A DNA stretch of 64,000 nt from the NCBI RefSeq assembly GCF_000177235.2, contig NC_014829.1, positions 2,852,001 through 2,916,000 of the forward strand, written 5' to 3'. Of this stretch, positions 1-64,000 are shown piece by piece. The stretch comes from Evansella cellulosilytica DSM 2522 (GTDB lineage Bacteria; Bacillota; Bacilli; Bacillales; Salisediminibacteriaceae). Position numbers and translations under genes: made by a program. The notes below the pieces were generated by a model. That model had not been told where the DNA came from and made no database searches. It saw only the letters and a list, made by a program, of their open reading frames with translations. How positions within the stretch are numbered: position 1 is the stretch's first letter; each line of letters begins with the position of its first letter.

Positions 1-833
1 TAGTAACGCAAACAGGTTCTGGGGACGCCTGTGGCGCTGAGTGGCCATTGTGCCTCGGACAAGTTTTTCCCGAGTCACCCACAGTGCAAACGTTAATTGA
101 ATATACTCATCGCGTAGTTTCTGGTTTACTCGGAATCATGGTTATCATTTTATCTATTTGGAGTTGGAAAAAGTTACATCATTTAAGAGAGACGAAGTTT
201 TTTGCGATTATGGCAGTAACATTTATCGTTTTTCAAGGGCTACTAGGGGCTGCAGCGGTTGTATGGGGACAATCAAATGCGGTGATGGCATTACACTTTG
301 GTTTCTCGTTAATTTCATTCGCAAGTGTGCTTCTATTAACTGTTTTAGCATTTGAAAATAATTACCCTAAATCATATACACAACCAGTAATCACAGCTGG
401 TGTTAGAAATTATATATATTTCGTTTTAACTTACCTTTATATCGTTGTATACACTGGAGCTTTCGTAAAACATACTGGATCAAGCGCTGCTTGTGATGGG
501 TGGCCATTATGTAACGGTCAAGTAATTCCAGACTTAGGGAATGATTTAGTAGCTATTCAGTTCTTTCACCGATTATTTGCCGGTCTGTTATTTTTTGTTA
601 TTTTAATTATGGCTTACAAGCTTCATCGTGATTATCGTAACGAAAAAACATTGTATTTAAGTGGAATCGTAAGTCTCCTCTTTGTTTTAGTACAAGTAAT
701 AAGTGGCGCCATTGTCGTTTTTACAGGGTTTACTTTAGGATCTACTATTTTCCACGCATTTTTTATTAGTTTACTTTTTGCAGTAGTGAGCTACACTGCC
801 TTGCTAGCAAATAGAGCCAAAATAAAAGATTAA
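1..833 (+). CDS. ctaA: Heme A synthase CtaA (5' end cut by window)
   Basis: Converts heme O to heme A for cytochrome oxidase in the membrane. The reading frame is open from base 3 and starts upstream of the window, so the first membrane segment is missing. Visible signatures are the N-terminal cysteine pair in CGAEWPLC, the second pair in ACDGWPLC, and the four heme-ligand histidines in EYTHRVVSG, ALHFGFS, FFHRLFAG and FHAFF. The remaining helices match the eight-helix fold built as an internal duplication. It lies at the left of a block syntenic with B. subtilis. Identification is secure from motifs and context. Confidence 0.95.
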   Translation, partial: VTQTGSGDACGAEWPLCLGQVFPESPTVQTLIEYTHRVVSGLLGIMVIILSIWSWKKLHHLRETKFFAIMAVTFIVFQGLLGAAAVVWGQSNAVMALHFGFSLISFASVLLLTVLAFENNYPKSYTQPVITAGVRNYIYFVLTYLYIVVYTGAFVKHTGSSAACDGWPLCNGQVIPDLGNDLVAIQFFHRLFAGLLFFVILIMAYKLHRDYRNEKTLYLSGIVSLLFVLVQVISGAIVVFTGFTLGSTIFHAFFISLLFAVVSYTALLANRAKIKD

Positions 834-855
834 AGTATAATCAATGAAAAAGGAT

Positions 856-903
856 AAAGGATGATGCAGAAGGTAAAATATATACCTTTGCATCATCCTT
901 TTT
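856..903. terminator. Bidirectional hairpin between ctaA and dps
   Basis: Thirteen-base arms AAAGGATGATGCA and TGCATCATCCTTT close a short loop, with A-rich and T-rich flanks. It sits between two convergent genes and can serve both. Confidence 0.85.
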
Positions 904-932
904 GTGTAAAATCAATATTTCTGGATTCTATT

Positions 933-1379
933 TTACTCTCCTAAGAAAGAGCGGAGCATCCATAAATGTTTTTCAACTGATTGTCTAATTCCAATTAACA
1001 TGTCTGCTGTACCTTCATCTTCTAATTCACCATCTAAAACTTCAATATCTGAAGAAAGCTCCTTTGCAAGTGCTTCAAAATCATTTGCTAAAGTCTTCAC
1101 CATGTCCTCTGAAGCTCTTTCCCCTTGAGCTTCATTAACAGTTGCTACTTCTAAATATTCTTTCATCGTTGCAACTGGTTCCCCATTTAGTGTTAATAAG
1201 CGCTCAGCTAACTCATCAATGTGCTCAGCTGCTTCATTATATAGTTCCTCGAATTTTTCATGGAGTTTAAAGAAGTTAACGCCTTTTACATACCAGTGAT
1301 AATTGTGTAGCTTTACAAATAAAACGTTCCAGTTTGCTACTTGTCGATTTAGAATTTCTGCTGTTTTTTCGTGTGCCAT
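933..1379 (-). CDS. dps: Dps-family mini-ferritin
   Basis: DNA-protecting ferritin-like protein that oxidises and stores iron under starvation or peroxide stress; cytosolic dodecamer. About 148 residues, the usual length. The inter-subunit ferroxidase ligands are seen in NYHWYVKG near residue 30 and in the [17 protein letters not shown] stretch. The ATG at 1379 is chosen because GGGAG precedes it by 8 bases; an upstream in-frame ATG would add 22 residues atypical of the family. No clear PerR box was found. Could equally be named mrgA. Confidence 0.93.
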
Positions 1380-1611
1380 GTAGATCAACTCCCAAGATAA
1401 TTTTTGTATAGTCTTATATCCCCTAAAAAGCTGTTTAATAAACAAACTTTCTTCTGCCTATTATAAGTTAAGCAAAAAAATAAACAACATTAAACCTTAT
1501 TTAGACACAAAACTGTTACAAACTAAAAAGAGATATTACCCGATTATGTTCTCCATTTTCAATAATTTTATTTTAACTTTGTCTCTTGTTAACATATTGG
1601 TTTTTTGGTAT

Positions 1612-1642
1612 ACAAAAAACCAAACCGTTTGACGTTTGGTTT
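1612..1642 (-). terminator. ylaN terminator
   Basis: Perfect 9-base arms AAACCAAAC/GTTTGGTTT followed on the minus strand by a T-rich tail. Confidence 0.85.
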
Positions 1643-1656
1643 CCGTAAAAGATATT

Positions 1657-1938
1657 TTATTTTTTAGTAGAAGCATCGTGGAGGGCTGTTAATTGTCTCT
1701 CTAATTGATCTAACAGCTCTTTCCCTTCTTCCTCTTGTACTAAGTTTAGCCGAATAGCAAAATCAATCTCGCGTGATAAACCGAACATTTGTGTATCTAA
1801 AACTTCCTCATATAGAGGACATTGCGGCATCGTTAAATTAGCCATCTGCACTTCAATAAGTTTTAGTATTTTTTGAGCATCTTCCTTAAGAAGGGCATAT
1901 GCTTTTTCGCTCTGTCCGGATAGGGTTTCAACTGACAA
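1657..1938 (-). CDS. ylaN: YlaN family protein (UPF0358)
   Basis: Small cytosolic protein, 93 residues. The core [20 protein letters not shown] is nearly identical to B. subtilis YlaN, which is required under iron limitation and has been linked to control of Fur (family knowledge). The start is a TTG at 1938 with GGAGG seven bases upstream; the longer reading frame to 2034 has no ribosome site. It follows the disrupted glutaminase on the same strand. In B. subtilis ftsW and pycA lie between ylaN and ctaA; here only dps does. Confidence 0.92.
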
Positions 1939-2049
1939 CGGAATCCCTCCTCCTGTTTTGTAAAGACTCTTACTTCTTATCTTATCTTTTCCCCTCCAAA
2001 AATGCAATATATATAACACTACTAATCCATACAATGTTTAACAACAAGA

Positions 2050-2087
2050 AAACGTAATAAAAGCTTCTCGAAGCTGCTATTACGTTT
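2050..2087 (-). terminator. Glutaminase terminator
   Basis: Arms AAACGTAATA and TATTACGTTT around an inner AGCTTCTCGAAGCT palindrome, just beyond the glutaminase stop, with a T-rich minus-strand tail. Confidence 0.75.
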
Positions 2088-2107
2088 AATATATGTTTTT
2101 TATCTAT

Positions 2108-2321
2108 TCAAAAAATACTTAAATGATAACGTTTTGAAACCGATTCAAGTATACGCATTCCCGCAATACTATTTCCTTTTTCATCAAGGGCAGGTCCATA
2201 TATTCCAATACCTAAACCATTTGGTATTGATGCCATTATCCCTCCTGAAACTCCACTTTTTGCCGGGAAACCAACACGAATAGCAAATTCTCCTGATGCA
2301 TTATACATTCCACAAGTAATC
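2108..2321 (-). pseudogene. glsA: Glutaminase, C-terminal fragment (separated by IS insertion)
   Basis: Encodes the last part of a serine-dependent glutaminase, from [16 protein letters not shown] to the end, including AKSGVSGGI. Joined to the fragment at 4066-4788 across one copy of the duplicated GATT it restores the continuous reading KTFMITCGMYN expected of the family. An ATG supplied inside the IS end opens a frame into this fragment, but the product would lack the catalytic Ser-x-x-Lys. Confidence 0.93.
2318..2321. repeat. Target-site duplication, left of IS
   Basis: AATC (plus strand) directly abuts the left IS end and is repeated at 4066-4069. The duplication is within the glutaminase gene, and removing one copy plus the IS restores the frame. 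Confidence 0.9.
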
Positions 2322-2412
2322 GAATCAATTTCATAATTCACTTTTATAAAAAAGCCAACACTTTCAGAATTAATAGTTATATCGTTTTTTAAATCAGTTA
2401 CTTTAAATTTGT

Positions 2413-2539
2413 GTTGATTTCCTCTTAAGGATACTCGCTTGCCGCGGGCAACGCTTCAGCTTCCTCGGGAAACCCACCCTGCGGGATCTTCAGCTGTTGC
2501 TTTTCCCGCAGGCGTCTCGTACCTTCAGCTCCAATCAAC
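2413..2539. repeat. GC-rich palindromic repeat carried in the IS left end
   Basis: Begins GTTGATTT and ends CAATCAAC as short inverted repeats; the inside pairs GCCGCGGGCAACGCTTCAGC with TTCAGCTGTTGCTTTTCCCG-type sequence. The same family is seen at 8375-8450, 39155-39369 and 51525-51807. Confidence 0.8.
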
Positions 2540-2576
2540 GCTGTTTTAAAATAACATTGGTCCTTTTACAAAAGGA

Positions 2577-3939
2577 TTAAGCTGCTACTGAATTCATTGA
2601 ATATTGTTTTTGAGCAAGTCTCATGCTAGCTAATTTCATTCCATTGTACACCATGGTAACCAAATCAAAATGGACTTTAGCTCGTTTTCCTGTTCGATAT
2701 CTTACATTGTTCAACTGAAAGAATTCTTTTAGGTATCCAATGACCCTTTCAACGGAACTCCGTTCCTTAAATCTATCTTTCCAGGCAACTGAACCGCGTG
2801 CGGGTGCACTGTACCGGCGTAAATCCGACTCTATTTTTATCTTGTAGACCTTTTGGCATAATGTATCTTCAGCTAGAGGACAATCCCTACACTCTTTTGG
2901 ACGTGTGTATTTTAAGGTTTGGTATTTTTATCAAAGCTATCGTATCGATAGGAATGTTCCCTTACACACGTTGGAGCGAAATTTTCATCAAACCCAATTG
3001 GCTCTGATTCATTTTTTTGTTATAAGCAATGATGGAATATCCTTTCATTCGATGGACTTGTTCATAGATTGCATCGTAATCATATCCTGCATCCATTAGT
3101 GCATAGATCATCCTAAGTTCCGAAAAGTTTCTCTCTATTCCTTTTAATAAAGGTATAGCAGCTTTACCATCGTTTAGCCTACCTGAGGAAATCATTGAAT
3201 GAAGAATAAACTGAGTTTTGGTATCAACAGCTAAATGACCTTTATAACCAAACCAAAACACATTTTTCCCTTCACTATTTTTCTTCACGCCCCATGTAGG
3301 ATGAAGTGGCATTTGATCATGAAGTTCATCGTAAGAAACGTCTAGTTGATCTTCAATTTTCTTTTCAAAAATAGACAAGGGTGCTTCCTTAGCTTCTTTC
3401 TCTTTTAACCATTGTTCATGTTCGGCCTTTGATTTACGCCCACGTTTCTTTGGCTCAGACTTTGGTTTCTCTTCTTTTTTTGAAGGAGCCTGATCTCTCG
3501 CCTCGAAGTGACCAGAGTCAATCGCAATATTAGGATCTGTAATATATTCTTCGTTGATTGCATCAGTTATTATTTGAGAGTTTACCTCTTCAAGAATGTC
3601 TGTATCTTTAATTTTTGTAATCATCCTTGAAAATGAAGCTTCAGAAGGGACTGGATCAGATATCAAAAAGCCACAGTCCAGCTTAAACTTAAGGTCGGTG
3701 TTTAAACGTTCAACTAGGAGTTGCATCTCGGGAATTCTCTCAACAAGCCTCACCACGAGTGCTTGAATCATTGCAGGATAGTTTAATTCTACAGGTCTAC
3801 CTAAATTAGATCTTTTCACTACGATAGTGAGGATGGGATGAATATCAATCGCTGAAAAAATCTCATCATAACGTTGGGTAGGTTCTAAGTCAAATAAAAT
3901 TTGCATGCTAAAAAGGCTCTCTTGTCGTACAATAGACAT
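2577..3939 (-). pseudogene. IS1182-family DDE transposase, two frameshifts
   Basis: Catalyses movement of the surrounding IS. Start ATG at 3939 follows GGGAGGAAGC and gives the family-typical opening MSIVRQESLFSMQ. DDE residues are seen as IDSGHFEARD, MDAGYDYD and RSSVERVIGYLKEFF. The frame is broken twice: at a run of seven A (about 3018-3024, minus strand) and a run of five A (about 2930-2934); adding one A at each gives an uninterrupted protein of about 454 residues ending NSVAA. This could be decay, homopolymer sequencing error, or -1 slippage; decay or error is more likely. Confidence 0.9.
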
Positions 3940-4065
3940 AAGGGGCTTCCTCCCATTCGAATTGGTTTGTTCGTCACTTACTAAATTCGACATTTGGGGA
4001 GGTACTCCTTTTTTCATGTTCTGAAACCCTTGGCCCATAAGGGCCAATAATTATGAAATTGATTC

Positions 4066-4788
4066 AATCATAAAAGTTTTTAATATCTGACAAATATTCT
4101 TTGGAATAATCGGTTCACCTTTATCAACGCAAATACCATTATTTGCTATAACATAACCAATTTTTGCAAGCTGACTACAATTCACTTCTATTGCACATTG
4201 CTTCGTGTAAAGCTCTAATAACTGTTCAACAGAATCATCAATAACTCCATGCTGTTTCATAAAATAACAAAGTGAACGATTTAAATATGCAGTATTAAAT
4301 TCTGACCTTGCTACCTCTTCATTATACGTAATAGAACCGTCACCAGTAATCGTCTGTATAAAAGATAATAATCTGTCTAGTTTATCTGCAACTGTTTTTC
4401 CTTTTATCATCGAAGTCACTGCTAAGGCGCCAGCATTAATCATTGGATTTAATGGTTTTGATGGGGAGTGTGTTTCTAGCTTAATCATGGAATTATAAGG
4501 ATCACCAGTTGGTTCCATTCCTACTTTTGAAAAAACCTCTTCCTCACTTCGGTCCATCAAAGCTAATGCAAGGGCGATGACTTTTGATATACTTTGTAAT
4601 GTAAACGTTTCGTCAGTGTTTCCTGCTGTCATACATGTCGTATTACCGGTATAAATTGCTAATGATAGGGCATTTGGATTCGCCTTCTCTAATGCTGGGA
4701 TGTAGTTGGCAACCTTCCCCTTTTCACTTAATTGTTTTGCATCTTTTATTAATGAATCAAGTACAGCTTGATCGTCACAGATCAACAC
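4066..4788 (-). pseudogene. glsA: Glutaminase, N-terminal fragment interrupted by IS
   Basis: Glutaminase hydrolyses glutamine to glutamate and ammonia. This fragment holds the N-terminal four fifths, including the Ser-x-x-Lys active site in LQSISKVIAL and the region NPMINAGALAV. Translation runs into the IS end and stops after KTFMIESIS, losing the last 70 or so residues with [14 protein letters not shown]. Start GTG at 4788 is preceded by AGGAAGGTGG; a TTG at 4821 is possible but lacks a good ribosome site. Corresponds to B. subtilis ylaM by position. Confidence 0.93.
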
Positions 4789-4902
4789 ATATTCCACCTT
4801 CCTATTGTTTAAAAGTGACAAAGAAAAAAATCACCTTTATACTATAAACAAGTATAATTTTACTCTTTATCATTGTTTCCGAATGAAAAGGGGAATATTT
4901 AA

Positions 4903-4943
4903 GGGCACTGAAAAAGTGGTGTTCTTTCACTTTTTCAGTGCCC
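4903..4943. repeat. Perfect 16-bp hairpin between divergent genes
   Basis: GGGCACTGAAAAAGTG and its exact complement are separated by 9 bases. It lies between divergently transcribed glsA and ylaL, so it is not in terminator position for either. Near-identical hairpins are at 44227-44271 and 30718-30760. Confidence 0.8.
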
Positions 4944-5019
4944 TCAATATTTCTTTACGGTAGATTTTTTCCAAACTTAGTAAAAATTGATACATTCTAT
5001 ATGAGTAAGGAGTTGTCCA

Positions 5020-5511
5020 ATGGTATTTCTAATAACAGGAAACGTCAAACATACAATTACAATTGACCCGGGCGTTTGGATTTTTGACGAAAGAAAGGTT
5101 GATTTGGCTACATACTTTTCTGAGGACCAAATTAGCACACAAGAGCAAGAATTAATGGCTCTAGGAAAAACTTGGGATATGCATCGTAAGGAAGGTGCCA
5201 ATGCCCTTCAAAAGGGAAATGGAAATGCTATAACAGTGAGTAAAAAAGACTTAACAGAAAAGTCTTTCGGAATTCCAATTCTTCCTTTTTTATCGAACGC
5301 AATTCCAAACGGTAATGCGGAGAAAGTAATTTTCAAGAGGGCTGATAAGGAAGACTTTATATGTTCAATGAAAGAAGCAGAAACAGCTATCCTTGGCTTT
5401 TCTTCTCATGGACAGCCATTAAAGGAAAATGGTCCAGTACATTTTTACTATGGTGATGGTACTAATAAAGACAATCCAATTACCGATATTTATACTATTG
5501 AAGTTGTATAA
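5020..5511 (+). CDS. ylaL: YlaL-like conserved protein
   Basis: A 163-residue soluble protein of unknown function, called YlaL from its place between the glutaminase gene and the phoH-type gene as in B. subtilis. No signal peptide or membrane segment. ATG at 5020 has AAGGAG eight bases upstream. The N-terminal half resembles a short beta-rich domain with TITIDPGVWIFDERKVDL; the C-terminal part ends HFYYGDGTNKDNPITDIY. The assignment rests on synteny, so function is not claimed. Confidence 0.75.
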   Translation: MVFLITGNVKHTITIDPGVWIFDERKVDLATYFSEDQISTQEQELMALGKTWDMHRKEGANALQKGNGNAITVSKKDLTEKSFGIPILPFLSNAIPNGNAEKVIFKRADKEDFICSMKEAETAILGFSSHGQPLKENGPVHFYYGDGTNKDNPITDIYTIEVV

Positions 5512-5534
5512 GTAAAAGATACTCCATAAGGATA

Positions 5535-5580
5535 GAGGGAGACTCAAAAGGTTGATTTTTACCTACTGAGTCTCCCTTAT
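5535..5580. terminator. Convergent terminator ylaL/phoH-type gene
   Basis: GGGAGACTCA and TGAGTCTCCC arms. Member of the dispersed GACTCAAAAGG hairpin family. Confidence 0.8.
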
Positions 5581-5613
5581 GACTTTTACTTGCTTATGAA
5601 ACGACTATTTTTA

Positions 5614-6945
5614 TTACAGTAAGTCCGCTGCCATTTGTGCTAATCCAGACCTTTCACCTTTTTGAAGCTTTACATGTCCAGTCTCAGATAAATGTTTTAG
5701 CCTTTCTGTCACATAAGTTAGCCCGTTCGTATATTCATCCAAATATGGATGGTCAATTTGCTTTGGATCACCCATTAAAACAATTTTACTTCCTTCCCCT
5801 ACCCTCGTAAGAATTGTTTTCACCTCATGTTTCGTTAAATTTTGGGCTTCATCAATGATAATAAACTGTTCCGGGATACTTCTTCCACGAATATAGGTCA
5901 ATGCTTCCACTTGAATTGACCCCATACCAGCTAATATTTGCTCTAGTTCACCTGGCTTTTTCGTATTAAATAAATATTCTAAATTATCAAAAATTGGCTG
6001 CATCCACGGACGAAGCTTTTCTTCCTTCTCACCAGGCAGATACCCAATGTCCTTCCCAACCGGAACTACAGGTCGGGCAACTAGTAACTTTTTATACTTT
6101 TGAAGGTCTTCTGTTTGGTACAGCCCAGCAGCTAAAGACAATAATGTTTTTCCTGTACCAGCTTTACCTGCTAACGTTACTAGTGGAATATCATCTCTCG
6201 TTAACAATTCAAACGCCATTCTTTGTTGTACATTTCTTGCGCGGATACCCCATATTGGTTCCTCACTTGAAACGAAAGATTCCAGGTAATTCCCATCCTT
6301 GCTTGTCATCCCCAATGCTGACCGAGATGGATTCACTTCATCCTTCAATATAAAAAATTGATTGGGATAGCTATTACTTATAGGAGAATCCTTAATTAGT
6401 AGTTTTTTATTTTCAAATAATTCATCAATTTGTTTTGATTCTGAACTTAACTCCTTATAGCCTGTATACATTCGATCATATTGTACAACACGATCACTTA
6501 AAAAATCTTCTACATGAATACCTAGTGCATCTGCCTTTACTCTTAATAGTGCATCCTTACTTACTAAAGTTACTGTAATTCCCGACTGTTTTTCTTCTTC
6601 TTCAATCCTCATATTTAATGCAACAGCTAAAATGCGGTTATCATTCGTTCTTTCTAAAAAATGCTCTTTCATCTTCCCAAAAGATCGATGATTTAATTCC
6701 ACTCGAAAAGTCCCACCATTAGTTAATTTGACACCAAGATGTAACTTCCCTTCCTCCCTTAGCTCATCAATTAACCGAGCAACATAACGAGCATTCCTCC
6801 CTATTTCATCCATATTTCTCTTTTTTGAGTCTACTTCCTCCAGTACAACAGCTGGAATAACTACTTCATTTTCATCAAAAGCATAGATCGCTAACGGATC
6901 TTGTAGTAGGACGTTCGTATCTAGAATATATCGTCGTGTACTCAA
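5614..6945 (-). CDS. ylaK: PhoH family PIN-ATPase (YlaK)
   Basis: A 443-residue PhoH2-type protein: N-terminal PIN nuclease domain starting YILDTNVLLQDP with acidic residues for metal binding, followed from about residue 240 by a PhoH P-loop ATPase with Walker A AGKAGTGKT and Walker B FIIIDEAQN. Family members couple RNA cleavage to ATP-driven unwinding in some species; the B. subtilis role is unclear. The start is a TTG at 6945 with GGAGGCGAGAGA upstream. It diverges from ylaJ. Confidence 0.92.
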   Translation of the reverse strand: MSTRRYILDTNVLLQDPLAIYAFDENEVVIPAVVLEEVDSKKRNMDEIGRNARYVARLIDELREEGKLHLGVKLTNGGTFRVELNHRSFGKMKEHFLERTNDNRILAVALNMRIEEEEKQSGITVTLVSKDALLRVKADALGIHVEDFLSDRVVQYDRMYTGYKELSSESKQIDELFENKKLLIKDSPISNSYPNQFFILKDEVNPSRSALGMTSKDGNYLESFVSSEEPIWGIRARNVQQRMAFELLTRDDIPLVTLAGKAGTGKTLLSLAAGLYQTEDLQKYKKLLVARPVVPVGKDIGYLPGEKEEKLRPWMQPIFDNLEYLFNTKKPGELEQILAGMGSIQVEALTYIRGRSIPEQFIIIDEAQNLTKHEVKTILTRVGEGSKIVLMGDPKQIDHPYLDEYTNGLTYVTERLKHLSETGHVKLQKGERSGLAQMAADLL

Positions 6946-7070
6946 TCTCTCGCCTCCTACAACCTTAATAATGATACAAGTATTTAATATTAATGTATGT
7001 ACTCTCGAATAAAGATAGACTTTTAAACCAACAATACATACAAGAACATCAAAAAGTGAGGGATTTTTCT

Positions 7071-7658
7071 ATGAAAAAAAGTTTATGCATTTTGTCCACA
7101 TGTTTCATTCTTTTACTAACTGCTTGTCAGGCTCAGGATGATGTCAATAACGATCCAACCATTGAAGGGCAAGGTAGAGGTTACTCTGAAATGGATACTA
7201 CAATGACAGCGACTGCTAACCACTTAGCTGAGTTAAGCTTACAAGTACCTGAAGTGAATCATGCTACAGCAATCGTCATCGGACCATATGCATTAGTAGG
7301 TATAGATGTAGATGGTAGGTTAGACCAATCAGATGTCGGTGCTGTAAAATACCAAGTAGCTGAAGCATTAGCTGATGACCCATATGGTGCACAAGCTGCA
7401 GTAACAGCTGATCCTGATTATTTAGCAAGAATAGATGAAATGCGTGTTGAGATTGGACAAGGAAGGCCAATCAATGCCATCATGGAAGAACTAGCAGGAA
7501 TCATTGGCAGATTGATGCCTATTGTGCCTGGTCAAGAACATAGGATGAGTGAAGATCCTACAGATGTTAACGACGAACGCCTTCCATCTGGAAGACAAAA
7601 CGAACTAGAAAACATTCAAGATGAACAGAGTAAAGGGAGAATGAATCAAAATAATTAA
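7071..7658 (+). CDS. ylaJ: YhcN/YlaJ family sporulation lipoprotein
   Basis: Lipoprotein of 195 residues with a lipobox ending LLLTAC about residue 19. The central part (HLAELSLQVPEVNHATAIVI and later VKYQVAEALADDP) is the YhcN/YlaJ domain of spore membrane proteins that affect germination with cortex hydrolase partners. ATG at 7071 is chosen because it directly precedes the signal peptide; 26 further upstream residues are not signal-like. The C-terminus is charged and probably unstructured. Cell location is inferred as the spore inner membrane outer face. Confidence 0.9.
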   Translation: MKKSLCILSTCFILLLTACQAQDDVNNDPTIEGQGRGYSEMDTTMTATANHLAELSLQVPEVNHATAIVIGPYALVGIDVDGRLDQSDVGAVKYQVAEALADDPYGAQAAVTADPDYLARIDEMRVEIGQGRPINAIMEELAGIIGRLMPIVPGQEHRMSEDPTDVNDERLPSGRQNELENIQDEQSKGRMNQNN

Positions 7659-7668
7659 CAATTTGACG

Positions 7669-7705
7669 AATACAAGCCAACTCCACTATGGAATTGGCTT
7701 GTATT
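7669..7705. terminator. Convergent terminator
   Basis: Perfect 12-base arms AATACAAGCCAA/TTGGCTTGTATT between ylaJ and the gene ending at 7712. Confidence 0.9.
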
Positions 7706-7711
7706 TTATTA

Positions 7712-8167
7712 CTATGCATTTTTCATTGCTTCCATGACTTGTGTATCTAATTTTTCAGCAGCTTCTTTATCATATATTTTTTCATATTTTGGACCTTCAG
7801 TGATTCTAGCGCCATAAAACATAACGTCTCGAACCTCAGTAATTTTAATTTCAATAAGCGCTAACTTAAGTGGAACTCCTTCAATTTTTTCTAACAGTAT
7901 ATGCGCGTTACCTGTTATTGCATATGTAGAACCTGCACCTATTAATGTTACAGTAACGATAGGCGATTTTCGAATGTTTTCTACAATACGGGATCGGTTA
8001 TCTACAGCAAAGCGAATACTCTTTTTATCTTGTGCGTAAACCCACGATATTGCATTAATATTAGGGCCACCATTTTCATGATCAGTCGTTCCAAGCGTCA
8101 CATATTGCTCTTTCCTTAAAATCGGTAATAATTCATCCGTTAATGTTGCTTCAACACGATTTGCCAC
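7712..8167 (-). CDS. Pyridoxamine 5'-phosphate oxidase-like flavin-binding protein
   Basis: A 151-residue split-barrel protein of the PNPOx-like family; these bind FMN, F420 or heme and the substrate is rarely known. Typical order: YVTLGTTDHENGGPNINAIS, then KSIRFAVDNRSRIVENIRKS, then TVTLIGAGSTYAITGNA. The GTG at 8167 has GGGGAGG seven bases upstream; a TTG at 8200 is possible but has no ribosome site. Not part of the B. subtilis yla cluster, so probably a local insertion. Confidence 0.85.
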   Translation of the reverse strand: MANRVEATLTDELLPILRKEQYVTLGTTDHENGGPNINAISWVYAQDKKSIRFAVDNRSRIVENIRKSPIVTVTLIGAGSTYAITGNAHILLEKIEGVPLKLALIEIKITEVRDVMFYGARITEGPKYEKIYDKEAAEKLDTQVMEAMKNA

Positions 8168-8374
8168 GAAGTAATCCTCCCCTTCAATTTTTATGTTCAA
8201 TTAATACTATACCTGTATTTCATTAAAGATAAAACTTGATCATCGTTACAATCATTTCTATTTCTATAAATGATATAAGAAGACTTGTTTCGCCTTAGTG
8301 TAAAAGCATGTTATAATGGTTGTCAATAATGAAAGAGATAATATGTATTAATTTTAGCTAGCTTAAACTTTATT

Positions 8375-8450
8375 GTGGATTTTCGCTTCAGGAATCTTCT
8401 TCAGCTAATGCTATTCTCGCTGGCGTGTAGCACCTTTCGTGAAAATCAAC
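8375..8450. repeat. Short copy of the GTTGATTTTC palindromic element
   Basis: Starts GTGGATTTTCGCTTCAGG and ends CACCTTTCGTGAAAATCAAC, giving inverted terminal GTTGATTTTC. The rest of 8168-8556 is AT-rich and shows no gene. Confidence 0.75.
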
Positions 8451-8556
8451 ATGAGCCTTTAACAAAGCCAATTTTTTTAAAGCTAATATGAACTGTTTAC
8501 TAAATAACTTTATTACTATTATTACTAAAATGATACCAAAGAATTCGAGGTGTAGT

Positions 8557-8763
8557 ATGAGAGTAAAGTGCGTTTTATGTGACACTATTGAAAATATTGA
8601 TGATTATTCTGTAACAGCAAAAAAGTTAAGAAACCGACCTATTCACACCTATATGTGCCAAACATGCTACTCTAGAATAGAAGATAGGACAAACGAACGA
8701 AAAGAAACGGGAAACTTTAAGAAATACACTAGCAAACAAAAAGAAGATCAATATATCCATTAA
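8557..8763 (+). CDS. ylaI: YlaI family zinc-ribbon protein (DUF2197)
   Basis: A 68-residue protein with two CxxC pairs, CVLCD near residue 5 and CQTCY near residue 37, predicting one bound zinc. Its basic C-terminus suggests nucleic-acid contact, which is inference. ATG at 8557 has CGAGGTG upstream. Position between ylaJ and ylaH matches B. subtilis ylaI. Confidence 0.88.
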   Translation: MRVKCVLCDTIENIDDYSVTAKKLRNRPIHTYMCQTCYSRIEDRTNERKETGNFKKYTSKQKEDQYIH

Positions 8764-8771
8764 CAAATGAT

Positions 8772-8810
8772 AGGCGTTCTCGAATGTAAACAATACGCTC
8801 GGGGACGCCT
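8772..8810. terminator. Convergent terminator ylaI/ylaH
   Basis: AGGCGT...ACGCCT arms extended by G-U pairing through TTCTCGA/CTCGGGG. Confidence 0.7.
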
Positions 8811-8820
8811 TATCACTTTG

Positions 8821-9186
8821 CTAGGGCTTATCATGGTCAGCTTCTTGTTCAACTAATTCTGCCTTTTTATGACGCTTAAGTTGGACCTTATATACACTAA
8901 GTACAAGTGCAGCAACAAATAGTGATTCAACTATTGGTAAAGCAAATGCTAAAAAAGTAATAAGAATATTACCGATAAGCATGACAATATAAACGATAGC
9001 CATCTTAAGAATTGGTAGCTTTTTAGCAAAACCTAAGTTAAAAACTAAAACCGTTAATGCTGTAGTAATGAGATATATCACGGTGAAAGCAAAGAAGAAG
9101 TTTTCAGGATCTCCTGCTCCTAGCCACTCTGCGATTGGTGTTAAATTTGGATTGGGTTCTCTCTCTTGCAATGTTGCCAAATACAT
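8821..9186 (-). CDS. ylaH: YlaH-like membrane protein
   Basis: A 121-residue integral membrane protein with three to four hydrophobic helices beginning about FFFAFTVIYLITTALTVLVF, and a charged cytosolic tail rich in Lys and Glu. Family function unknown. ATG at 9186 has TTAGGAGTG upstream. Synteny and the N-terminal PIAEWLGAGDPENF region support YlaH. Confidence 0.88.
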   Translation of the reverse strand: MYLATLQEREPNPNLTPIAEWLGAGDPENFFFAFTVIYLITTALTVLVFNLGFAKKLPILKMAIVYIVMLIGNILITFLAFALPIVESLFVAALVLSVYKVQLKRHKKAELVEQEADHDKP

Positions 9187-9354
9187 ATTTTCACTCCTAA
9201 TTTAGTCAAAGGTAAAATTGCAACTACATTATAGCATATTAAATCATATAAAAGCTTGTCGGAAATACATGATAGCGATTCGTATAGTACTTTCGAAAAT
9301 TACAAGTATCCGTTACAATTATACTATGCTTATTCAAAAATAGGGGGCAATTAC

Positions 9355-9558
9355 ATGCAAACATTTAACTGGGTATTGTTTTCTTTAGCCATATTAGGGA
9401 CTACAGGTTTACTAGGGATCGGTTTTGGCATCGCCATGCCTAATACTATAGTCATTATTTGTTCGATTATTTTGACTATTCTTTCCGTTGTGACTGGTTT
9501 CTCCTTAAAACGGAAAATGTACAATAAAGAAGAGGGATTGTCTAAATCCAACAGCTAA
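9355..9558 (+). CDS. ylaF: YlaF-like two-helix membrane protein
   Basis: A 67-residue protein with two transmembrane helices, TFNWVLFSLAILGTTGLLG and TIVIICSIILTILSVVTGF, then a basic tail. ATG at 9355 follows TAGGGGGCAA. By position it is ylaF; in B. subtilis typA (ylaG) lies between ylaF and ylaH, but only 168 bases separate them here. Confidence 0.8.
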   Translation: MQTFNWVLFSLAILGTTGLLGIGFGIAMPNTIVIICSIILTILSVVTGFSLKRKMYNKEEGLSKSNS

Positions 9559-9587
9559 ACACTTCCTTTTTATATGATTAGGAAAAA

Positions 9588-9622
9588 AATGAGCCCGAAG
9601 GTTTTACCTAAGGGCTCTTTTA
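9588..9622. terminator. Convergent terminator ylaF/suhB
   Basis: GAGCCC and GGGCTC arms with A-rich and T-rich flanks. Confidence 0.8.
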
Positions 9623-9640
9623 GTATCTTTGTACTGACAT

Positions 9641-10420
9641 TTATTTTTTTACAAGCTCCAAAAATTCATTATAAATGGATGGTGTTGCAGCCATAAAGGT
9701 TCCACTTTCTAAGAAATCTAGTGCATCACCATTATACCTAGAGGCTACTCCTCCAACTTCCTTTAATATAACCATACCAGCAGCAATATCCCAAGGTGCT
9801 AGAATAAAGCTTATATAACCATCTAATCTCCCTGATGCGACATATGCAATATCTAGTGCAGCAGAACCATATGACCTTGTCGCTCTGCATGCTTTTACAA
9901 GTTCTTCTAGTCGACGATCCTTCAAAATCCATCCGGCATTAAAGCTTAATATAGATTCCTGTAAAGGAACTTCTTTTAATTTATCCAGTTTTGTTCCATT
10001 TAAAAATGCTCCTTCCCCTTTAAGGGCAGAAAACATTTCTCCATTCATGACATCATATATGATACCTATCATACCTTCGCCTTCAATATAGACACCTACA
10101 GAAATAGCAAAAAATGTTTGTTGATGTACGAAATTGACTGTCCCATCAATCGGATCAATAATCCAAACAACACCAGATAAATCCTTAATCGCTTTATAAG
10201 AGCCTTCTTCACCTAATAAACGATGGTTAGTATAGTGGGTACTTATTTTACTTTTAAAAAATTCCTCAACACCTTTATCTACATCTGTCACTAAATCATT
10301 TTCATTCGCTTTTGTAGACACATCAAATGATTCACTCATTTTTTCTTTTATAAATTCTCCAGCTTCTCTTGTCCAATTTTTAGCTGTTTCAAATATTTCT
10401 TCCCATTTTACTTCAGACAA
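9641..10420 (-). CDS. suhB: Inositol monophosphatase family protein (SuhB/YktC)
   Basis: Mg-dependent phosphatase of 259 residues. Metal-binding motifs are GEEGS near residue 70, WIIDPIDGTVNFVH near residue 87 and APWDIAAGMVILKEVGG near residue 207. Members act on myo-inositol phosphate, 3'-phosphoadenosine 5'-phosphate or fructose bisphosphate; which applies here is not shown by sequence. The start is TTG at 10420 after GAGGTTGGTGATC. Confidence 0.9.
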   Translation of the reverse strand: MSEVKWEEIFETAKNWTREAGEFIKEKMSESFDVSTKANENDLVTDVDKGVEEFFKSKISTHYTNHRLLGEEGSYKAIKDLSGVVWIIDPIDGTVNFVHQQTFFAISVGVYIEGEGMIGIIYDVMNGEMFSALKGEGAFLNGTKLDKLKEVPLQESILSFNAGWILKDRRLEELVKACRATRSYGSAALDIAYVASGRLDGYISFILAPWDIAAGMVILKEVGGVASRYNGDALDFLESGTFMAATPSIYNEFLELVKK

Positions 10421-10647
10421 TGATGATCACCAACCTCTTCATTCACAATTAAGTATACTTATATCATATTACAACCTATGATCGCAAATATGTGTCACTT
10501 AATTACAGTAAACGACAAAGGAGTGTTGCCTAACTAGGAAAACTTAGAAATACCGCCGTGAAGATAGTAGACACTCGTAAAGAAGTACGTTAAATGTTGA
10601 ATATTTTAGAACAATAAAAAAGCCTGTTATAGTTTGCTAGTTTCAAA

Positions 10648-10688
10648 GAGGGTGATTCAAAGGAAAAATCAACCTTTGAATCACCCTC
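10648..10688. terminator. Hairpin between suhB and ykzI-like gene
   Basis: Near-perfect 16-base arms GAGGGTGATTCAAAGG/CCTTTGAATCACCCTC. Lies after the ykzI-like stop on the minus strand. The remaining 10421-10647 bases show no gene. Confidence 0.8.
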
Positions 10689-10706
10689 ACCCCTACGTGT
10701 CATTTA

Positions 10707-10895
10707 TTACACTTCTAAGAGAATCCATTCATTTCTTAATAACTCTAATTTTTTCTTACAACTTTTTATCTGTTCTTCATCACCATTTTGAAGTGCGTCA
10801 TACAATGTTAGGAGCTCATAGTCAATCTCCATTTTTAAAACGGGGATTCTTTTCTCTCCGTCTTCTCTTTTTAACGTTTGAATGACCTTCTCCAT
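10707..10895 (-). CDS. ykzI: YkzI-like small protein
   Basis: A 62-residue helical protein, EKVIQTLKREDGEKRIPVLK then a coiled-coil-like C-terminus with EEQIKSCKKKLELLRNEW. Name follows size and position between suhB/yktC and yktB. ATG at 10895 has GGGAG nine bases upstream. Function unknown. Confidence 0.7.
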   Translation of the reverse strand: MEKVIQTLKREDGEKRIPVLKMEIDYELLTLYDALQNGDEEQIKSCKKKLELLRNEWILLEV

Positions 10896-11159
10896 GACAT
10901 ACACTCCCATCCGTATAAATTTACATGCTTCTGAAACATAGCAACATTCAAATTCTGTAAGCAAACGCCTGTCTTTTTCACCTGTTAAATTACTATAGCA
11001 TATGATGCAAAGCTATAATTTGGAACCTTCAATTTCTTTATATGAGTCTTTTCCACAAAAATGAATGTGCTAAACTAGGCAACAATGCATTGTTTTTCAA
11101 TTTCTCGACAATTTATGATAAACTATGGACAATTACTTCATTGAATGAGGGGGATTTAT

Positions 11160-11777
11160 ATGAGTTTTACAGGTTTTTCTCAAAAAGACTTTGACACTTT
11201 CCAAATAGACGGTCTTGATGAACGCATGAGTGCAATACAAGAGAGAATTCAACCGAAATTTAAGGCCATTTCTGAAGAAATTATTAACGATTTATCTGAC
11301 ATGGTAGGTCATGAGATGTTTTTACACGTAGCTAAGCATGCAAGAAGAAAAGTAAATCCACCTAAAGATACATGGTCAGCATACTGTCACAACAAGAGAG
11401 GCTATAAAAAACATCCACACTTCCAAATTGGAGTATTTGATGATCACATGTTTATATGGCTAGCTTATATTTATGAATTACCAAATAAAGCGGAAATAGC
11501 TACTGCTTTATTAGATAACATCGACTCGATTATAGAAAACATTCCAAATGATTATGTGCTATCTTTAGATCATATGGAAAAAAAAGCAGAGTCTCTTCAA
11601 ACAATTGACTTAACAGGGGCTCTTGAACGGTTTAGAGATGTAAAAAAAGGAGAATTTCTAATTGGTAGACATATTTCAGCGAATGATCCCTTGTTGCAGG
11701 ATGGAGATAAACTTATTGCATACATCCGAGATACTTTTCAAACTTTAACACCTATTTACAAAATATCGATGAGGTAA
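11160..11777 (+). CDS. yktB: YktB family protein (DUF1054)
   Basis: A 205-residue cytosolic protein of UPF0637/DUF1054. Typical segments are TGFSQKDFDTFQIDGLDERM at the start, HVAKHARRKVNPPKDTW near residue 62 and HFQIGVFDDHMFIWLA near residue 95. ATG at 11160 follows GAGGGGG. Function unknown in the family; synteny with yktA and speA is intact. Confidence 0.92.
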   Translation: MSFTGFSQKDFDTFQIDGLDERMSAIQERIQPKFKAISEEIINDLSDMVGHEMFLHVAKHARRKVNPPKDTWSAYCHNKRGYKKHPHFQIGVFDDHMFIWLAYIYELPNKAEIATALLDNIDSIIENIPNDYVLSLDHMEKKAESLQTIDLTGALERFRDVKKGEFLIGRHISANDPLLQDGDKLIAYIRDTFQTLTPIYKISMR

Positions 11778-11873
11778 CTTTATTACTTTACTAGTAAGCG
11801 ATGTACAAGCCATCACAATGCAATTTTATTCTGGCGTAAGTGACAGCTTGTCGTCGCTTTCGTCATTTTTTCT

Positions 11874-12149
11874 TTACATCTTTATTACCTTTTGATCTTT
11901 TGCTTCTCTTGCCAATTTCATCACGTGATATGGTGATTGATCTGTCTGTTCTTCATAATCTTTAAAATAACCCTTTTCTTCACCTTTACTACGTACTACT
12001 TTCTTAAAATGATGATATAAAACAAGCATTAATTCTCTATCTATCCCTTTTTTATAAGCCTTATCTACTCCTTCATAAAAGTTAACAACATCAATGATTT
12101 CTTCTTTACTCCAATCCATAGATATAGGAATTATTACATCATCTTTCAT
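11874..12149 (-). CDS. yktA: YktA family protein (UPF0223)
   Basis: A 91-residue protein with ISMDWSKEEIIDVVNFYEGV at its start and FKKVVRSKGEEKGYFKDYEE in the middle, both typical of UPF0223. Helical, no catalytic motif known. ATG at 12149 has AAGGAG upstream; it diverges from speA. Confidence 0.92.
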   Translation of the reverse strand: MKDDVIIPISMDWSKEEIIDVVNFYEGVDKAYKKGIDRELMLVLYHHFKKVVRSKGEEKGYFKDYEEQTDQSPYHVMKLAREAKDQKVIKM

Positions 12150-12284
12150 AACAAAACACTCCTTCATATAAAACTATACTTTCCAAGTTTCATTCATTTT
12201 GGTATACTCTTTTTGTTTTATAAGAAGGATAACAAATATGAGTAAATGATGAAACTTTTTTCTTCATGTAGAGGTGAGCTAATA

Positions 12285-13769
12285 ATGAACAACAAACAGG
12301 AAACAACGCCATTATTTGATGGCCTTTTAAAGCATATTAACACGAAACCAATCCAATTCCACATACCTGGGCATAAAGGTGGAAAAGGAATGGACAAGGA
12401 GTTTCGAAACTTTATTGGAGAGAACGCCTTATCTTTAGACTTAATCAATATAGCACCATTAGATGACCTCCATCATCCAGCTGGAATGATTCAAGAAGCA
12501 CAACAGTTAGCTGCTGAAGCTTTTGGAGCTGATTATACATTTTTTTCTGTCCAAGGAACTAGTGGCGCTATCATGACAATGATTATGAGTGTATGTGGAC
12601 CAGGTGAAAAGATAATCGTTCCAAGGAATGTACATAAATCAATTATGTCTGCTATCGTCTTTTCAGGTGCAACACCGATATTTATTCACCCCGATATCGA
12701 TGCAACTTTAGGCATCTCTCACGGGATTACAACAGACGCTGTAACGAAAGCAATAGAAGCACACCCAGACGCAAAGGGGTTGCTTGTTATTAACCCAACA
12801 TATTTTGGTGTTGCAGCTAACTTGCAAACGATAGTCGAAATCGCACATTCCTATGATATTCCAGTGTTAGTAGATGAGGCCCATGGCGTACACATTCATT
12901 TTCATGATGAGCTTCCTCTATCAGCAATGCAAGCAGGAGCAGACTTAGCAGCTACAAGTGTGCATAAATTGGGAGGTTCTCTAACCCAAAGCTCAGTATT
13001 AAACGTACAAGGCGATCGAATCTCGCCTAATAGAATTCAAAGCATTATAAGCATGCTTACTACTACATCAACGTCTTATTTATTACTAGCATCTTTAGAT
13101 ACTGCTAGAAGACGTTTATTTACAAAAGGTTATGATGAAATTTCAAGAGCAATTACGTTAGCTGATAATACTCGTAAACGGTTAAATGAGATTCCAGGTA
13201 TATTTTGTCCAGGAAAAGAGCTCCTTAACGATCGAGCTATATTTGATATGGATCCAACAAAAATCATTATATCTGTAAAACAATTAGGAATCACTGGACA
13301 TGATGTTGAACTGTGGCTTAGGGAAAATTATAAAATTGAGGTTGAGTTATCGGATCTATACAATATTTTGTGTATTATTACTTTTGGAGATACAGTTGAG
13401 GAAACAGAACTATTAATTGAAGCATTACAACATTTAGCAGATGAACATTATTCATACCTTAAAGATCAAGAAGATCATAAGGTGAATGTGTATGTACCAA
13501 ATATTCCAACGCTCTCACTCTCACCAAGGGATGCCTTTTACGCAGAAACAGAGGCTGTCCCTTTAGAGATGTCTGCAGGAAGGATTATTGCGGAATTCGT
13601 TATGGTATACCCACCTGGAATACCAATCTTAATCCCAGGTGAAATTATCGACGAAGACAACCTTCAATACATTGCAAAAAATATCGAAGTAGGCTTGCCT
13701 GTGCAAGGGCCTGAAGATCCTTCTTTAAAAACGATTCGAGTAATCCAAGAAAGAAAAGCTTTTCTTTAA
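12285..13769 (+). CDS. speA: Orn/Lys/Arg decarboxylase family (SpeA-type arginine decarboxylase)
   Basis: PLP-dependent decarboxylase of 494 residues; in B. subtilis the ortholog turns arginine into agmatine for polyamine synthesis. Opening PIQFHIPGHKGGKG is characteristic, VDEAHGVHIHF holds the cofactor-contacting Asp-x-Ala-His, and SVHKLGGSLTQ holds the Schiff-base lysine near residue 228. C-terminal domain contains YPPGIPILIPGE. ATG at 12285 has AGAGGTG upstream. Substrate is inferred from synteny with yktA and pdh; lysine specificity cannot be excluded. Confidence 0.88.
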   Translation: MNNKQETTPLFDGLLKHINTKPIQFHIPGHKGGKGMDKEFRNFIGENALSLDLINIAPLDDLHHPAGMIQEAQQLAAEAFGADYTFFSVQGTSGAIMTMIMSVCGPGEKIIVPRNVHKSIMSAIVFSGATPIFIHPDIDATLGISHGITTDAVTKAIEAHPDAKGLLVINPTYFGVAANLQTIVEIAHSYDIPVLVDEAHGVHIHFHDELPLSAMQAGADLAATSVHKLGGSLTQSSVLNVQGDRISPNRIQSIISMLTTTSTSYLLLASLDTARRRLFTKGYDEISRAITLADNTRKRLNEIPGIFCPGKELLNDRAIFDMDPTKIIISVKQLGITGHDVELWLRENYKIEVELSDLYNILCIITFGDTVEETELLIEALQHLADEHYSYLKDQEDHKVNVYVPNIPTLSLSPRDAFYAETEAVPLEMSAGRIIAEFVMVYPPGIPILIPGEIIDEDNLQYIAKNIEVGLPVQGPEDPSLKTIRVIQERKAFL

Positions 13770-13868
13770 ATAGTAAGGCTCAATAGGTTAAATTGAATTT
13801 ATAGCCACAAGATAAGTTGTTCTGTATTTTTTCAGTGGCCACTGTTTTTTTACCTATCGTTATTTTAT

Positions 13869-13916
13869 AAAAAAGTGTCTCAAAAGAAGCTGACCCTCTT
13901 TTTGAGACACTTTTAT
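13869..13916. terminator. Convergent terminator after speA
   Basis: Arms AAAAGTGTCTCAAAA/TTTTTGAGACACTTTT with a T-run on both strands. Confidence 0.9.
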
Positions 13917-13929
13917 TTTTTGATTATAC

Positions 13930-14226
13930 TTAATATTGAGGTTCAACAGACATATGTGGAAGCGTCTCCATAAAAAACTCTGATAAAGATTCAGCCTCCT
14001 GATGATCAGAAATCTTGAATACCCTCTGCAATTGCTCCACATCTTTAGCATCTTCAGCACACATGAGGAAGGATCGCCCAGTTTGCATACAAGTTACTAA
14101 AGGTTTCCCAAAAAACATGTTTGTGTACATCATTCCAAAATCATACCTTGACTTATCGGTAGTTACTCCAACAAATCGAACGTTAACACGTTCCGTCTCA
14201 TCATACAACCGTTCGTAAAGTTCCAC
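13930..14226 (-). CDS. DUF3055-type small protein
   Basis: A 98-residue cytosolic protein resembling the DUF3055 family of bacilli: RLYDETERVNVRFVG, then RYDFGMMYTNMFFGKPLV and QTGRSFLMCAED. No known function. Start is GTG at 14226 with GGAGGGATTTCCTA upstream. Family name from memory of these motifs, so moderate confidence. Confidence 0.75.
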   Translation of the reverse strand: MELYERLYDETERVNVRFVGVTTDKSRYDFGMMYTNMFFGKPLVTCMQTGRSFLMCAEDAKDVEQLQRVFKISDHQEAESLSEFFMETLPHMSVEPQY

Positions 14227-14472
14227 TAGGAAATCCCTCCTTTCTGAATTTTCTTAATTATATGATAATTGATGCGATTTTGCAACAATTAACACTTATT
14301 TACAATTTTATGGTATGAATTATATTATATCAGAAAAACATCATTGCTGTTTTATGAATGATTATTATTTTCTTTTGCCACCTTTGTAAAATTGGTTATG
14401 CTTTGCTTCTATAAATCTTACTAATTCATTCGTAAAAACAATATCTTCTTGCGTAAATACATAGGATTTTAT

Positions 14473-14823
14473 TCACATTGTTACTGAAATGACATACTTC
14501 AACTCGTCATCAATATAAATTGGAGCCAAAATTGTCTGTTCATTGTCCTTTTTCACAAAGACAGCTATATTCCTAGCACATAATGATATAAAGCCGATCC
14601 CCATATTAACTTTACTATTATAGTTTTTTTCACCTAATATATATAGCGGGACATAGTCATCATTACAATTAGTATAAAAAATAGTGAACACACATCTTTT
14701 ATCAAGATGAAAATCGTATAAAGTATCAATAACTTTTAAAAGGAAATCCTTACTATTTTGTGCATAGTCATAGGCTAACCCTACTTCCAAGCGTAGCTCA
14801 TCCAAAAAATCAGATTTTTTCAT
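14473..14823 (-). CDS. GAF-like small protein, hypothetical
   Basis: A 116-residue soluble protein. The alternation CVFTIFYTNCNDDYVPLYIL, then GIGFISLCARNIAVFV and TILAPIYIDDELKYVISVT resembles the C-terminal half of GAF sensory domains (inference). No partner domain. ATG at 14823 follows AGGTGGTGCGGG. Two cysteines could bind a ligand or metal. Intergenic 14836-15172 holds a truncated dispersed repeat and a hairpin but no gene. Confidence 0.6.
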   Translation of the reverse strand: MKKSDFLDELRLEVGLAYDYAQNSKDFLLKVIDTLYDFHLDKRCVFTIFYTNCNDDYVPLYILGEKNYNSKVNMGIGFISLCARNIAVFVKKDNEQTILAPIYIDDELKYVISVTM

Positions 14824-14981
14824 CGCCCGCACCACCTAGCTGTTATTCCTGCAATCTGTTTTTTTATTTTAACACACGACGCCCCATTCTCGGTGTCATA
14901 ATTTATAACAAAGAAATGTCGAAACGTAGAATTAATTGATAGATTTTAAATTCTCATTGGAAAATTTCTTTCTTATCAAAT

Positions 14982-15068
14982 AAGGCTGATTTCGTAAAAT
15001 TTGTTGATACTTTTAACTTGGTAAAACGAAAGGTAGTGACTCCATCAGGAATAGCAAGGGCTGCGAAA
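14982..15068. repeat. Truncated copy of the AGGCTGGTTTCG dispersed element
   Basis: Reads AGGCTGATTTCGTAAAATTT, then CTTGGTAAAACGAAAGG and GACTCCATCAGGAATAGCAA. This matches the reverse complement of the right part of the element at 52028-52226. Confidence 0.75.
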
Positions 15069-15082
15069 AGAGTATTAAATAA

Positions 15083-15113
15083 AGTGGCTCAAAAGGTTAT
15101 GCCTTTTGAGCCG
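15083..15113. terminator. Hairpin downstream of M23 lipoprotein gene
   Basis: GGCTCAAAAGG and CCTTTTGAGCC arms, GACTCAAAAGG hairpin family. Confidence 0.65.
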
Positions 15114-15172
15114 AATTGATCAAGTAAAACCGGTAAGACTGAAAAAGGAGATTGACTCACTAGGACACCATT

Positions 15173-16288
15173 TTATCCCCAAATGCTTAGTAATATCTCT
15201 CTTACTTCTTCGGGAGAGTATGGCTTCCAGAAAAACTGTCCGTAAATGAGGAGATCTTGATGAAGGTGTAACCCTCCTCCATCCTCGTTTACTGAATGAC
15301 TCGTACCAGTATTCCCTACATAGCCAATGATTGTAGAAGCATCTACTTCATCCCCTACTGCTAGTCCTTCAGGGATACTATCCAGATGTGCAAATCGATT
15401 CATTACACCATTTTCATATTGAACCCACACTTGCATACCTCTTAAACGATCTAATATAAATTCTGGTGTCGTCCCTATCTCCGCTGCTACAGAGAGGTCT
15501 TTATTTCTAATGAGTGGTGAAGGATACTCCTCAAAGTCATGGTCAACACGGACAACTGTCCCTTTTGCCATAGCGTATATTGGTGTATCAGTTGTGATTG
15601 CAGTCCCAGATGCATAGTCATACCAATCAATACCTTCATGATAACCATTTCTATATGATCTAGGCGCACCAGGTAAGTGACTTTCTATTGTACTCACTTG
15701 CGCACCCTCAATCGGTAATTGTAAAAAAGAAAGATAATCTATCATCTCTTCAACACTCAATGCATATAAATCGAATGCTTCTTCACCGCGTGGACTCCAT
15801 GCTTGTATGACAGATTCCTCCCATTGAAACGTTAACTCACTGTCTTCTTCGATTTGAAATGAAGTTTCTAACCCTTCCTCAATAAATGCTAACGTTAAAT
15901 ATGGTAGGTCATCTTCTACAACGAGTGATACTTCATCCGTTGCTAAGTACTCTCCATCTACCTCTAAAACTGGTACATCATATATTAAATAAAACTCTCT
16001 ACCTTCCACTTCAATATGGATTGTTCGGTGCGTTTCATCGTAATCATAGTGACCACCAATAGCTTCCATCAGTTCACTAGCTAGTACTACATCATTCCCA
16101 TCAACTTGGAAAAAGTCGATGTTTAACTCATTAATTGTGATTTCTTCTTCTGCTTCTCTTCCTTCATCAATTTCTGTTTCCTCTTCCACTTCATTATCTG
16201 TTTCTTCTTCAATATCCTCTTTAACATTTTCATTTTCTGAACATGCAAATACTAATAAACTAAAGAAAACTAACATCAATTTTTTCAT
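15173..16288 (-). CDS. Acidic lipoprotein with stalk domain and M23 peptidase-like domain
   Basis: A 371-residue exported lipoprotein. Lipobox VFACS near residue 16, then an extremely Glu-rich linker to about residue 55. Next comes a copper-amine-oxidase-N-like stalk (ELMEAIGGHYDYDETHRTIH), then an M23/LytM fold with HEGIDWYDYASG (HxxxD-like) and LHLHQDL (HxH), the zinc ligands of peptidoglycan endopeptidases, and VGYVGNTG-like loop. Predicted to cut wall peptides outside the membrane or to regulate others. Start ATG at 16288 follows GTGAGGG. Adjacent to a deacetylase lipoprotein on the same strand. Confidence 0.85.
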   Translation of the reverse strand: MKKLMLVFFSLLVFACSENENVKEDIEEETDNEVEEETEIDEGREAEEEITINELNIDFFQVDGNDVVLASELMEAIGGHYDYDETHRTIHIEVEGREFYLIYDVPVLEVDGEYLATDEVSLVVEDDLPYLTLAFIEEGLETSFQIEEDSELTFQWEESVIQAWSPRGEEAFDLYALSVEEMIDYLSFLQLPIEGAQVSTIESHLPGAPRSYRNGYHEGIDWYDYASGTAITTDTPIYAMAKGTVVRVDHDFEEYPSPLIRNKDLSVAAEIGTTPEFILDRLRGMQVWVQYENGVMNRFAHLDSIPEGLAVGDEVDASTIIGYVGNTGTSHSVNEDGGGLHLHQDLLIYGQFFWKPYSPEEVREILLSIWG

Positions 16289-16338
16289 TATCGATTCCCT
16301 CACATATGCTAAATAATATTTCTGCATTAGATTTTAAA

Positions 16339-16380
16339 AAGGATGTTACAAAGGACACTATCCCCTTTAATAACATCCGC
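16339..16380. terminator. Terminator between the two cell-wall lipoprotein genes
   Basis: GGATGTTA/TAACATCC arms with internal AAAGGGG pairing; on the minus strand it follows the deacetylase gene. Confidence 0.65.
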
Positions 16381-16402
16381 CGCTTACAAATAGGTTGTTA
16401 TT

Positions 16403-17287
16403 TTACTTAATTAACTTTGGATCAACGATCTCATACCCTTTTTCCCGTAATCCTTCTACTATATCAACAAGGGCGTCTCTTGTGAAGTCTCTATCGTGCA
16501 TGAGGAGGTTCGCACCATCGCGTAAATATTTTGTTTCCACCATAATCTCTGCTAATGCTTCAGCTTCTCTATACTCTGATTCCCAATCGTATCCATACGT
16601 CCAGTTCATCCACTGCATTCCTTCTTCTTCCATCACTTGTTTGGAAATATCTGTATTTGCTCCGAACGGTGCACGGAAAAATCGAGGTCTCTCCCCTGTA
16701 ATCTCTTCAATAAGGTCATTTAATTCGATAATCTCACTTCTCTGTTCTTCTTCAGATAAATCGTTCAAATTTTCGTGGTTCATCGTATGATTACCAATTT
16801 CAAATCCCATTTCATGGATCGTTCTCAACTTTTCTTCATCTTCCTCCGATTGAATTCCTTGACCATTAATAAAAAAGATAGCATTAGCATTCTGCTCATA
16901 CAATATTTCTGCCATTTCTAAAGCGTACGTCGTATCGCTATCCATATTTAGAAATGAATCATCAATCGTCAATAGCACGACATTCTCAGGCGCGTCGGTG
17001 CCTTCAATAGGTACAACAGAAAAATGAGATGTCATTTCATATTGAGGTTCAATTTCTTCTATTTCCTCTTCTTCCACCTCATCAACTATTTCATCATCAG
17101 TTTCTATCGGTTCATCTAAATTTTCATCATCAACCTCATCTTCTTCAACCTCGTCTTCAAACATATCATCCGTCTCCTCTATATGTTCATCAATATCATT
17201 ATCTATTGTATTATCTTCATTTTCTGAACATCCCATAGTTAAAATGACGATGGCACCAGCAAGGATACTTATTTTATATTTATTCAT
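16403..17287 (-). CDS. Polysaccharide deacetylase (NodB-type) lipoprotein
   Basis: A 294-residue lipoprotein with lipobox LTMGCS near residue 20 and a long Glu/Asp-rich linker to about residue 85. The NodB domain follows: VVLLTIDDS (motif 1, with Ile in place of the usual Phe and Ser in place of Gly), GNHTMNHENL (motif 2, metal-binding His pair), FFRAPFGANT (motif 3) and LLMHDRD (motif 5). Likely removes acetyl groups from peptidoglycan or another wall glycan. Same strand and same architecture of acidic spacer as the M23 protein, suggesting joint wall remodelling. Confidence 0.87.
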   Translation of the reverse strand: MNKYKISILAGAIVILTMGCSENEDNTIDNDIDEHIEETDDMFEDEVEEDEVDDENLDEPIETDDEIVDEVEEEEIEEIEPQYEMTSHFSVVPIEGTDAPENVVLLTIDDSFLNMDSDTTYALEMAEILYEQNANAIFFINGQGIQSEEDEEKLRTIHEMGFEIGNHTMNHENLNDLSEEEQRSEIIELNDLIEEITGERPRFFRAPFGANTDISKQVMEEEGMQWMNWTYGYDWESEYREAEALAEIMVETKYLRDGANLLMHDRDFTRDALVDIVEGLREKGYEIVDPKLIK

Positions 17288-17456
17288 TTCATTACCCCTT
17301 TCATCGTTATGTATACGTAGAATTCTACCATACAGTAGAATGGGTTAAAATAATCATTTTATACTAAGTCAGTTTTGTATATAACAACGTAATTTACACA
17401 TAATGTACTTGGGCTAGTAATTAAATAACTTTAAGTAATAAACGAAGGGTGGACAT

Positions 17457-18974
17457 ATGATGAAAAAATTAACGCCTGTTTTCTATATCTCTGTTGTCAT
17501 TGCCTCCGCATTTATACTGTGGGGTGTCATTGCACCAGAAAACTTAGATTCAGTAACGGGCCACATACAAGGTTTTATTACAAATCAATTCGGCTGGTTT
17601 TACCTGCTTGCAGCAACAAGCTTTTTAGTATTTGCACTCATATTAATAGCTAGCCCTGTTGGGAGAATAAAACTAGGTAAAGATAATGATGAACCAGAAT
17701 ATAATTATTTAACTTGGTTTTCTTTCCTTTTTACTGCTGGTATGGGGATTGGGCTGGTATTTTGGGGCGTATCAGAGCCTATATACCATTTCTATGACCC
17801 ACCAACAGCGGAAGTGATAGAAAGCCCAGAAAGAGCTGCGGCAATTGCCCTTCGTTATTCCTTTTTCCACTGGGGCTTACACCCATGGGCGATATATTCT
17901 GTAGTCGCGTTAGCATTAGCTTATTTTAAATTCCGAAAAGGGTCTGCTGGAGTTTTAAGTGCCGCTTTTGAACCAATACTAGGTGATAAAATAAACGGTG
18001 CAATTGGGACAACCATTAATGTTATCGTTGTTTTTGCGACGATATTCGGTGTTGCCACATCACTTGGCTTTGGAACTGCACAAATTAGCGGAGGAATATC
18101 AAATTTATTTACGATAGAAAACACACCTATGCTCTCCATGCTCGTCATTTTGGTGATTACTATTTTGTATATGGCGTCATCTTTAACTGGCTTAGACCGT
18201 GGTATTCGTATATTAAGTAAAACAAATATTTACTTAGCTTTGTTCCTTATGCTCTTCCTACTATTTTCAGGTCCGTCTAATTTCATCATGAACTCATTCA
18301 CCCAGACACTAGGTGGATATATTCAAAACTTAGTAAGAATGAGTTTCCAGCTCGATACTTTTAACCCGGAATCAAGTTGGGTGGAAGGTTGGACTATTTT
18401 CTATTGGGCTTGGTGGATTGCTTGGGCTCCATTTGTAGGAACATTTATCGCTAGAGTATCGAAAGGCAGGACAATTCGAGAATTTGTTCTCGGTGTTATT
18501 GCAGTTCCAACTATTTTTGGCGCACTTTGGTTCTCTGTTTTTGGCGGTACAGCGATTCATTTAGAACTATTCGATGGTGTAGATATCATGGGTGTTATTG
18601 AAGAGTATGGTACAGAAATCGCATTATTTGCAGTACTGCAGGAATTTAACTTTGGTGTCATTATGTCTGGAATAGCGATACTACTAATCGCTTCATTCTT
18701 TATCACATCTGCCGATTCAGCAACCTTTGTATTAGGAATGCAAACGACGAACGGTAGCATGAATCCATCAAATAAAGTGAAGTTCATCTGGGGTGCAATT
18801 CAATCACTAACTGCTGCGGTATTACTATGGTCTGGCGGGCTAGATGCTTTACAAACTGCATCCATCATCGCTGCCTTTCCGTTTACGATCATTATGATAT
18901 TTATGATTGTAAGCTTAGTGAAAGCACTACGCGCAGAAAAAATTCCCCCGAGACAAGTTAGAAAATATGACTAA
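17457..18974 (+). CDS. BCCT family betaine/choline/carnitine transporter
   Basis: A 505-residue secondary transporter with about 12 membrane helices. The family signature is WAWWIAWAPFVGTFIARVSK near residue 320, with GMGIGLVFWGVSEP near residue 97 and FFHWGLHPWAIY near residue 140. Imports glycine betaine or related compatible solutes with sodium or protons. ATG at 17457 follows GAAGGGTGG; ATG at 17460 is an alternative. Single gene unit with its own terminator. Exact substrate is not deducible. Confidence 0.92.
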   Translation: MMKKLTPVFYISVVIASAFILWGVIAPENLDSVTGHIQGFITNQFGWFYLLAATSFLVFALILIASPVGRIKLGKDNDEPEYNYLTWFSFLFTAGMGIGLVFWGVSEPIYHFYDPPTAEVIESPERAAAIALRYSFFHWGLHPWAIYSVVALALAYFKFRKGSAGVLSAAFEPILGDKINGAIGTTINVIVVFATIFGVATSLGFGTAQISGGISNLFTIENTPMLSMLVILVITILYMASSLTGLDRGIRILSKTNIYLALFLMLFLLFSGPSNFIMNSFTQTLGGYIQNLVRMSFQLDTFNPESSWVEGWTIFYWAWWIAWAPFVGTFIARVSKGRTIREFVLGVIAVPTIFGALWFSVFGGTAIHLELFDGVDIMGVIEEYGTEIALFAVLQEFNFGVIMSGIAILLIASFFITSADSATFVLGMQTTNGSMNPSNKVKFIWGAIQSLTAAVLLWSGGLDALQTASIIAAFPFTIIMIFMIVSLVKALRAEKIPPRQVRKYD

Positions 18975-18989
18975 ATAAAATTATATATC

Positions 18990-19032
18990 AAGAGGGTATC
19001 CTACATGTTGCAGATAGGATTCCCTCTTTTTT
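18990..19032 (+). terminator. BCCT gene terminator
   Basis: Arms AAGAGGGTATCCTA/TAGGATTCCCTCTT then TTTT. Confidence 0.9.
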
Positions 19033-19100
19033 GTTTGAATGGTTTCTGTTAGAACGAGGGATTTTGTTTTTCTTTAATCTTGATTATACAGGTTTACTTT

Positions 19101-19160
19101 ATCTTACCTTCGTTAATGTTTTTCTTAGTTTAAGGGCAGATTGGGACCTCGCCATCTGCC
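19101..19160. repeat. Single copy of the 52-bp repeat unit
   Basis: ATCTTACCTTCG...TTTTTCTTAG...TAAGGGCAGAT...CGCCATCT matches the unit tandemly repeated at 36363-36632. The rest of 19033-19354 shows no gene. Confidence 0.7.
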
Positions 19161-19354
19161 CCACCTCTATATAACTTTGAAATATCACAAAAAATTTCAA
19201 TAATTTCCCCATTCATTATTAATTATTACTAATACAAAGCTAACACCTCTTTTATATCATAAGCTTTCATTTATATAACAGTTATGTTACGAACAGCTTT
19301 TTGATTTAAAAAAATGCTAATATGAAGGTAATTATATTAATAGAGGTGGCTAGT

Positions 19355-19753
19355 ATGGCATTAAAATTTTGCTTATTAATATTCTCTAGTTTATTGTTAA
19401 GTAGTTGCTTTTCACAGGAAGCTGATAGTACTAGTAATCCTTTTCAATTATATGAAACGCAAGAAAATATGCCTATAACATTTCTATTTTCTGATGACAA
19501 TCGACTTGATGAAGAAGTTAGTTATTACGATGCTCTATTAGACTTTAAAAGAGAGCACCCTAATCGAATTCATCAAATACAAATCGTCTCTATCCATGAC
19601 GAATCGTTAGTAGAACATTTCCATATCGAAACACATCCTACTTTAATCATTATCCAGGATGATGATATTAAGGTAAGAATAGAAGGCTATAAAGAAGCAA
19701 TTGAAATTCTCACAGAGCTTGAGACTAGACTTATTCAAGAACAAGAAACTTAA
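19355..19753 (+). CDS. slp: Slp-like small lipoprotein with thioredoxin-like fold
   Basis: A 132-residue lipoprotein, lipobox LLLSSCF near residue 18. The body reads like a thioredoxin fold without a CxxC: NMPITFLFSDD, VSIHDESLVEHFHIETHPTL with a cis-Pro-like HPT, and IEGYKEAIEIL. Position next to pdhD matches B. subtilis slp (small peptidoglycan-associated lipoprotein); sequence identity to Slp could not be checked. ATG at 19355 follows AGAGGTGG. Confidence 0.65.
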   Translation: MALKFCLLIFSSLLLSSCFSQEADSTSNPFQLYETQENMPITFLFSDDNRLDEEVSYYDALLDFKREHPNRIHQIQIVSIHDESLVEHFHIETHPTLIIIQDDDIKVRIEGYKEAIEILTELETRLIQEQET

Positions 19754-19790
19754 AGACCCTGACAGTGGAAAAACGTTGTCAAGGTCTTTT
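19752..19790 (+). terminator. slp terminator
   Basis: AAAGACC...GGTCTTT arms with CTGAC/GTCAA extension and a T-run, overlapping the stop codon. Confidence 0.8.
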
Positions 19791-19901
19791 AATTTTTGAA
19801 GTAGAAGCTCTATATCCCCCATGCCCTTGTAAGAATACTCGGTTCCCTTCGTTATTGCTTTAAGACGATTAGAAAGTAACATAATCAATAAACCTACATA
19901 A

Positions 19902-19940
19902 ATAAAGCCGCTTAGCAAATGTACTAAGCGGCTTTATATT
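19902..19940 (-). terminator. pdh operon terminator
   Basis: Perfect 14-base arms ATAAAGCCGCTTAG/CTAAGCGGCTTTAT just after the pdhD stop. Confidence 0.92.
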
Positions 19941-19941
19941 T

Positions 19942-21351
19942 TTATTTTACGATGTGTATTGGCATACCTAATGCAACTTCAGCAGTTTCCATCGTAATTT
20001 CACCAAGTGAAGGATGAGCATGAATCGTTAATGCTAAGTCTTCAGCAGTCATTCCAGCTTCAATTGCTACACACGCTTCAGAAATCATATCTGAAGCATT
20101 AGCACCAGCAATTTGAACACCAAGAACGAGACCATCTTCTTTACGAGTTACCATTTTCATGAACCCGTCAGTCTCATTTAACGATAATGCACGGCCATTT
20201 GCTGCGAATGGGAATTTAGCAACGACTACGTCATAGCCTTCATCTTTTGCTTCTTTTTCTGTTAATCCAACTGTTGCAAGCTCTGGACCAGAGAATACTA
20301 CAGCAGGAATCGCTGTATAATCAATAACAGATGGATGACCAGCAATCGCCTCAGCTGCTACTTTAGCTTCATAAGATGCTTTATGAGCTAATTGAGGACC
20401 TGGTGCAATATCACCGATAGCAAAAATATTTTTTACAGATGTACGACATTGTTCATCAACTTTGACGATACCTCTGTCATCTATTTCAACTCCAGCTTGC
20501 TCTAGGCCTAATTCTTCTGTATTTGGTCGACGTCCAACAGTTACTAAGAGAATATTGCCTTCGAACTCTTCAACTTTTCCTTTTACCTCTGCAGTTACTT
20601 TTACGCCATCTGCAGTTTCTTCCATTTCTTGAGCAAATGCTTCCGTTTTAATTGTTACGCCGTTATTTTTTAAACGTTTAGCAACTAACTGACTCATTTG
20701 CTTTTCAAAACCAGGTAAAATCGATTTAGTACCTTCTAAGATCGTTACTTCAGATCCTAAGTCAGCATAAGCAGAGCCTAACTCAACCCCGATATAGCCG
20801 CCACCGATAACGACTAGCTTCTTAGGTACTTCTTTTAGCGCTAATGCGCCAGTAGAAGAAACAACTTTTTCGCTAAATTTGAATTTAGGTAGTTCAATCG
20901 GACGAGATCCTGTTGCTACAATTGCATTATTAAACTTGTAAGTTTGAGAAGATTTTTCATCCATAATTCTAACTGTTGTATCATCAACAAAATAAGCTTC
21001 CCCTCTTACAATATCCACTTTATTTCCTTTTAGTAGTCCTTCTACCCCACCTGTAAGTTTGTCAACAACAGATGCTTTCCACTTTTGAACTTTAGAGAAA
21101 TCTAATTTCACATCACCAACAGAAATCCCCATATCTTCTGAATTGTTCGCTCTGTGATAACGGTGTCCTGCCTCGATAAGTGCCTTAGATGGAATACAAC
21201 CTACGTTTAAGCAAACTCCTCCAAGGTTTTCACGTTCAACAATTGTTACTTTTTGCCCTAACTGCGCTGCTCTAATTGCAGCAACATATCCGCCAGGACC
21301 AGAACCAATGACTAGCGTATCTACTTCAACTGGAAAATCTCCTACTACCAT
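19942..21351 (-). CDS. pdhD: Dihydrolipoamide dehydrogenase (E3)
   Basis: FAD flavoenzyme of 469 residues that reoxidises the lipoyl groups of E2 and makes NADH. N-terminal FAD motif [20 protein letters not shown], redox disulfide in [16 protein letters not shown]-binding motif [19 protein letters not shown] near residue 180, and C-terminal HAHPSLGEI with the catalytic His-x-x-x-x-Glu. Last gene of the pdh operon, 4 bases from pdhC. Confidence 0.97.
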
Positions 21352-21355
21352 ATTA

Positions 21356-22654
21356 TTAGCCCTCCATTACAATTAATTGTGGGTCGTTCAATAATCGCTT
21401 AATGTGATTTAACGCATGCTGAGCTGTTGCCCCATCAATGATACGGTGGTCGAAGCTTAACGATAATGCTAATACTGGTGCAACAACTACTTCCCCATCA
21501 CGTACAACTGCTTTTTCAGCAATACGTCCTAAACCTAAAATAGCAACTTCTGGATGGTTAATTACCGGTGTGAACCATTGCCCTCCAGCTGACCCGATAT
21601 TTGTGATTGTACAAGAAGCACCTTTCATTTCATCTGGAGCTAACGTACCTTCACGCGCTTTTGATGCAAGCTGATTAATTTCATCAGAGATTGCAAAAAT
21701 AGACTTTCTATCTGTATCTTTTACAACTGGCACAAGGAGACCTTTTTCTGTGTCTGCTGCGATACCGATGTTGTAGTAATGTTTATGAACAATTTCATCT
21801 GTAGAATCGTCTAAAGATGTATTTAGCATTGGGTATTCACGTAGTGCCGATGTTAATGCTTTTACTACATATGGTAAATAAGTTAGCTTAATTCCTTTTT
21901 CTGCACCCACTTCTTTAAACTTCTTACGGTGTGCTACTAAATCTGTTACTTCAATTTCATCCATTAATGTAACGTGTGGAGCTGTATGCTTGGAATTAAC
22001 CATCGCTTTAGAGATCGCTTTACGAATACCAGACATTTTTTCACGAGTTTCAAGTTCTGCATTAGCTGGCTTATAAGGCGCAACTGGCTTTTTCTCTGCA
22101 GTAGCTTCTGGTGCTGATGGTGCTTCCTGTGCTGCTTCAGCAGTTGGTTGACCACCCGATAAGAAGGAATCGATATCCTCTTTAACGATACGCCCATTTT
22201 TGCCACTACCATTAACTTGTTGAATAGTAACGCCTTTCTCACGTGCATATTTACGAACAGAAGGCATCGCAATTACACGACGATTTTCATCTACTTCAAC
22301 GTGTGCTGCAGGTTCGGAAGCCTCTTCTGCCTTCGCTTGATCTGTAGTTTCAGCTTTCGCTTCTTCTTTAGGAGCTTCTTCCTCATGATCTCCATGAGCT
22401 GAAGGCGGTTGAACTGCATCTGTTTCGAAAGTAATAATTACTGATCCAACAGTTGTTACGACACCTTCCTCAACATGAATTTTTTGTACTTTACCATCAA
22501 CAGGAGATGGAATTTCTACTACAGCTTTATCATTTTGTACTTCACAAAGTACATCGTCTTCCTTCACTTCTTGTCCTTCTTTTACTTCCCACTTCACTAT
22601 TTCACCCTCATGGATTCCTTCACCAATATCAGGCATTTTAAATTCGTACGCCAC
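21356..22654 (-). CDS. pdhC: Pyruvate dehydrogenase E2, dihydrolipoyl acetyltransferase
   Basis: Core of the pyruvate dehydrogenase complex, 432 residues. One lipoyl domain (residues 1-78, lipoylated Lys in [11 protein letters not shown]), an Ala/Glu/Pro-rich linker, a peripheral subunit-binding domain near 125-165 ([14 protein letters not shown]), a second linker, and the catalytic domain with [10 protein letters not shown] near residue 405. GTG start at 22654 with GGAGG. A hairpin separates it from pdhB. Confidence 0.97.
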
Positions 22655-22698
22655 TAATAACGCCTCCGTTTCGTTTCAGTTCTCGAAAAATAATGTAA

Positions 22699-22732
22699 GG
22701 AGGACTGAAAAGGTAAACCCCTTTTCAGCCTA
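22699..22732 (-). terminator. Intra-operon hairpin between pdhB and pdhC
   Basis: GGACTGAAAAGG and CCTTTTCAGCC arms on the minus-strand transcript inside the pdh operon. May be an attenuating or processing hairpin; no strong T-run follows. Confidence 0.55.
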
Positions 22733-22745
22733 TTTAAGTCAATTA

Positions 22746-23723
22746 TTAAAATTCAATGACATGCTTTGCTTTTTCTACAATGTCCTTGTAGCTTGGTAAC
22801 CAAGCATCTTCCGCAGATGCAAATGGGAAGATTGTATCAGGAGCAGTCACCCTTAAAACAGGAGCTTCTAGACTTAAAATTGCACGCTCATTTATTTCTG
22901 CAACAACATTCGCTGCAATTCCGGCTTGCTTTTGTGCTTCTTGTACTACGATAGCACGGTTTGTTTTTTCAACTGAAGCAATAATCGTATCAATATCTAA
23001 CGGAGAAATTGTCATTAAATCGATAACTTCAGCTTCATACCCTTCTTTTTCAAGCTCCTCTGCAGCTTTTAACGAAGAGTGAACCATTGCACCATATGTG
23101 ATGATTGTAACGTCTTTTCCTTCACGTTTTATGTCTGCTTTTCCTAATGGGATAGTATATTCGCCTTCAGGTACTTCTCCACGGAAAGAGCGGTATAATT
23201 TCATATGCTCTAAATATACAACTGGGTCGTTATCTCTAATTGCAGAAATAAGTAAACCTTTTGCATCATAAGGAGTAGAAGGGATTACTACTTTTACGCC
23301 TGGCGTTTGAGCCATTAATCCTTCTAAGCTGTCAGCATGAAGTTCAGGAGTTTTTACTCCTCCACCAAAAGGAGAACGAATAGTCACTGGTGAGCTGTAA
23401 ACTCCTCCAGAACGATAGCGCATACGAGCCATTTGCGCAGCGATTGCATCAAATGTTTCAAATACGAATCCAAAGAACTGAATTTCCATTACTGGGCGGA
23501 AACCAGTCACACTTAAACCAACTGCTAAACCGCCAATACCAGACTCAGCTAAAGGGGTATCAAATACACGATCTTCCCCAAATTCTTTTTGCAACCCTTC
23601 AGTTGCACGGAATACACCACCATTGTTACCTACGTCTTCACCGAATACAAGAACATCTTCATTGTTCTTTAATTCGACACGCATTGCATCAGTTATCGCT
23701 TGGATCATTGTCATTTGCGCCAT
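22746..23723 (-). CDS. pdhB: Pyruvate dehydrogenase E1 beta subunit
   Basis: A 325-residue thiamine-diphosphate enzyme subunit. [18 protein letters not shown] near residue 28, [19 protein letters not shown] near residue 65 and the transketolase C-terminal domain from about residue 190 are typical. Three bases after pdhA with its ribosome site (AAAGGAG) inside the end of pdhA, so the pair is co-translated. Confidence 0.97.
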
Positions 23724-23726
23724 AGC

Positions 23727-25370
<1,644 letters not shown>

Positions 25371-25411
25371 AGAGGTGGCTCAAAGTGATAAATCCCCTTT
25401 GAGTCACCCCT
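25371..25411. terminator. ykyA terminator
   Basis: AGGTGGCTCAAAG and CTTTGAGTCACCCCT arms, GACTCAAAAGG hairpin family. Confidence 0.75.
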
Positions 25412-25430
25412 GGAAAACATAAAATAACAT

Positions 25431-26087
25431 CTAGTTAGCATCAAAAACAACATCTAATTCCGCCGCTTCATAAAAATCCCTTTTTGCATCATTGAAAGCG
25501 GTAGTATATTGGTTAAACATATCATTGAACTCATTTATTTCGTTATATGCTTCGTTCACGATGTCGTGCTGTGCTTGTAACTCATCAACAGTTAATTCCT
25601 CTTGAAATACCATCGAATACAATTCAATATCAATGTCGATAGTTTCTACATATTTATTATATAATTCGTTATATGCCTCATATCGATTTTCCATCGCACT
25701 AACCATTTCATCAGCTTGCTGTTTTATCTCTTCATCTTCAATATCATCGATAAATGCTTTGGCTAATGCAAATTCCTCATAAGCTGCATCTATAATTTCT
25801 TTCTCTTCTACCATTAATTCTCGACGACTTTCAGCAGACTCAATCGCTTGCTGAGCTAATTCTTCTATTTCAGATAATTCAGATAAAGTTAGCATTTCTT
25901 CATATAGTTCATATTCCATGTTCTCAGCTTCGGTTAAAGGGGCCTGTTTTTCACCTAATTCCACCTCAATTGCCACAGCCTCTTCAAGGTGCTCGTACAT
26001 AAATTGCGCTGGGTTTTCACTTTCGTTAAAACAACCAGTTAAAAATATTGCTAACATAAAGATGATTACTGTGTATATTTTGTTCAT
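25431..26087 (-). CDS. ykyA: YkyA-like cell-wall-binding lipoprotein
   Basis: A 218-residue lipoprotein with lipobox FLTGCF near residue 18, followed by a long helical, acidic coiled-coil-like body (ESAESRRELMVEEKEIIDAA). Family PF10368 is described as putative cell-wall binding. Its location between pdhA and def matches B. subtilis ykyA. ATG at 26087 follows AGGGGG. Confidence 0.85.
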   Translation of the reverse strand: MNKIYTVIIFMLAIFLTGCFNESENPAQFMYEHLEEAVAIEVELGEKQAPLTEAENMEYELYEEMLTLSELSEIEELAQQAIESAESRRELMVEEKEIIDAAYEEFALAKAFIDDIEDEEIKQQADEMVSAMENRYEAYNELYNKYVETIDIDIELYSMVFQEELTVDELQAQHDIVNEAYNEINEFNDMFNQYTTAFNDAKRDFYEAAELDVVFDAN

Positions 26088-26302
26088 ATTTTTTCCCCCT
26101 AAAATCCTGTAGTAATATTTTTTACCCTTCATTAATTATATAATAAAAAAACAATCTTTTACAAAAATATCTTTATTTCCGTTTACATTTTTACTAAATA
26201 TAGGCAAGCATCCATTCAAAGTTGTGATTAACGCATAGCATAGTACTATACCGCGCTTAGAGGGCGAGTTAGGATATCATCTAAATTAAAGGAGGCATTG
26301 CC

Positions 26303-26488
26303 ATGTACGGATATGGTGGTGGAAATGTTTATGGTCCATGCTCCTATGGCTATGGTGCACCTGTATATGTAGCTCCTGCTGCTCCTACTTATGGGCACAG
26401 TGGAGCGGGCATCGGGATTGCGTTAATAGTCGTTCTTTTAATCTTGATCATTATCATTGGTGCCGGTGCTTATAGATATTACGCATAG
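26303..26488 (+). CDS. YjcZ-family small sporulation membrane protein
   Basis: A 61-residue protein: a Gly/Tyr-rich N-terminus (MYGYGGGNVYGPCSYGYG), a spacer, then one transmembrane helix IGIALIVVLLILIIIIGAGA near the C-terminus. This matches the YjcZ family of small spore proteins. ATG at 26303 has AAAGGAGG seven bases upstream. Confidence 0.88.
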   Translation: MYGYGGGNVYGPCSYGYGAPVYVAPAAPTYGHSGAGIGIALIVVLLILIIIIGAGAYRYYA

Positions 26489-26499
26489 CACTATTTAAG

Positions 26500-26528
26500 A
26501 AACGGGAGTATTATTACTCTCGTTTTTT
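26500..26528 (+). terminator. Terminator after yjcZ-type gene
   Basis: AACGGGAGTA/TACTCTCGTT followed by TTTTTT. Confidence 0.85.
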
Positions 26529-26620
26529 CTTATACTTTTTATTTTCTCTATAATAATATATAGTATGACTAGATAAAGAAAATAACACTTTGTTTTTGTT
26601 TTTCTGAAAGGAGAATGATG

Positions 26621-27202
26621 ATGCTGACAATGAAAGATGTAATTAGAGAAGGACATCCAACACTTCGTAAACGCGCTGAAGAAGTGAACCTTCCAGCAAA
26701 CGAAGAAGATACAGCCATTTTGCAAAATATGATTGACTTTCTCATACATAGTCAAGACCCGGAAATTGCGGAAAAATATGATCTACGTCCCGGAGTTGGG
26801 ATAGCGGCTCCACAAATCAATGTTAGTAAACGCATGATTGCTGTAAGGGTTGACGACCATAATGAAAACCTCATTGAAGTTGGATTATTTAATCCTAAGA
26901 TTATTAGTCATTCAATTGAAACGACTCATTTAGAAAATGGAGAGGGCTGTCTGTCAGTTGATAGAGAAGTTCCAGGTATCGTCCCTCGATATGCCCGAAT
27001 TAAAGTGGAGGGTACTTCGATCGACGGAGAAAAAATTACTTTAAAGCTAAAAGGGTTACCTGCCATTGTTTTTCAACATGAAATTGATCATTTAAATGGC
27101 ATTATGTTTTACGACCGTATAGAAGGCAGTGATCCATTTAAAGAACCACTCCCCCCTAATGAAATCATAAAGCGAAATGACTATGAAGAGCCATTAACAT
27201 AA
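26621..27202 (+). CDS. def: Peptide deformylase
   Basis: Removes the formyl group from new proteins; metal enzyme of 193 residues. Three motifs are present: GVGIAAPQ near residue 60, EGCLS near residue 108 and HEIDHLNG near residue 153. Three ATG codons occur in a row at 26615, 26618 and 26621; the last is chosen because it is seven bases from AAAGGAG and gives the MLTMKD start seen in YkrB-type enzymes. Followed by its own terminator. Confidence 0.95.
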   Translation: MLTMKDVIREGHPTLRKRAEEVNLPANEEDTAILQNMIDFLIHSQDPEIAEKYDLRPGVGIAAPQINVSKRMIAVRVDDHNENLIEVGLFNPKIISHSIETTHLENGEGCLSVDREVPGIVPRYARIKVEGTSIDGEKITLKLKGLPAIVFQHEIDHLNGIMFYDRIEGSDPFKEPLPPNEIIKRNDYEEPLT

Positions 27203-27203
27203 A

Positions 27204-27239
27204 AAAACGCCGAAATCCTATGGATTATCGGCGTTTTCC
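27204..27239. terminator. Convergent terminator def/ykrA
   Basis: Perfect arms AAAACGCCGA/TCGGCGTTTT. Confidence 0.92.
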
Positions 27240-27242
27240 CTC

Positions 27243-28019
27243 TTATAATAATCCAACTTTAACTAATCCTTTGTAAATGCCATCATCATTTACGTGATCT
27301 GTAACGATATCAGCTGCCTTTTTCGCTTCCTCTACTGCATTCCCCATCGCTATACCGCAACCTACATATTGAAGCATTTCTAGATCGTTTAATCCATCAC
27401 CAAATGCAAAAGCATCCTTTTTATCAATATTTAATTCCTTCAACATGTTTTCAATACCTTTCGCTTTAGAGCCGCCAGAAGGTAAAACATCAATGGCACG
27501 TTCATGCCAACGTACATAATCAAAAAATGCATGATTTGTAGAATAGAAGCTTTCTTCATTTTTATCCACAAATAATAAAGCTTGGTAAATACTGTTGTCA
27601 TGGTGAAACGATTCATGCTTATCAGGATGAGGCAAGTTCAGTGATCCCATGCTTGATAAAATAGCAGGATGGTCGGACACATTAGCATATATATCAGACT
27701 CGTTTAAAAAGACCATTGGATGACCATTTTCTCTCGCCCTCGCCTCAAGCTCTAACATTTCTTTTTTTGCTAAAGGGTTACTAGACAATACTTCTCCGTT
27801 AAACACTACATAAGAACCATTAAAGCTTACGTACGAGTCAATTCCCAATTGTGAGGATATCTCTCTCAAATGTAGAGGAGCTCTTCCTGTTGCAATAGCT
27901 ACAAATATATTATCTTTTTTTTGAAGCTCTTTAATCGCATTTTTAGTTGACTCGGGTATTACGTTATTTTCATTTAGTAACGTTCCATCAATATCAAAAA
28001 AAACAACTTTTTTATCCAT
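27243..28019 (-). CDS. ykrA: Cof-type HAD phosphatase (YkrA)
   Basis: A 258-residue haloacid-dehalogenase-fold phosphatase of the Cof/IIB class. Motif I VFFDIDGTLL, motif II AIATGRAPLH, motif III with Lys in SKAKGIENML and motif IV FGDGLNDLEML. Substrates in this class are sugar phosphates or flavin/nucleotide phosphates and are not predictable. Synteny with def and rnjA supports ykrA. Confidence 0.92.
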   Translation of the reverse strand: MDKKVVFFDIDGTLLNENNVIPESTKNAIKELQKKDNIFVAIATGRAPLHLREISSQLGIDSYVSFNGSYVVFNGEVLSSNPLAKKEMLELEARARENGHPMVFLNESDIYANVSDHPAILSSMGSLNLPHPDKHESFHHDNSIYQALLFVDKNEESFYSTNHAFFDYVRWHERAIDVLPSGGSKAKGIENMLKELNIDKKDAFAFGDGLNDLEMLQYVGCGIAMGNAVEEAKKAADIVTDHVNDDGIYKGLVKVGLL

Positions 28020-28190
28020 TTTACCAACAATCCTTTATTGAAAAATAAATTTTATATTACTTAAATCTACATTTCGAACGCTTTTTTGTCAAAGGAATTT
28101 CCATACTTTGCCGGACAAGATTTTAGAAAAGTGACAAACAATAAAAAAAAAGAATCGTTATTCTTGAATTGCGAGGAAGGAGGGTTTAAA

Positions 28191-28262
28191 ATGTTGAAAA
28201 GGTGGAGAGAACGAATATTGAAACGTTGTCGGGATTTACTCCCAAAAAATTTATATGCATAA
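28191..28262 (+). CDS. Possible 23-residue cationic peptide
   Basis: ATG at 28191 is preceded by AAGGAGGG seven bases upstream and followed by a 23-codon frame (MLKRWRERILKRC... ...LLPKNLYA) and then, eight bases later, a strong terminator. The peptide is highly basic and would form an amphipathic helix. Not recognised. Excellent ribosome site and terminator support expression, but the size leaves real doubt. Confidence 0.5.
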   Translation: MLKRWRERILKRCRDLLPKNLYA

Positions 28263-28265
28263 TTG

Positions 28266-28306
28266 GCTAAATCCTTCTTTCTCAAAGGGGAAAGAAGGAT
28301 TATCCT
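28266..28306 (+). terminator. Terminator after the small peptide gene
   Basis: ATCCTTCTTT/AAAGAAGGAT arms with CTC/GGGG loop; downstream T-rich. Confidence 0.75.
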
Positions 28307-28464
28307 TTATCTTATAAATTTTGTATAATAATATCGTTGTTTATACAATTGAATAACTTGGGGATAACATACATAGGAGAAATAATTTGAACATTGGAAG
28401 TATCAATTGATAAATGATCCTATCGTATTTAATACATTATAAATAAAGCAAGGAGAGGATTATT

Positions 28465-28674
28465 ATGATTTTTAAGATTTTCTATCAACAAGACACGTAT
28501 GAGGCACCAGTTCGTGAAAAAACGGAAGCTTTGTACATCGAAGCAGAAAGTGAAGAGGAAGTAAGAAAGAAGTTAGCGGATCGCAAATACAACATTGAAT
28601 TTATAACCCCCCTACAAGGTGATTCGTTAGACTATGAACAACAAAGTGAAGATTTTAAATTGGAGAATGTGTAA
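28465..28674 (+). CDS. rpoY: RNA polymerase epsilon subunit RpoY
   Basis: A 69-residue accessory subunit of RNA polymerase in Firmicutes (YkzG, DUF1447). Starts [20 protein letters not shown] and has [21 protein letters not shown] at 28465 follows AAGGAGAGG. It ends one base before rnjA, as in other bacilli. Confidence 0.95.
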
Positions 28675-28675
28675 T

Positions 28676-30340
28676 ATGAAGGCGAAAAATCATCAAGCTG
28701 CGGTCTTTGCGCTAGGGGGTTTAGGCGAGATCGGAAAAAACATGTACGGAGTCCAGTTTCAAGATGAAATTATCATCATCGATGCAGGGATTAAATTTCC
28801 AGAAGATGAACTTCTTGGAATAGACTACGTCATACCTGATTATACGTACTTAGTTAAAAATCAGGACAAGATAAAAGGGTTATTTATTACACACGGTCAT
28901 GAGGACCACATCGGTGGCGTTCCGTACTTATTGCGTGAAATTAATATTCCTATTTATGGAGGAAAATTGGCTTTAGCTTTAATTCGTAATAAACTTGAAG
29001 AACACGGTTTAATGCGTGGTGCACAACTACGTGAGATTCATGAAGATGAAATTGTTAAATTCCAAAAAACATCGGTCTCATTTTATAAAACAACACATAG
29101 TATTCCGGATTCTTACGGCATTGTAGTTAAGACTCCAGCAGGAAATATCGTCCACACAGGTGATTTCAAATTTGATTTTACCCCAGTAGGAGACCCAGCG
29201 AATTTAACAAAAATGGCCCGTATCGGTGAAGAAGGTGTGCTCTGCTTACTGTCAGATAGTACAAACAGTGAAATTCCTGGTTTTACAATGTCAGAGCGTA
29301 AAGTTGGTGAAAGTATTGACCAAATTTACCGATCGGTTGAAGGTAGAATTATATTTGCAACCTTTGCTTCAAATATTTACCGTTTACAGCAAGCAGTAGA
29401 AGCAGCAGTAAAATACCGACGTAAAATTGCTGTTTTTGGAAGAAGTATGGAATCTGCTATTAATATTGGGTTAGAGCTCGGCTATATCAAAGCACCAAAA
29501 AGCACCTTCATTGATGCTTCACAGCTTAATAAACTGCCAGCTGACCAAGTGACTATATTGTGTACTGGAAGCCAAGGGGAACCAATGGCTGCACTTTCAC
29601 GCATTGCTCATGGTACTCATAGGCAAATTCAAATTATACCTGGCGATACTGTCGTATTTTCATCTTCACCAATTCCAGGTAATACATTAAGCGTTAGTAA
29701 AATCATTAACCAACTATATCGCGCTGGTGCTGAAGTCATTCACGGATCATTAAATGATATTCATACTTCAGGGCACGGTGGCCAAGAGGAACAAAAGCTT
29801 ATGCTTCGATTAATGAAGCCTAAATACTTTATGCCGATTCATGGAGAATTCAGGATGCAAAAAATGCATACCAAGCTCGCAGTCGATTGTGGAGTGCCTG
29901 AAGAGAATTGCTTCCTAATGGACAATGGAGATGTACTAGCTCTTGATAAGAGTGAGGGCAGTCTGGCTGGAAAAATACCATCTGGTTCCGTTTACGTTGA
30001 TGGAAATGGTATAGGTGATATCGGGAATATCGTACTTCGTGATCGTCGTATCCTTTCAGAGGAAGGCTTAGTAGTTGTCGTTGTAAGCTTAAACATGAAA
30101 GAATTTAAAGTTTCCGCAGGCCCTGATATTATCTCACGTGGTTTTGTCTATATGCGAGAATCTGGCGACTTGATTAATGAGGCACAAGCAAAGCTAGCAG
30201 AACATTTAAATGAATTAATGGAAAGAAAAACGACACAGTGGTCTGAAATTAAAAATGAAATAACAGACATGCTTGGACCTTTCTTGTACGAGAAAACAAA
30301 ACGTAAGCCTATGATTTTACCGATCATTATGGAGATATAA
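28676..30340 (+). CDS. rnjA: Ribonuclease J1
   Basis: A 554-residue 5'-3' exo- and endoribonuclease of the beta-CASP metallo-beta-lactamase group, central to mRNA decay and rRNA maturation. The zinc motif [10 protein letters not shown] is near residue 73; GDFKFDFTP and later [13 protein letters not shown] and MPIHGEFRM provide further ligands. ATG at 28676 has GGAG eight bases upstream, overlapping the end of rpoY; 554 residues fits B. subtilis RnjA (555). Confidence 0.97.
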
Positions 30341-30346
30341 TTAGTT

Positions 30347-30391
30347 GAGGATGACTCAAAAGGTCGAATTTCACCTTATGAGTCATCCTCT
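30347..30391 (+). terminator. rnjA terminator
   Basis: GAGGATGACTCAAAAGGT with TGAGTCATCCTC arms, hairpin family member. Confidence 0.8.
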
Positions 30392-30507
30392 AAGCATTCT
30401 GCGGAGCCTCCGCAATCTCTTAAAGCCCATTATAAGTGAATTTCTTATAATGGGCGAGTGGAGCATTGCCAGAAAATATAATAGCTTTTGGGACAGCCTG
30501 TTTTTTG

Positions 30508-30714
30508 AAAAGATATGTATAAATTTGGCAGTGGTATTTTATCGCCATACGTAAATGTGCGTAGCCGTCGCAATCGTTTAAAAGCCTGATAGGAGTGGGT
30601 TTTTCCTATCAGGCGAGCGACGAGCGTAGCCCTAGCGAAAAAACACTCACTAGTACTTTAAGAGCTACGGCGAAATTCCACTGCTTCTAAGTAAAGACTA
30701 AAAACGAGCTTCAA
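30508..30714. repeat. Long imperfect palindrome, copy A
   Basis: Begins GTATAAATTTGGCAGTGG and ends near CTAAGTAAAGACTAAAAACG. Outer arms GCAGTGGTATTTTATCGCC and GGCGAAATTCCACTGC pair; an inner GCCTGATAGG/CCTATCAGGC stem also forms. Shares both ends with 44295-44420. The remainder of 30391-31021 shows hairpins but no convincing gene. Confidence 0.6.
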
Positions 30715-30716
30715 GG

Positions 30717-30762
30717 AGGAAACTGAAAAAGTAAACACCACTTTTTCAGTTTCCTTTCTATT
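30717..30762. repeat. ACTGAAAAAGT hairpin
   Basis: GGAAACTGAAAAAGTAAAC and ACTTTTTCAGTTTCC arms; same family as 4903-4943. Confidence 0.7.
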
Positions 30763-30965
30763 CTGCATATGGTAAGTGCACCTCTTCTCTGTTTTAAAAA
30801 CTTCCGCCGTAGAAATTTTATGAAGTTATTTTTGATAAGTACTTGGTTTAATGGGTTTGTTATTAATTGAAAAACGATTGTTCCTGTTTTCGCTAAAGGA
30901 CTCACCCTCTGTCCCTTTATATGTGACTAATTATTACCTTAAATAGGTAAGCTTGATACCTAAAA

Positions 30966-31005
30966 AACCACACTGAATACTCTTTGTATTCAGTGTGGTT
31001 TGTTT
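30966..31005 (-). terminator. Terminator of the secreted-protein gene
   Basis: Perfect 15-base arms AACCACACTGAATAC/GTATTCAGTGTGGTT. Confidence 0.9.
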
Positions 31006-31021
31006 AACCTCAATCCATACA

Positions 31022-32377
31022 CTAGTAAGAATATCTGGCCCACATAGATCCTGGTCTATCAGTTTTTTGATAAACACCACCTAATGGTCCCCATGGAATC
31101 TCCCATGTGCTGTGAACCTGATAATTTATCGCCACATATCTTCTGCTCTCAATAGTAGCCGCAGCGAGTCCCGGTTTAAACTCATCGTAATTACGTAATC
31201 CTGAAACTGTCCATACCGCATAATCAGCTGCTCTGTCCTGTATATGACTTACAGAAGCGCTATTATTTGTATCCCAATTGTAATTAAAACCCCAAGGAAT
31301 AGATACAGAAAAGGAATTGGAACCCCAATTAGTACTTGCAGGATCTGAATCTCTTAACTCATCGTTATCATACACCATTCTATACCAGCTTTCAGTTCGA
31401 ACTAATCTAGCTCCATTAAATTCTCTATATTGTGTTGCTGACTCCAGATTGAAGTAGTCGTAGTTAGCATCATTGTTATCAATAGAGAATAACCACCAAT
31501 CTGTAATCGTCCTTCCTGATAAAATCCCTTCACGGTCACAATATATACTTCTGGTTAAGCTATACCTTGAGTCGATAGGTGTCCTGCTATGATCTCCAGT
31601 TACTTTTGAGTTAGATATCCACGAAGTAGTGTCATTGTAGTCGTTGAATGACACATCACCCTCTTTTTCTATATCTGTACTTAAGGAAAAGAGAATAGTT
31701 TCTAAATATTCTTCAGTAGCAAGGTTATTTTTATTTGATTCGGAAAAGAGAATACTAACAGGCTCACCATTTTCAAACTCTACTGATATTACATTAAATT
31801 CTTTATCTTCTTCAACAATAAATTCTTCTCCTTTCAAAGCATACTCTGCGTCTAGCTCTTGAGTAAAGTAATGCTTTATAGGGAGATCTATATTTTCTCT
31901 GTTAGTTTCTACATCGATAGGGTAAGTATTGACGTACAAATACTCTTGTCCTAAATACTCAGCAAATACCCTAGGAGTTACTTCCCCATATAAGTGAATT
32001 GTAGCGTCAGCCTGGATCGCTTCACTAAAAATATCCTTAGCTTTTCCACCTTCACTAATATCTTTTGCAGAGATTGCAATGTTATTATGTTGGTTTAGAG
32101 CAGATCTGTTAACCTTATCTGCAGAAATAACATTATAATCTAAAGCCCCTCTTGTAATATGAAAATCTATCTCTTTTAAAGAATCCGTTGCGATCCCTCG
32201 TTTTTCTTGAATATCCCCCCCATTTGACAGCTCTATTTCCTCAGATACAAACAATAAACTATGCTCCGGCGCTTTTACTTCGATCTCATAAGAATCATTA
32301 GAGTTTGAGGAAAGGGACAAAATTGGCAAAAAGACTAAGATTACACCAAAACAAAGAAAACACCATGACCACTTCAA
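31022..32377 (-). CDS. Unrecognised secreted protein, 451 residues
   Basis: N-terminal signal peptide (LCFGVILVFLPILSL) with no lipobox; cleavage probably near residue 25. The body is rich in Asn, Ser, Tyr and Trp and looks beta-rich, for example SYEIEVKAPEHSLLFVSEEI, then a C-terminal part with NWGSNSFSVSIPWGFNYNWD and NYQVHSTWEIPWGPLGG. No LPxTG, no known catalytic motif. Start is TTG at 32377 with AAAGGAG upstream. No family recognised; the aromatic C-terminal repeats of W-containing strands suggest a binding or pore-like extracellular protein, which is speculation. Confidence 0.85.
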   Translation of the reverse strand: MKWSWCFLCFGVILVFLPILSLSSNSNDSYEIEVKAPEHSLLFVSEEIELSNGGDIQEKRGIATDSLKEIDFHITRGALDYNVISADKVNRSALNQHNNIAISAKDISEGGKAKDIFSEAIQADATIHLYGEVTPRVFAEYLGQEYLYVNTYPIDVETNRENIDLPIKHYFTQELDAEYALKGEEFIVEEDKEFNVISVEFENGEPVSILFSESNKNNLATEEYLETILFSLSTDIEKEGDVSFNDYNDTTSWISNSKVTGDHSRTPIDSRYSLTRSIYCDREGILSGRTITDWWLFSIDNNDANYDYFNLESATQYREFNGARLVRTESWYRMVYDNDELRDSDPASTNWGSNSFSVSIPWGFNYNWDTNNSASVSHIQDRAADYAVWTVSGLRNYDEFKPGLAAATIESRRYVAINYQVHSTWEIPWGPLGGVYQKTDRPGSMWARYSY

Positions 32378-32551
32378 CGAAAAAAACTCCTTTAAATATT
32401 ATTTACATATGCTACTTGCAGATAGAACGAAACATATATATTATATATAATTCTATCACATTTGGAACATTTTGGAATAATCGGTCGGAATATTCAGATA
32501 ACACAACTTGAAATTTTTTGACTTTTATAGTTTGTTTTATTGTTTTGTTTG

Positions 32552-32579
32552 TTGATTCCCAAAATTTATGATCTATAAA
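32552..32579 (+). promoter_or_regulatory. Candidate sigma-A promoter for the small RNA
   Basis: TTGATT, 16 bases, TATAAA on the plus strand. Predicted start near 32586. Confidence 0.4.
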
Positions 32580-32585
32580 AATAAA

Positions 32586-32735
32586 TAATTTCCGCTCCTT
32601 TCTCTACGAAACTACCGTCCATAAGGAGATGAACTGTATTGGTTCTCGTAATAGCCGTTCGAGAATGATGGCTACATGGTCTCCTCTCTCCCCTCAGAGG
32701 AGATTCCAGAGTTCGCTAGAGGGGTTATTTTGTAA
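32586..32735 (+). ncRNA. Candidate structured small RNA with C-rich loop
   Basis: In a 543-bp gap without a gene. Stems: TTCTCG (32643-32648) with CGAGAA (32660-32665), interleaved with TAGCC (32652-32656) and GGCTA (32670-32674), a pseudoknot-type arrangement. Then TCTCCTCT (32680-32687) with AGAGGAGA (32696-32703) displays the loop CTCCCCTC, complementary to ribosome binding sites. The loop can alternatively pair CCCCTC with GAGGGG (32719-32724), followed by TTATTTT. No open reading frame of note. Direction is inferred from the promoter and 3' hairpin. Confidence 0.4.
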
Positions 32736-32870
32736 GATTGTAAGAAGAGTAACACCATTTAATCAATAAAAAATTAGCAATCCATTAAATTTAGTCGGTT
32801 TCTCTTCATTTGCACCGGTTGTGGTAATCAATTTAACTGTATTTAATCCATTCTAAATGAACTTTAAAAT

Positions 32871-32910
32871 AAAAACGAACATCAACATAAAAAGATGTCC
32901 GTTTTTATTA
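32871..32910. terminator. ktrC terminator
   Basis: AAAAACGAACATC/GATGTCCGTTTTT arms beyond the ktrC stop. Confidence 0.85.
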
Positions 32911-32920
32911 AACTATTTAT

Positions 32921-33589
32921 TTAGTCTTCATCATCAAATAAAGCGTGCTCCATTCTATTTATATCAGAATCAGCACCTATCACAATGAGTATATCGCCCT
33001 TTAATAAAGAGACATCTGCACTCGGTGATACATCAATTGTTTCCCCTCGTTTAATTGCCATTATGTTACATCCATACTTAGCTCGAATATCTAGATCAAT
33101 AAGCGTTTTTCCATTCACAGTCGTTCCGGCCATTAGCTCGACAATGCTATATTCGTCAGATAGTTCAAGATAATCTAGAACATTTTTTGAAACAATGTTG
33201 TGTGCTATCCTAACCCCCATATCACGCTCTGGGTGAACTACTTTATGTGCACCTATTTTATTTAAAACTTTCTCATGGTAATCATTTTGCGCTTTTACTG
33301 TTATATGCTTAACACCTTGTTCAACGAGCATTAATGTTGTCAGTATACTAGATTGAATATTATCTCCAATAGCTACGATAACATGATCAAAATTACGAAT
33401 ACCTAAGCTTTTTAATGTATTTTCATCTGTAGAGTCTGCCACAACAGCGTGGGTTGCTACGTTTGCAAAACGGTTCACTTTATCTTCATTTGTATCTATC
33501 GCCAAAACTTCCATACCTTGCTTACTTAATGATTCACATATACTTCCACCAAATCTCCCTAAACCGATAACTGCAAATTGTTTTTTCAT
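32921..33589 (-). CDS. ktrC: Potassium uptake regulatory protein KtrC
   Basis: A 222-residue cytosolic gating subunit of Ktr potassium channels. RCK/TrkA-N domain with nucleotide motif FAVIGLGRFGGSICESL and terminal Asp (AIDTNEDKV) for NAD/ATP, then a TrkA-C domain from about residue 140 that in relatives binds c-di-AMP. ATG at 33589 is 11 bases from GGAGG. The membrane partner KtrD is not in the window. Confidence 0.93.
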   Translation of the reverse strand: MKKQFAVIGLGRFGGSICESLSKQGMEVLAIDTNEDKVNRFANVATHAVVADSTDENTLKSLGIRNFDHVIVAIGDNIQSSILTTLMLVEQGVKHITVKAQNDYHEKVLNKIGAHKVVHPERDMGVRIAHNIVSKNVLDYLELSDEYSIVELMAGTTVNGKTLIDLDIRAKYGCNIMAIKRGETIDVSPSADVSLLKGDILIVIGADSDINRMEHALFDDED

Positions 33590-33880
33590 AGCGGCTTCTT
33601 CCTCCATTATCAATACAGCGACAAACGTTTTCTTTCATCATACAAAGGATTTTCTGATCATGCAATGACAAGTACTTACAAAAGATGAAAGATTCATTCG
33701 TTTTATATTAATATTGATTATGCTTCACAGTCATATGTTTAAATTGAGCCATAAGCAATTGTTAGTTTATCGTCACACGTTTCGCCTTATAAGCGGTTAA
33801 AAAGTTGGCCGACTTAAAATTATGTTAATTTCACTTCTATAAAGAAATCGTATTATCTACGATATTCTTTTACAATAAAT

Positions 33881-33922
33881 AAAGAGGTTGCCAAAGACTT
33901 TTACAAGCCATTGCAACCTCCA
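33881..33922 (-). terminator. ykuV terminator
   Basis: GAGGTTGC/GCAACCTC arms directly after ykuV. The interval 33590-33880 holds no gene and presumably the ktrC promoter. Confidence 0.75.
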
Positions 33923-33929
33923 GTAATTA

Positions 33930-34379
33930 TTATTCTTCTTTTATCCCTAAAACACGGTTTATTCGCTTTGTTAGCATTTTTACTCCGCCACCGCCTGCTT
34001 GAAAGTGACGTAATAGCCCTTCCTCATCAAAAACATAATAGCTCGGAACATATTGGTTTTCAAACGCGTCTGTTAACTTATGGGTATTGTCTATATATAT
34101 TGGTTGATTAATATCATGCTCTGCAGCAACTTTTTTTATTTCTTCTAAATCTAAATCTTTTTCAGACCTAGGCATATGTACCGAGATTACGTTTAATCGA
34201 TCTTTATATTTATCACGAAACTCATTTATATTTGGCATAGCATCTTTACATAGACCACAACTAATGGACCAAAAATGAATAAGTGTTGCCTTCTTACCTA
34301 CAAGCTCCTCTTTTGTAACTTCACCATTTAACCAATCTGTAGCCCCGTCTAGTTCAGGCATTGGAGTCCTTAATTTCAT
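33930..34379 (-). CDS. ykuV: Thiol-disulfide oxidoreductase YkuV
   Basis: A 149-residue TlpA/ResA-like thioredoxin-fold protein without signal peptide, so cytosolic. Active site CGLC in FWSISCGLCKDAMPNINEF and cis-Pro in YVPSYYVF. Highly similar along its length to B. subtilis YkuV, which reduces disulfides and partners the peroxiredoxin YkuU. It lies downstream of ykuU on the same strand. Confidence 0.94.
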   Translation of the reverse strand: MKLRTPMPELDGATDWLNGEVTKEELVGKKATLIHFWSISCGLCKDAMPNINEFRDKYKDRLNVISVHMPRSEKDLDLEEIKKVAAEHDINQPIYIDNTHKLTDAFENQYVPSYYVFDEEGLLRHFQAGGGGVKMLTKRINRVLGIKEE

Positions 34380-34437
34380 CGTTTACCACCTCTTTTTCTT
34401 TCAATTATAAGGGTTTATTATGATTAAGAAAAACGTA

Positions 34438-34483
34438 ATGAGGATGACTCAAAAGTCTATTTTTTACTTTTGAGTCATCCTCT
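34438..34483 (-). terminator. Hairpin between ykuU and ykuV
   Basis: GAGGATGACTCAAAAGT and ACTTTTGAGTCATCCTC arms, 17 bases; hairpin family member, likely terminates ykuU transcription. Confidence 0.8.
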
Positions 34484-34525
34484 AGCTTTCAGGACAGCCT
34501 CATTTAACGTCTTTTCTTTATTTCA

Positions 34526-35077
34526 TTATACATGGAGCGTATCTTGACCAGGCTTCCAATTTGCAGGACAAAGGCCACCAGTTTGTAGTGCTTGCAATAC
34601 TCTTAACGTTTCATCCACATCACGACCAATGTTGTTATGGTTTACGACAGAATACATTAATTCACCCTCTGGACTTATAATAAATAATCCTCGGAGTGCG
34701 ATTCCTTCATCTTCAATAAGTACACCGTATTCACGCGAAACAGAGTGATTAGTATCTGCAGCTAACGGATAAGCTAATTCACCTAATCCATTTTCATCAC
34801 GGCTCGTATTAATCCATGCTTTATGTGTGTGAATTGTATCAGTGGATACACCAATTACTTCTGCATCTAAGTCTTCAAACTCATCGTAACGATCACTTAA
34901 TGATGTAATTTCAGTTGGGCAAACGTAAGTAAAGTCCATCGGATAAAAAAATAATACTGTCCACTTGTCATTACTCATGTTTTCTTCAAGGCTTACCTTT
35001 CCGAACTCCTTATTCGGTAAAACAGCGTCCATTTCAAAACGAGGAGCTTGCTTTGCGACCATACGCTTGTCTGACAT
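34526..35077 (-). CDS. ykuU: 2-Cys peroxiredoxin YkuU
   Basis: A 183-residue AhpC/TSA peroxiredoxin reducing peroxides. Peroxidatic Cys in FTYVCPTE near residue 52 and resolving Cys in GGLCPANWK near residue 170. Reduced by thiol proteins such as YkuV (family knowledge). Divergent from ykuT. Confidence 0.94.
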   Translation of the reverse strand: MSDKRMVAKQAPRFEMDAVLPNKEFGKVSLEENMSNDKWTVLFFYPMDFTYVCPTEITSLSDRYDEFEDLDAEVIGVSTDTIHTHKAWINTSRDENGLGELAYPLAADTNHSVSREYGVLIEDEGIALRGLFIISPEGELMYSVVNHNNIGRDVDETLRVLQALQTGGLCPANWKPGQDTLHV

Positions 35078-35331
35078 TATGTATCCCTCCTATGAGATCT
35101 ACTAAATTATACCAGTTATTATAAAATAGGCATTATTATGAGTCAATTAGCATGTGTGCATGTTTGACAAATTCTTTATTATTATTGTCTAATTTCTTAA
35201 AAGTACTCCACATATATTGACACTCTCAGTTAAATAGTATTAATACAGTAGACCATATTGTTTTTTATGGAATTAATCTTATGTTAGAATATATGAACGT
35301 TGATTTAATAGAAAGTGAAAGGAGATATAAA

Positions 35332-36168
35332 ATGAACGAATGGTTACAGTCCATTAATTGGGATTCAATTTTGACAAATTTATTAACTGGTGCAATACAA
35401 TTAATAATTATATTGGCTGTATTCTTTACTGTACGAGCTATCGGAACCAGGCTCATCAGAAACAGCTTTGAACGTATGAGCTCCCAAAAGAACATGTCTG
35501 TTGGACGTGTGAAAACATTAGAAAAGTTAGCATTGAATATTTTTTCCTACATACTTATTTTTATCGTTCTCACCTTTATCGTAGGAATTTTCGGATTTAA
35601 TGTTACCGGATTAATAGCAGGTGCTGGTATTATTGGTTTAGCAGTCGGCTTTGGTGCCCAAGGTCTCGTAAGCGATATCGTCACTGGATTCTTTATCCTT
35701 CTTGAAAAGCAACTTGAAGTGGAGGAATACGTAACAGTAGCAGGTATTGATGGCATTGTCGAGGAAGTTGGACTTCGTACTACTAAAATTAGAGGATTTG
35801 ATGGTACAGTTCATTTTATACCGAACAGAGAAATTGGTAGCCTCAGTAACCACTCACGCTCTAATATGAGAGCATTAGTTGATATTAGTATTGCATATGA
35901 TGAAAATATTGATGAAGCCATTGCTGTGATACAAAACGCATGTGATACTGTTGCCGCAAACGAAAGCACCATCAAGGAAGGCCCTGATGTAGTCGGAGTT
36001 CAATCTCTCGGAGATAGTGATGTCGTTATACGTATCATTGCCAAAACAGAGAATATGGAACAGTGGGCTGTTGAAAGAAAACTGAGAAAAGCAATTAAAG
36101 AATCACTTGATGCAAATAATATTGAAATTCCTTTTCCTCATCAAGTCTATATTGAAAAAAAACAATAA
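35332..36168 (+). CDS. ykuT: MscS-family mechanosensitive channel YkuT
   Basis: A 278-residue small-conductance mechanosensitive channel: three membrane helices, with pore helix region GLIAGAGIIGLAVGFGAQGL near residue 95, then the beta domain (EEYVTVAGIDGIVEEVGLRTTKI) and C-terminal alpha/beta domain. Releases solutes upon hypo-osmotic shock. ATG at 35332 has AAAGGAG upstream. Confidence 0.94.
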   Translation: MNEWLQSINWDSILTNLLTGAIQLIIILAVFFTVRAIGTRLIRNSFERMSSQKNMSVGRVKTLEKLALNIFSYILIFIVLTFIVGIFGFNVTGLIAGAGIIGLAVGFGAQGLVSDIVTGFFILLEKQLEVEEYVTVAGIDGIVEEVGLRTTKIRGFDGTVHFIPNREIGSLSNHSRSNMRALVDISIAYDENIDEAIAVIQNACDTVAANESTIKEGPDVVGVQSLGDSDVVIRIIAKTENMEQWAVERKLRKAIKESLDANNIEIPFPHQVYIEKKQ

Positions 36169-36362
36169 AGCCATGTCGAAGAGGTGTTTGAGTTTTCTAG
36201 TGACACAGTGGTCTCCTTAGTTGAGGCAACTGTGTCATTATTATGGTGGCCATAAATAAATGATGAAGGTGTTCTACTATACTTACCGAGAGGCTGTTAG
36301 TGAATGAGTATATTTACATCCACAATCTAATGTATAGTGTGAAGTGAAGTCTTCAGCTCGCT

Positions 36363-36632
36363 ATCTTACCTTCACAATAGTTTTTCTTCGCTCAAAGGCA
36401 GATGGCGGAGCCCCATCTTACCTTCACACTCTTTTTCCTTGCCTCAAGGGCAGTTGGCGGCTTCCCATCTTACCTTCACGCTCTTTTTCTTTTGCTCAAG
36501 GGCAGATGGCAGCTTCCCATCTTACCTCCACACTCTTTTTTCTCTGCTCAAGGGCAGTTGTCGACTCGCCATCTTACCTCACTACTATTTTTATTTGCTC
36601 AAGGGAAAACGGTAGTTCGTGCCATCTCTACC
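36363..36632. repeat. Tandem array, five copies of a 52-bp unit
   Basis: Units start with ATCTTACC at 36363, 36415, 36467, 36519 and 36571, with a partial at 36624 (spacing 52,52,52,52,53). Each holds CTTTTT and CTCAAGGGCAG. Across each junction AGATGG or a close variant pairs with CCATCT, giving a small hairpin per unit. Period is not a multiple of three and frames are short, so it is non-coding. Remaining bases of 36169-36772 show no gene. Confidence 0.9.
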
Positions 36633-36696
36633 TTTCAGTATTCTAAGACAGATTCAGCTAATCAACTAACCGACACACAAAACCAAATGAAAAAAA

Positions 36697-36728
36697 AGAT
36701 AGTTAGCCCCAAACAGACTAACTATCCT
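36697..36728 (-). terminator. ykuS terminator
   Basis: GATAGTTAG/CTAACTATC arms with a T-run on the minus strand. Confidence 0.85.
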
Positions 36729-36772
36729 AGCGTTTCTAGCCAAATAAACAGCAATATTTGGTACTAAAAGTA

Positions 36773-37024
36773 TTATTGTTGTTGATTTATACGTTGTTCA
36801 ACTTCCTGACAAATCTCATCAGCAGTTCGTCCATGTGCATCGATTACTGAAGCTTGCGTAGTTGTATCTTGCATACCCATAACATTTCTATCTTGTCCAG
36901 TAATTACACAGCAATCACAGCCAGCAGCATCCTGTTCTTGATTTAACTGAACAACATCATATCCTCGTTCTTGTAAAGCTTGTTGTACATCCGTTAATGA
37001 TTGTTCTACACCAATTTTTGCCAT
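36773..37024 (-). CDS. ykuS: YkuS family protein (UPF0180)
   Basis: An 83-residue protein matching UPF0180: [20 protein letters not shown] at the start, [17 protein letters not shown] with a Cys cluster, and [18 protein letters not shown]. Function unknown. Preceded by AAAGGAGG. Synteny ykuT-ykuS-dapL is kept. Confidence 0.93.
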
Positions 37025-37096
37025 TATATGTACCTCCTTTAATTGTTACACCATTTAAGGTCACCAAAATTTTGTCATTTATTCTAAAATAAAGTA

Positions 37097-37136
37097 AAAA
37101 AACGCGCAAAGGATGCATTACATCCTTTAGCGCGTC
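37097..37136 (-). terminator. dapL terminator
   Basis: ACGCGCAAAGGAT/ATCCTTTAGCGCGT arms following the dapL stop, T-rich on the minus strand. Confidence 0.88.
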
Positions 37137-37140
37137 AAAA

Positions 37141-38280
37141 TTATTCACTTTTTAAATAGTCAATCAACAATCGTATTGCACAACCTATCGCTTCTTCGTT
37201 CGGGTTAAGCTTAGAAGAATGAAGCCCGTGTTCACTCTCTACACCAAGCCAGAACATGAAACCTGGAATCTCTTCTAAGAAGTAACCGAAGTCCTCCCCA
37301 GTCATCGCTTTTTCACATGATTGAAATGTAACGTGCGGTGAATTTTTCGCAAAATGAATAAACGATTCCGTTAACTCCTCTGAATTATAGACTTGGCAAT
37401 AGTTGGCTCCATAGTCAATCCACGTGTTACATTCAAAGCTCTCTTCAATGCCACGAGCAATATTTTCAATTCGTGACTTAATTCGTTCCATCGCCTCAAT
37501 AGATAAAGTACGAATAGTTCCTTCTAAACGAGCATTTTCTGCAATAATATTTTGCTTCGTTCCACCAGTGATTTTTCCAATAGTAACAACTGCTGAATCT
37601 AATGGTGAAACATTTCTAGCAACGATTGCCTGAAGCTGGGTGACAAAGTGACTAGCTGCTACGACCATATCATTAGCTTGATGTGGATAAGCTGCATGAC
37701 CACCTTTCCCCTTTAAGTCAATAAATAATTCACTCGTATTTGCAAACAATAATCCTGTTTTCGTGGCTATCGTACCGACAGGAAGTTCTGGCGCAATATG
37801 GAGCGCAATCATTTGATCAGGCTTCCACGCTAAAAACTCTTCGGATTCAAGCATTGGCTTTGCTCCACCAGGTCCTTCTTCCGCTGGCTGAAACACGAAC
37901 AGCAGGTTATCCTGAGGCTGATTTTGTGAAAAATATGTGAGCACTCCTAGAGCAATACTCATATGAAAATCATGCCCACATGCGTGCATCATCCCTTCAT
38001 GCTTCGAAGGAAAAGATAAACCTGATTCTTCACTTACTGGTAAGCCGTCAATATCTGTACGATACCCGATTGTCTTTTTAGGCTCTAGACCTTGAACCCT
38101 CACTAAAATCCCTGTTTTCCACGTTTTCACTTCAATATGTTTTCCAGATAGACTATTCATATAGTCCAGTAAATACGCTTGTGTTTTATTTTCTTGAAAG
38201 CCTATCTCAGGTATTTCATGGAGGTCACGCCTAATATGAACAAAAGGAGTAACGGAATACGATAACGCATCGTTAGTCAT
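37141..38280 (-). CDS. dapL: N-acetyldiaminopimelate deacetylase (YkuR)
   Basis: M20-family metallo-hydrolase of 379 residues that removes acetate from N-acetyl-LL-diaminopimelate in the acetylase branch of lysine and peptidoglycan precursor synthesis. Metal ligands in [14 protein letters not shown] near residue 95 and [10 protein letters not shown] near residue 130, plus [18 protein letters not shown] near the end. Three bases downstream of dapH, so one operon. The symbol follows B. subtilis usage and should not be confused with LL-DAP aminotransferase. Confidence 0.94.
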
Positions 38281-38283
38281 TTT

Positions 38284-39003
38284 TTAATCCTCATTTAATT
38301 TGCGAAGCTCTAGTTTAATTTCAGTTTTCCCTTTAGTTTTCTCATCAATTTCTTTAATTACCTTAGCTGGAGTTCCAGCAACAACTGTGTTTGGAGGAAC
38401 ATCTTCAGTAACGATCGCACCAGCAGCAACAACAGCTCCTTTACCGACTGTTACCCCTTCAAGTACGACAGCATTAGCACCAACTACTACACCATCTTCT
38501 ACTACAACTGGCTTAGCCGAAGGTGGCTCAATAACACCTGCTAATACAGCGCCAGCTCCGATGTGACAGTTTTTCCCTACTGTTGCTCGTCCTCCTAAAG
38601 TAGCATTCATGTCAATCATTGTACCTTCACCGATAACAGAACCGATGTTAATTGCAGCTCCCATCATAATGACTGCAGAATCTCCAATTTCCACTTGGTC
38701 GCGAATAATGGCACCAGGCTCAATACGAGCATGAATATTTTTCATATCTAATAAAGGAATTGCAGAGTTACGACGATCGTTTTCTACTACAAAGTCTTCG
38801 ATTTTAGCTTCGTTTTCTTTTATAGCTTGTTGAATTTCCTTCCACTCACCAAAAAGAACACCAGTGTCTCCTGTAATAAATGATTTCGTTTTTTGACCGA
38901 AATTAATCCCTTCTAGTTGGCCTTTTATATGTACTTTTACAGGCGTTGATTTTTCACTGTTTGAGATAAAGCTAATAATTTCATTTGCATCCATCATTTT
39001 CAT
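38284..39003 (-). CDS. dapH: Tetrahydrodipicolinate N-acetyltransferase
   Basis: A 239-residue hexapeptide-repeat acyltransferase; acetylates tetrahydrodipicolinate before transamination and DapL. Left-handed beta-helix region with repeats such as [20 protein letters not shown] and [23 protein letters not shown] at 39003 has AGGAGGAG upstream; 15 extra upstream residues are unlikely. Confidence 0.95.
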
Positions 39004-39154
39004 TTGTTTACTCCTCCTAAGCATTGTTATAAATACATATTTTATCATAGACATTCATATAAAGAATTGCAATGAAAATGCGACAAAGATTGTCCATTTT
39101 CGTAAAATTAGTATCATTAGTTTTATTTATTATGGCGCTTTGTTAAACTTTGCT

Positions 39155-39369
39155 GTTGATTTTCGTTTCAGGACGCTCTCTTATCTCTTCCTCTTCCAGT
39201 GAAGCTTCATCGGTCGAGACATCTTCGGCGCTTAGACGTTGCAACTTTTTGCGACACTACTATGGGTTTTCATCGTAATCGCGCAACGAAATGAGCCATT
39301 GGCATCACACTGTGGGAACTTCAACTAATGCTATCCTGTAAGCGTCTCGCACCTTTCGTGACAATCAAC
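39155..39369. repeat. GTTGATTTTC-type palindromic element
   Basis: Begins GTTGATTTTCGTTTCAGG and ends CACCTTTCGTGACAATCAAC. Contains ATCTCTTCCTCTTCCAGTG and a GTCGAGACATCTTCGG segment shared with 51525-51807. The rest of 39004-39575 is AT-rich without a gene. Confidence 0.75.
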
Positions 39370-39533
39370 GTTTACTACACCATTATAAATAAAATATCCA
39401 CTAACCAACCACTTTTATATTATTTTAACTTATTATCATACATTATTTATTTTTTTCTAAATTTATTATTTCCAGGCCTGTTCTCCGTCCTCAAAACAAC
39501 AAGCAGAACAAAATAAGCCATAGACATTCTAAA

Positions 39534-39575
39534 GGGTGACTCGAAAGGTAAAAATCAACCTTTAGAGTCACCCTC
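39534..39575. terminator. Terminator of the exported protein gene
   Basis: GGGTGACTCGAAAGGT with CCTTTAGAGTCACCC; hairpin family member. Confidence 0.75.
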
Positions 39576-40142
39576 TTACTGTGTAAATAATGAATCCTCT
39601 GTTAACCAAATGTAAAATGGCGCTGCTTCCTCTTCTTCACGTTCGATCATGATATCATAGTTTTTCCAATCGTAAATTTCCATCCAAAGACCTTCCATCA
39701 TGTTCATACCTTCTAGTTTTAAATCTTTTTTTAGTGCTTCTTCCACAAGCTCCCACTTCTCATCATCAACTTGCTCAGCAGTAATTGCTATTGCGTTTAC
39801 ATTACTAGTTTCGGGATTGACGAAATACGTTCGCTTTCCATAGTCTAAAAAGTGTCCGCCTTCATACATCCCTTCGTCATCTGCAATTCCAAAAGTACTC
39901 TCTACATCCGATTTGGTACTTCCAATATGAATATCTTCCTCAACAAAAATTGCATGTAAGTAGCTTGATACGATTTCTTCGTTGGGATCTATGTTATCTT
40001 CTATTAAGTTATCAACCAATTCATTGTTCTCTACTTTTCCAGTCGTTTGATCACTGTCCGCAGCGTATGTTAATGAAAAGTAAGTAGATATAAATAGTAT
40101 TATTGCGATCACTAGTACCGTGATTTTTTTAGGAATTTTCAT
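39576..40142 (-). CDS. Hypothetical exported protein, 188 residues
   Basis: N-terminal signal peptide ITVLVIAIILFISTYFSLTY with likely cleavage after YAA. The middle segment VEEDIHIGSTKSDVESTFG followed by hydrophobic and aromatic strands resembles small secreted DUF4309 or SmpA-like domains, where IxxGxTxxxVxxxxG precedes a beta sheet (inference). ATG at 40142 follows AAAGGAG. Function unknown. Confidence 0.8.
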   Translation of the reverse strand: MKIPKKITVLVIAIILFISTYFSLTYAADSDQTTGKVENNELVDNLIEDNIDPNEEIVSSYLHAIFVEEDIHIGSTKSDVESTFGIADDEGMYEGGHFLDYGKRTYFVNPETSNVNAIAITAEQVDDEKWELVEEALKKDLKLEGMNMMEGLWMEIYDWKNYDIMIEREEEEAAPFYIWLTEDSLFTQ

Positions 40143-40269
40143 GTATTTTAACTCCTTTCCTTATTATTCTATACCCGATTCATATATATTAAACCTTCTC
40201 TCATTTAAATTTATATGAGAGAGTTTACTAGATTATACTCACACATTTTTTATGTATTAAATTCACTAA

Positions 40270-40395
40270 AAGAGACATGCTATCAGTACATGGGATGTAG
40301 CTGCAAAAGCAAAATTAGGTCATGCTCAATACGATGCAAGCCTATACAGGTGAAAATCCTGAACATCCCACCACAATATTATCTATATTATAAGA
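40270..40395 (+). pseudogene. Possible degenerate coding remnant
   Basis: One frame reads HAISTWDVAAKAKLGHAQYD, and after a shift of one base continues TGENPEHPTTILSIL before a stop. It has protein-like composition but no start and a frameshift. Not recognised; may be the tail of a lost gene. Confidence 0.3.
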
Positions 40396-40453
40396 CGTTT
40401 AAGTCGCTACTGAGGTTTCAGGAAAAAAAGGATATTATTTCTGAAAATAAATA

Positions 40454-40490
40454 AAAAAACTGAGAAGGATGTCTTCTCAGTTTTTTACTA
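40454..40490 (-). terminator. Glutaredoxin terminator
   Basis: AAAAAACTGAGAAG/CTTCTCAGTTTTTT. Confidence 0.9.
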
Positions 40491-40731
40491 CCTCTTTATA
40501 TTTTTCGACTAATTGAATAAGCTTATTTTTATCAAAGCCAACTACTTCTTCCTCGTTTAAAAATGTTGAAGGTGTCCCTAATACTTCTTTTGTACGCCAC
40601 TCTTTAAAGAATGTCTCACTCTCAGAAATATTTTTTTCCACAAAGTCTACTTCTTGTTCTTCTAGTAAATTCTTTACTTTCTCACAGTATGAGCATCCTG
40701 AGCTTGTATAGACGACAATGACATTTTCCAT
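40477..40731 (-). CDS. Glutaredoxin-like protein
   Basis: An 84-residue thioredoxin-fold protein with active site CSYC in VVYTSSGCSYCEKVKNLLEE, cis-Pro in GTPSTFLN and VVGFDKNKL, typical of the YruB/NrdH-like glutaredoxins. Cytosolic thiol exchange. ATG at 40731 follows GAGGGGAAGAGAG; the longer frame upstream lacks support. Confidence 0.88.
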   Translation of the reverse strand: MENVIVVYTSSGCSYCEKVKNLLEEQEVDFVEKNISESETFFKEWRTKEVLGTPSTFLNEEEVVGFDKNKLIQLVEKYKEVVKN

Positions 40732-40846
40732 CTGTTCTCTCTTCCCCTCATAAATATTTAAACAAAGAAAAACCAAATTCTATTATATATAATTATCTCA
40801 GAAAAATCTGTGCTTTTTTTAACAAACTTTAAACTCTTTTTAACAA

Positions 40847-41947
40847 TTACTTATTGTCTTTTTGATTTTCCATATAAATACTCCTACTTGGAAATGCGAC
40901 AGAAACAGATTCCTCCTGTAAAATATTCATAATTTTTAAGTTAATATCTTCTTTAACCTTTAGATGCTCAACCCAAGCCGTTGTGCGCGTAAAAAAGTAA
41001 AGAAAGATATCTAAGCTACTTTCATTAAAATCTGTAAAACGAACCATGATCGTTTCCTGATCAACGTCATCATGATTTCGTAGCATCGCATCAATCCGTT
41101 CCACACAGCGTTCGACTTTTTCTTTAGACGTACTGTAAGTGACACCTAACTTAAAAGTTATTTGTCGTTTCCCCATTTGTGTCATGTTAGTTATTGCTTC
41201 GTTAGCCAATGTGGAATTAGGAACTGTCACTAATGCTTGTGCAAAAGTACGAACCTTCGTGCTTCTGAAAGAAATATCTTCAACGGTTCCTTCTACACTT
41301 GGAGTGATAATCCAATCTCCTGTCGTAAATGGTTTTTCAGTTATAATGACAACGCCACCGAAGAAGTTGCTAATGGAATCTTGTGCTGCCAATGCAAAGG
41401 CTAAGCCTCCGAGTCCTAACCCAGCTACAAAACCGTTCACATTAAATCCAAATAAGTCAGCAATAATGGCAATTGCCATAGCTGAAATAAAGAAACGTAA
41501 CAGTTTTGATACAAATGGCAGTAATATATCATCCTCTTCAACATTAAGTTTTTGCCCTACTTTTACGAAAAGCTGGGACGTTGTACCTGACAAGTTAAAT
41601 AATCCCCAGGCAACTAAAACAACGATAAATGACATGAATATAGCTTTGACAGGATCATCAAAAACTTCAGGAAAAGGTAAGTAATTAAATGCTACGAAAA
41701 AACCAATCATCGTAAAAAACACTCTTAGTGGCTGTTCATACGCGAGTAGCACATTCGTTATCACTTCACTTTTCACTGTTTTAAACATTCTTACAATAAG
41801 TTTAAATATGTATTTTGTGAACAGCTTCCTAAAGACATAAAATAGGATAATAATTGCAACCGCAATACCTATTTCTGTCCAATCAAATAAAAAATCTGAC
41901 ATTTCTATAGGGTCTGTTATTTCTTCGGTTTCTTCAATTTCTGTCAA
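40847..41947 (-). CDS. MscS-family mechanosensitive ion channel
   Basis: A 366-residue membrane protein with about four or five helices, pore-type segment VNGFVAGLGLGGLAFALAAQ near residue 190, then the beta domain ITEKPFTTGDWIITPSVEGT and C-terminal domain. Longer N-terminal membrane part than ykuT, close to YnaI/YhdY-type channels. The start is TTG at 41947, seven bases from AAGGAGGAG; upstream residues are not membrane-like. Confidence 0.9.
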   Translation of the reverse strand: MTEIEETEEITDPIEMSDFLFDWTEIGIAVAIIILFYVFRKLFTKYIFKLIVRMFKTVKSEVITNVLLAYEQPLRVFFTMIGFFVAFNYLPFPEVFDDPVKAIFMSFIVVLVAWGLFNLSGTTSQLFVKVGQKLNVEEDDILLPFVSKLLRFFISAMAIAIIADLFGFNVNGFVAGLGLGGLAFALAAQDSISNFFGGVVIITEKPFTTGDWIITPSVEGTVEDISFRSTKVRTFAQALVTVPNSTLANEAITNMTQMGKRQITFKLGVTYSTSKEKVERCVERIDAMLRNHDDVDQETIMVRFTDFNESSLDIFLYFFTRTTAWVEHLKVKEDINLKIMNILQEESVSVAFPSRSIYMENQKDNK

Positions 41948-42393
41948 TTGTTGCTCCTCCTTGTCCAATTCGACTCTATCAGTACCGCAAGTAACAGATA
42001 AATGGATTCTTTTATCATAGTAACTTGAAAAAGGAGAAGTGTAAACGATATAGAGACAAACATATTGTTTGACCACAAATTTAAATAAAGGACTTTGACA
42101 TTTTTATGACTATTGCTCTCTCGAATAATATAACGTCTCTAAATGGCTATGATAATGATATCCTTGTTTTGTAATGTATTTCACATTAATCTAAATACGT
42201 GATGAAAATTATTTGTACTCCACCATTCAATCCTTATATTAAACATAAAATACTATGTTAATTATGAGAGTACCCGCAGGAACAGATGGATGGCATATCA
42301 ATATCTATTTCCAAGGATTCAGGAATACTTACGTTTTCACTATATGTTAATTGTTTAATTTTCTAAATTTATAAAATAATCAAACTTTTTAAA

Positions 42394-42407
42394 TGGAAAC
42401 GGTTACA
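42394..42407 (+). promoter_or_regulatory. Candidate cre site (CcpA operator)
   Basis: TGGAAACGGTTACA fits the catabolite-response consensus TGNAANCGNTNNCA. It lies 75 bases before the ABC ATPase start. No other feature was seen in 41948-42481. Confidence 0.55.
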
Positions 42408-42481
42408 AAATACAACCAAACATGGTTTAATATATAGTAGGGAGTTAATTTTGTATTTAAATACCCGGAGGTGACCGATCA

Positions 42482-43165
42482 ATGTATGCTGTTGATCTAA
42501 AAAACGTGTTAAAGAGATTTTCTAACGGTTCCGATATGACTGTTTTATTCAACAATATGAATCTACACGTATCTGAGGGGGAACTTGTAGTTATTACTGG
42601 TGGAAAACAATCTGGCAAATCAACATTACTACGCATGATTGCGGCAATGACACCACCAAACAAAGGGTCTGTCACTGTATTTGGTGAGAATTTATTATCC
42701 ATTAAACAACGTACCGAATGGAGACTACAAAACATTGGGTTTATTACGAACGAAGGTTGTCTTATCCCATATTTAACGGCAAAACAAAACTTGTTATTAG
42801 GTATCTCGCCCAACGACCCAAAATATGTTGAAGTCGAATCCCGTGCTGTCGAGATTTTGCGACATTTAGGCTTATCAGATGAAAAAATGAATGAGTCCTT
42901 TGAAGGGTTAAGCTCAAAAGAGCAAATCATTACTACTATTGGACGTATTTTTATGACAAACCCAAAACTCATCCTAGCTGATGACCCTACAAACGAATTG
43001 TCTGACAATGACGGTCAAGAGGTTTTAAATCAACTCATGCGCTATGCAAAAAAACATTGTTCAACTATCATTATTGCTAGTAACGACCCTTGTATTATGG
43101 AAAGTGCTGATCGTGTGTTTGAACTTGAGAACTGCCAACTTCAAGAAAAAGATACTGCAGTATAA
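42482..43165 (+). CDS. Orphan ABC-type ATPase with altered catalytic residues
   Basis: A 227-residue FtsE/LolD-like nucleotide-binding protein. Walker A is intact (GGKQSGKST), but the signature is LSSKEQ rather than LSGGQ, Walker B ends ADDPT (Asp in place of the catalytic Glu), and the switch region reads ASNDP (Asn in place of His). No permease gene is adjacent. ATG at 42482 with GGAGGTGACC. Either a weak ATPase or a regulatory pseudo-ATPase. Confidence 0.85.
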   Translation: MYAVDLKNVLKRFSNGSDMTVLFNNMNLHVSEGELVVITGGKQSGKSTLLRMIAAMTPPNKGSVTVFGENLLSIKQRTEWRLQNIGFITNEGCLIPYLTAKQNLLLGISPNDPKYVEVESRAVEILRHLGLSDEKMNESFEGLSSKEQIITTIGRIFMTNPKLILADDPTNELSDNDGQEVLNQLMRYAKKHCSTIIIASNDPCIMESADRVFELENCQLQEKDTAV

Positions 43166-43179
43166 TGGTCATGACTATT

Positions 43180-43220
43180 TAATAGCTACTGGAGACTCAT
43201 AGCTCCTGTAGCTATTTTTA
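43180..43220 (+). terminator. Terminator of the ABC ATPase gene
   Basis: AATAGCTACTGGAG/CTCCTGTAGCTATT then TTTA. Confidence 0.88.
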
Positions 43221-43383
43221 TTTCCTTTTTATATAATTTCCACCATGAGAATAATGAGGTGGTGTGCGATTGTATTTTATGTAAATTTTAAAGTAAAAAA
43301 GTTGACTATCATATGACACCTGCCTATTCCTAATAACTAGTTTGTTCATACGCTACTATTGGGAACAAAATGTGAGGTGATAT

Positions 43384-43818
43384 ATGATGAATCAGGATAA
43401 TAAGAAAAATTCCTTACAACCGTTTCGTGAGCGGCCATTTGGTGATATTTTGCAATCCATTGATTCCTTTTTTCAAGATGCCGTTAAGCACCTAAAAGCT
43501 CCTCGGTTCATACCTATATACCAATATGAAACCGAACAAGAGTATATTGTTGAAGCAGAGCTACCTGGTGTAAACAAAGAACAATTAACACTCGATATTT
43601 ATCATAATTACATCAAAATCTCTATTTTATCAGAGGAAATTATTCGAGAAGAAAACGATAAGGAACAAATTGTCAAACAAAGCAGCCGATTTGAGCGCTC
43701 AGAAAGAGTCGTAGAATTACCTTTTGCCGTCAACGAATCGGAAGTGAAAGCAAAATTGCAAGATGGGTTACTAAAAATCCGCATTCCAAATAAGCGTAAA
43801 AAAATCAAAATAGATTAA
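43384..43818 (+). CDS. Hsp20/alpha-crystallin small heat-shock protein
   Basis: A 144-residue chaperone that holds unfolding proteins. Alpha-crystallin domain from about residue 45: YIVEAELPGVNKEQLTLDIY, RFERSERVVELPFAVN, and KLQDGLLKIRIPNK with the C-terminal IxI-like IRI. In spore formers such proteins include the coat-associated CotM/CotP types. ATG at 43384 follows GTGAGGTG. The yppG-type gene follows 13 bases later, probably the same transcript. Confidence 0.88.
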   Translation: MMNQDNKKNSLQPFRERPFGDILQSIDSFFQDAVKHLKAPRFIPIYQYETEQEYIVEAELPGVNKEQLTLDIYHNYIKISILSEEIIREENDKEQIVKQSSRFERSERVVELPFAVNESEVKAKLQDGLLKIRIPNKRKKIKID

Positions 43819-43831
43819 GGAGGTATATGAG

Positions 43832-44200
43832 ATGGTTTTTCATCCTAACCATGTAAGAAACTATCGTCAACCAAATCATAACGTGTACCCACCACAATAT
43901 CCTCCACAGCAGATGTATTGGCAGCAACCTATTCAGCAGCAGGCACAAGCACCTCTACAACAGCGACCACAACAACAAGGGTTTAATGGAGGTAATTTGG
44001 CTCAAGCTCAAGGGTTTCAGCAACCGCAACCCCCACAACCACCGAAGCCAAAGTCAAGCTTCATGAACGCCTTTAAAAACGAAGAAGGTAAATTTGATTT
44101 TGAAAAAACATCCACAACGATTGACCAAGTGATGAAAGTAGGTAACCAAATTAGTCCTATTGTTAAATCCGTGGGTAGCATATTTGGTACAAAAAAATAA
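43832..44200 (+). CDS. YppG-like proline/glutamine-rich protein
   Basis: A 122-residue protein: N-terminal two thirds Pro/Gln/Tyr-rich and disordered, C-terminal SFMNAFKNEEGKFDFEKTST followed by VMKVGNQISPIVKSVGSIF, which matches the YppG family of spore-associated proteins. ATG at 43832 has AAGGAGG upstream. Coupled to the Hsp20 gene, suggesting both serve the spore coat (inference). Confidence 0.85.
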   Translation: MVFHPNHVRNYRQPNHNVYPPQYPPQQMYWQQPIQQQAQAPLQQRPQQQGFNGGNLAQAQGFQQPQPPQPPKPKSSFMNAFKNEEGKFDFEKTSTTIDQVMKVGNQISPIVKSVGSIFGTKK

Positions 44201-44226
44201 TACACCTCTAATAACGGGCTACTGCA

Positions 44227-44271
44227 AGGGACACTGAAAAAGTGAAAGAACATCACTTTTTCAGTGCCCTT
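44227..44271. terminator. Hairpin after yppG-type gene
   Basis: GGGACACTGAAAAAGTGA/TCACTTTTTCAGTGCCC, near-identical to the palindrome at 4903-4943. Confidence 0.75.
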
Positions 44272-44294
44272 GCTAAAGCCCTTTTTTAATGGGA

Positions 44295-44420
44295 GTATAA
44301 ATTTGGCGGTGGAAATGATGCCACGCGTAGTAGCGAGAAGATCACTCACTACTACTATAAAGACATCTAGCATCATTTCTTTACCACATTTAAGAAAAGA
44401 CTAAAACCGAGTTTTACCAA
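44295..44420. repeat. Long imperfect palindrome, copy B
   Basis: Begins GTATAAATTTGGCGGTGG and ends TTAAGAAAAGACTAAAACCG; inner arms GGTGGAAATGATGC and GCATCATTTC pair. Ends match copy A at 30508-30714. Confidence 0.6.
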
Positions 44421-44440
44421 GCTCGGTTTTAGTTTTTCTT
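44399..44440 (+). terminator. Hairpin upstream of nitroreductase gene
   Basis: CTAAAACCGAG/CTCGGTTTTAG followed by TTTTTC. Confidence 0.8.
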
Positions 44441-44477
44441 ATGATAAAATAGATTAAAACGTAAGGAGGCATGTTAT

Positions 44478-45227
44478 ATGAATGATGTTATCGAAACAAT
44501 ACTTAATCACCGTTCCATTCGTAGCTTCGTAGACGAGCCGCTATGTAGCGAGCAAATTAAAACAATAGTAAGAGCTGCACAAATGGCATCAACTTCAAGC
44601 TACATACAAGCATACACCATTATTGGTGTGAAAAATAAAACGACTAAAGCAACTCTTGCAGAACTTGCTGGAAACCAACCTTATGTAGAAAAAAACGGAC
44701 ATTTCTTTCTTTTTTGTGCTGATTTACACCGCCATGAGGTTTCAGGAAAAATAGAGAATGTGAATGTTTCTAAGTCTTTAGAAAGTACTGAAAAGCTTCT
44801 CGTTTCTATCGTTGATGCATCTCTTGCTGCACAAAATGCAACATTAGCAGCAGAATCAATGGGACTTGGTATTTGTTATATTGGTGGTATAAGAAACAAT
44901 ATTGACAAAGTTGCCGAGTTGTTAAAGCTCCCTTCCTATGTCATCCCTTTATTCGGATTAGCGGTTGGTGTACCAGAAAAAGATACAGAACAAAAACCAC
45001 GATTACCTTTTGATAATATTTACCATGAAGAAGAGTATCTTCAAGATGAAACAACGTACATCAATCATTTAGACGAATATAATAAAACAGTTTCAGCTTA
45101 TTATGAGAGACGTACAAAAGGAAAACGGTCAGACCGTTGGACAGAGCAAATGGCTGACATGCTAAAGGAAGCAAAGCGTACGCATATGAAAACCTTCCTT
45201 CAAAATAAAGGGTTTATGAGAGATTAA
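44478..45227 (+). CDS. NfrA/NfsA-type NADPH nitroreductase
   Basis: A 249-residue FMN-dependent oxidoreductase. Opening NHRSIRSFVDEPL with the FMN-binding RSIR, ASTSSYIQAYTIIGV, SLAAQNATLAAESMGLGICYIGG, and Arg-rich C-terminal TKGKRSDRWTEQM that contacts NADPH in relatives. Reduces quinones, nitro compounds or FMN in the cytosol. ATG at 44478 follows AAGGAGG. Confidence 0.92.
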   Translation: MNDVIETILNHRSIRSFVDEPLCSEQIKTIVRAAQMASTSSYIQAYTIIGVKNKTTKATLAELAGNQPYVEKNGHFFLFCADLHRHEVSGKIENVNVSKSLESTEKLLVSIVDASLAAQNATLAAESMGLGICYIGGIRNNIDKVAELLKLPSYVIPLFGLAVGVPEKDTEQKPRLPFDNIYHEEEYLQDETTYINHLDEYNKTVSAYYERRTKGKRSDRWTEQMADMLKEAKRTHMKTFLQNKGFMRD

Positions 45228-45288
45228 TACTTTTTTTTGCAATAGTCCATTTATAAAAGACTAAGTGAGTCAACGACTATATATTGAA

Positions 45289-45443
45289 AACTATTAAACA
45301 GTGGCGAAAAAGTTGTATTCACTGATACAATATTTATAGATGTAGGAGGCAAACAATCTATCATCGATGAAGGAAAGAATGACTTGTACTACTTGCTGGC
45401 AAGTAAAATTTCAAACAGAGTATTATATGCCATATTTAGTTAA
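45289..45443 (+). pseudogene. Possible coding remnant upstream of luxS
   Basis: About 51 codons without a start read KLLNSGEKVVFTDTIFIDVG and IIDEGKNDLYYLLASKISNR before a stop. Composition is protein-like, no family recognised, and no ribosome site. Could also be the untranslated luxS leader. Confidence 0.3.
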
Positions 45444-45490
45444 ATGATCATTGCTACAAATAAGATCCAACACACAAGGAGGAGTAAAAA

Positions 45491-45964
45491 ATGACGAAGA
45501 AAATGAACGTAGAAAGCTTTAACTTAGATCATACAAAAGTGGTTGCACCATATGTGCGCTTAGCTGGTACGACAGAAGGCGTAAATGGAGATAAAATCTT
45601 TAAATATGACATTCGTTTCTGTCAACCGAATAAAGAGCATATGAAAATGCCAGGTCTTCACTCTTTAGAGCATTTAATGGCTGAACTGAGTCGAAATCAC
45701 CATTCTCAAATTGTTGACATTAGTCCAATGGGGTGCCAAACTGGCTTCTACCTATCTATTATTAATGATGAAAGCTATGAGAATGTGTTAAACTTACTAG
45801 AAAAAACATTAAACGATGTACTTGAAGCAACTGAAGTTCCAGCATGTAATGAAGTACAATGCGGTTGGGCTGCATCCCACTCATTAGATGGGGCAAAAGA
45901 AATAGCGGAAAAAATGCTCGCTAAAAAAGACGAATGGACACAAGTTTTTTCTGAAGAAGTATAG
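45491..45964 (+). CDS. luxS: S-ribosylhomocysteine lyase LuxS
   Basis: Cleaves S-ribosylhomocysteine to homocysteine and the precursor of autoinducer-2; iron enzyme of 157 residues. Metal site HSLEHLMAE and downstream Cys in [12 protein letters not shown], plus catalytic Cys in [13 protein letters not shown] at 45491 has AAGGAGGAG upstream. Own terminator follows. Confidence 0.96.
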
Positions 45965-46080
45965 GTGAGTGATAACCTTCAAGTATATACAAAGCTATTG
46001 AACGGGCATTAATATTAGCTTTCCATTTTCTACGGTTCATACTTTCAAAGGTTATTTTATCTATGAGAGTACAACAAATA

Positions 46081-46112
46081 TATCCCCTCGAATTTGCGAA
46101 GGGGATTTTTGT
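46081..46112. terminator. Terminator between luxS and the WYL-like gene
   Basis: ATCCCCTCG and GCGAAGGGGAT arms with T-run. Confidence 0.85.
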
Positions 46113-46117
46113 ATTAT

Positions 46118-46348
46118 TTATACAATTTTATTTTTTCTAATACCACTATATGTTACAGGCATAATTGCAAGAATATTTTCACGATGAAAACTGCGATAGC
46201 TTTTCCTCAAATGACAAAAACCACTTAGCCATTTACTATCAAAACGGTCTATTGATACCATCCTCTTTGTTACTAATCCTTTTTTTGATAAGTACATGAT
46301 GATGATCGGTTTTCCCGCACTTTTTGCTTTTTCTAATAACGTATCCAT
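46118..46348 (-). CDS. Small WYL-like protein under an SOS-type promoter
   Basis: A 76-residue basic protein: EKAKSAGKPIIIMYLSKKGL, then RMVSIDRFDSKWLSGFCHLR and RSFHRENILAIMP. This order (IxYxxKKG, then the fold core, then HLRKxxRxFxxxNI) resembles a stand-alone WYL ligand-binding domain, a fold common in DNA-damage and phage-defence regulators; the resemblance is from memory. ATG at 46348 follows GGAGGGAGG. Its promoter overlaps two LexA-type boxes. Confidence 0.7.
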   Translation of the reverse strand: MDTLLEKAKSAGKPIIIMYLSKKGLVTKRMVSIDRFDSKWLSGFCHLRKSYRSFHRENILAIMPVTYSGIRKNKIV

Positions 46349-46380
46349 AAAAAAATTCCTCCCTCCTACTGAAGAAAACA

Positions 46381-46430
46381 GAACAAACGTTCTATAACCA
46401 TATTATAAGAACGTTTGTTCTGTTTTGCAA
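46381..46430 (-). promoter_or_regulatory. Sigma-A promoter with two LexA (DinR) boxes
   Basis: Minus strand: TTGCAA (46430-46425), 17 bases, TATAAT (46407-46402). The spacer contains GAACAAACGTTC (46420-46409), and a second identical box, inverted, lies at 46381-46392 just downstream of the -10. Both fit GAAC-N4-GTTC with the N4 allowed by the B. subtilis consensus, though the outer bases are A/T rather than C/G. Together the boxes form a 16-bp perfect inverted repeat. Confidence 0.7.
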
Positions 46431-46436
46431 CAATTA

Positions 46437-47582
46437 TTAGGAAGACCACTGTTTTTTGCTAAAAATTGCACTAAATCCCTTTTTAGTCTCTTCTTTTTCG
46501 CATTCTTCACCAGCTAGTTGAATGTGTTCAATCAATTTATCGATAATTTTCGTTCGTGACGGTTCAACAAAAGTTGCTTTTGTTTCTTCACTATTTAATT
46601 CCTCGATGATTTTACTAAGCACCGTTTTACTATTTAAAACAACGATGTTGGGATATTTTACAAGAACGGTTTGGTTAACCTTTTCTTGTCCAGGTAATGG
46701 AGATAGGATTCCTGTAGGAATTTTCCATCGAATCGCTTCGGCCATGGATACTCCGCCTGGTTTCGAAATAAAGAAATCAGCCGCTTTCACATATTCACTA
46801 TAGTTTTCACAAAACGGTAAAAAACGAATAGTCGTGCCATTAGTCAAAGTCAACGGCTCGGGACACTTATTGACACTTTTACCCATAAACCAAATAACGT
46901 GGGCAGGAATGTCATTATTGTTCAACAGCTCCATTATTAATTTCTTACAATAATATCCTTCTCCACCACCTGATACTACTATGACATACTGATTATCGGG
47001 GAGCTTCAACACTCTTCGAAGCGTTTCCCTTGGCCTAGATTCATCCCACCTTTTAATTAATGGGATGCCGTAAGAATAAACAGGGATGCCATTTCTCTTT
47101 ATCGTCAACAATTCACTCTTCTCTGCAATAAACATGGCATCTAACCCTTTACTTATTGACATCTTATGTGTAGAAAAATCAGTAAGCACTGCAAACACTT
47201 TTGGACGATTAAATTGTTTTTTCTTAATAAAAAGACCTACTTGAGTAGCTAATGGGTGTGTCGTTACAATCACATCAAACTTTCTTTCTTTACAGTAAAG
47301 ATAAAGACTTTTCCACAAAAAGTAATAACAGGCGCTTAACATGATCGGTGTATATGATAAATTCGTTACGTGGTACGTCCAATCCCATAACTTCGGTAAT
47401 CGGTTAATACAGTTGAAATAAGCTTGTCTTATTAATGATGCATGCGAATTTTTCATATAGGAAAAAATATCGACAATTTCTGCTTCATACCCTCTATCTT
47501 CCCATTCTTCCTTTATTGCACGACTCACCTGATGATGGCCATGACCCACTGATATTGAAAAAATAACCATTCGTTTAGGCAT
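46437..47582 (-). CDS. Processive diacylglycerol glucosyltransferase-like protein
   Basis: A 381-residue GT28/MGDG-synthase-type glycosyltransferase. N-terminal FSISVGHGHHQVSRAIKEEW corresponds to the MGDG synthase domain, the middle VIVTTHPLATQVGLFI is typical, and the C-terminal domain has VVSGGGEGYYCKKL and FFISKPGGVSMAEAIRWKIP for UDP-sugar binding. Makes glycolipids or lipoteichoic-acid anchors at the membrane in relatives such as UgtP; peptidoglycan MurG-like activity is less likely. ATG at 47582 follows GGAGTGAG. Confidence 0.88.
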   Translation of the reverse strand: MPKRMVIFSISVGHGHHQVSRAIKEEWEDRGYEAEIVDIFSYMKNSHASLIRQAYFNCINRLPKLWDWTYHVTNLSYTPIMLSACYYFLWKSLYLYCKERKFDVIVTTHPLATQVGLFIKKKQFNRPKVFAVLTDFSTHKMSISKGLDAMFIAEKSELLTIKRNGIPVYSYGIPLIKRWDESRPRETLRRVLKLPDNQYVIVVSGGGEGYYCKKLIMELLNNNDIPAHVIWFMGKSVNKCPEPLTLTNGTTIRFLPFCENYSEYVKAADFFISKPGGVSMAEAIRWKIPTGILSPLPGQEKVNQTVLVKYPNIVVLNSKTVLSKIIEELNSEETKATFVEPSRTKIIDKLIEHIQLAGEECEKEETKKGFSAIFSKKQWSS

Positions 47583-47648
47583 TTTTCTCACTCCATATTA
47601 GATCTAATAGTAGTATCACAGAGTTTTGCTCAATCCATACAAAAATAA

Positions 47649-47692
47649 GAAAAACTTTTAATTAGCTTGGGAAGCTAGTTAAAAGTTTTTCA
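47649..47692 (-). terminator. Terminator of the HAAS-domain gene
   Basis: AAAACTTTTAATTAGCTT/AAGCTAGTTAAAAGTTTT. Confidence 0.88.
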
Positions 47693-47698
47693 TTATTA

Positions 47699-48253
47699 TC
47701 ATATACTTAAGTTTGAATACGCTGATAAAGAAAAAATTATAAGTAGGATCGGTAAAAGAAGTCCAATAATGCTGCAAACTAACCCTGCTATCGCCATTTT
47801 CCTTCCTCTCTGTTTCGTACGCTTAATCTCACTCAAGCCTAATAAACTAAACACTAAGCCGACGACAGCGATTATGATCCCAAATAACCAAAAAATAATA
47901 AAAACGATAGAGCAAATTCCTAGTACAAGCCCAGCAATTGCTTTTCCATTCTGTTTGTCATCTAAAGTACGTTCTTCGACAGCACCGTTATTTCTTTCTT
48001 TTACAACTTGAGAGATCTCCACTTCATCAATAATTTGTTCGGCTAACCTATCAACAGGTAAAAATTCCTCTAATGCCTCCTCTGCAGCATCTATATCCGA
48101 TTTACCTTGCGCTTTTTTCTCTTCTACTAATGATTGTAGGTGTCCTTCAATCTCTAACACTTGTTGCCTTCTTTCCTCTGTTGATAAATATGTAAGTTCA
48201 TTAGATAAATCATGTAAGTATTGCCGAATAGTTGGATTAGTTGTCCTTGACAT
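47699..48253 (-). CDS. HAAS-domain plus DUF4190-like membrane protein
   Basis: A 184-residue protein. Residues 1-80 form a HAAS-type helical domain (LHDLSNELTYLSTEERRQQV, IDAAEEALEEFLPVDRLAEQ), residues 100-184 contain two transmembrane helices with Gly (AIAGLVLGICSIVFIIFWLF and AIAGLVCSIIGLLLPILLII). Its start overlaps the end of the PadR gene by 17 bases. HAAS proteins paired with PadR regulators are thought to transmit or buffer the PadR signal at the membrane. Confidence 0.85.
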   Translation of the reverse strand: MSRTTNPTIRQYLHDLSNELTYLSTEERRQQVLEIEGHLQSLVEEKKAQGKSDIDAAEEALEEFLPVDRLAEQIIDEVEISQVVKERNNGAVEERTLDDKQNGKAIAGLVLGICSIVFIIFWLFGIIIAVVGLVFSLLGLSEIKRTKQRGRKMAIAGLVCSIIGLLLPILLIIFSLSAYSNLSI

Positions 48254-48590
48254 CGTTCCCCTCCTTTAAATGCTCCAAAGCTTTATAAAGCTCTTTATAA
48301 TCATTCATTCGAAGCTCTACGACTACTTTCCCTTCCTCTGTGATCTCGTAATACTTTCTCCTCGGTCCATCGGCAGATTCCTGCCAATACGATTCAATCC
48401 ATTGCTTTGTAACCATTCTTTTTAATATTGGATAAATAGATCCTTCCGCTAATGTAAATAATGGAACCTGATTTAAGCGTTGGGTCAACTCATATCCATA
48501 CATCGCTTTCTTTCGAATGAGTAAAAGAATGGCTAATTCATATACACCTTTTTTTAACTGAACAATCCACTGATCATGTTTAATATCCAT
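48237..48590 (-). CDS. PadR-family transcriptional regulator
   Basis: A 117-residue winged-helix repressor: LAILLLIRKKAMYGYELTQR, then FTLAEGSIYPILKRM (recognition helix) and DGPRRKYYEITEEGK (wing). Dimerisation through the C-terminal helix is expected. First gene of the pair with the HAAS protein; probably autoregulated through the palindrome upstream. Confidence 0.92.
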   Translation of the reverse strand: MDIKHDQWIVQLKKGVYELAILLLIRKKAMYGYELTQRLNQVPLFTLAEGSIYPILKRMVTKQWIESYWQESADGPRRKYYEITEEGKVVVELRMNDYKELYKALEHLKEGNDVKDN

Positions 48591-48608
48591 AACCTAACTA
48601 TATATGAG

Positions 48609-48624
48609 TGACACCTAGATGTCA
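48609..48624. promoter_or_regulatory. Candidate PadR operator
   Basis: TGACA-6-TGTCA inverted repeat (TGACACCTAGATGTCA) about 20 bases upstream of the PadR start. Confidence 0.5.
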
Positions 48625-48685
48625 ATAACACATAGCTAGTTAAATAATCGAATTAACTGCTGTAAATTTTCAATTCAAAATAATA

Positions 48686-48726
48686 AAAGACTTAAAACTT
48701 TGTGGAGCTAGTTTTAAGTCTTTTAT
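48686..48726 (-). terminator. Terminator of the alpha/beta hydrolase gene
   Basis: AAAAGACTTAAAACT/AGTTTTAAGTCTTTT. Confidence 0.9.
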
Positions 48727-48754
48727 AGAGCAGGAGTGTCCCCTGCTAAATATG

Positions 48755-49561
48755 TTATGCACCTTTTTTATTTGAGAATTGTCCTAAAAAGGATAGTGCA
48801 TGAAAGTTAAATTCCTCACTTTTTTCTACATTACAAACATGACCACAGTTATCAATTTCTATTAACTCTCCAAAATGGTCGTTTACCATGTTTTTCTTCA
48901 ACTCATTAATAAATAGGTGATCTTCACTTCCAGAAATGTATAGACGCGGCACATCATATTCTTCTATATTTTCAGAGGTTTCTTGCACTTGTCTAGTAAG
49001 CTTAAACCACCTTAAAAATTCAACTCTATGCATTTTCTTCGCTTCAGTAATAAACATCGCCCGTGATTGCTTATGATTATTTTTAGGCATCATAATATGA
49101 GCAAATAATTGATAAAGCCACATATAAGGAAGTATCTTTTTTAGGGAGTGACCAGCGAATATTAAAAATCTAGAAAATAGATTAAACTGAAGTATCATAC
49201 CGCCTAATACTGCTGAATTCACTCTATCTTTATGTCGCTTCACAATTTGATGAATGATAACCGAACCTAAGGAAACACCTACAAAATGTGCTTTTTCAAT
49301 TTGGTGCTCATTTAAAACGTCGATAATCATATCTGTACATTTTTCAATGGAAAATTCGTTTTCCCATTCTTCCATTGTCGAATTTGGATAGTGACCTGGT
49401 AAATCTATAGCAATAACATGATAATGTTTTCTAAATTGCTTTAATTGCTTAAACCATATTTTTGAATTACCTCCGATACCATGAAGAAGAACGACCCATG
49501 ACGCGGAGTTCGTTTTTTTATTAAAATAAATTTGATGATGTAATAATTTCGTTAAAGACAT
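48755..49561 (-). CDS. Alpha/beta-fold hydrolase
   Basis: A 268-residue hydrolase of the epoxide hydrolase/MhpC-like group. Oxyanion region LHGIGGNSKIW, nucleophile elbow GVSLGS near residue 95, acid in ISGSEDHLF and base His in NCGHVCNVE. Cytosolic, substrate unknown. ATG at 49561 has GGAGG seven bases upstream; 29 upstream residues in frame are excluded. Confidence 0.9.
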   Translation of the reverse strand: MSLTKLLHHQIYFNKKTNSASWVVLLHGIGGNSKIWFKQLKQFRKHYHVIAIDLPGHYPNSTMEEWENEFSIEKCTDMIIDVLNEHQIEKAHFVGVSLGSVIIHQIVKRHKDRVNSAVLGGMILQFNLFSRFLIFAGHSLKKILPYMWLYQLFAHIMMPKNNHKQSRAMFITEAKKMHRVEFLRWFKLTRQVQETSENIEEYDVPRLYISGSEDHLFINELKKNMVNDHFGELIEIDNCGHVCNVEKSEEFNFHALSFLGQFSNKKGA

Positions 49562-49775
49562 TTCATTCCTCCAAAACATAAAATCATCTTGCATCGACCA
49601 CCACTTAGATGGCTTCATAAAACAGTAAACAATAAAAATACTTTTCAATTATAACATCATTTTTAGATTTCCTCTTCTAAATACATAGTTTTACACAGAA
49701 CGCTCCTGCTTTGTTTTCCGTGCTTCTCTACCGTACATTATCGTATATACATCACTATCATTTAAAAATAAAAGT

Positions 49776-49814
49776 AAAAAATCCCAATCAGGATTTTATC
49801 CTGTTGGGATTTTT
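49776..49814 (-). terminator. Terminator of the DUF3221 lipoprotein gene
   Basis: AAAAAATCCCAATCAGGAT/ATCCTGTTGGGATTTTTT. Confidence 0.92.
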
Positions 49815-50174
49815 TCATTCCTCGACGATTTGTACTTTCACTGCCTCTGATATCGCTGGATAGCTTTCCATCATTGACTTTGATCGGACTCTTAATCGTT
49901 GACCTTTTTCATAACGGGTGACATCTTCAACGGTGTACCAAACAGCTAATCCTCCAACACCCTCTTCTAGTAAAAGTGCTTCATCAAGTCGATGAGCATC
50001 TTCAAGTGAAATGTCACTTACTACTAAAATTTGGGAACCTTTCACCTCTATCACATACCCTTCTTGAATATTACTCTCGCTCGGGTCTAGTTCTCTTTCA
50101 GTAATCTCTTGATTACAAGCAGCGACCAAAACTATTGCAAATAGCAGTAGTGATAATGACACACTCTTTACCAT
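49815..50174 (-). CDS. DUF3221-type small lipoprotein
   Basis: A 119-residue lipoprotein with lipobox LVAACNQ near residue 20. The mature part GYVIEVKGSQILVVSD then GLAVWYTVEDVTRYEKGQRL and VRSKSMMESYPAISEAVKV matches the OB-like DUF3221 family of bacilli, function unknown. ATG at 50174 follows GGAGGTAC. Lies 27 bases after the Nudix gene on the same strand, so co-transcription is possible. Confidence 0.88.
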   Translation of the reverse strand: MVKSVSLSLLLFAIVLVAACNQEITERELDPSESNIQEGYVIEVKGSQILVVSDISLEDAHRLDEALLLEEGVGGLAVWYTVEDVTRYEKGQRLRVRSKSMMESYPAISEAVKVQIVEE

Positions 50175-50201
50175 AAGTACCTCCAATGAACTACGACATT
50201 T

Positions 50202-50696
50202 TTATTTCCCTACAAATTGCTTTAATGGTGTCTTCGAACATTGAACAACTTTATCGTTTGCGTAGGTCAACTGGTGTTCATAACAAGACTCATCATGAAG
50301 CAACGTAGCTAAATGATAGCTTAGGTCAGCAACACCTCTGTTTTCTGGATGAAGCAGCCAAGAGATATCCTTCCAATCTAAAATACCTTCTTCCGTTTTT
50401 ATCGGTGTGTCGTATGTAAAGTTATTTGGAAGCTCTGCCACAAAAGCATACATGCCTCCATAATAAGTATTTTCTGGATCTGTCCATGTAATATTCCCTT
50501 TATATGTTACTTGTTTGTCCTTTAGTGTAATTCCCGTTTCTTCATTGACTTCGCGCAAAATGCATTCCAATGGGGTTTCCCCATCATCAATTTTACCACC
50601 GACACCATTCCAAACTCCCATCCATTCTGGGAACTCTCTATTTAACATAAGTATTTCATTACCCCGTTTTAAAAAGCATATTGTAAATTTAAGCAT
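50202..50696 (-). CDS. Nudix hydrolase
   Basis: A 164-residue pyrophosphohydrolase. The Nudix box is clear: GGKIDDGETPLECILREV then NEETG, preceded by PEWMGVWNGVGG typical of 8-oxo-dGTP diphosphatases (MutT/YtkD-like). Hydrolyses nucleoside diphosphate-linked substrates. ATG at 50696 follows GAGGTGTC. Confidence 0.9.
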   Translation of the reverse strand: MLKFTICFLKRGNEILMLNREFPEWMGVWNGVGGKIDDGETPLECILREVNEETGITLKDKQVTYKGNITWTDPENTYYGGMYAFVAELPNNFTYDTPIKTEEGILDWKDISWLLHPENRGVADLSYHLATLLHDESCYEHQLTYANDKVVQCSKTPLKQFVGK

Positions 50697-50729
50697 GCAG
50701 ACACCTCAACTTATTTGATAACTCTATAT

Positions 50730-51323
50730 TTATAGTTTAACATCATACTCCATTCTCTTTGCAGTGTATGTTGCTACTTGTATACCTAATAATTTCGATA
50801 TGATATGAAACGACATCGTTATTCCTGCTGAAATTCCTCCTGAGGTGATAATTTCTCCTTCGTCTATAAACTTCACACCTGTTTGAACGTTTACTTCAGT
50901 ATAATCTCGTTTCAACCTTTCAATATCCATCCAATGTGTTGTCGCTTTTCGGCCATTAAGTAAACCAGCTTCAGCTAATAGAAATGCTCCGGTACAAACC
51001 GAACACATGTAGCTTGCTGTTTTGCTTTGTTGATTTATCCATTCAAGTAAGTTTTGATTTTTTATTTCTATTTCCTCCGCGCCATAACCACCAGGAACAA
51101 TGACTATATCTAATGGAGGATGATTACGATAACTATAATCAGGGAGAACTTTCAGACCATTTCTAGCAGTAATCATGTTACTTGTTTCAGAAATTGTGAC
51201 GACTTTAAATGGTTGTTCATTTGAATCAAGCATTGTAGTGATGGAGAAAACTTCATAAGGTCCTGCAAAATCTAGTATTTCGACTTCATTGAATAATAAA
51301 ATGCCAACTGTCCATTCAGTCAT
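50730..51323 (-). CDS. DJ-1/PfpI family protein (GATase1-like)
   Basis: A 197-residue protein: LLFNEVEILDFAGPYEVFSI at the start with the conserved Glu, and SVCTGAFLLAEAGLLNGRKA with the nucleophilic Cys elbow. This arrangement is that of the AraC-like GATase1 subgroup without the DNA-binding domain; several are isonitrile hydratases or of unknown activity. Preceded by GGGGGAGGG. Confidence 0.9.
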   Translation of the reverse strand: MTEWTVGILLFNEVEILDFAGPYEVFSITTMLDSNEQPFKVVTISETSNMITARNGLKVLPDYSYRNHPPLDIVIVPGGYGAEEIEIKNQNLLEWINQQSKTASYMCSVCTGAFLLAEAGLLNGRKATTHWMDIERLKRDYTEVNVQTGVKFIDEGEIITSGGISAGITMSFHIISKLLGIQVATYTAKRMEYDVKL

Positions 51324-51433
51324 TTTGAACCCTCCCCCAGTTTTAGATAAACTTTATCCTAGTTACTTATCATTATTACGTTTACTTTCTCTCTTGCTAC
51401 ACTTTATCTCCATAGTCTAATAATGAATTAATT

Positions 51434-51934
51434 GAATCAATTTCATAATTCACTTTCTAAAAAAGATCATAGTCTAAGAATAATATCATCTTATTAAAGA
51501 AATTCTTGTTAACTTAACTTTGGTGTTGATTTTCACTTCAGTCTACTCGCTTGTCTCTTCCTCTTCCAGTTTTGCTATGAAGTTGCATCCGTCGAGACAT
51601 CTCGGAGCGTATTCAAGAAGTAATGCTCGGTGCCGCGGGCAAGGCTTCAGCTAATCGGGGGAACCCCGCCCCGATGGATCTTCAGCTCACAACCTGTCTC
51701 TTCCTCTACATGCAACGCTCTGGAGTTGTATCCGTCGAGACAACTCGAAGCTTAATCGTGATGTAACGCTCGTCGCAGGCGTCTCGTATCCTTTCGTTTC
51801 AATCAACATACCTTTGAACAAAACGTCAAAATCATACTGCTACTGAATACTAAATTCGACATTTGGGGAGGTACTCCTTTTTTCGTGCTTTTAAACACTT
51901 GTCCTGTAAGGGGCGATAATTATGAAATTGATTC
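51434..51934. mobile_element. 501-bp nonautonomous derivative of the IS1182-type element
   Basis: Has the same 17-base inverted ends as the IS at 2322-4065 and its own 4-bp duplication AATT (51430-51433 and 51935-51938). It retains the left end to the last transposase codons (CTGCTACTGAAT, matching to 2594) and then jumps to ACTAAATTCGACATTTGG (matching from 3979), an internal deletion of about 1.4 kb. It carries a longer palindromic repeat (51525-51807) than the full IS. Confidence 0.93.
51525..51807. repeat. GTTGATTTTC-type palindromic element inside the IS derivative
   Basis: GTTGATTTTCACTTCAG ... CCTTTCGTTTCAATCAAC ends, containing two copies each of TGTCTCTTCCTCT and CGTCGAGACA segments and the palindrome CGGGGCGGGGTTCCCC-like centre. 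Confidence 0.8.
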
Positions 51935-52027
51935 AATTATATAATAAATAGCGTGATAAAGATGAAAATTGACACAATTCTTTTAATAGCATAGAATGTT
52001 TCGTGTTCAGAAATATATGTTACTATA

Positions 52028-52226
52028 AGGCTCTTTTCGCATAGATTGTTGTTTTTAAGTATATTTATATGCTTGGCTGCACTAAAGGCGGACGCTTTCC
52101 GTGGGCAAGGCTTCAGCTAATCGGGAAAACCACCCGATGGATCTTCAGCCCTTGCTATTCCCACTGGAGTCGCCACCTTTCGTTTCACCAAGCTGAATAA
52201 AGCAACAAATTTTACGAAACCAGCCT
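52028..52226. repeat. 199-bp MITE-like palindromic element
   Basis: Imperfect terminal inverted repeats of 24 bases (18 identical): AGGCTCTTTTCGCATAGATT at the left and the complement of AGGCTGGTTTCGTAAAATTT at the right. The centre pairs GGGCAAGGCTTCAGC with GCCCTTGC and CGGGAAAACCACCCG. A truncated copy is at 14982-15068. No coding potential. Confidence 0.75.
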
Positions 52227-52260
52227 AAAACTGGATGCTAAAAGGTATAGGAGCGATTTC

Positions 52261-53136
52261 ATGTTAAAAACAATTAGAGAACTTTCAAATGATGATTTTC
52301 ATCATTTTGAAAAAATGGAAACTGGACTAGAAGATGATTACATACTCCGTATCTTTGAAAGGCTGACAATTGGCAATAACCGTTTGTACGGGTTATTTAT
52401 TGATAATCAGCTTATTAGTATGGGTGGATACACTATTTTTGCTGGAAGGTACGCTATGCTAGGACGTTTGCGTAGCGACAGACGTTTTAGGGGAAACAAT
52501 TATGGTACAGCGCTCATTTCATATGTCATGAATGCGGCGTTTCAGTTAGATGGGATCGAGTGGGTTGGTGCCAATACACAGGAGGATAATTTGCCCGCTC
52601 GGCGTGTCGTCGATAAGTTAGGTCTAACCTCTTCTACTATGCTGCATGGAGCTACTACAAATGACACTTCCTTTCTAGAACGTGGCGAAAAGATTTGGCA
52701 TGAAGTCCACTCTCTCGAAAAAAAGAAACAGTGGTTAAAGTCTCTTTATATCGACACTGAATCTATCTTTCCATATGAAATATACTATTCTTTTCCTGCT
52801 TCAGATGCCTTATTTACAGATACTGATGTAGAAGCTTGGACTTTCTATGAAAACGAAGCGGCCACACGCGTCGTCATTTTGAAGCCAGATCAAAAAGGAA
52901 ATCACTATTTACATGTCGTTTATCCTTGGAGTGATTTGACAACACAAAGTGGTTTGTGGGAGACCATTGCAAACGATTATCGAGAACTAAAAAAACAAAC
53001 AGATGATGACACATATATCTGGATTGATTTGAAAAAAGAAGAAATCAAAGCTCTTCCTACTAATCACACATTTGAATTACCTTCTCCTTGGGTATTGTAT
53101 GGAATTGAGAGAAATGAATGGAGCAAAAGAAACTAG
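52261..53136 (+). CDS. GNAT acetyltransferase-like protein
   Basis: A 291-residue protein with an N-terminal GNAT domain to about residue 145: LISMGGYTIFAGRYAMLGRL, RSDRRFRGNNYGTALISYVM (acetyl-CoA pyrophosphate loop RxxGxG-like), ANTQEDNLPARRVVDKLG. The C-terminal half is not recognised. Substrate unknown. ATG at 52261 follows TAGGAGCG. Confidence 0.82.
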   Translation: MLKTIRELSNDDFHHFEKMETGLEDDYILRIFERLTIGNNRLYGLFIDNQLISMGGYTIFAGRYAMLGRLRSDRRFRGNNYGTALISYVMNAAFQLDGIEWVGANTQEDNLPARRVVDKLGLTSSTMLHGATTNDTSFLERGEKIWHEVHSLEKKKQWLKSLYIDTESIFPYEIYYSFPASDALFTDTDVEAWTFYENEAATRVVILKPDQKGNHYLHVVYPWSDLTTQSGLWETIANDYRELKKQTDDDTYIWIDLKKEEIKALPTNHTFELPSPWVLYGIERNEWSKRN

Positions 53137-53146
53137 ATACGGAACT

Positions 53147-53188
53147 AAAAAAATTCATCCTCTTTTGTAAGAAGGATGAATTTTTCTT
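53147..53188. terminator. Convergent terminator of the two acetyltransferase genes
   Basis: AAAAAAATTCATCCTC/GAAGGATGAATTTTT. Confidence 0.9.
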
Positions 53189-53198
53189 AGCTCTTTTA

Positions 53199-53627
53199 TC
53201 ACCTTAACTGTTTTCTCATTGTGACATGCGGAATGCCAGCTTCATAAAAAGTGTCTGACGTTGTTTCATAACCGATTCTGTCGTAAAACTGTTCAGCATG
53301 CGTTTGTGCATTTAGCTTTAACTCGTTTTTACCTTTTGCTAGAGCCACTTCCTCTAACTTTTTCATAAGGTGGTCTCCCACACCTTTTTTCCGGTACGAT
53401 CGAACGACACAAATGCGTTCCGCTTTACCGTAATCATCAAACAAGCGCATTCTACCAGCCCCAACAGGAGCACCCTTATCATTGTATGCGACAAAGTGTA
53501 CCGCTTCATCCTCATGTGCATCTATTTCCATTTCCTCAGGAACTCCTTGTTCTTCAATAAATACGGTGCGCCTAACTGCATACGCATCCTTCATTTCCTG
53601 TTCTGTTTCTACAACTCGTACGTCCAT
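53199..53627 (-). CDS. GNAT acetyltransferase (YjcF-like)
   Basis: A 142-residue acetyltransferase. VRRTVFIEEQGVPEEMEIDA at the start and ERICVVRSYRKKGVGDHLMK with the acetyl-CoA motif RKKGVG, then LNAQTHAEQFYDRIGY. Resembles the ElaA/YjcF subgroup. ATG at 53627 with AAGGAAG upstream. Confidence 0.9.
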   Translation of the reverse strand: MDVRVVETEQEMKDAYAVRRTVFIEEQGVPEEMEIDAHEDEAVHFVAYNDKGAPVGAGRMRLFDDYGKAERICVVRSYRKKGVGDHLMKKLEEVALAKGKNELKLNAQTHAEQFYDRIGYETTSDTFYEAGIPHVTMRKQLR

Positions 53628-53703
53628 CTAAATCTTCCTTCCTACCTTTTCATATAGAATCATTATAACGAAAAGATTTTGTTAGGAAAAATAAATGTGG
53701 CTA

Positions 53704-54348
53704 TCATTTGACAAAACGATCTATTTTTTCCATTATAACCGCGCATGATGAAAGGGATTGTTGGACATCAAACTCTCCGACATTCAAAGCGTGATCCCCT
53801 CCTTTGACAACTTCAATAATCATATTTTCTCTCTCTAGCTCATTCAATTTATTCGGTAAATAATGAGGATCATTATCTCCTATAACGAGAAGATGAGAAT
53901 GGGAACTGTCGTGAAGCCCAGTGAATACTTCATCCGACTTTATCAAAGGGGTTAGTACAATCATCTTCGAATTTAAATACGCTTTCCTTCTTATGATGTG
54001 AGTCGATAATGGAATTGTCCCAAGTGATTTGCCGAGAAAAATAGACTGATCATATTTATTAGTATGAAATACATCCTTTATTACTGGATCAATGTCACTG
54101 ATCATCGCTTCTGCAATGTTGTATATTGGCTTCCTTAATAAATCTTCATCATAATTGTAGTGAACTTGAACGACATCTATTTTATTATTAAGCATTGTCA
54201 TCGTAGCAAAATAAAATAGGGGATGATCATATTTATAGCCCACTCCAGAAAACATAAAACATACTTTACTAGCACCCGCCTCAATATGTGTATAAGAAAT
54301 TCCATTCGGTCTCTCTTTCGTTAACACTGTCTTTTTCAATATGTTCAT
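53704..54348 (-). CDS. Alpha/beta hydrolase-like protein
   Basis: A 214-residue protein with VCFMFSGVGYKYDHPLFYFA near the start, nucleophile motif FLGKSLGTIPL near residue 105, LLVIGDNDPHYLP with the acid and GGDHALNVG with the base His. Small serine hydrolase of unknown substrate. ATG at 54348 or GTG at 54354; GGGAG precedes both. Confidence 0.82.
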   Translation of the reverse strand: MNILKKTVLTKERPNGISYTHIEAGASKVCFMFSGVGYKYDHPLFYFATMTMLNNKIDVVQVHYNYDEDLLRKPIYNIAEAMISDIDPVIKDVFHTNKYDQSIFLGKSLGTIPLSTHIIRRKAYLNSKMIVLTPLIKSDEVFTGLHDSSHSHLLVIGDNDPHYLPNKLNELERENMIIEVVKGGDHALNVGEFDVQQSLSSCAVIMEKIDRFVK

Positions 54349-54511
54349 TTTCACTTCACTCCCTTATCATTTATTTAACTACAGACTCAATAATCACATC
54401 ATTTCCCATTTTTATCATCTTACCTTTCAATCTATAACATGTGAAGAGGAATCTATTAATCTAAAATATGTTAAAATAGAAGTGTATTTTGAAGAAAAGA
54501 GGAGTGGTATG

Positions 54512-55072
54512 ATGTCAAAGCAGCAGCCTGTTCATAGTAAAGTGGTAGAAAAAGCAGCAAGAGAGCTATTAAAGGAACGTGGTGTCAATATTGAGGATAT
54601 TGCTAAAATCGTCTTTGAAATGCAAGTTGCTTATAATAAGGACCTAGAAATGGCAGATTGCATTGACAGTGTTGATAAAGTGTTAGAGAAAAGAGAAATC
54701 CAGCATGCCGTTTTAGTTGGCATTGAGTTAGATAAATTAGCTGAAAAAAAGCAGCTCTCTGAGCCGTTACAGTCTATTGTAGAAACAGATGAAGGGTTAT
54801 TTGGCGTTGATGAAACGATTGCATTCGGTTCTGTTTTTGGTTACGGAAGTATTGCGGTCACGACGTTCGGTTATTTAGATAAACAAAAGATTGGAATTAT
54901 AAAGGAGCTAGACACGAAGAATGATTCTTCTATCAATACATTTCTTGATGACCTCATCTGTAGTATCGCTGCAAATGCTGCAAGTCGCCTAGCGCATCGT
55001 AGCCGAGATCGTGAAGAACGCCTTCGACACGAAGAAATTGAAGACCGTGACAAGGAAGAAAGAATAGGATAA
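54512..55072 (+). CDS. Phosphatidylglycerophosphatase A-like protein (YutG-type)
   Basis: A 186-residue protein of the PgpA/YutG family: ELLKERGVNIEDIAKIVFEM, IQHAVLVGIELDKLAEKKQL and DEGLFGVDETIAFGSVFGYG, TFLDDLICSIAANAASRLAH. No membrane segments, as for YutG, so it is a soluble PgpA relative whose phosphatase role is unproven. ATG at 54512 is seven bases from GGAG; the adjoining ATG at 54509 is too close. Confidence 0.87.
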   Translation: MSKQQPVHSKVVEKAARELLKERGVNIEDIAKIVFEMQVAYNKDLEMADCIDSVDKVLEKREIQHAVLVGIELDKLAEKKQLSEPLQSIVETDEGLFGVDETIAFGSVFGYGSIAVTTFGYLDKQKIGIIKELDTKNDSSINTFLDDLICSIAANAASRLAHRSRDREERLRHEEIEDRDKEERIG

Positions 55073-55126
55073 CATCGTATTAAAACTTGTATCGAAAGGC
55101 ATGAGCATATCATATACTGTTGTAAT

Positions 55127-55176
55127 AAATGAGTGTGGATCAAAGGGTCAATGTTACTTTTGAGAAACACTCGTTT
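55127..55176 (+). terminator. Hairpin after pgpA-like gene
   Basis: GAGTGT..TCAAAG and CTTTTGA..ACACTC arms. Confidence 0.65.
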
Positions 55177-55300
55177 AGCAACAGTTACCTTTTTTTATCA
55201 TTATCTGTTTTATGTCCAGCCCATTTTTCGTCCAATTTCTTGATTGTTTTTCCATTTAATGCTATTATTTTCATCAGCGCTTAAAAATGAGGTGAACGTA

Positions 55301-55501
55301 GTGAATCCATCTGAACAGCCATTACCTAAAAAAATACGTTGGATTTATTTTAAACAAGTATTTGATTCGAAATTTCAAGCAAACTGTCTAAAGGCAAAAA
55401 TTGAAGACAATTGGGTAAATGGCTATGAAATTGGGCCTTGGGTAGAAATACGTAAACTCAAAAATAACCGTTACGTTGTTCGTTACACGTATGATGAATA
55501 A
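55301..55501 (+). CDS. Small hypothetical protein
   Basis: A 66-residue soluble protein: KKIRWIYFKQVFDSKFQANC, then WVNGYEIGPWVEIRKLKNNR and VVRYTYDE. Possible small RNA- or DNA-binding fold but not recognised. GTG at 55301 with GAGGTG six bases upstream is chosen over an upstream ATG that lacks a ribosome site. Confidence 0.6.
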   Translation: MNPSEQPLPKKIRWIYFKQVFDSKFQANCLKAKIEDNWVNGYEIGPWVEIRKLKNNRYVVRYTYDE

Positions 55502-55652
55502 ATACTATTGAAATATATTTTTCATAGTGATGCACTTCAGCTCCTATAAAACCAAAATTGGAAATATTATTTTACTTAGAAAACACTTAAATATGTTGAC
55601 TATTTTCTTGTCTTCGATTATATTATTAATTACTGCAACAATAAACAAGCTT

Positions 55653-55728
55653 GATCCGTTAGCTCAGCTGGGAGAGCGCCACCTTGACAGGGTGGAGGTC
55701 ACTGGTTCGAACCCAGTACGGGTCACCA
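55653..55728 (+). tRNA. tRNA-Val (anticodon GAC)
   Basis: Full cloverleaf of 76 bases with encoded CCA. Acceptor GATCCGT pairs with ACGGGTC, D arm has AGCTCAGCTGGGAGAGC, anticodon stem CCACC/GGTGG surrounds loop TTGACAG (anticodon GAC), T arm CTGGTTCGAACCCAG. Marks the left boundary of the integrated element. Confidence 0.96.
55703..55728. other. Inferred attachment site (attL) at the tRNA 3' end
   Basis: Plasmid-like element genes begin right after the tRNA. Integration elements usually duplicate the T arm and acceptor end. The second copy is expected beyond the right edge and is not in the window, so this is inference. Confidence 0.5.
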
Positions 55729-55740
55729 TAACAGTACATA

Positions 55741-55772
55741 ATAAACCCCTTGATAATAAAGGGGTTTTATTG
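55741..55772 (+). terminator. tRNA terminator
   Basis: ATAAACCCCTT/AAGGGGTTTTAT. Confidence 0.9.
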
Positions 55773-55861
55773 ATTTTTCTTATAGTACAGTTTTATCATT
55801 TTTTCATTAATACAGTACGTTTGGGGGCGACTTGGGGGCGGATTATTAAATACACGTTTTT

Positions 55862-56584
55862 TTATTTTACTTTTAATTTTATTGGATTAGGATTTGTCAC
55901 CCTAATAAACTCTTGAGGACTTGATATAAACTCATCTAAAGTCCCTGTAATTACTCTGAGGTTACTAAAACGATTCGATAAATTTAAAAGCACTCTTTTT
56001 CTGGTATTGCTATTTGTAATAAAAAGTATGTCTGGAAATATTCCATACATGTTTTGGAATTTGTGTGACCTATATAGATAATCATATTTTTTAAATTTTT
56101 CTTCGATGATTACAGCGCTCTCTGTTCCTCGATCCGCTTCCACAAATATAAGCTTTTTCTTTCCAGTACTTCTTAATCGATACTCAACAAATGCATCTAC
56201 TAATAAATCCTCATGTATCTTATCTTCAACCTTGTAACGTTTTACCTGCCCTATTCTGCACTTTTGCAATTGAATGTATATTTCCGAGACCATAACTTGG
56301 TGCATTGATTTATCATTTTTTTTTAATGTTTTTATTCCTTCAATACCAGTGAAGTGCGATAATTCTTTTGCAGCTGTCTTAGTGAGGTAATAAATTTTCT
56401 TCTCATAAGCTGATGGTTGAAATGATTTAAGCATTTTCTTCTTTTCTAATTCGTTTAGTTTCCTTCTGGTAACACGTTCCCCGTATTTTCCATTATATCC
56501 ATGTAAAGTGTGGATCTGTTGGCTATTCATAAATCTTAAATTAGCAATACTCTGTAGTATCTGGAGTTCCCTTTCCTTCAACAA
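55862..56584 (-). CDS. Replication-relaxation family protein
   Basis: A 240-residue protein with an N-terminal winged-helix part (RELQILQSIANLRFMNSQQI, RVTRRKLNELEKKKMLKSFQ, IYYLTKTAAKEL) and a C-terminal nuclease-like part with FVEADRGTESAVIIEEKFKK. This is the Replic_Relax family of plasmids and integrative elements. Start is TTG at 56584 with AGGAGGTGG upstream, inside the end of the FtsK-type gene (44-base overlap), so translation is coupled. Confidence 0.85.
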   Translation of the reverse strand: MLKERELQILQSIANLRFMNSQQIHTLHGYNGKYGERVTRRKLNELEKKKMLKSFQPSAYEKKIYYLTKTAAKELSHFTGIEGIKTLKKNDKSMHQVMVSEIYIQLQKCRIGQVKRYKVEDKIHEDLLVDAFVEYRLRSTGKKKLIFVEADRGTESAVIIEEKFKKYDYLYRSHKFQNMYGIFPDILFITNSNTRKRVLLNLSNRFSNLRVITGTLDEFISSPQEFIRVTNPNPIKLKVK

Positions 56585-57758
56585 CCGGATCCACCTCCTG
56601 CATATAAAACTCATCTAATTCTTTAATGCGCTTATAAATGATTTTGTTTGCAATCTCTTCTTCCAGAAGTGGCGTTTGTACTTCCCTTTCCGTTTTAAAT
56701 TGCACGATAGAACGACCTGGGTATTCTTTTGGGATTTGCGCTGCTTTTACATTATCCAAAATTATCTTTGAGTTTACTGAGTTGATAACTTTAAAAGCCA
56801 CTTTCATTGGACAGTTTGCTTTAATTTGTCCTTCGAGCACCTTTGCGTCTGGTCTCTGAGTAGCGAGTATCATGTGAAAGCCTAGAGCGCGACCAAGACG
56901 TGCAATTCTTTGAATCGAATCTGTATCTTCTATTTCCGCTAACTCATCCACAATGATCAGATGATACGGTAATTTTCCTTCTTCAGGTACTGAGTTGTTA
57001 TAAGCTTCAATATCTTTCTTCCGAGATTTTTCTTTAATCAATTGACCACGTTTATCTAACTCTCCATTAATATTTTTCAATGCCTCCTCTACTTTATACA
57101 CATCGTCCACAAAGGTTTCTACATGTGGAAGGTTTTCGAACATTGAGAGTTCTAAACCAAACTTCAAGTCAAAGAGATGAATTCGCACTTGCCGTGGATC
57201 TCTCAGTATTGCAATAGCTGTTAACAACTGTCGAATAAAAGTTGACTTACCTCCGCCTGTTTCCCCTCCAACAATTCCGTGAGGTGCTTTAGTTAAATCT
57301 ACATATTCTTTACCTTTTCTCGAGATACCAAGGAAACAGGGAAGAATCATTCTCCACGTATTATCACGTATCTCATCAAGATTGAAACTACATTCTGTTG
57401 GTACCTTCCCTGTGAACACGTCAATATAAAGTCGGTTTCCTTCCCCTCTAATTTCAGCAGCACCATTAAAAGCTGTTTCAATAAAACTTTTCTTTGCTTC
57501 AAACGCTTTTATGCTCATACCGTTTTTCATTTTATACTCGAATCGATAACCCCAATTTTCTTCAACAAAATCAACAAGATCAGGAGTTATATATTCTGTT
57601 TTACCATTATTCCTTATCTTTTTTATCGCCATATCCGCTTTTATAAAAGATACTTTCATGTGTTTAACAGGATCAAAAGTCTTTCTGTTTTTATATAGTC
57701 CATAACTTGCTGTACCGAAGATCATTACACCAACTGTAGATAGCAAAACACTAAGCAT
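56541..57758 (-). CDS. FtsK/SpoIIIE-type DNA translocase
   Basis: A 405-residue motor protein. One N-terminal membrane helix (MLSVLLSTVGVMIFGTASYG), then FtsK-like ATPase: Walker A GGETGGGKST near residue 170, FDLKFGLELSMF, Walker B LIIVDELAEI near residue 275 and ILATQRPDAKVL. Probably a coupling or replication-associated translocase of the element. ATG at 57758 overlaps the preceding stop as TAATG. Confidence 0.92.
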   Translation of the reverse strand: MLSVLLSTVGVMIFGTASYGLYKNRKTFDPVKHMKVSFIKADMAIKKIRNNGKTEYITPDLVDFVEENWGYRFEYKMKNGMSIKAFEAKKSFIETAFNGAAEIRGEGNRLYIDVFTGKVPTECSFNLDEIRDNTWRMILPCFLGISRKGKEYVDLTKAPHGIVGGETGGGKSTFIRQLLTAIAILRDPRQVRIHLFDLKFGLELSMFENLPHVETFVDDVYKVEEALKNINGELDKRGQLIKEKSRKKDIEAYNNSVPEEGKLPYHLIIVDELAEIEDTDSIQRIARLGRALGFHMILATQRPDAKVLEGQIKANCPMKVAFKVINSVNSKIILDNVKAAQIPKEYPGRSIVQFKTEREVQTPLLEEEIANKIIYKRIKELDEFYMQEVDPVVEGKGTPDTTEYC

Positions 57759-58063
57759 TAAATTACCCCCCCTGAAAACATGAGCCAAAATAAGAATCCA
57801 AATGCAGCAATTGAACTAACAACCTTTAATAAAGTTTCAAAAATCTCTTGTACATCATCATTAAAGAAATTAACAAGTATGCTACCAAAACCAACGGTCA
57901 ATATAAATCCATAAGCTCCTAACAGTACTGGAGACATATTAAAAAAAGAACCAGTGGGTATTAAGCCTATAGACATTAGTGAAGTAGAAGCTGAATTAGG
58001 AATTTTATTTATATAGTCATAGTTCAAAAAATCACGAAAATTTATTGTTTCTACTTTAGTCAT
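57758..58063 (-). CDS. Small two-helix membrane protein of the element
   Basis: A 101-residue protein, N-terminal METKVETINF-like soluble part then hydrophobic VLLGAYGFILTVGFGSILV and VVSSIAAFGFLFWLMFSGG. ATG at 58063 lies in ATGACTAA overlapping the stop of the upstream zinc-ribbon gene. Unknown role; likely a membrane partner of the FtsK-type protein. Confidence 0.75.
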   Translation of the reverse strand: MTKVETINFRDFLNYDYINKIPNSASTSLMSIGLIPTGSFFNMSPVLLGAYGFILTVGFGSILVNFFNDDVQEIFETLLKVVSSIAAFGFLFWLMFSGGVI

Positions 58064-58214
58064 TTCTATCACCCAACCATTCATGGTTCTCACAATCATT
58101 ACAGATGTACCAAAAAACTTTATTGTCCTCATTCCAAAGCTGATTAATATTTCTTTTGGTCACTGTAATCTTTCTATCCCAACAAATCGAACAGATTATT
58201 TTTGTTCCAATCAT
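58056..58214 (-). CDS. 52-residue zinc-ribbon protein
   Basis: Short gene: ATG at 58214 with GAGGAGGA upstream. Two CxxC pairs, ICSICWD near residue 8 and ICNDCEN near residue 39, predict a bound zinc. Stop overlaps the next start (ATGACTAA). Not recognised beyond the zinc ribbon. Confidence 0.75.
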   Translation of the reverse strand: MIGTKIICSICWDRKITVTKRNINQLWNEDNKVFWYICNDCENHEWLGDRND

Positions 58215-58338
58215 GGTAGATCAATCCTCCTCTACAATTTTCAGACAATTGGAATTGACAGAATTCTTTAGTCAACAGAACGTTGACTCCGCCCACGATG
58301 AGGACAATGGAGAGAGCGAGGATGGAGCGAATATCCAT
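58174..58338 (-). CDS. Possible single-span membrane peptide
   Basis: A 54-residue frame with one hydrophobic helix, ILALSIVLIVGGVNVLL. It overlaps the zinc-ribbon gene by 41 bases. No good ribosome site at 58338, so it may be spurious. The interval 58339-58469 shows nothing else. Confidence 0.3.
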   Translation of the reverse strand: MDIRSILALSIVLIVGGVNVLLTKEFCQFQLSENCRGGLIYHDWNKNNLFDLLG

Positions 58339-58469
58339 AACCACAGAGTGGTGTTCCAATTACATTGGTACTTAGAAAAATAGATTTCAAACCTATGAAT
58401 ATATTGATGTCCTCAAAGTACCTACGTCGGTTGTCACTACGTAACAACACCTGGCACTTCTCGTTGGTA

Positions 58470-58682
58470 CTAAACCAAAAGCTCCATCAAATCGTCGTCA
58501 CCATTATCGTTGGTACTTTCTTTTGTCACTGTGGAAGGTACTATATTATTTCCACCTTCCATATCTCTTTGGATTAGTCTTTTAATATAAGAAGAGAAGT
58601 TTGGTCGTTCTGCTGCATGTTCAAACAGTTTAGCCTGGTCTGGATCTTCAACGTTGAAAGCTACGCTTTTTATTTTCATCAT
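58470..58682 (-). CDS. ParR/CopG-like partition or regulatory protein
   Basis: A 70-residue protein: KSVAFNVEDPDQAKLFEHAA then RPNFSSYIKRLIQRDMEGG (ribbon-helix-helix-like) and an acidic tail. Immediately downstream of the ParM-like gene, the usual place of ParR. ATG at 58682, GGGAGGG upstream; overlaps the corrected ParM frame. Confidence 0.65.
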   Translation of the reverse strand: MMKIKSVAFNVEDPDQAKLFEHAAERPNFSSYIKRLIQRDMEGGNNIVPSTVTKESTNDNGDDDLMELLV

Positions 58683-59489
58683 AGAGAGCCCTCCCGATCT
58701 GGTAAAAACCTATAGCATTCGCAAAAACCGGATCTACAACAGCTCCATTAACAACCGGTTTAATGATCTCTGCATTTGGATAATACTTTCTTACCGGCTC
58801 AGCAGTTCTTTGGAAACTCCACCGACTAATAGTACATGGTCACTGGTGTTCCATCTCTTTGATGTGTGGGAATAGATACCTCTGGCCAGTTCATTTAGGT
58901 CGCTGGTGCGAATAGTCTCCATACCGAATGGTAAAGTAAATGAATCTTTGTTTATATAGCGCTTGTTGTTTAATGAAGCACAGTTAACCGTTCCGCTACC
59001 TACATCAATGATCCGCAATTTACCATCCACAGGAGCAGACCAAAACGCAGCCCCTCCTTCTGCAGCTACCTCACATTCATCAATCCAAAATGTCTTAGTT
59101 ATTCCATTAACAGTGATGGTATGTTTACCTTTAATCATTTGTTTAATTGCTGTTTTTTCTTCTGGATTATGTTTGCTAATTGGCTGACCAACAACAATCT
59201 TAAAGTGCAAATTGTCTCCGCATCGATGGAGCCCCAACAGCAACCTAATTAAGGCGTCTTCATGTGCCTTTGAATCACCCATGATCGATGAACCAAAATC
59301 ACTTTCATTCTCTGCTAATGACCCAGCAAATCCTTTTCTATTTCGGTACTCAAAGATCATGTCATCCTCACCATGAACGTTTTCTAGGTTTCGATCCCAA
59401 TACTCACCAATAGCAGATGAAAATTTTGCAATCCCTAACTCACACATAATTTTTGCGAACCGATTACCCCAATCAAAACCAACAATCAT
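58648..59489 (-). pseudogene. ParM-like actin-fold protein, frameshifted near the C-terminus
   Basis: Actin-like ATPase for plasmid segregation: VGFDWGNRFAK (phosphate 1), IIDVGSGTVN (phosphate 2), VLLVGGVSKEL (adenosine). As sequenced the frame stops at 58791 after 232 residues. In the next frame the expected C-terminus continues, YYPNAEIIKPVVNGAVVDP then FANAIGFYQIGRALYDEN, ending at 58648. The shift lies in CTGCTGAGCC (58797-58805). Full length would be about 280. ATG at 59489 has TAAGGAGG upstream. Could be an error or a real mutation. Confidence 0.85.
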
Positions 59490-59504
59490 AAAAATACCTC
59501 CTTA

Positions 59505-59566
59505 TTAACTGGTTAATAACTAGACAAAGTTCCAAAGCGCTTGGTTTTTAACTAGTTAATAACTTG
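59505..59566. promoter_or_regulatory. Two direct repeats upstream of the ParM-like gene
   Basis: TTAACTGGTTAATAACTAG (59505-59523) and TTAACTAGTTAATAACTTG (59548-59566), 17 of 19 identical, 43 bp apart, each containing a TTAAC..GTTAA palindrome. They lie between the divergent ParM-like and XRE genes: candidate centromere or repressor operators. Confidence 0.6.
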
Positions 59567-59666
59567 ATATATGGTATGAGAAAAAATATAAATTTTGCCT
59601 GTCCACATTAAAAAAATCAAAAGGACAAACCATTTTTTTAACGAATAAGTTAAATGAGGTGATTGC

Positions 59667-59861
59667 ATGACAACTAAAATAGCAGTAAAAATTACTGAAA
59701 TGGGTATAAAAAAAGGATGGTTAGCAAATGAGGTCGGGATTGCTCCAGGTACACTTACAAAAATAATTAAAGGGGAAAGTATCCCAACCTTACCTGTAGC
59801 CTTGAGAATTGCCGACAAACTAAATACTTCTGTAGAGGAATTATGGGGAAATTTAAAATAG
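59667..59861 (+). CDS. XRE-family transcriptional regulator
   Basis: A 64-residue Cro/CI-type helix-turn-helix protein: KKGWLANEVGIAPGTLTKII then IPTLPVALRIADKLNTSVEE. Diverges from the ParM-like gene; the repeats at 59505-59566 are its probable operators. ATG at 59667 follows GAGGTG. Confidence 0.9.
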   Translation: MTTKIAVKITEMGIKKGWLANEVGIAPGTLTKIIKGESIPTLPVALRIADKLNTSVEELWGNLK

Positions 59862-59900
59862 TCTCAACTTGGAAATAATGAAGTTGAGGTGATGTACACT

Positions 59901-60383
59901 ATGATTGGATTAATAATTGGATTGATGATAGCAATTCCTATAATTTGGTCATATAAATTGTTAAAAGAACCAGATTTCCAATTAAATATTGATGAATTGT
60001 CAATTGAAGATATTGATGAGATGAACGGTTATGAGTTCGAGAATATCCTAAAACCGTTATTTGAAACTCAAGGATATAAAGCGAACATTACAAAGGGATC
60101 TGGGGATTATGGAGCAGATTTAGTACTTTCTAAGAATGGGGAAAGGACAGTAGTGCAAGCCAAATGCTACAAATCAAATATTGGGGTAACTGCAGTGCAA
60201 CAAATAGTTGCTGCAATCAAATATTATAATGCAGATGATGCAATTGTAGTAAGTAATCAGTTTTTTACAAAACAGGCAAAAAGGTTAGCTAGTATTAATA
60301 ACGTAAAATTAATTGATCGTGTAGAAATACAAGAACTGATCTTAAAATACAACAGGGAAGTAAAACGAAGAAGTTCAATCTAA
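59901..60383 (+). CDS. Membrane-anchored Mrr-type restriction endonuclease-like protein
   Basis: A 160-residue protein: one N-terminal membrane helix (MIGLIIGLMIAIPIIWSYKL), then a PD-(D/E)xK fold with YEFENILKPLFETQGY, GSGDYGADLVL (catalytic Asp) and VVQAKCYKSNIGV (QxK), followed by AIVVSNQFFTKQAKRLA. Mrr-cat family. ATG at 59901 is nine bases from GAGGTG. Role in element defence or DNA processing is inferred. Confidence 0.87.
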   Translation: MIGLIIGLMIAIPIIWSYKLLKEPDFQLNIDELSIEDIDEMNGYEFENILKPLFETQGYKANITKGSGDYGADLVLSKNGERTVVQAKCYKSNIGVTAVQQIVAAIKYYNADDAIVVSNQFFTKQAKRLASINNVKLIDRVEIQELILKYNREVKRRSSI

Positions 60384-60464
60384 ACTAAGCATATTTGAGT
60401 GGAGATTTCACATTTTAGTTCGCAAATTTATTTCTGTTAAAATTACTTTTACTTGTCTACTTTA

Positions 60465-60487
60465 AACTAGTCTAATTTAGACTAGTT
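60465..60487. promoter_or_regulatory. 23-bp palindromic operator candidate
   Basis: AACTAGTCTAA-T-TTAGACTAGTT lies 63 bases before the small gene at 60550; positioned as an operator for its promoter. Confidence 0.6.
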
Positions 60488-60549
60488 GTACGAAATTAAG
60501 GGCAATGTGTCATATATAAAGATACGATTGCAAATAGGAGGTAATTAAG

Positions 60550-60711
60550 ATTAGCAAGAGAAAAAAACTCGTTACATCTGAAACCAACATCAATATCGAT
60601 GAAGAAGCTTTTAAGATAATTGCAGAACAATTAATTTGCCAACATTTTGTTGAATATGTCAATAGAAAATATCAAGCTCCAATATTAGAAATGATACCAA
60701 ATCAAAAATGA
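60550..60711 (+). CDS. 53-residue protein with apparent ATT start
   Basis: Frame ISKRKKLVTSETNINIDEEA then FKIIAEQLICQHFVEYVNRK and a Lys/Pro-containing end. GGAGG is eight bases before ATT at 60550; no ATG, GTG or TTG is available in a sensible place. The peptide has protein-like composition. Rare ATT starts exist (infC). A frameshift or non-coding status is possible. Confidence 0.5.
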   Translation: MSKRKKLVTSETNINIDEEAFKIIAEQLICQHFVEYVNRKYQAPILEMIPNQK

Positions 60712-60764
60712 TGCACTTTGGATAACACTGATTTTAAGGTGCCACCCAGGAAGCAATCCTTTCT

Positions 60765-60953
60765 TCATTTAATCTGCTCCTTCCCATCAAACCAGCTTAG
60801 GAAAGATTCCTTTGACACTTTATAGTTTCGACCTATCCTAATAACGTGAAATGGTGGGTTATGTAAAAGTTCGTAAGTTTGTTTCCTTCCTATCCCCAAA
60901 AATGCTTGTATATGCTTTGGATCCAACGCTTCAGGTAATTCGTGTCTTTTCAT
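60765..60953 (-). CDS. Excisionase/AlpA-like helix-turn-helix protein
   Basis: A 62-residue DNA-binding protein: ALDPKHIQAFLGIGRKQTYE, LLHNPPFHVIRIGRNYKVSK and ESFLSWF, the PF12728-type excisionase fold. ATG at 60953 follows GGGAGG. May control excision of the element. The 60954-61315 interval shows short protein-like fragments but no gene I can support. Confidence 0.87.
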   Translation of the reverse strand: MKRHELPEALDPKHIQAFLGIGRKQTYELLHNPPFHVIRIGRNYKVSKESFLSWFDGKEQIK

Positions 60954-61300
60954 AAAGATGTCCTCCCACAAATATTGTATATAGGAGTATTAGACAAACT
61001 ACTCTAAATACCTTTATTCAAAATAAAAAAGGGGTAACAATCTTTTATACTTCCATCTAAGTTCGAAGATTTAGCGTACGAGATGCTATAAGGTGGTCCA
61101 GAGCCACACACATACATGATTCAGACATCACAATTTGGATGTCAAAGATATTCGCTGGACCTTCTACAAGTGCAACAATAAAGTAATTAAAAAAGCAGGG
61201 GTTTAATCGCTCCTTCCTTTTTCATACAAACAATGTCTGAACCTCATTTGTTTGGAAAATCCTTCCCTGTATCATATGTACTTAAATAAATCTAAATAAA

Positions 61301-61318
61301 AAAGCCCAATAAGGGCTA
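61301..61318 (-). terminator. Terminator of the four-gene operon
   Basis: AGCCC-AATAA... /GGGCT hairpin overlapping the stop codon of the last gene, followed on the minus strand by TTTTTT. Confidence 0.75.
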
Positions 61319-61735
61319 ATGTATTTGGAATGGAGATTCAAAAGTTATTGCTTGTCGTTCATCTAATAAATGTGGTTTAACTTCATAATTATTTTTCTCA
61401 TAGATATATTTTGTAAAGTCTAAAGGTATATCGTAGGGTAAGAATAATCTAAAAGCAGAGTTTTTATGGAACCGACGATCTAATTCGGTTAATTTTAAAT
61501 ATTCATTAATTGAATTTTGAATTAACGGGAAAATATCATTGTACTCGCTAAAATAAGCTGTAACTATTACTGAACTAATATCATTAATTGTTATGGTTAA
61601 CTTTTCTGTTTTATATAAGAGCATGTCACCATGATTAACAGTGAATTCACTAATTTTGGTTTGCAGTTCATCTAAATTATCCAGAATATAAGTGTTATCG
61701 GAATTGAAGATTATTTCCAATTTTTTATCATTCAT
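61316..61735 (-). CDS. Operon gene 4, hypothetical 139 residues
   Basis: Soluble alpha/beta-looking protein: KKLEIIFNSDNTYILDNLDE, YKTEKLTITINDISSVIVTA and SAFRLFLPYDIPLDFTKYIY. No family recognised. ATG overlaps the previous stop as ATGA. Last gene of the operon starting at 63166. Confidence 0.8.
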   Translation of the reverse strand: MNDKKLEIIFNSDNTYILDNLDELQTKISEFTVNHGDMLLYKTEKLTITINDISSVIVTAYFSEYNDIFPLIQNSINEYLKLTELDRRFHKNSAFRLFLPYDIPLDFTKYIYEKNNYEVKPHLLDERQAITFESPFQIH

Positions 61736-62058
61736 ACTTGATCCCCCGTTTTTGTGGAATCTTCTATAGTATTTAATATCTTATCAACGCTGTATAGTGT
61801 TGTCATTAAATTTGCTGTTTCGCTATTACCTATAGTATTTCCAAGCTCATTATATTTAACCTCTAAAGTTTCAACTTGTGTTTTAGCCCTACCGAATCTT
61901 GTGGTGGTATTTGGGTCAGTTTTAACTAATCGATTTGTTCGTTCGATAGTATCAATACGTATTTTTAGTTCGGTGATATGGTCAGCTAGTTGGTTCTCAT
62001 TATATCCATGTAAGTATTGTACCACTTTTGATATTTCACTAAAACTATAATTATTCAT
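61732..62058 (-). CDS. Operon gene 3, coiled-coil-like 108 residues
   Basis: Helical, charged protein: SEISKVVQYLHGYNENQLAD, ITELKIRIDTIERTNRLVKT, VETLEVKYNELGNTIGNSET. Amphipathic heptad pattern. Coupled on both sides by ATGA overlaps. Unknown. Confidence 0.8.
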   Translation of the reverse strand: MNNYSFSEISKVVQYLHGYNENQLADHITELKIRIDTIERTNRLVKTDPNTTTRFGRAKTQVETLEVKYNELGNTIGNSETANLMTTLYSVDKILNTIEDSTKTGDQV

Positions 62059-62528
62059 ACCGATAACTCCTTAAATTGCTTCGTGACTTCTTCTTGTATT
62101 GATTTTAATTCGAATAGTATCTTTTTCATTTTTTTATTATAATCTGAATTGTCATCTATTGTTTTACATAAGGAGTATAAAGTGTTAATTCTACTTTCGA
62201 TAAGACCAGAAGAAAATTTTATAATTGCTTTATTAGATGAAATTGTTTTTTCTAATGCCGAGATATTTATAGTATATTCTACTCCAGAATGAGACTTGTC
62301 AATATACAATTGGTATTCTTCTATTATCGGTTTATAAACTTTTGGATACAATTCGTTCATAATCAATGAATAAATAAATTCTTTTCTAACTTCTTTCTTA
62401 TTAGATCTGTATATGAAGAATGTAATTATAATCGTCAATAAGCTTCCTAATAAACCGCTAAAAAATTGTGGTATCAATTCATTACTTATTAAAGATAATA
62501 AAATGATATCTGTTAATGTGTAAGTCAT
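62055..62528 (-). CDS. Operon gene 2, membrane protein of 157 residues
   Basis: Two hydrophobic stretches at the N-terminus (LTDIILLSLISNELIPQF, and GSLLTIIITFFIYRSNKK) then a long helical cytosolic part (ALEKTISSNKAIIKFSSGLI, KKMKKILFELKSIQEEVTKQ). Looks like a membrane-anchored coiled-coil. Unknown function. ATGA overlaps with both neighbours. Confidence 0.82.
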   Translation of the reverse strand: MTYTLTDIILLSLISNELIPQFFSGLLGSLLTIIITFFIYRSNKKEVRKEFIYSLIMNELYPKVYKPIIEEYQLYIDKSHSGVEYTINISALEKTISSNKAIIKFSSGLIESRINTLYSLCKTIDDNSDYNKKMKKILFELKSIQEEVTKQFKELSV

Positions 62529-63166
62529 TTTTTACTTCTCTCTTCTTCTTTATATAAAAAATTTTCCATTAAGGAGTGGAAACGGTCAAAATCTTTTTTT
62601 AATTTATCGTATTCATCGACATTAATATTATTTGCGCCTTTGTCAAATTTAAATATGAGGTTATCAATAAGTGTACTAGCTAGTGCCATGCCATCATTAA
62701 AATTAAGTGCTGCATGGAATATAGTGTTATTATTTTTAACAAGTGTCATAGAAAATTCGAATGGAGAAGATTCAGGAAAACCAAAAACAGATCCTTTAAT
62801 TCCATTTGGACTATTTAGCACTTTATCCATTTGCATGAAGTGGTAACTAGAAGCTCTTTTTAACATTTCAATCCTTCGAAAAACTTCCCTGTGTTTTCCA
62901 TTATAGTTTGGTACAATTCGTTTAGAAACATATTCTTGAAATGTTTTCATATGCTCTCCAAGCAGTTCAAATCCATGTACCTGATAATCAATAAAATTTG
63001 CGACTACTAAATCACTATTCGAAGATAAATAATTAGTTGTAATCTGTTCAATTGTTTGTAGGTTATTATTTGTATTCAAATAATCGATAAGATTATTGAA
63101 CATATCATCGAACTTTTCCTGATCAAAACCAGTTCTAATATTGGTTGTTTCAAACTTCTTTTCCAT
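62525..63166 (-). CDS. Operon gene 1, hypothetical 213 residues
   Basis: First gene of the operon. Helical N-terminus (FDDMFNNLIDYLNTNNNLQT, DLVVANFIDYQVHGFELLGE) and a beta part with GSVFGFPESSPFEFSMTLVK and FHAALNFNDGMALASTLID. No motif recognised. ATG at 63166 follows GAGGTG; GTG at 63175 is too close to the site. Confidence 0.8.
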   Translation of the reverse strand: MEKKFETTNIRTGFDQEKFDDMFNNLIDYLNTNNNLQTIEQITTNYLSSNSDLVVANFIDYQVHGFELLGEHMKTFQEYVSKRIVPNYNGKHREVFRRIEMLKRASSYHFMQMDKVLNSPNGIKGSVFGFPESSPFEFSMTLVKNNNTIFHAALNFNDGMALASTLIDNLIFKFDKGANNINVDEYDKLKKDFDRFHSLMENFLYKEEERSKK

Positions 63167-63267
63167 TGAAAACACCTCTATATAATTTATTATCTAAAAA
63201 TTACGTATGTGTATGCGATATAAACATAATTCTGCATTTAATTGTCAATTCCTGCAAAAAAATAAAA

Positions 63268-63287
63268 AAACAGGATTTCTCCTGCTC
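63268..63287 (-). terminator. Terminator of the 50-residue gene
   Basis: CAGGA-TTTC-TCCTG hairpin followed on the minus strand by a long T-run. Confidence 0.85.
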
Positions 63288-63294
63288 TTTGGAC

Positions 63295-63447
63295 CTATTC
63301 GGCATATATTTTTCCATCAGCACGCCCCAACAAAAAACCTTGTTTAAAATACTCCTTAGCTATTTCAATCTCTTTTTCTGTAAAATCTGTTCTTTCTGCG
63401 GTTATCAATAATTTCATAAGTGTGTCTAAATTACCTGTATTCTCCAA
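63295..63447 (-). CDS. Small 50-residue protein, TTG start
   Basis: TTG at 63447 with AGGAGGGG seven bases upstream, then ENTGNLDTLMKLLITAERTD and EKEIEIAKEYFKQGFLLGRA to a stop at 63295, followed by a terminator. Helical. Unrecognised but the ribosome site and terminator are convincing. Confidence 0.72.
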   Translation of the reverse strand: MENTGNLDTLMKLLITAERTDFTEKEIEIAKEYFKQGFLLGRADGKIYAE

Positions 63448-63547
63448 TTTTTATCCCCTCCTAAGCTAATAATAACTTAATGGGAGGATGATTAATGTGT
63501 CTGATTTATGTATTATTTGTGCCCTCTGTCCTCGTAACTAATGCTGT

Positions 63548-63712
63548 TTAAATATCTAAACAATTCCCTCTTTTGTACTTTCCGTACGCCTCTACTTCAT
63601 CGATCTTACTCTCCGGTATTTTTACTATTGTACCATTAGTAAAGTCCATCAGCTGGATGACTTTTTCTGTTACTATGCGGTACCAGTACATAAATTTGTT
63701 GTTTGTTTCCAT
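63548..63712 (-). CDS. Small 54-residue protein
   Basis: ATG at 63712 with AGAAGG nine bases upstream; frame METNNKFMYWYRIVTEKVIQ then IVKIPESKIDEVEAYGKYKR. Mixed alpha/beta character. Unrecognised; same strand as neighbouring small genes. Confidence 0.65.
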   Translation of the reverse strand: METNNKFMYWYRIVTEKVIQLMDFTNGTIVKIPESKIDEVEAYGKYKRGNCLDI

Positions 63713-63818
63713 ATCTTATAACCTTCTTTTAATCATCCCAAAACTGATTGTGCCTTTACTTATAACTACTTATTGGGTTATGAAGACTGATGTTGATTAA
63801 ATTGAAAATCTAGAGTTC

Positions 63819-63847
63819 TTGACAGTACTCATAAAAGTTATTATAGG
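63819..63847 (+). promoter_or_regulatory. Sigma-A promoter near right edge, 1
   Basis: TTGACA, 17 bases, TATAGG on the plus strand. Confidence 0.5.
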
Positions 63848-63857
63848 AGGTTCTCCA

Positions 63858-63926
63858 TGTCAATACTCTGAAACATATTTAGGTGTACCTTATAGTATTG
63901 ACAAGTATTATATAACATTGTATGTT
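63858..63926 (+). promoter_or_regulatory. Sigma-A promoter near right edge, 2, with inverted repeat
   Basis: TTGACA (63898-63903), 17 bases, TATGTT (63921-63926) on the plus strand, reading out of the window. TGTCAATACT (63858-63867) and AGTATTGACA (63894-63903) form an inverted repeat whose right arm contains the -35, as for an operator. The following bases to 64000 include an ACGGGAACAACCCGG-type hairpin. Confidence 0.55.
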
Positions 63927-64000
63927 ATTTATAGTTGAATAAATGATACGGGAACAACCCGGTCAAGTGCCCCCTCAATAGGAGTGGTTTATCTTGGTCG

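Follow-up and report, generated by a model that had tools for sequence, protein, structure and literature searches.

The four overlapping genes at positions 61316 to 63166 of the window form a prophage accessory cassette of the moron type, and this conclusion is well supported. By the window we mean the whole 64,000-nucleotide stretch of DNA that was analysed, which spans 2,852,001-2,916,000 of the 4,681,672-bp chromosome of Evansella (Bacillus) cellulosilytica DSM 2522. The best explanation of the cassette's role, to which we give a probability of about 0.5, is that it encodes a membrane-tethered complex acting in anti-phage defence or superinfection exclusion. Position, neighbours, membrane topology and an analogy with the protein PdpSau point to this reading.

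The operon and its host prophage

A first-pass annotation had described four consecutive genes, overlapping by ATGA at every junction and followed by a terminator, and each part of this description is borne out. The genes, named A to D here, are intact minus-strand frames running from 63166 to 61316, the 4-nt ATGA overlap is present at all three junctions, and a stem (61317-61303) with a T-run follows D.

62525..63166, minus strand: gene A, 213 aa, heads the operon; without membrane segment; ribosome-binding site AGAGGTG
62055..62528, minus strand: gene B, 157 aa; a single membrane region, then basic residues and a C-terminal part
61732..62058, minus strand: gene C, 108 aa; acidic (pI 5.3); without membrane segment
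61316..61735, minus strand: gene D, 139 aa, ends the operon; acidic (pI 4.9); without membrane segment
61303..61317, minus strand: terminator overlapping the stop of D (z -2.25; 7 of 200 shuffles fold as well)
63243..63248, minus strand: TTGACA upstream of A, found by eye; no good -10 partner
63265..63290, minus strand: terminator-like site upstream of A, separating it from the short ORFs that precede it

Four such frames are not given by chance, since open frames of at least 108 codons arose at a mean of 0.0075 per mononucleotide shuffle (2000 shuffles, three frames) against the four observed. The overlaps, taken alone, are ordinary: of the 44 pairs of adjacent ORFs that share a direction in the 100 kb around the operon, 13 allow a 4-nt overlap, the operon's three included, and overlaps are also possible there between tail genes. 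By eye, a plausible ribosome-binding site precedes each start (from A to D: AGAGGTG, AAGAGAGAAG, AAGGAG and GGGGGAT), that of B being the weakest of the four. The promoter of A is uncertain, because the TTGACA lacks a good -10 partner; a promoter scan upstream of A passed no site. No Rfam family was found in the two stretches scanned (L007, which takes in genome positions 2916089-2917805, and L020).

The annotation had further placed this cargo operon inside an integrated element, beside plasmid maintenance genes. The integrated element is supported, but the plasmid context has to be corrected: the element is a tailed-phage prophage of 35,035 bp, inserted in tRNA-Val(GAC), with a 47-bp att repeat at both ends. 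It carries small and large terminase, portal, major capsid, tape measure and Dit genes. The published genome report places a prophage at 2,902,461-2,946,144 of DSM 2522 (CP002394.1), notes that software called it intact, and reports no plasmids and no CRISPR in the strain (PMC3617157).

55684..55730 (genome from 2,907,684), plus strand: att repeat copy 1, 47 bp, at the 3' end of tRNA-Val GAC (55653-55728)
Genome 2,942,672-2,942,718, beyond the window: att repeat copy 2, 153 bases past the tyrosine integrase
55862..56614, minus strand: replication-relaxation protein of the prophage (PF13814)
56541..57788, minus strand: FtsK/SpoIIIE-like protein of the prophage, from profile matches
58791..59489, minus strand: actin-like partition protein, 232 aa, matching positions 4-208 of a 329-position profile
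59889..60383, plus strand: Mrr-type nuclease domain protein with an N-terminal hydrophobic stretch (by eye)

Between the operon and FtsK the window carries an HTH gene, the Mrr-type gene and the actin-like gene, the last probably shortened to judge from its profile coverage. We rejected a conjugation or plasmid reading of this region, since FtsK, the replication-relaxation protein and the actin-like protein all have matches among phage protein families. Of 50,697 phage records, 243 contain a relative of the FtsK/SpoIIIE protein (E up to 1e-10), and all five records opened from this list hold FtsK with a replication-relaxation (or HTH) gene after the lysis genes, with 0-3 genes between. Three phage records with an ATPase of the type found beside the second copy of the operon (below) were also opened; lysis genes precede the ATPase in D6E (2 genes between) and PK2.1 (15 between), and the BpsM-61 record begins too near the ATPase gene to place them. 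These gene orders indicate that the FtsK module adjoining the operon is a usual phage feature. The prophage in the window may be defective, because no tail-tip, fibre, holin or endolysin gene was seen by eye in the ORF list between Dit and the accessory genes. At genome 2917326-2917805, Dit directly adjoins the accessory genes.

A diverged copy and the behaviour of the cassette

One relative of the operon was found, in a prophage of Salinibacillus xinjiangensis J4 (contig NZ_WJNH01000007.1), where all four genes stand in the same order at 28-39% identity. The matches span 190 aa for A (36%, E 8e-45), 138 aa for B (39%, E 3e-35), 70 aa for C (33%, E 3e-12) and 101 aa for D (29%, E 3e-13). The first-pass annotation had held that a lack of co-occurrence of the four genes in other genomes would speak against a genuine system; Salinibacillus holds A-B-C-D in order. 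The gene order there is tail genes, amidase, a 122-aa gene, A-B-C-D, a terminator and an opposite-strand ATPase gene (tail genes and amidase by eye), so that the operon lies one gene past the endolysin (by eye). The ATPase gene 3' of this operon has phage relatives. A serine recombinase was seen by eye in the Salinibacillus prophage, and no tRNA was found there.

Two lines of evidence indicate that the operon behaves as one mobile cassette, namely that it is common to largely unrelated prophages and that it lies in the most AT-rich 1.8 kb of both. For the first, the att-bounded prophage of the window was compared with 79,000-121,500 of the Salinibacillus contig (limits by eye), using ORFs of at least 50 aa (n=56 and n=70, respectively) at E 1e-3. 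Seven ORFs match on each side: the four operon genes, a Lin1244-type replication protein (53%), a weak tape-measure match and a 47-residue match. At the DNA level the two prophages share one match, of 514 bases, located at the replication gene. As to the second, the GC content of the 1.8-kb stretch is 27.8% in the window prophage and 27.3% in Salinibacillus, against means, taken over windows, of 35.3% and 37.8%. In both of these otherwise unrelated phages the operon has the late genes on one side and an FtsK-type module on the other, with terminator-like sites before and after it (consensus matches only).

Prophage morons in general are terminator-bounded, AT-rich, placed between phage modules and patchily distributed. 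The operon resembles them in all of these respects: it lies between conserved phage modules, deviates in base composition and is isolated by terminator-like sites from the late transcript. Where morons have one or two genes it has four, all coupled, and its candidate promoter is the TTGACA found by eye.

The patchy distribution is apparent from whole-genome searches, whose samples overlap one another. Accepted matches were confined to the genome itself in its genus (1 of 9 genomes), family (1 of 35; a second match, E 0.003, was judged chance), class (1 of 398) and phylum (1 of 299), and in its order S. xinjiangensis J4 was added (2 of 397, eight weaker matches being rejected). Around J4, the family (1 of 22) and the order (1 of 396) yielded J4 itself, with one and three weak matches rejected, respectively, and none of 80 genomes of another family had an accepted match. 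Twelve weak whole-genome matches (E 2e-4 to 0.007) were rejected as relatives. Five of the twelve were inspected by their surrounding ORFs and judged chance, being unrelated proteins, opposite-strand matches or matches with internal stops. Six order-level matches came from one genus and all fell on the artificial A/B junction of the joined query; one of these, when inspected, was an ordinary membrane protein. A 175-aa protein (L013:1465-1992) lies behind a weak chance match to A.

Outside the genome samples, A, B and the joined Salinibacillus proteins had no match in either phage or plasmid records, and D had none in phage records. A contig collection searched with A returned nothing beyond the Salinibacillus contig. 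Eight scans of viral contigs (seven with A, B or D, one with the FtsK protein) found no relative; such scans need short near-exact peptides, and distant relatives are therefore missed. The operon proteins used as single queries in genome and contig collections were A, B and D, the last for phage records and viral contigs only.

Protein families, membrane topology and neighbouring genes

That none of the four proteins shows a recognised motif, as had been claimed, agrees with the profile searches, in which no match of A-D exceeded a curated cut-off. Pfam passed none of the eight proteins (A-D of both copies), and PADLOC-DB 2.0.0 returned nothing for any of the eight at E up to 1. In NCBIfam, searched with the window copy, C gave the best match, to DpdI (14.2 bits, cut-off 150). 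PHROGs gave no convincing match for any of the four; Salinibacillus B matched phrog_12848, a family of unknown function, over 55 residues (E 7e-4), which was not seen with window B. A PDB sequence search with four alignments gave nothing convincing (best E 0.14). Homologs with conjugation or replication roles, which the annotation had named as evidence against a new system, were not found either: no transfer, replication or partition family appeared in Pfam, NCBIfam or PHROGs.

The operon had also been said to include a membrane-anchored coiled-coil protein. The membrane part of this claim stands, as window B has a single hydrophobic region at about residues 17-41, and Salinibacillus B likewise has one. 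In a 19-residue Kyte-Doolittle scan the windows starting at 17-23 exceed 1.6 (best 22-40, mean 2.07), and A, C and D show no region above this value. The coiled coil is unproven: the heptad-period power of B was reached by 44 of 500 shuffles, and that of Salinibacillus B by 14 of 500. Within the membrane region SGxLGSxLT is kept between both copies, and small-xxx-small spacings of this kind are often seen in helix pairing. Salinibacillus A retains the patches QVHxFELLGxH and FRRIE...H..Q.D of A. A degenerate HEPN-type motif noticed by eye in A (about residues 98-109) was dropped, its spacing not being kept between copies. The AlphaFold model of A, built from two sequences, is all-helical and of low confidence (mean pLDDT 56.6, pTM 0.48), and nothing is therefore drawn from the fold on the function of A.

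The accessory stretch holds other genes that resemble defence genes. Just past the window end, at genome 2,916,089-2,917,325 in the same prophage, two adjacent genes match PDC-M04A (DUF3800; E 6.2e-84) and PDC-M04B (E 1.8e-62), the two parts of a candidate defence system in PADLOC, both over nearly their full length. The pair lies 0.9 kb upstream of the operon on the opposite strand, its profiles match none of A-D, and the operon is flanked on its other side by the Mrr-type nuclease domain protein. As a control, ten core phage proteins were run through PADLOC; seven had no match and three (FtsK, repressor and AAA) gave partial-length matches, with E values as low as 1.5e-40 for FtsK. On its own a PADLOC match is consequently weak, and a full-length adjacent pair stronger. 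The PDC-M04A/B pair lends circumstantial support to the defence idea. In the early region of the prophage (genome 2934778-2935470), a protein matches PDC-S64 (E 3.3e-16), and an RNxxxH stretch in it resembles, by eye, the HEPN motif. On the Salinibacillus side, two genes were scanned, the 122-aa one and that of a membrane protein encoded elsewhere in the prophage; neither gave a convincing match. A small membrane protein of cargo type is encoded at 92751-93392 of that contig, and no protein of the window prophage matches it at E 1e-3.

Possible roles of the operon

We propose that B, with one helix in the membrane, would anchor a complex with the soluble A, C and D, that the operon would be expressed in the lysogen, and that the complex may protect the lysogen by stopping a second phage, either by superinfection exclusion at the membrane or by abortive infection that depends on the membrane. 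In favor of a defence role, the four genes are kept in order in a second prophage, and the PDC-M04 pair and the Mrr-type nuclease flank the window copy. Against it, none of the operon proteins of either copy matches a known or candidate defence family in PADLOC, no catalytic motif was recognised in A-D, no promoter that would clearly drive expression in the lysogen was seen, and the fold of A is of low confidence. With only two copies known, the association with defence genes does not lend itself to statistics.

One of the nearest parallels, by description, is PdpSau, a membrane-anchored abortive-infection protein whose gene is reported always to lie downstream of the amidase gene in S. aureus prophages (PMC10127798). 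The Salinibacillus operon is likewise a prophage accessory locus past the amidase/endolysin, and B, like PdpSau, has a single membrane helix near its N-terminus and a C-terminal part beyond it, which is not a specific trait; PdpSau, as described there, differs in being a single 278-aa gene product with an oligosaccharide-binding-fold-like region, as opposed to four genes here (PMC10127798).

Among the alternatives, lysogenic conversion unrelated to phage defence survives best, although we regard it as unlikely. The operon would then encode a membrane complex altering host physiology (surface, sporulation, salt or alkali tolerance). B is a predicted membrane protein, Salinibacillus is a salt-loving genus, and annotation places Spo0E-like genes near the Salinibacillus-type ATPase in two phages, all of which is consistent with such a role. 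Growth of E. cellulosilytica in 12% NaCl at pH 9-10, as stated in the genome report (PMC3617157), likewise agrees with it; no convincing match to any host-physiology family was obtained, however, and the genes next to the window copy resemble defence genes.

Less probable still is counter-defence or host takeover by the phage itself in lytic growth. The operon adjoins the late genes and runs in the same direction, B matches the Pfam family of Tad3, a Thoeris inhibitor, at noise level (12.4 bits, cut-off 27; E 0.14), and C and D have the small size and acidity typical of inhibitors. Yet terminator-like sites cut the operon off from upstream transcripts, and four linked genes including a membrane protein would be unusual for an inhibitor.

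A competition or toxin-immunity module, the alternative offered by the first-pass annotation, is very unlikely. Salinibacillus A matches IFS, an immunity factor for toxin, but below threshold (16.7 bits against 30, E 0.008) and over 46 residues, and window A lacks this match. No toxin family rose above its cut-off: the match of C to Endotoxin_N, over 83 residues of the helical region, is sub-threshold (18.9 bits against 21.3, E 0.0014) and absent in Salinibacillus C. Decaying cargo with no present function, to which the short actin-like gene and the lack of visible tail-tip or lysis genes after Dit (by eye) might point, is highly improbable given four intact frames with plausible ribosome-binding sites, all kept at 28-39% in a distant relative.

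The accessory slots of prophages have proved a rich source of new systems of defence. A literature search made by topic rather than gene name, with subscription papers mostly outside it, found no description of the A-D genes. Returning to the membrane-tethered defence or exclusion complex, we tentatively consider it possible, at somewhat under even odds, that A-D represent a so far undescribed four-protein system of this kind; it would be made up of families without known relatives and would travel as a mobile cassette in unrelated phages of Bacillus relatives that tolerate salt and alkali. What commends the operon to attention is the combination of four families without a convincing library match in a block common to unrelated phages, one copy of which stands beside a candidate defence pair. 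The two diverged copies would serve as natural controls.
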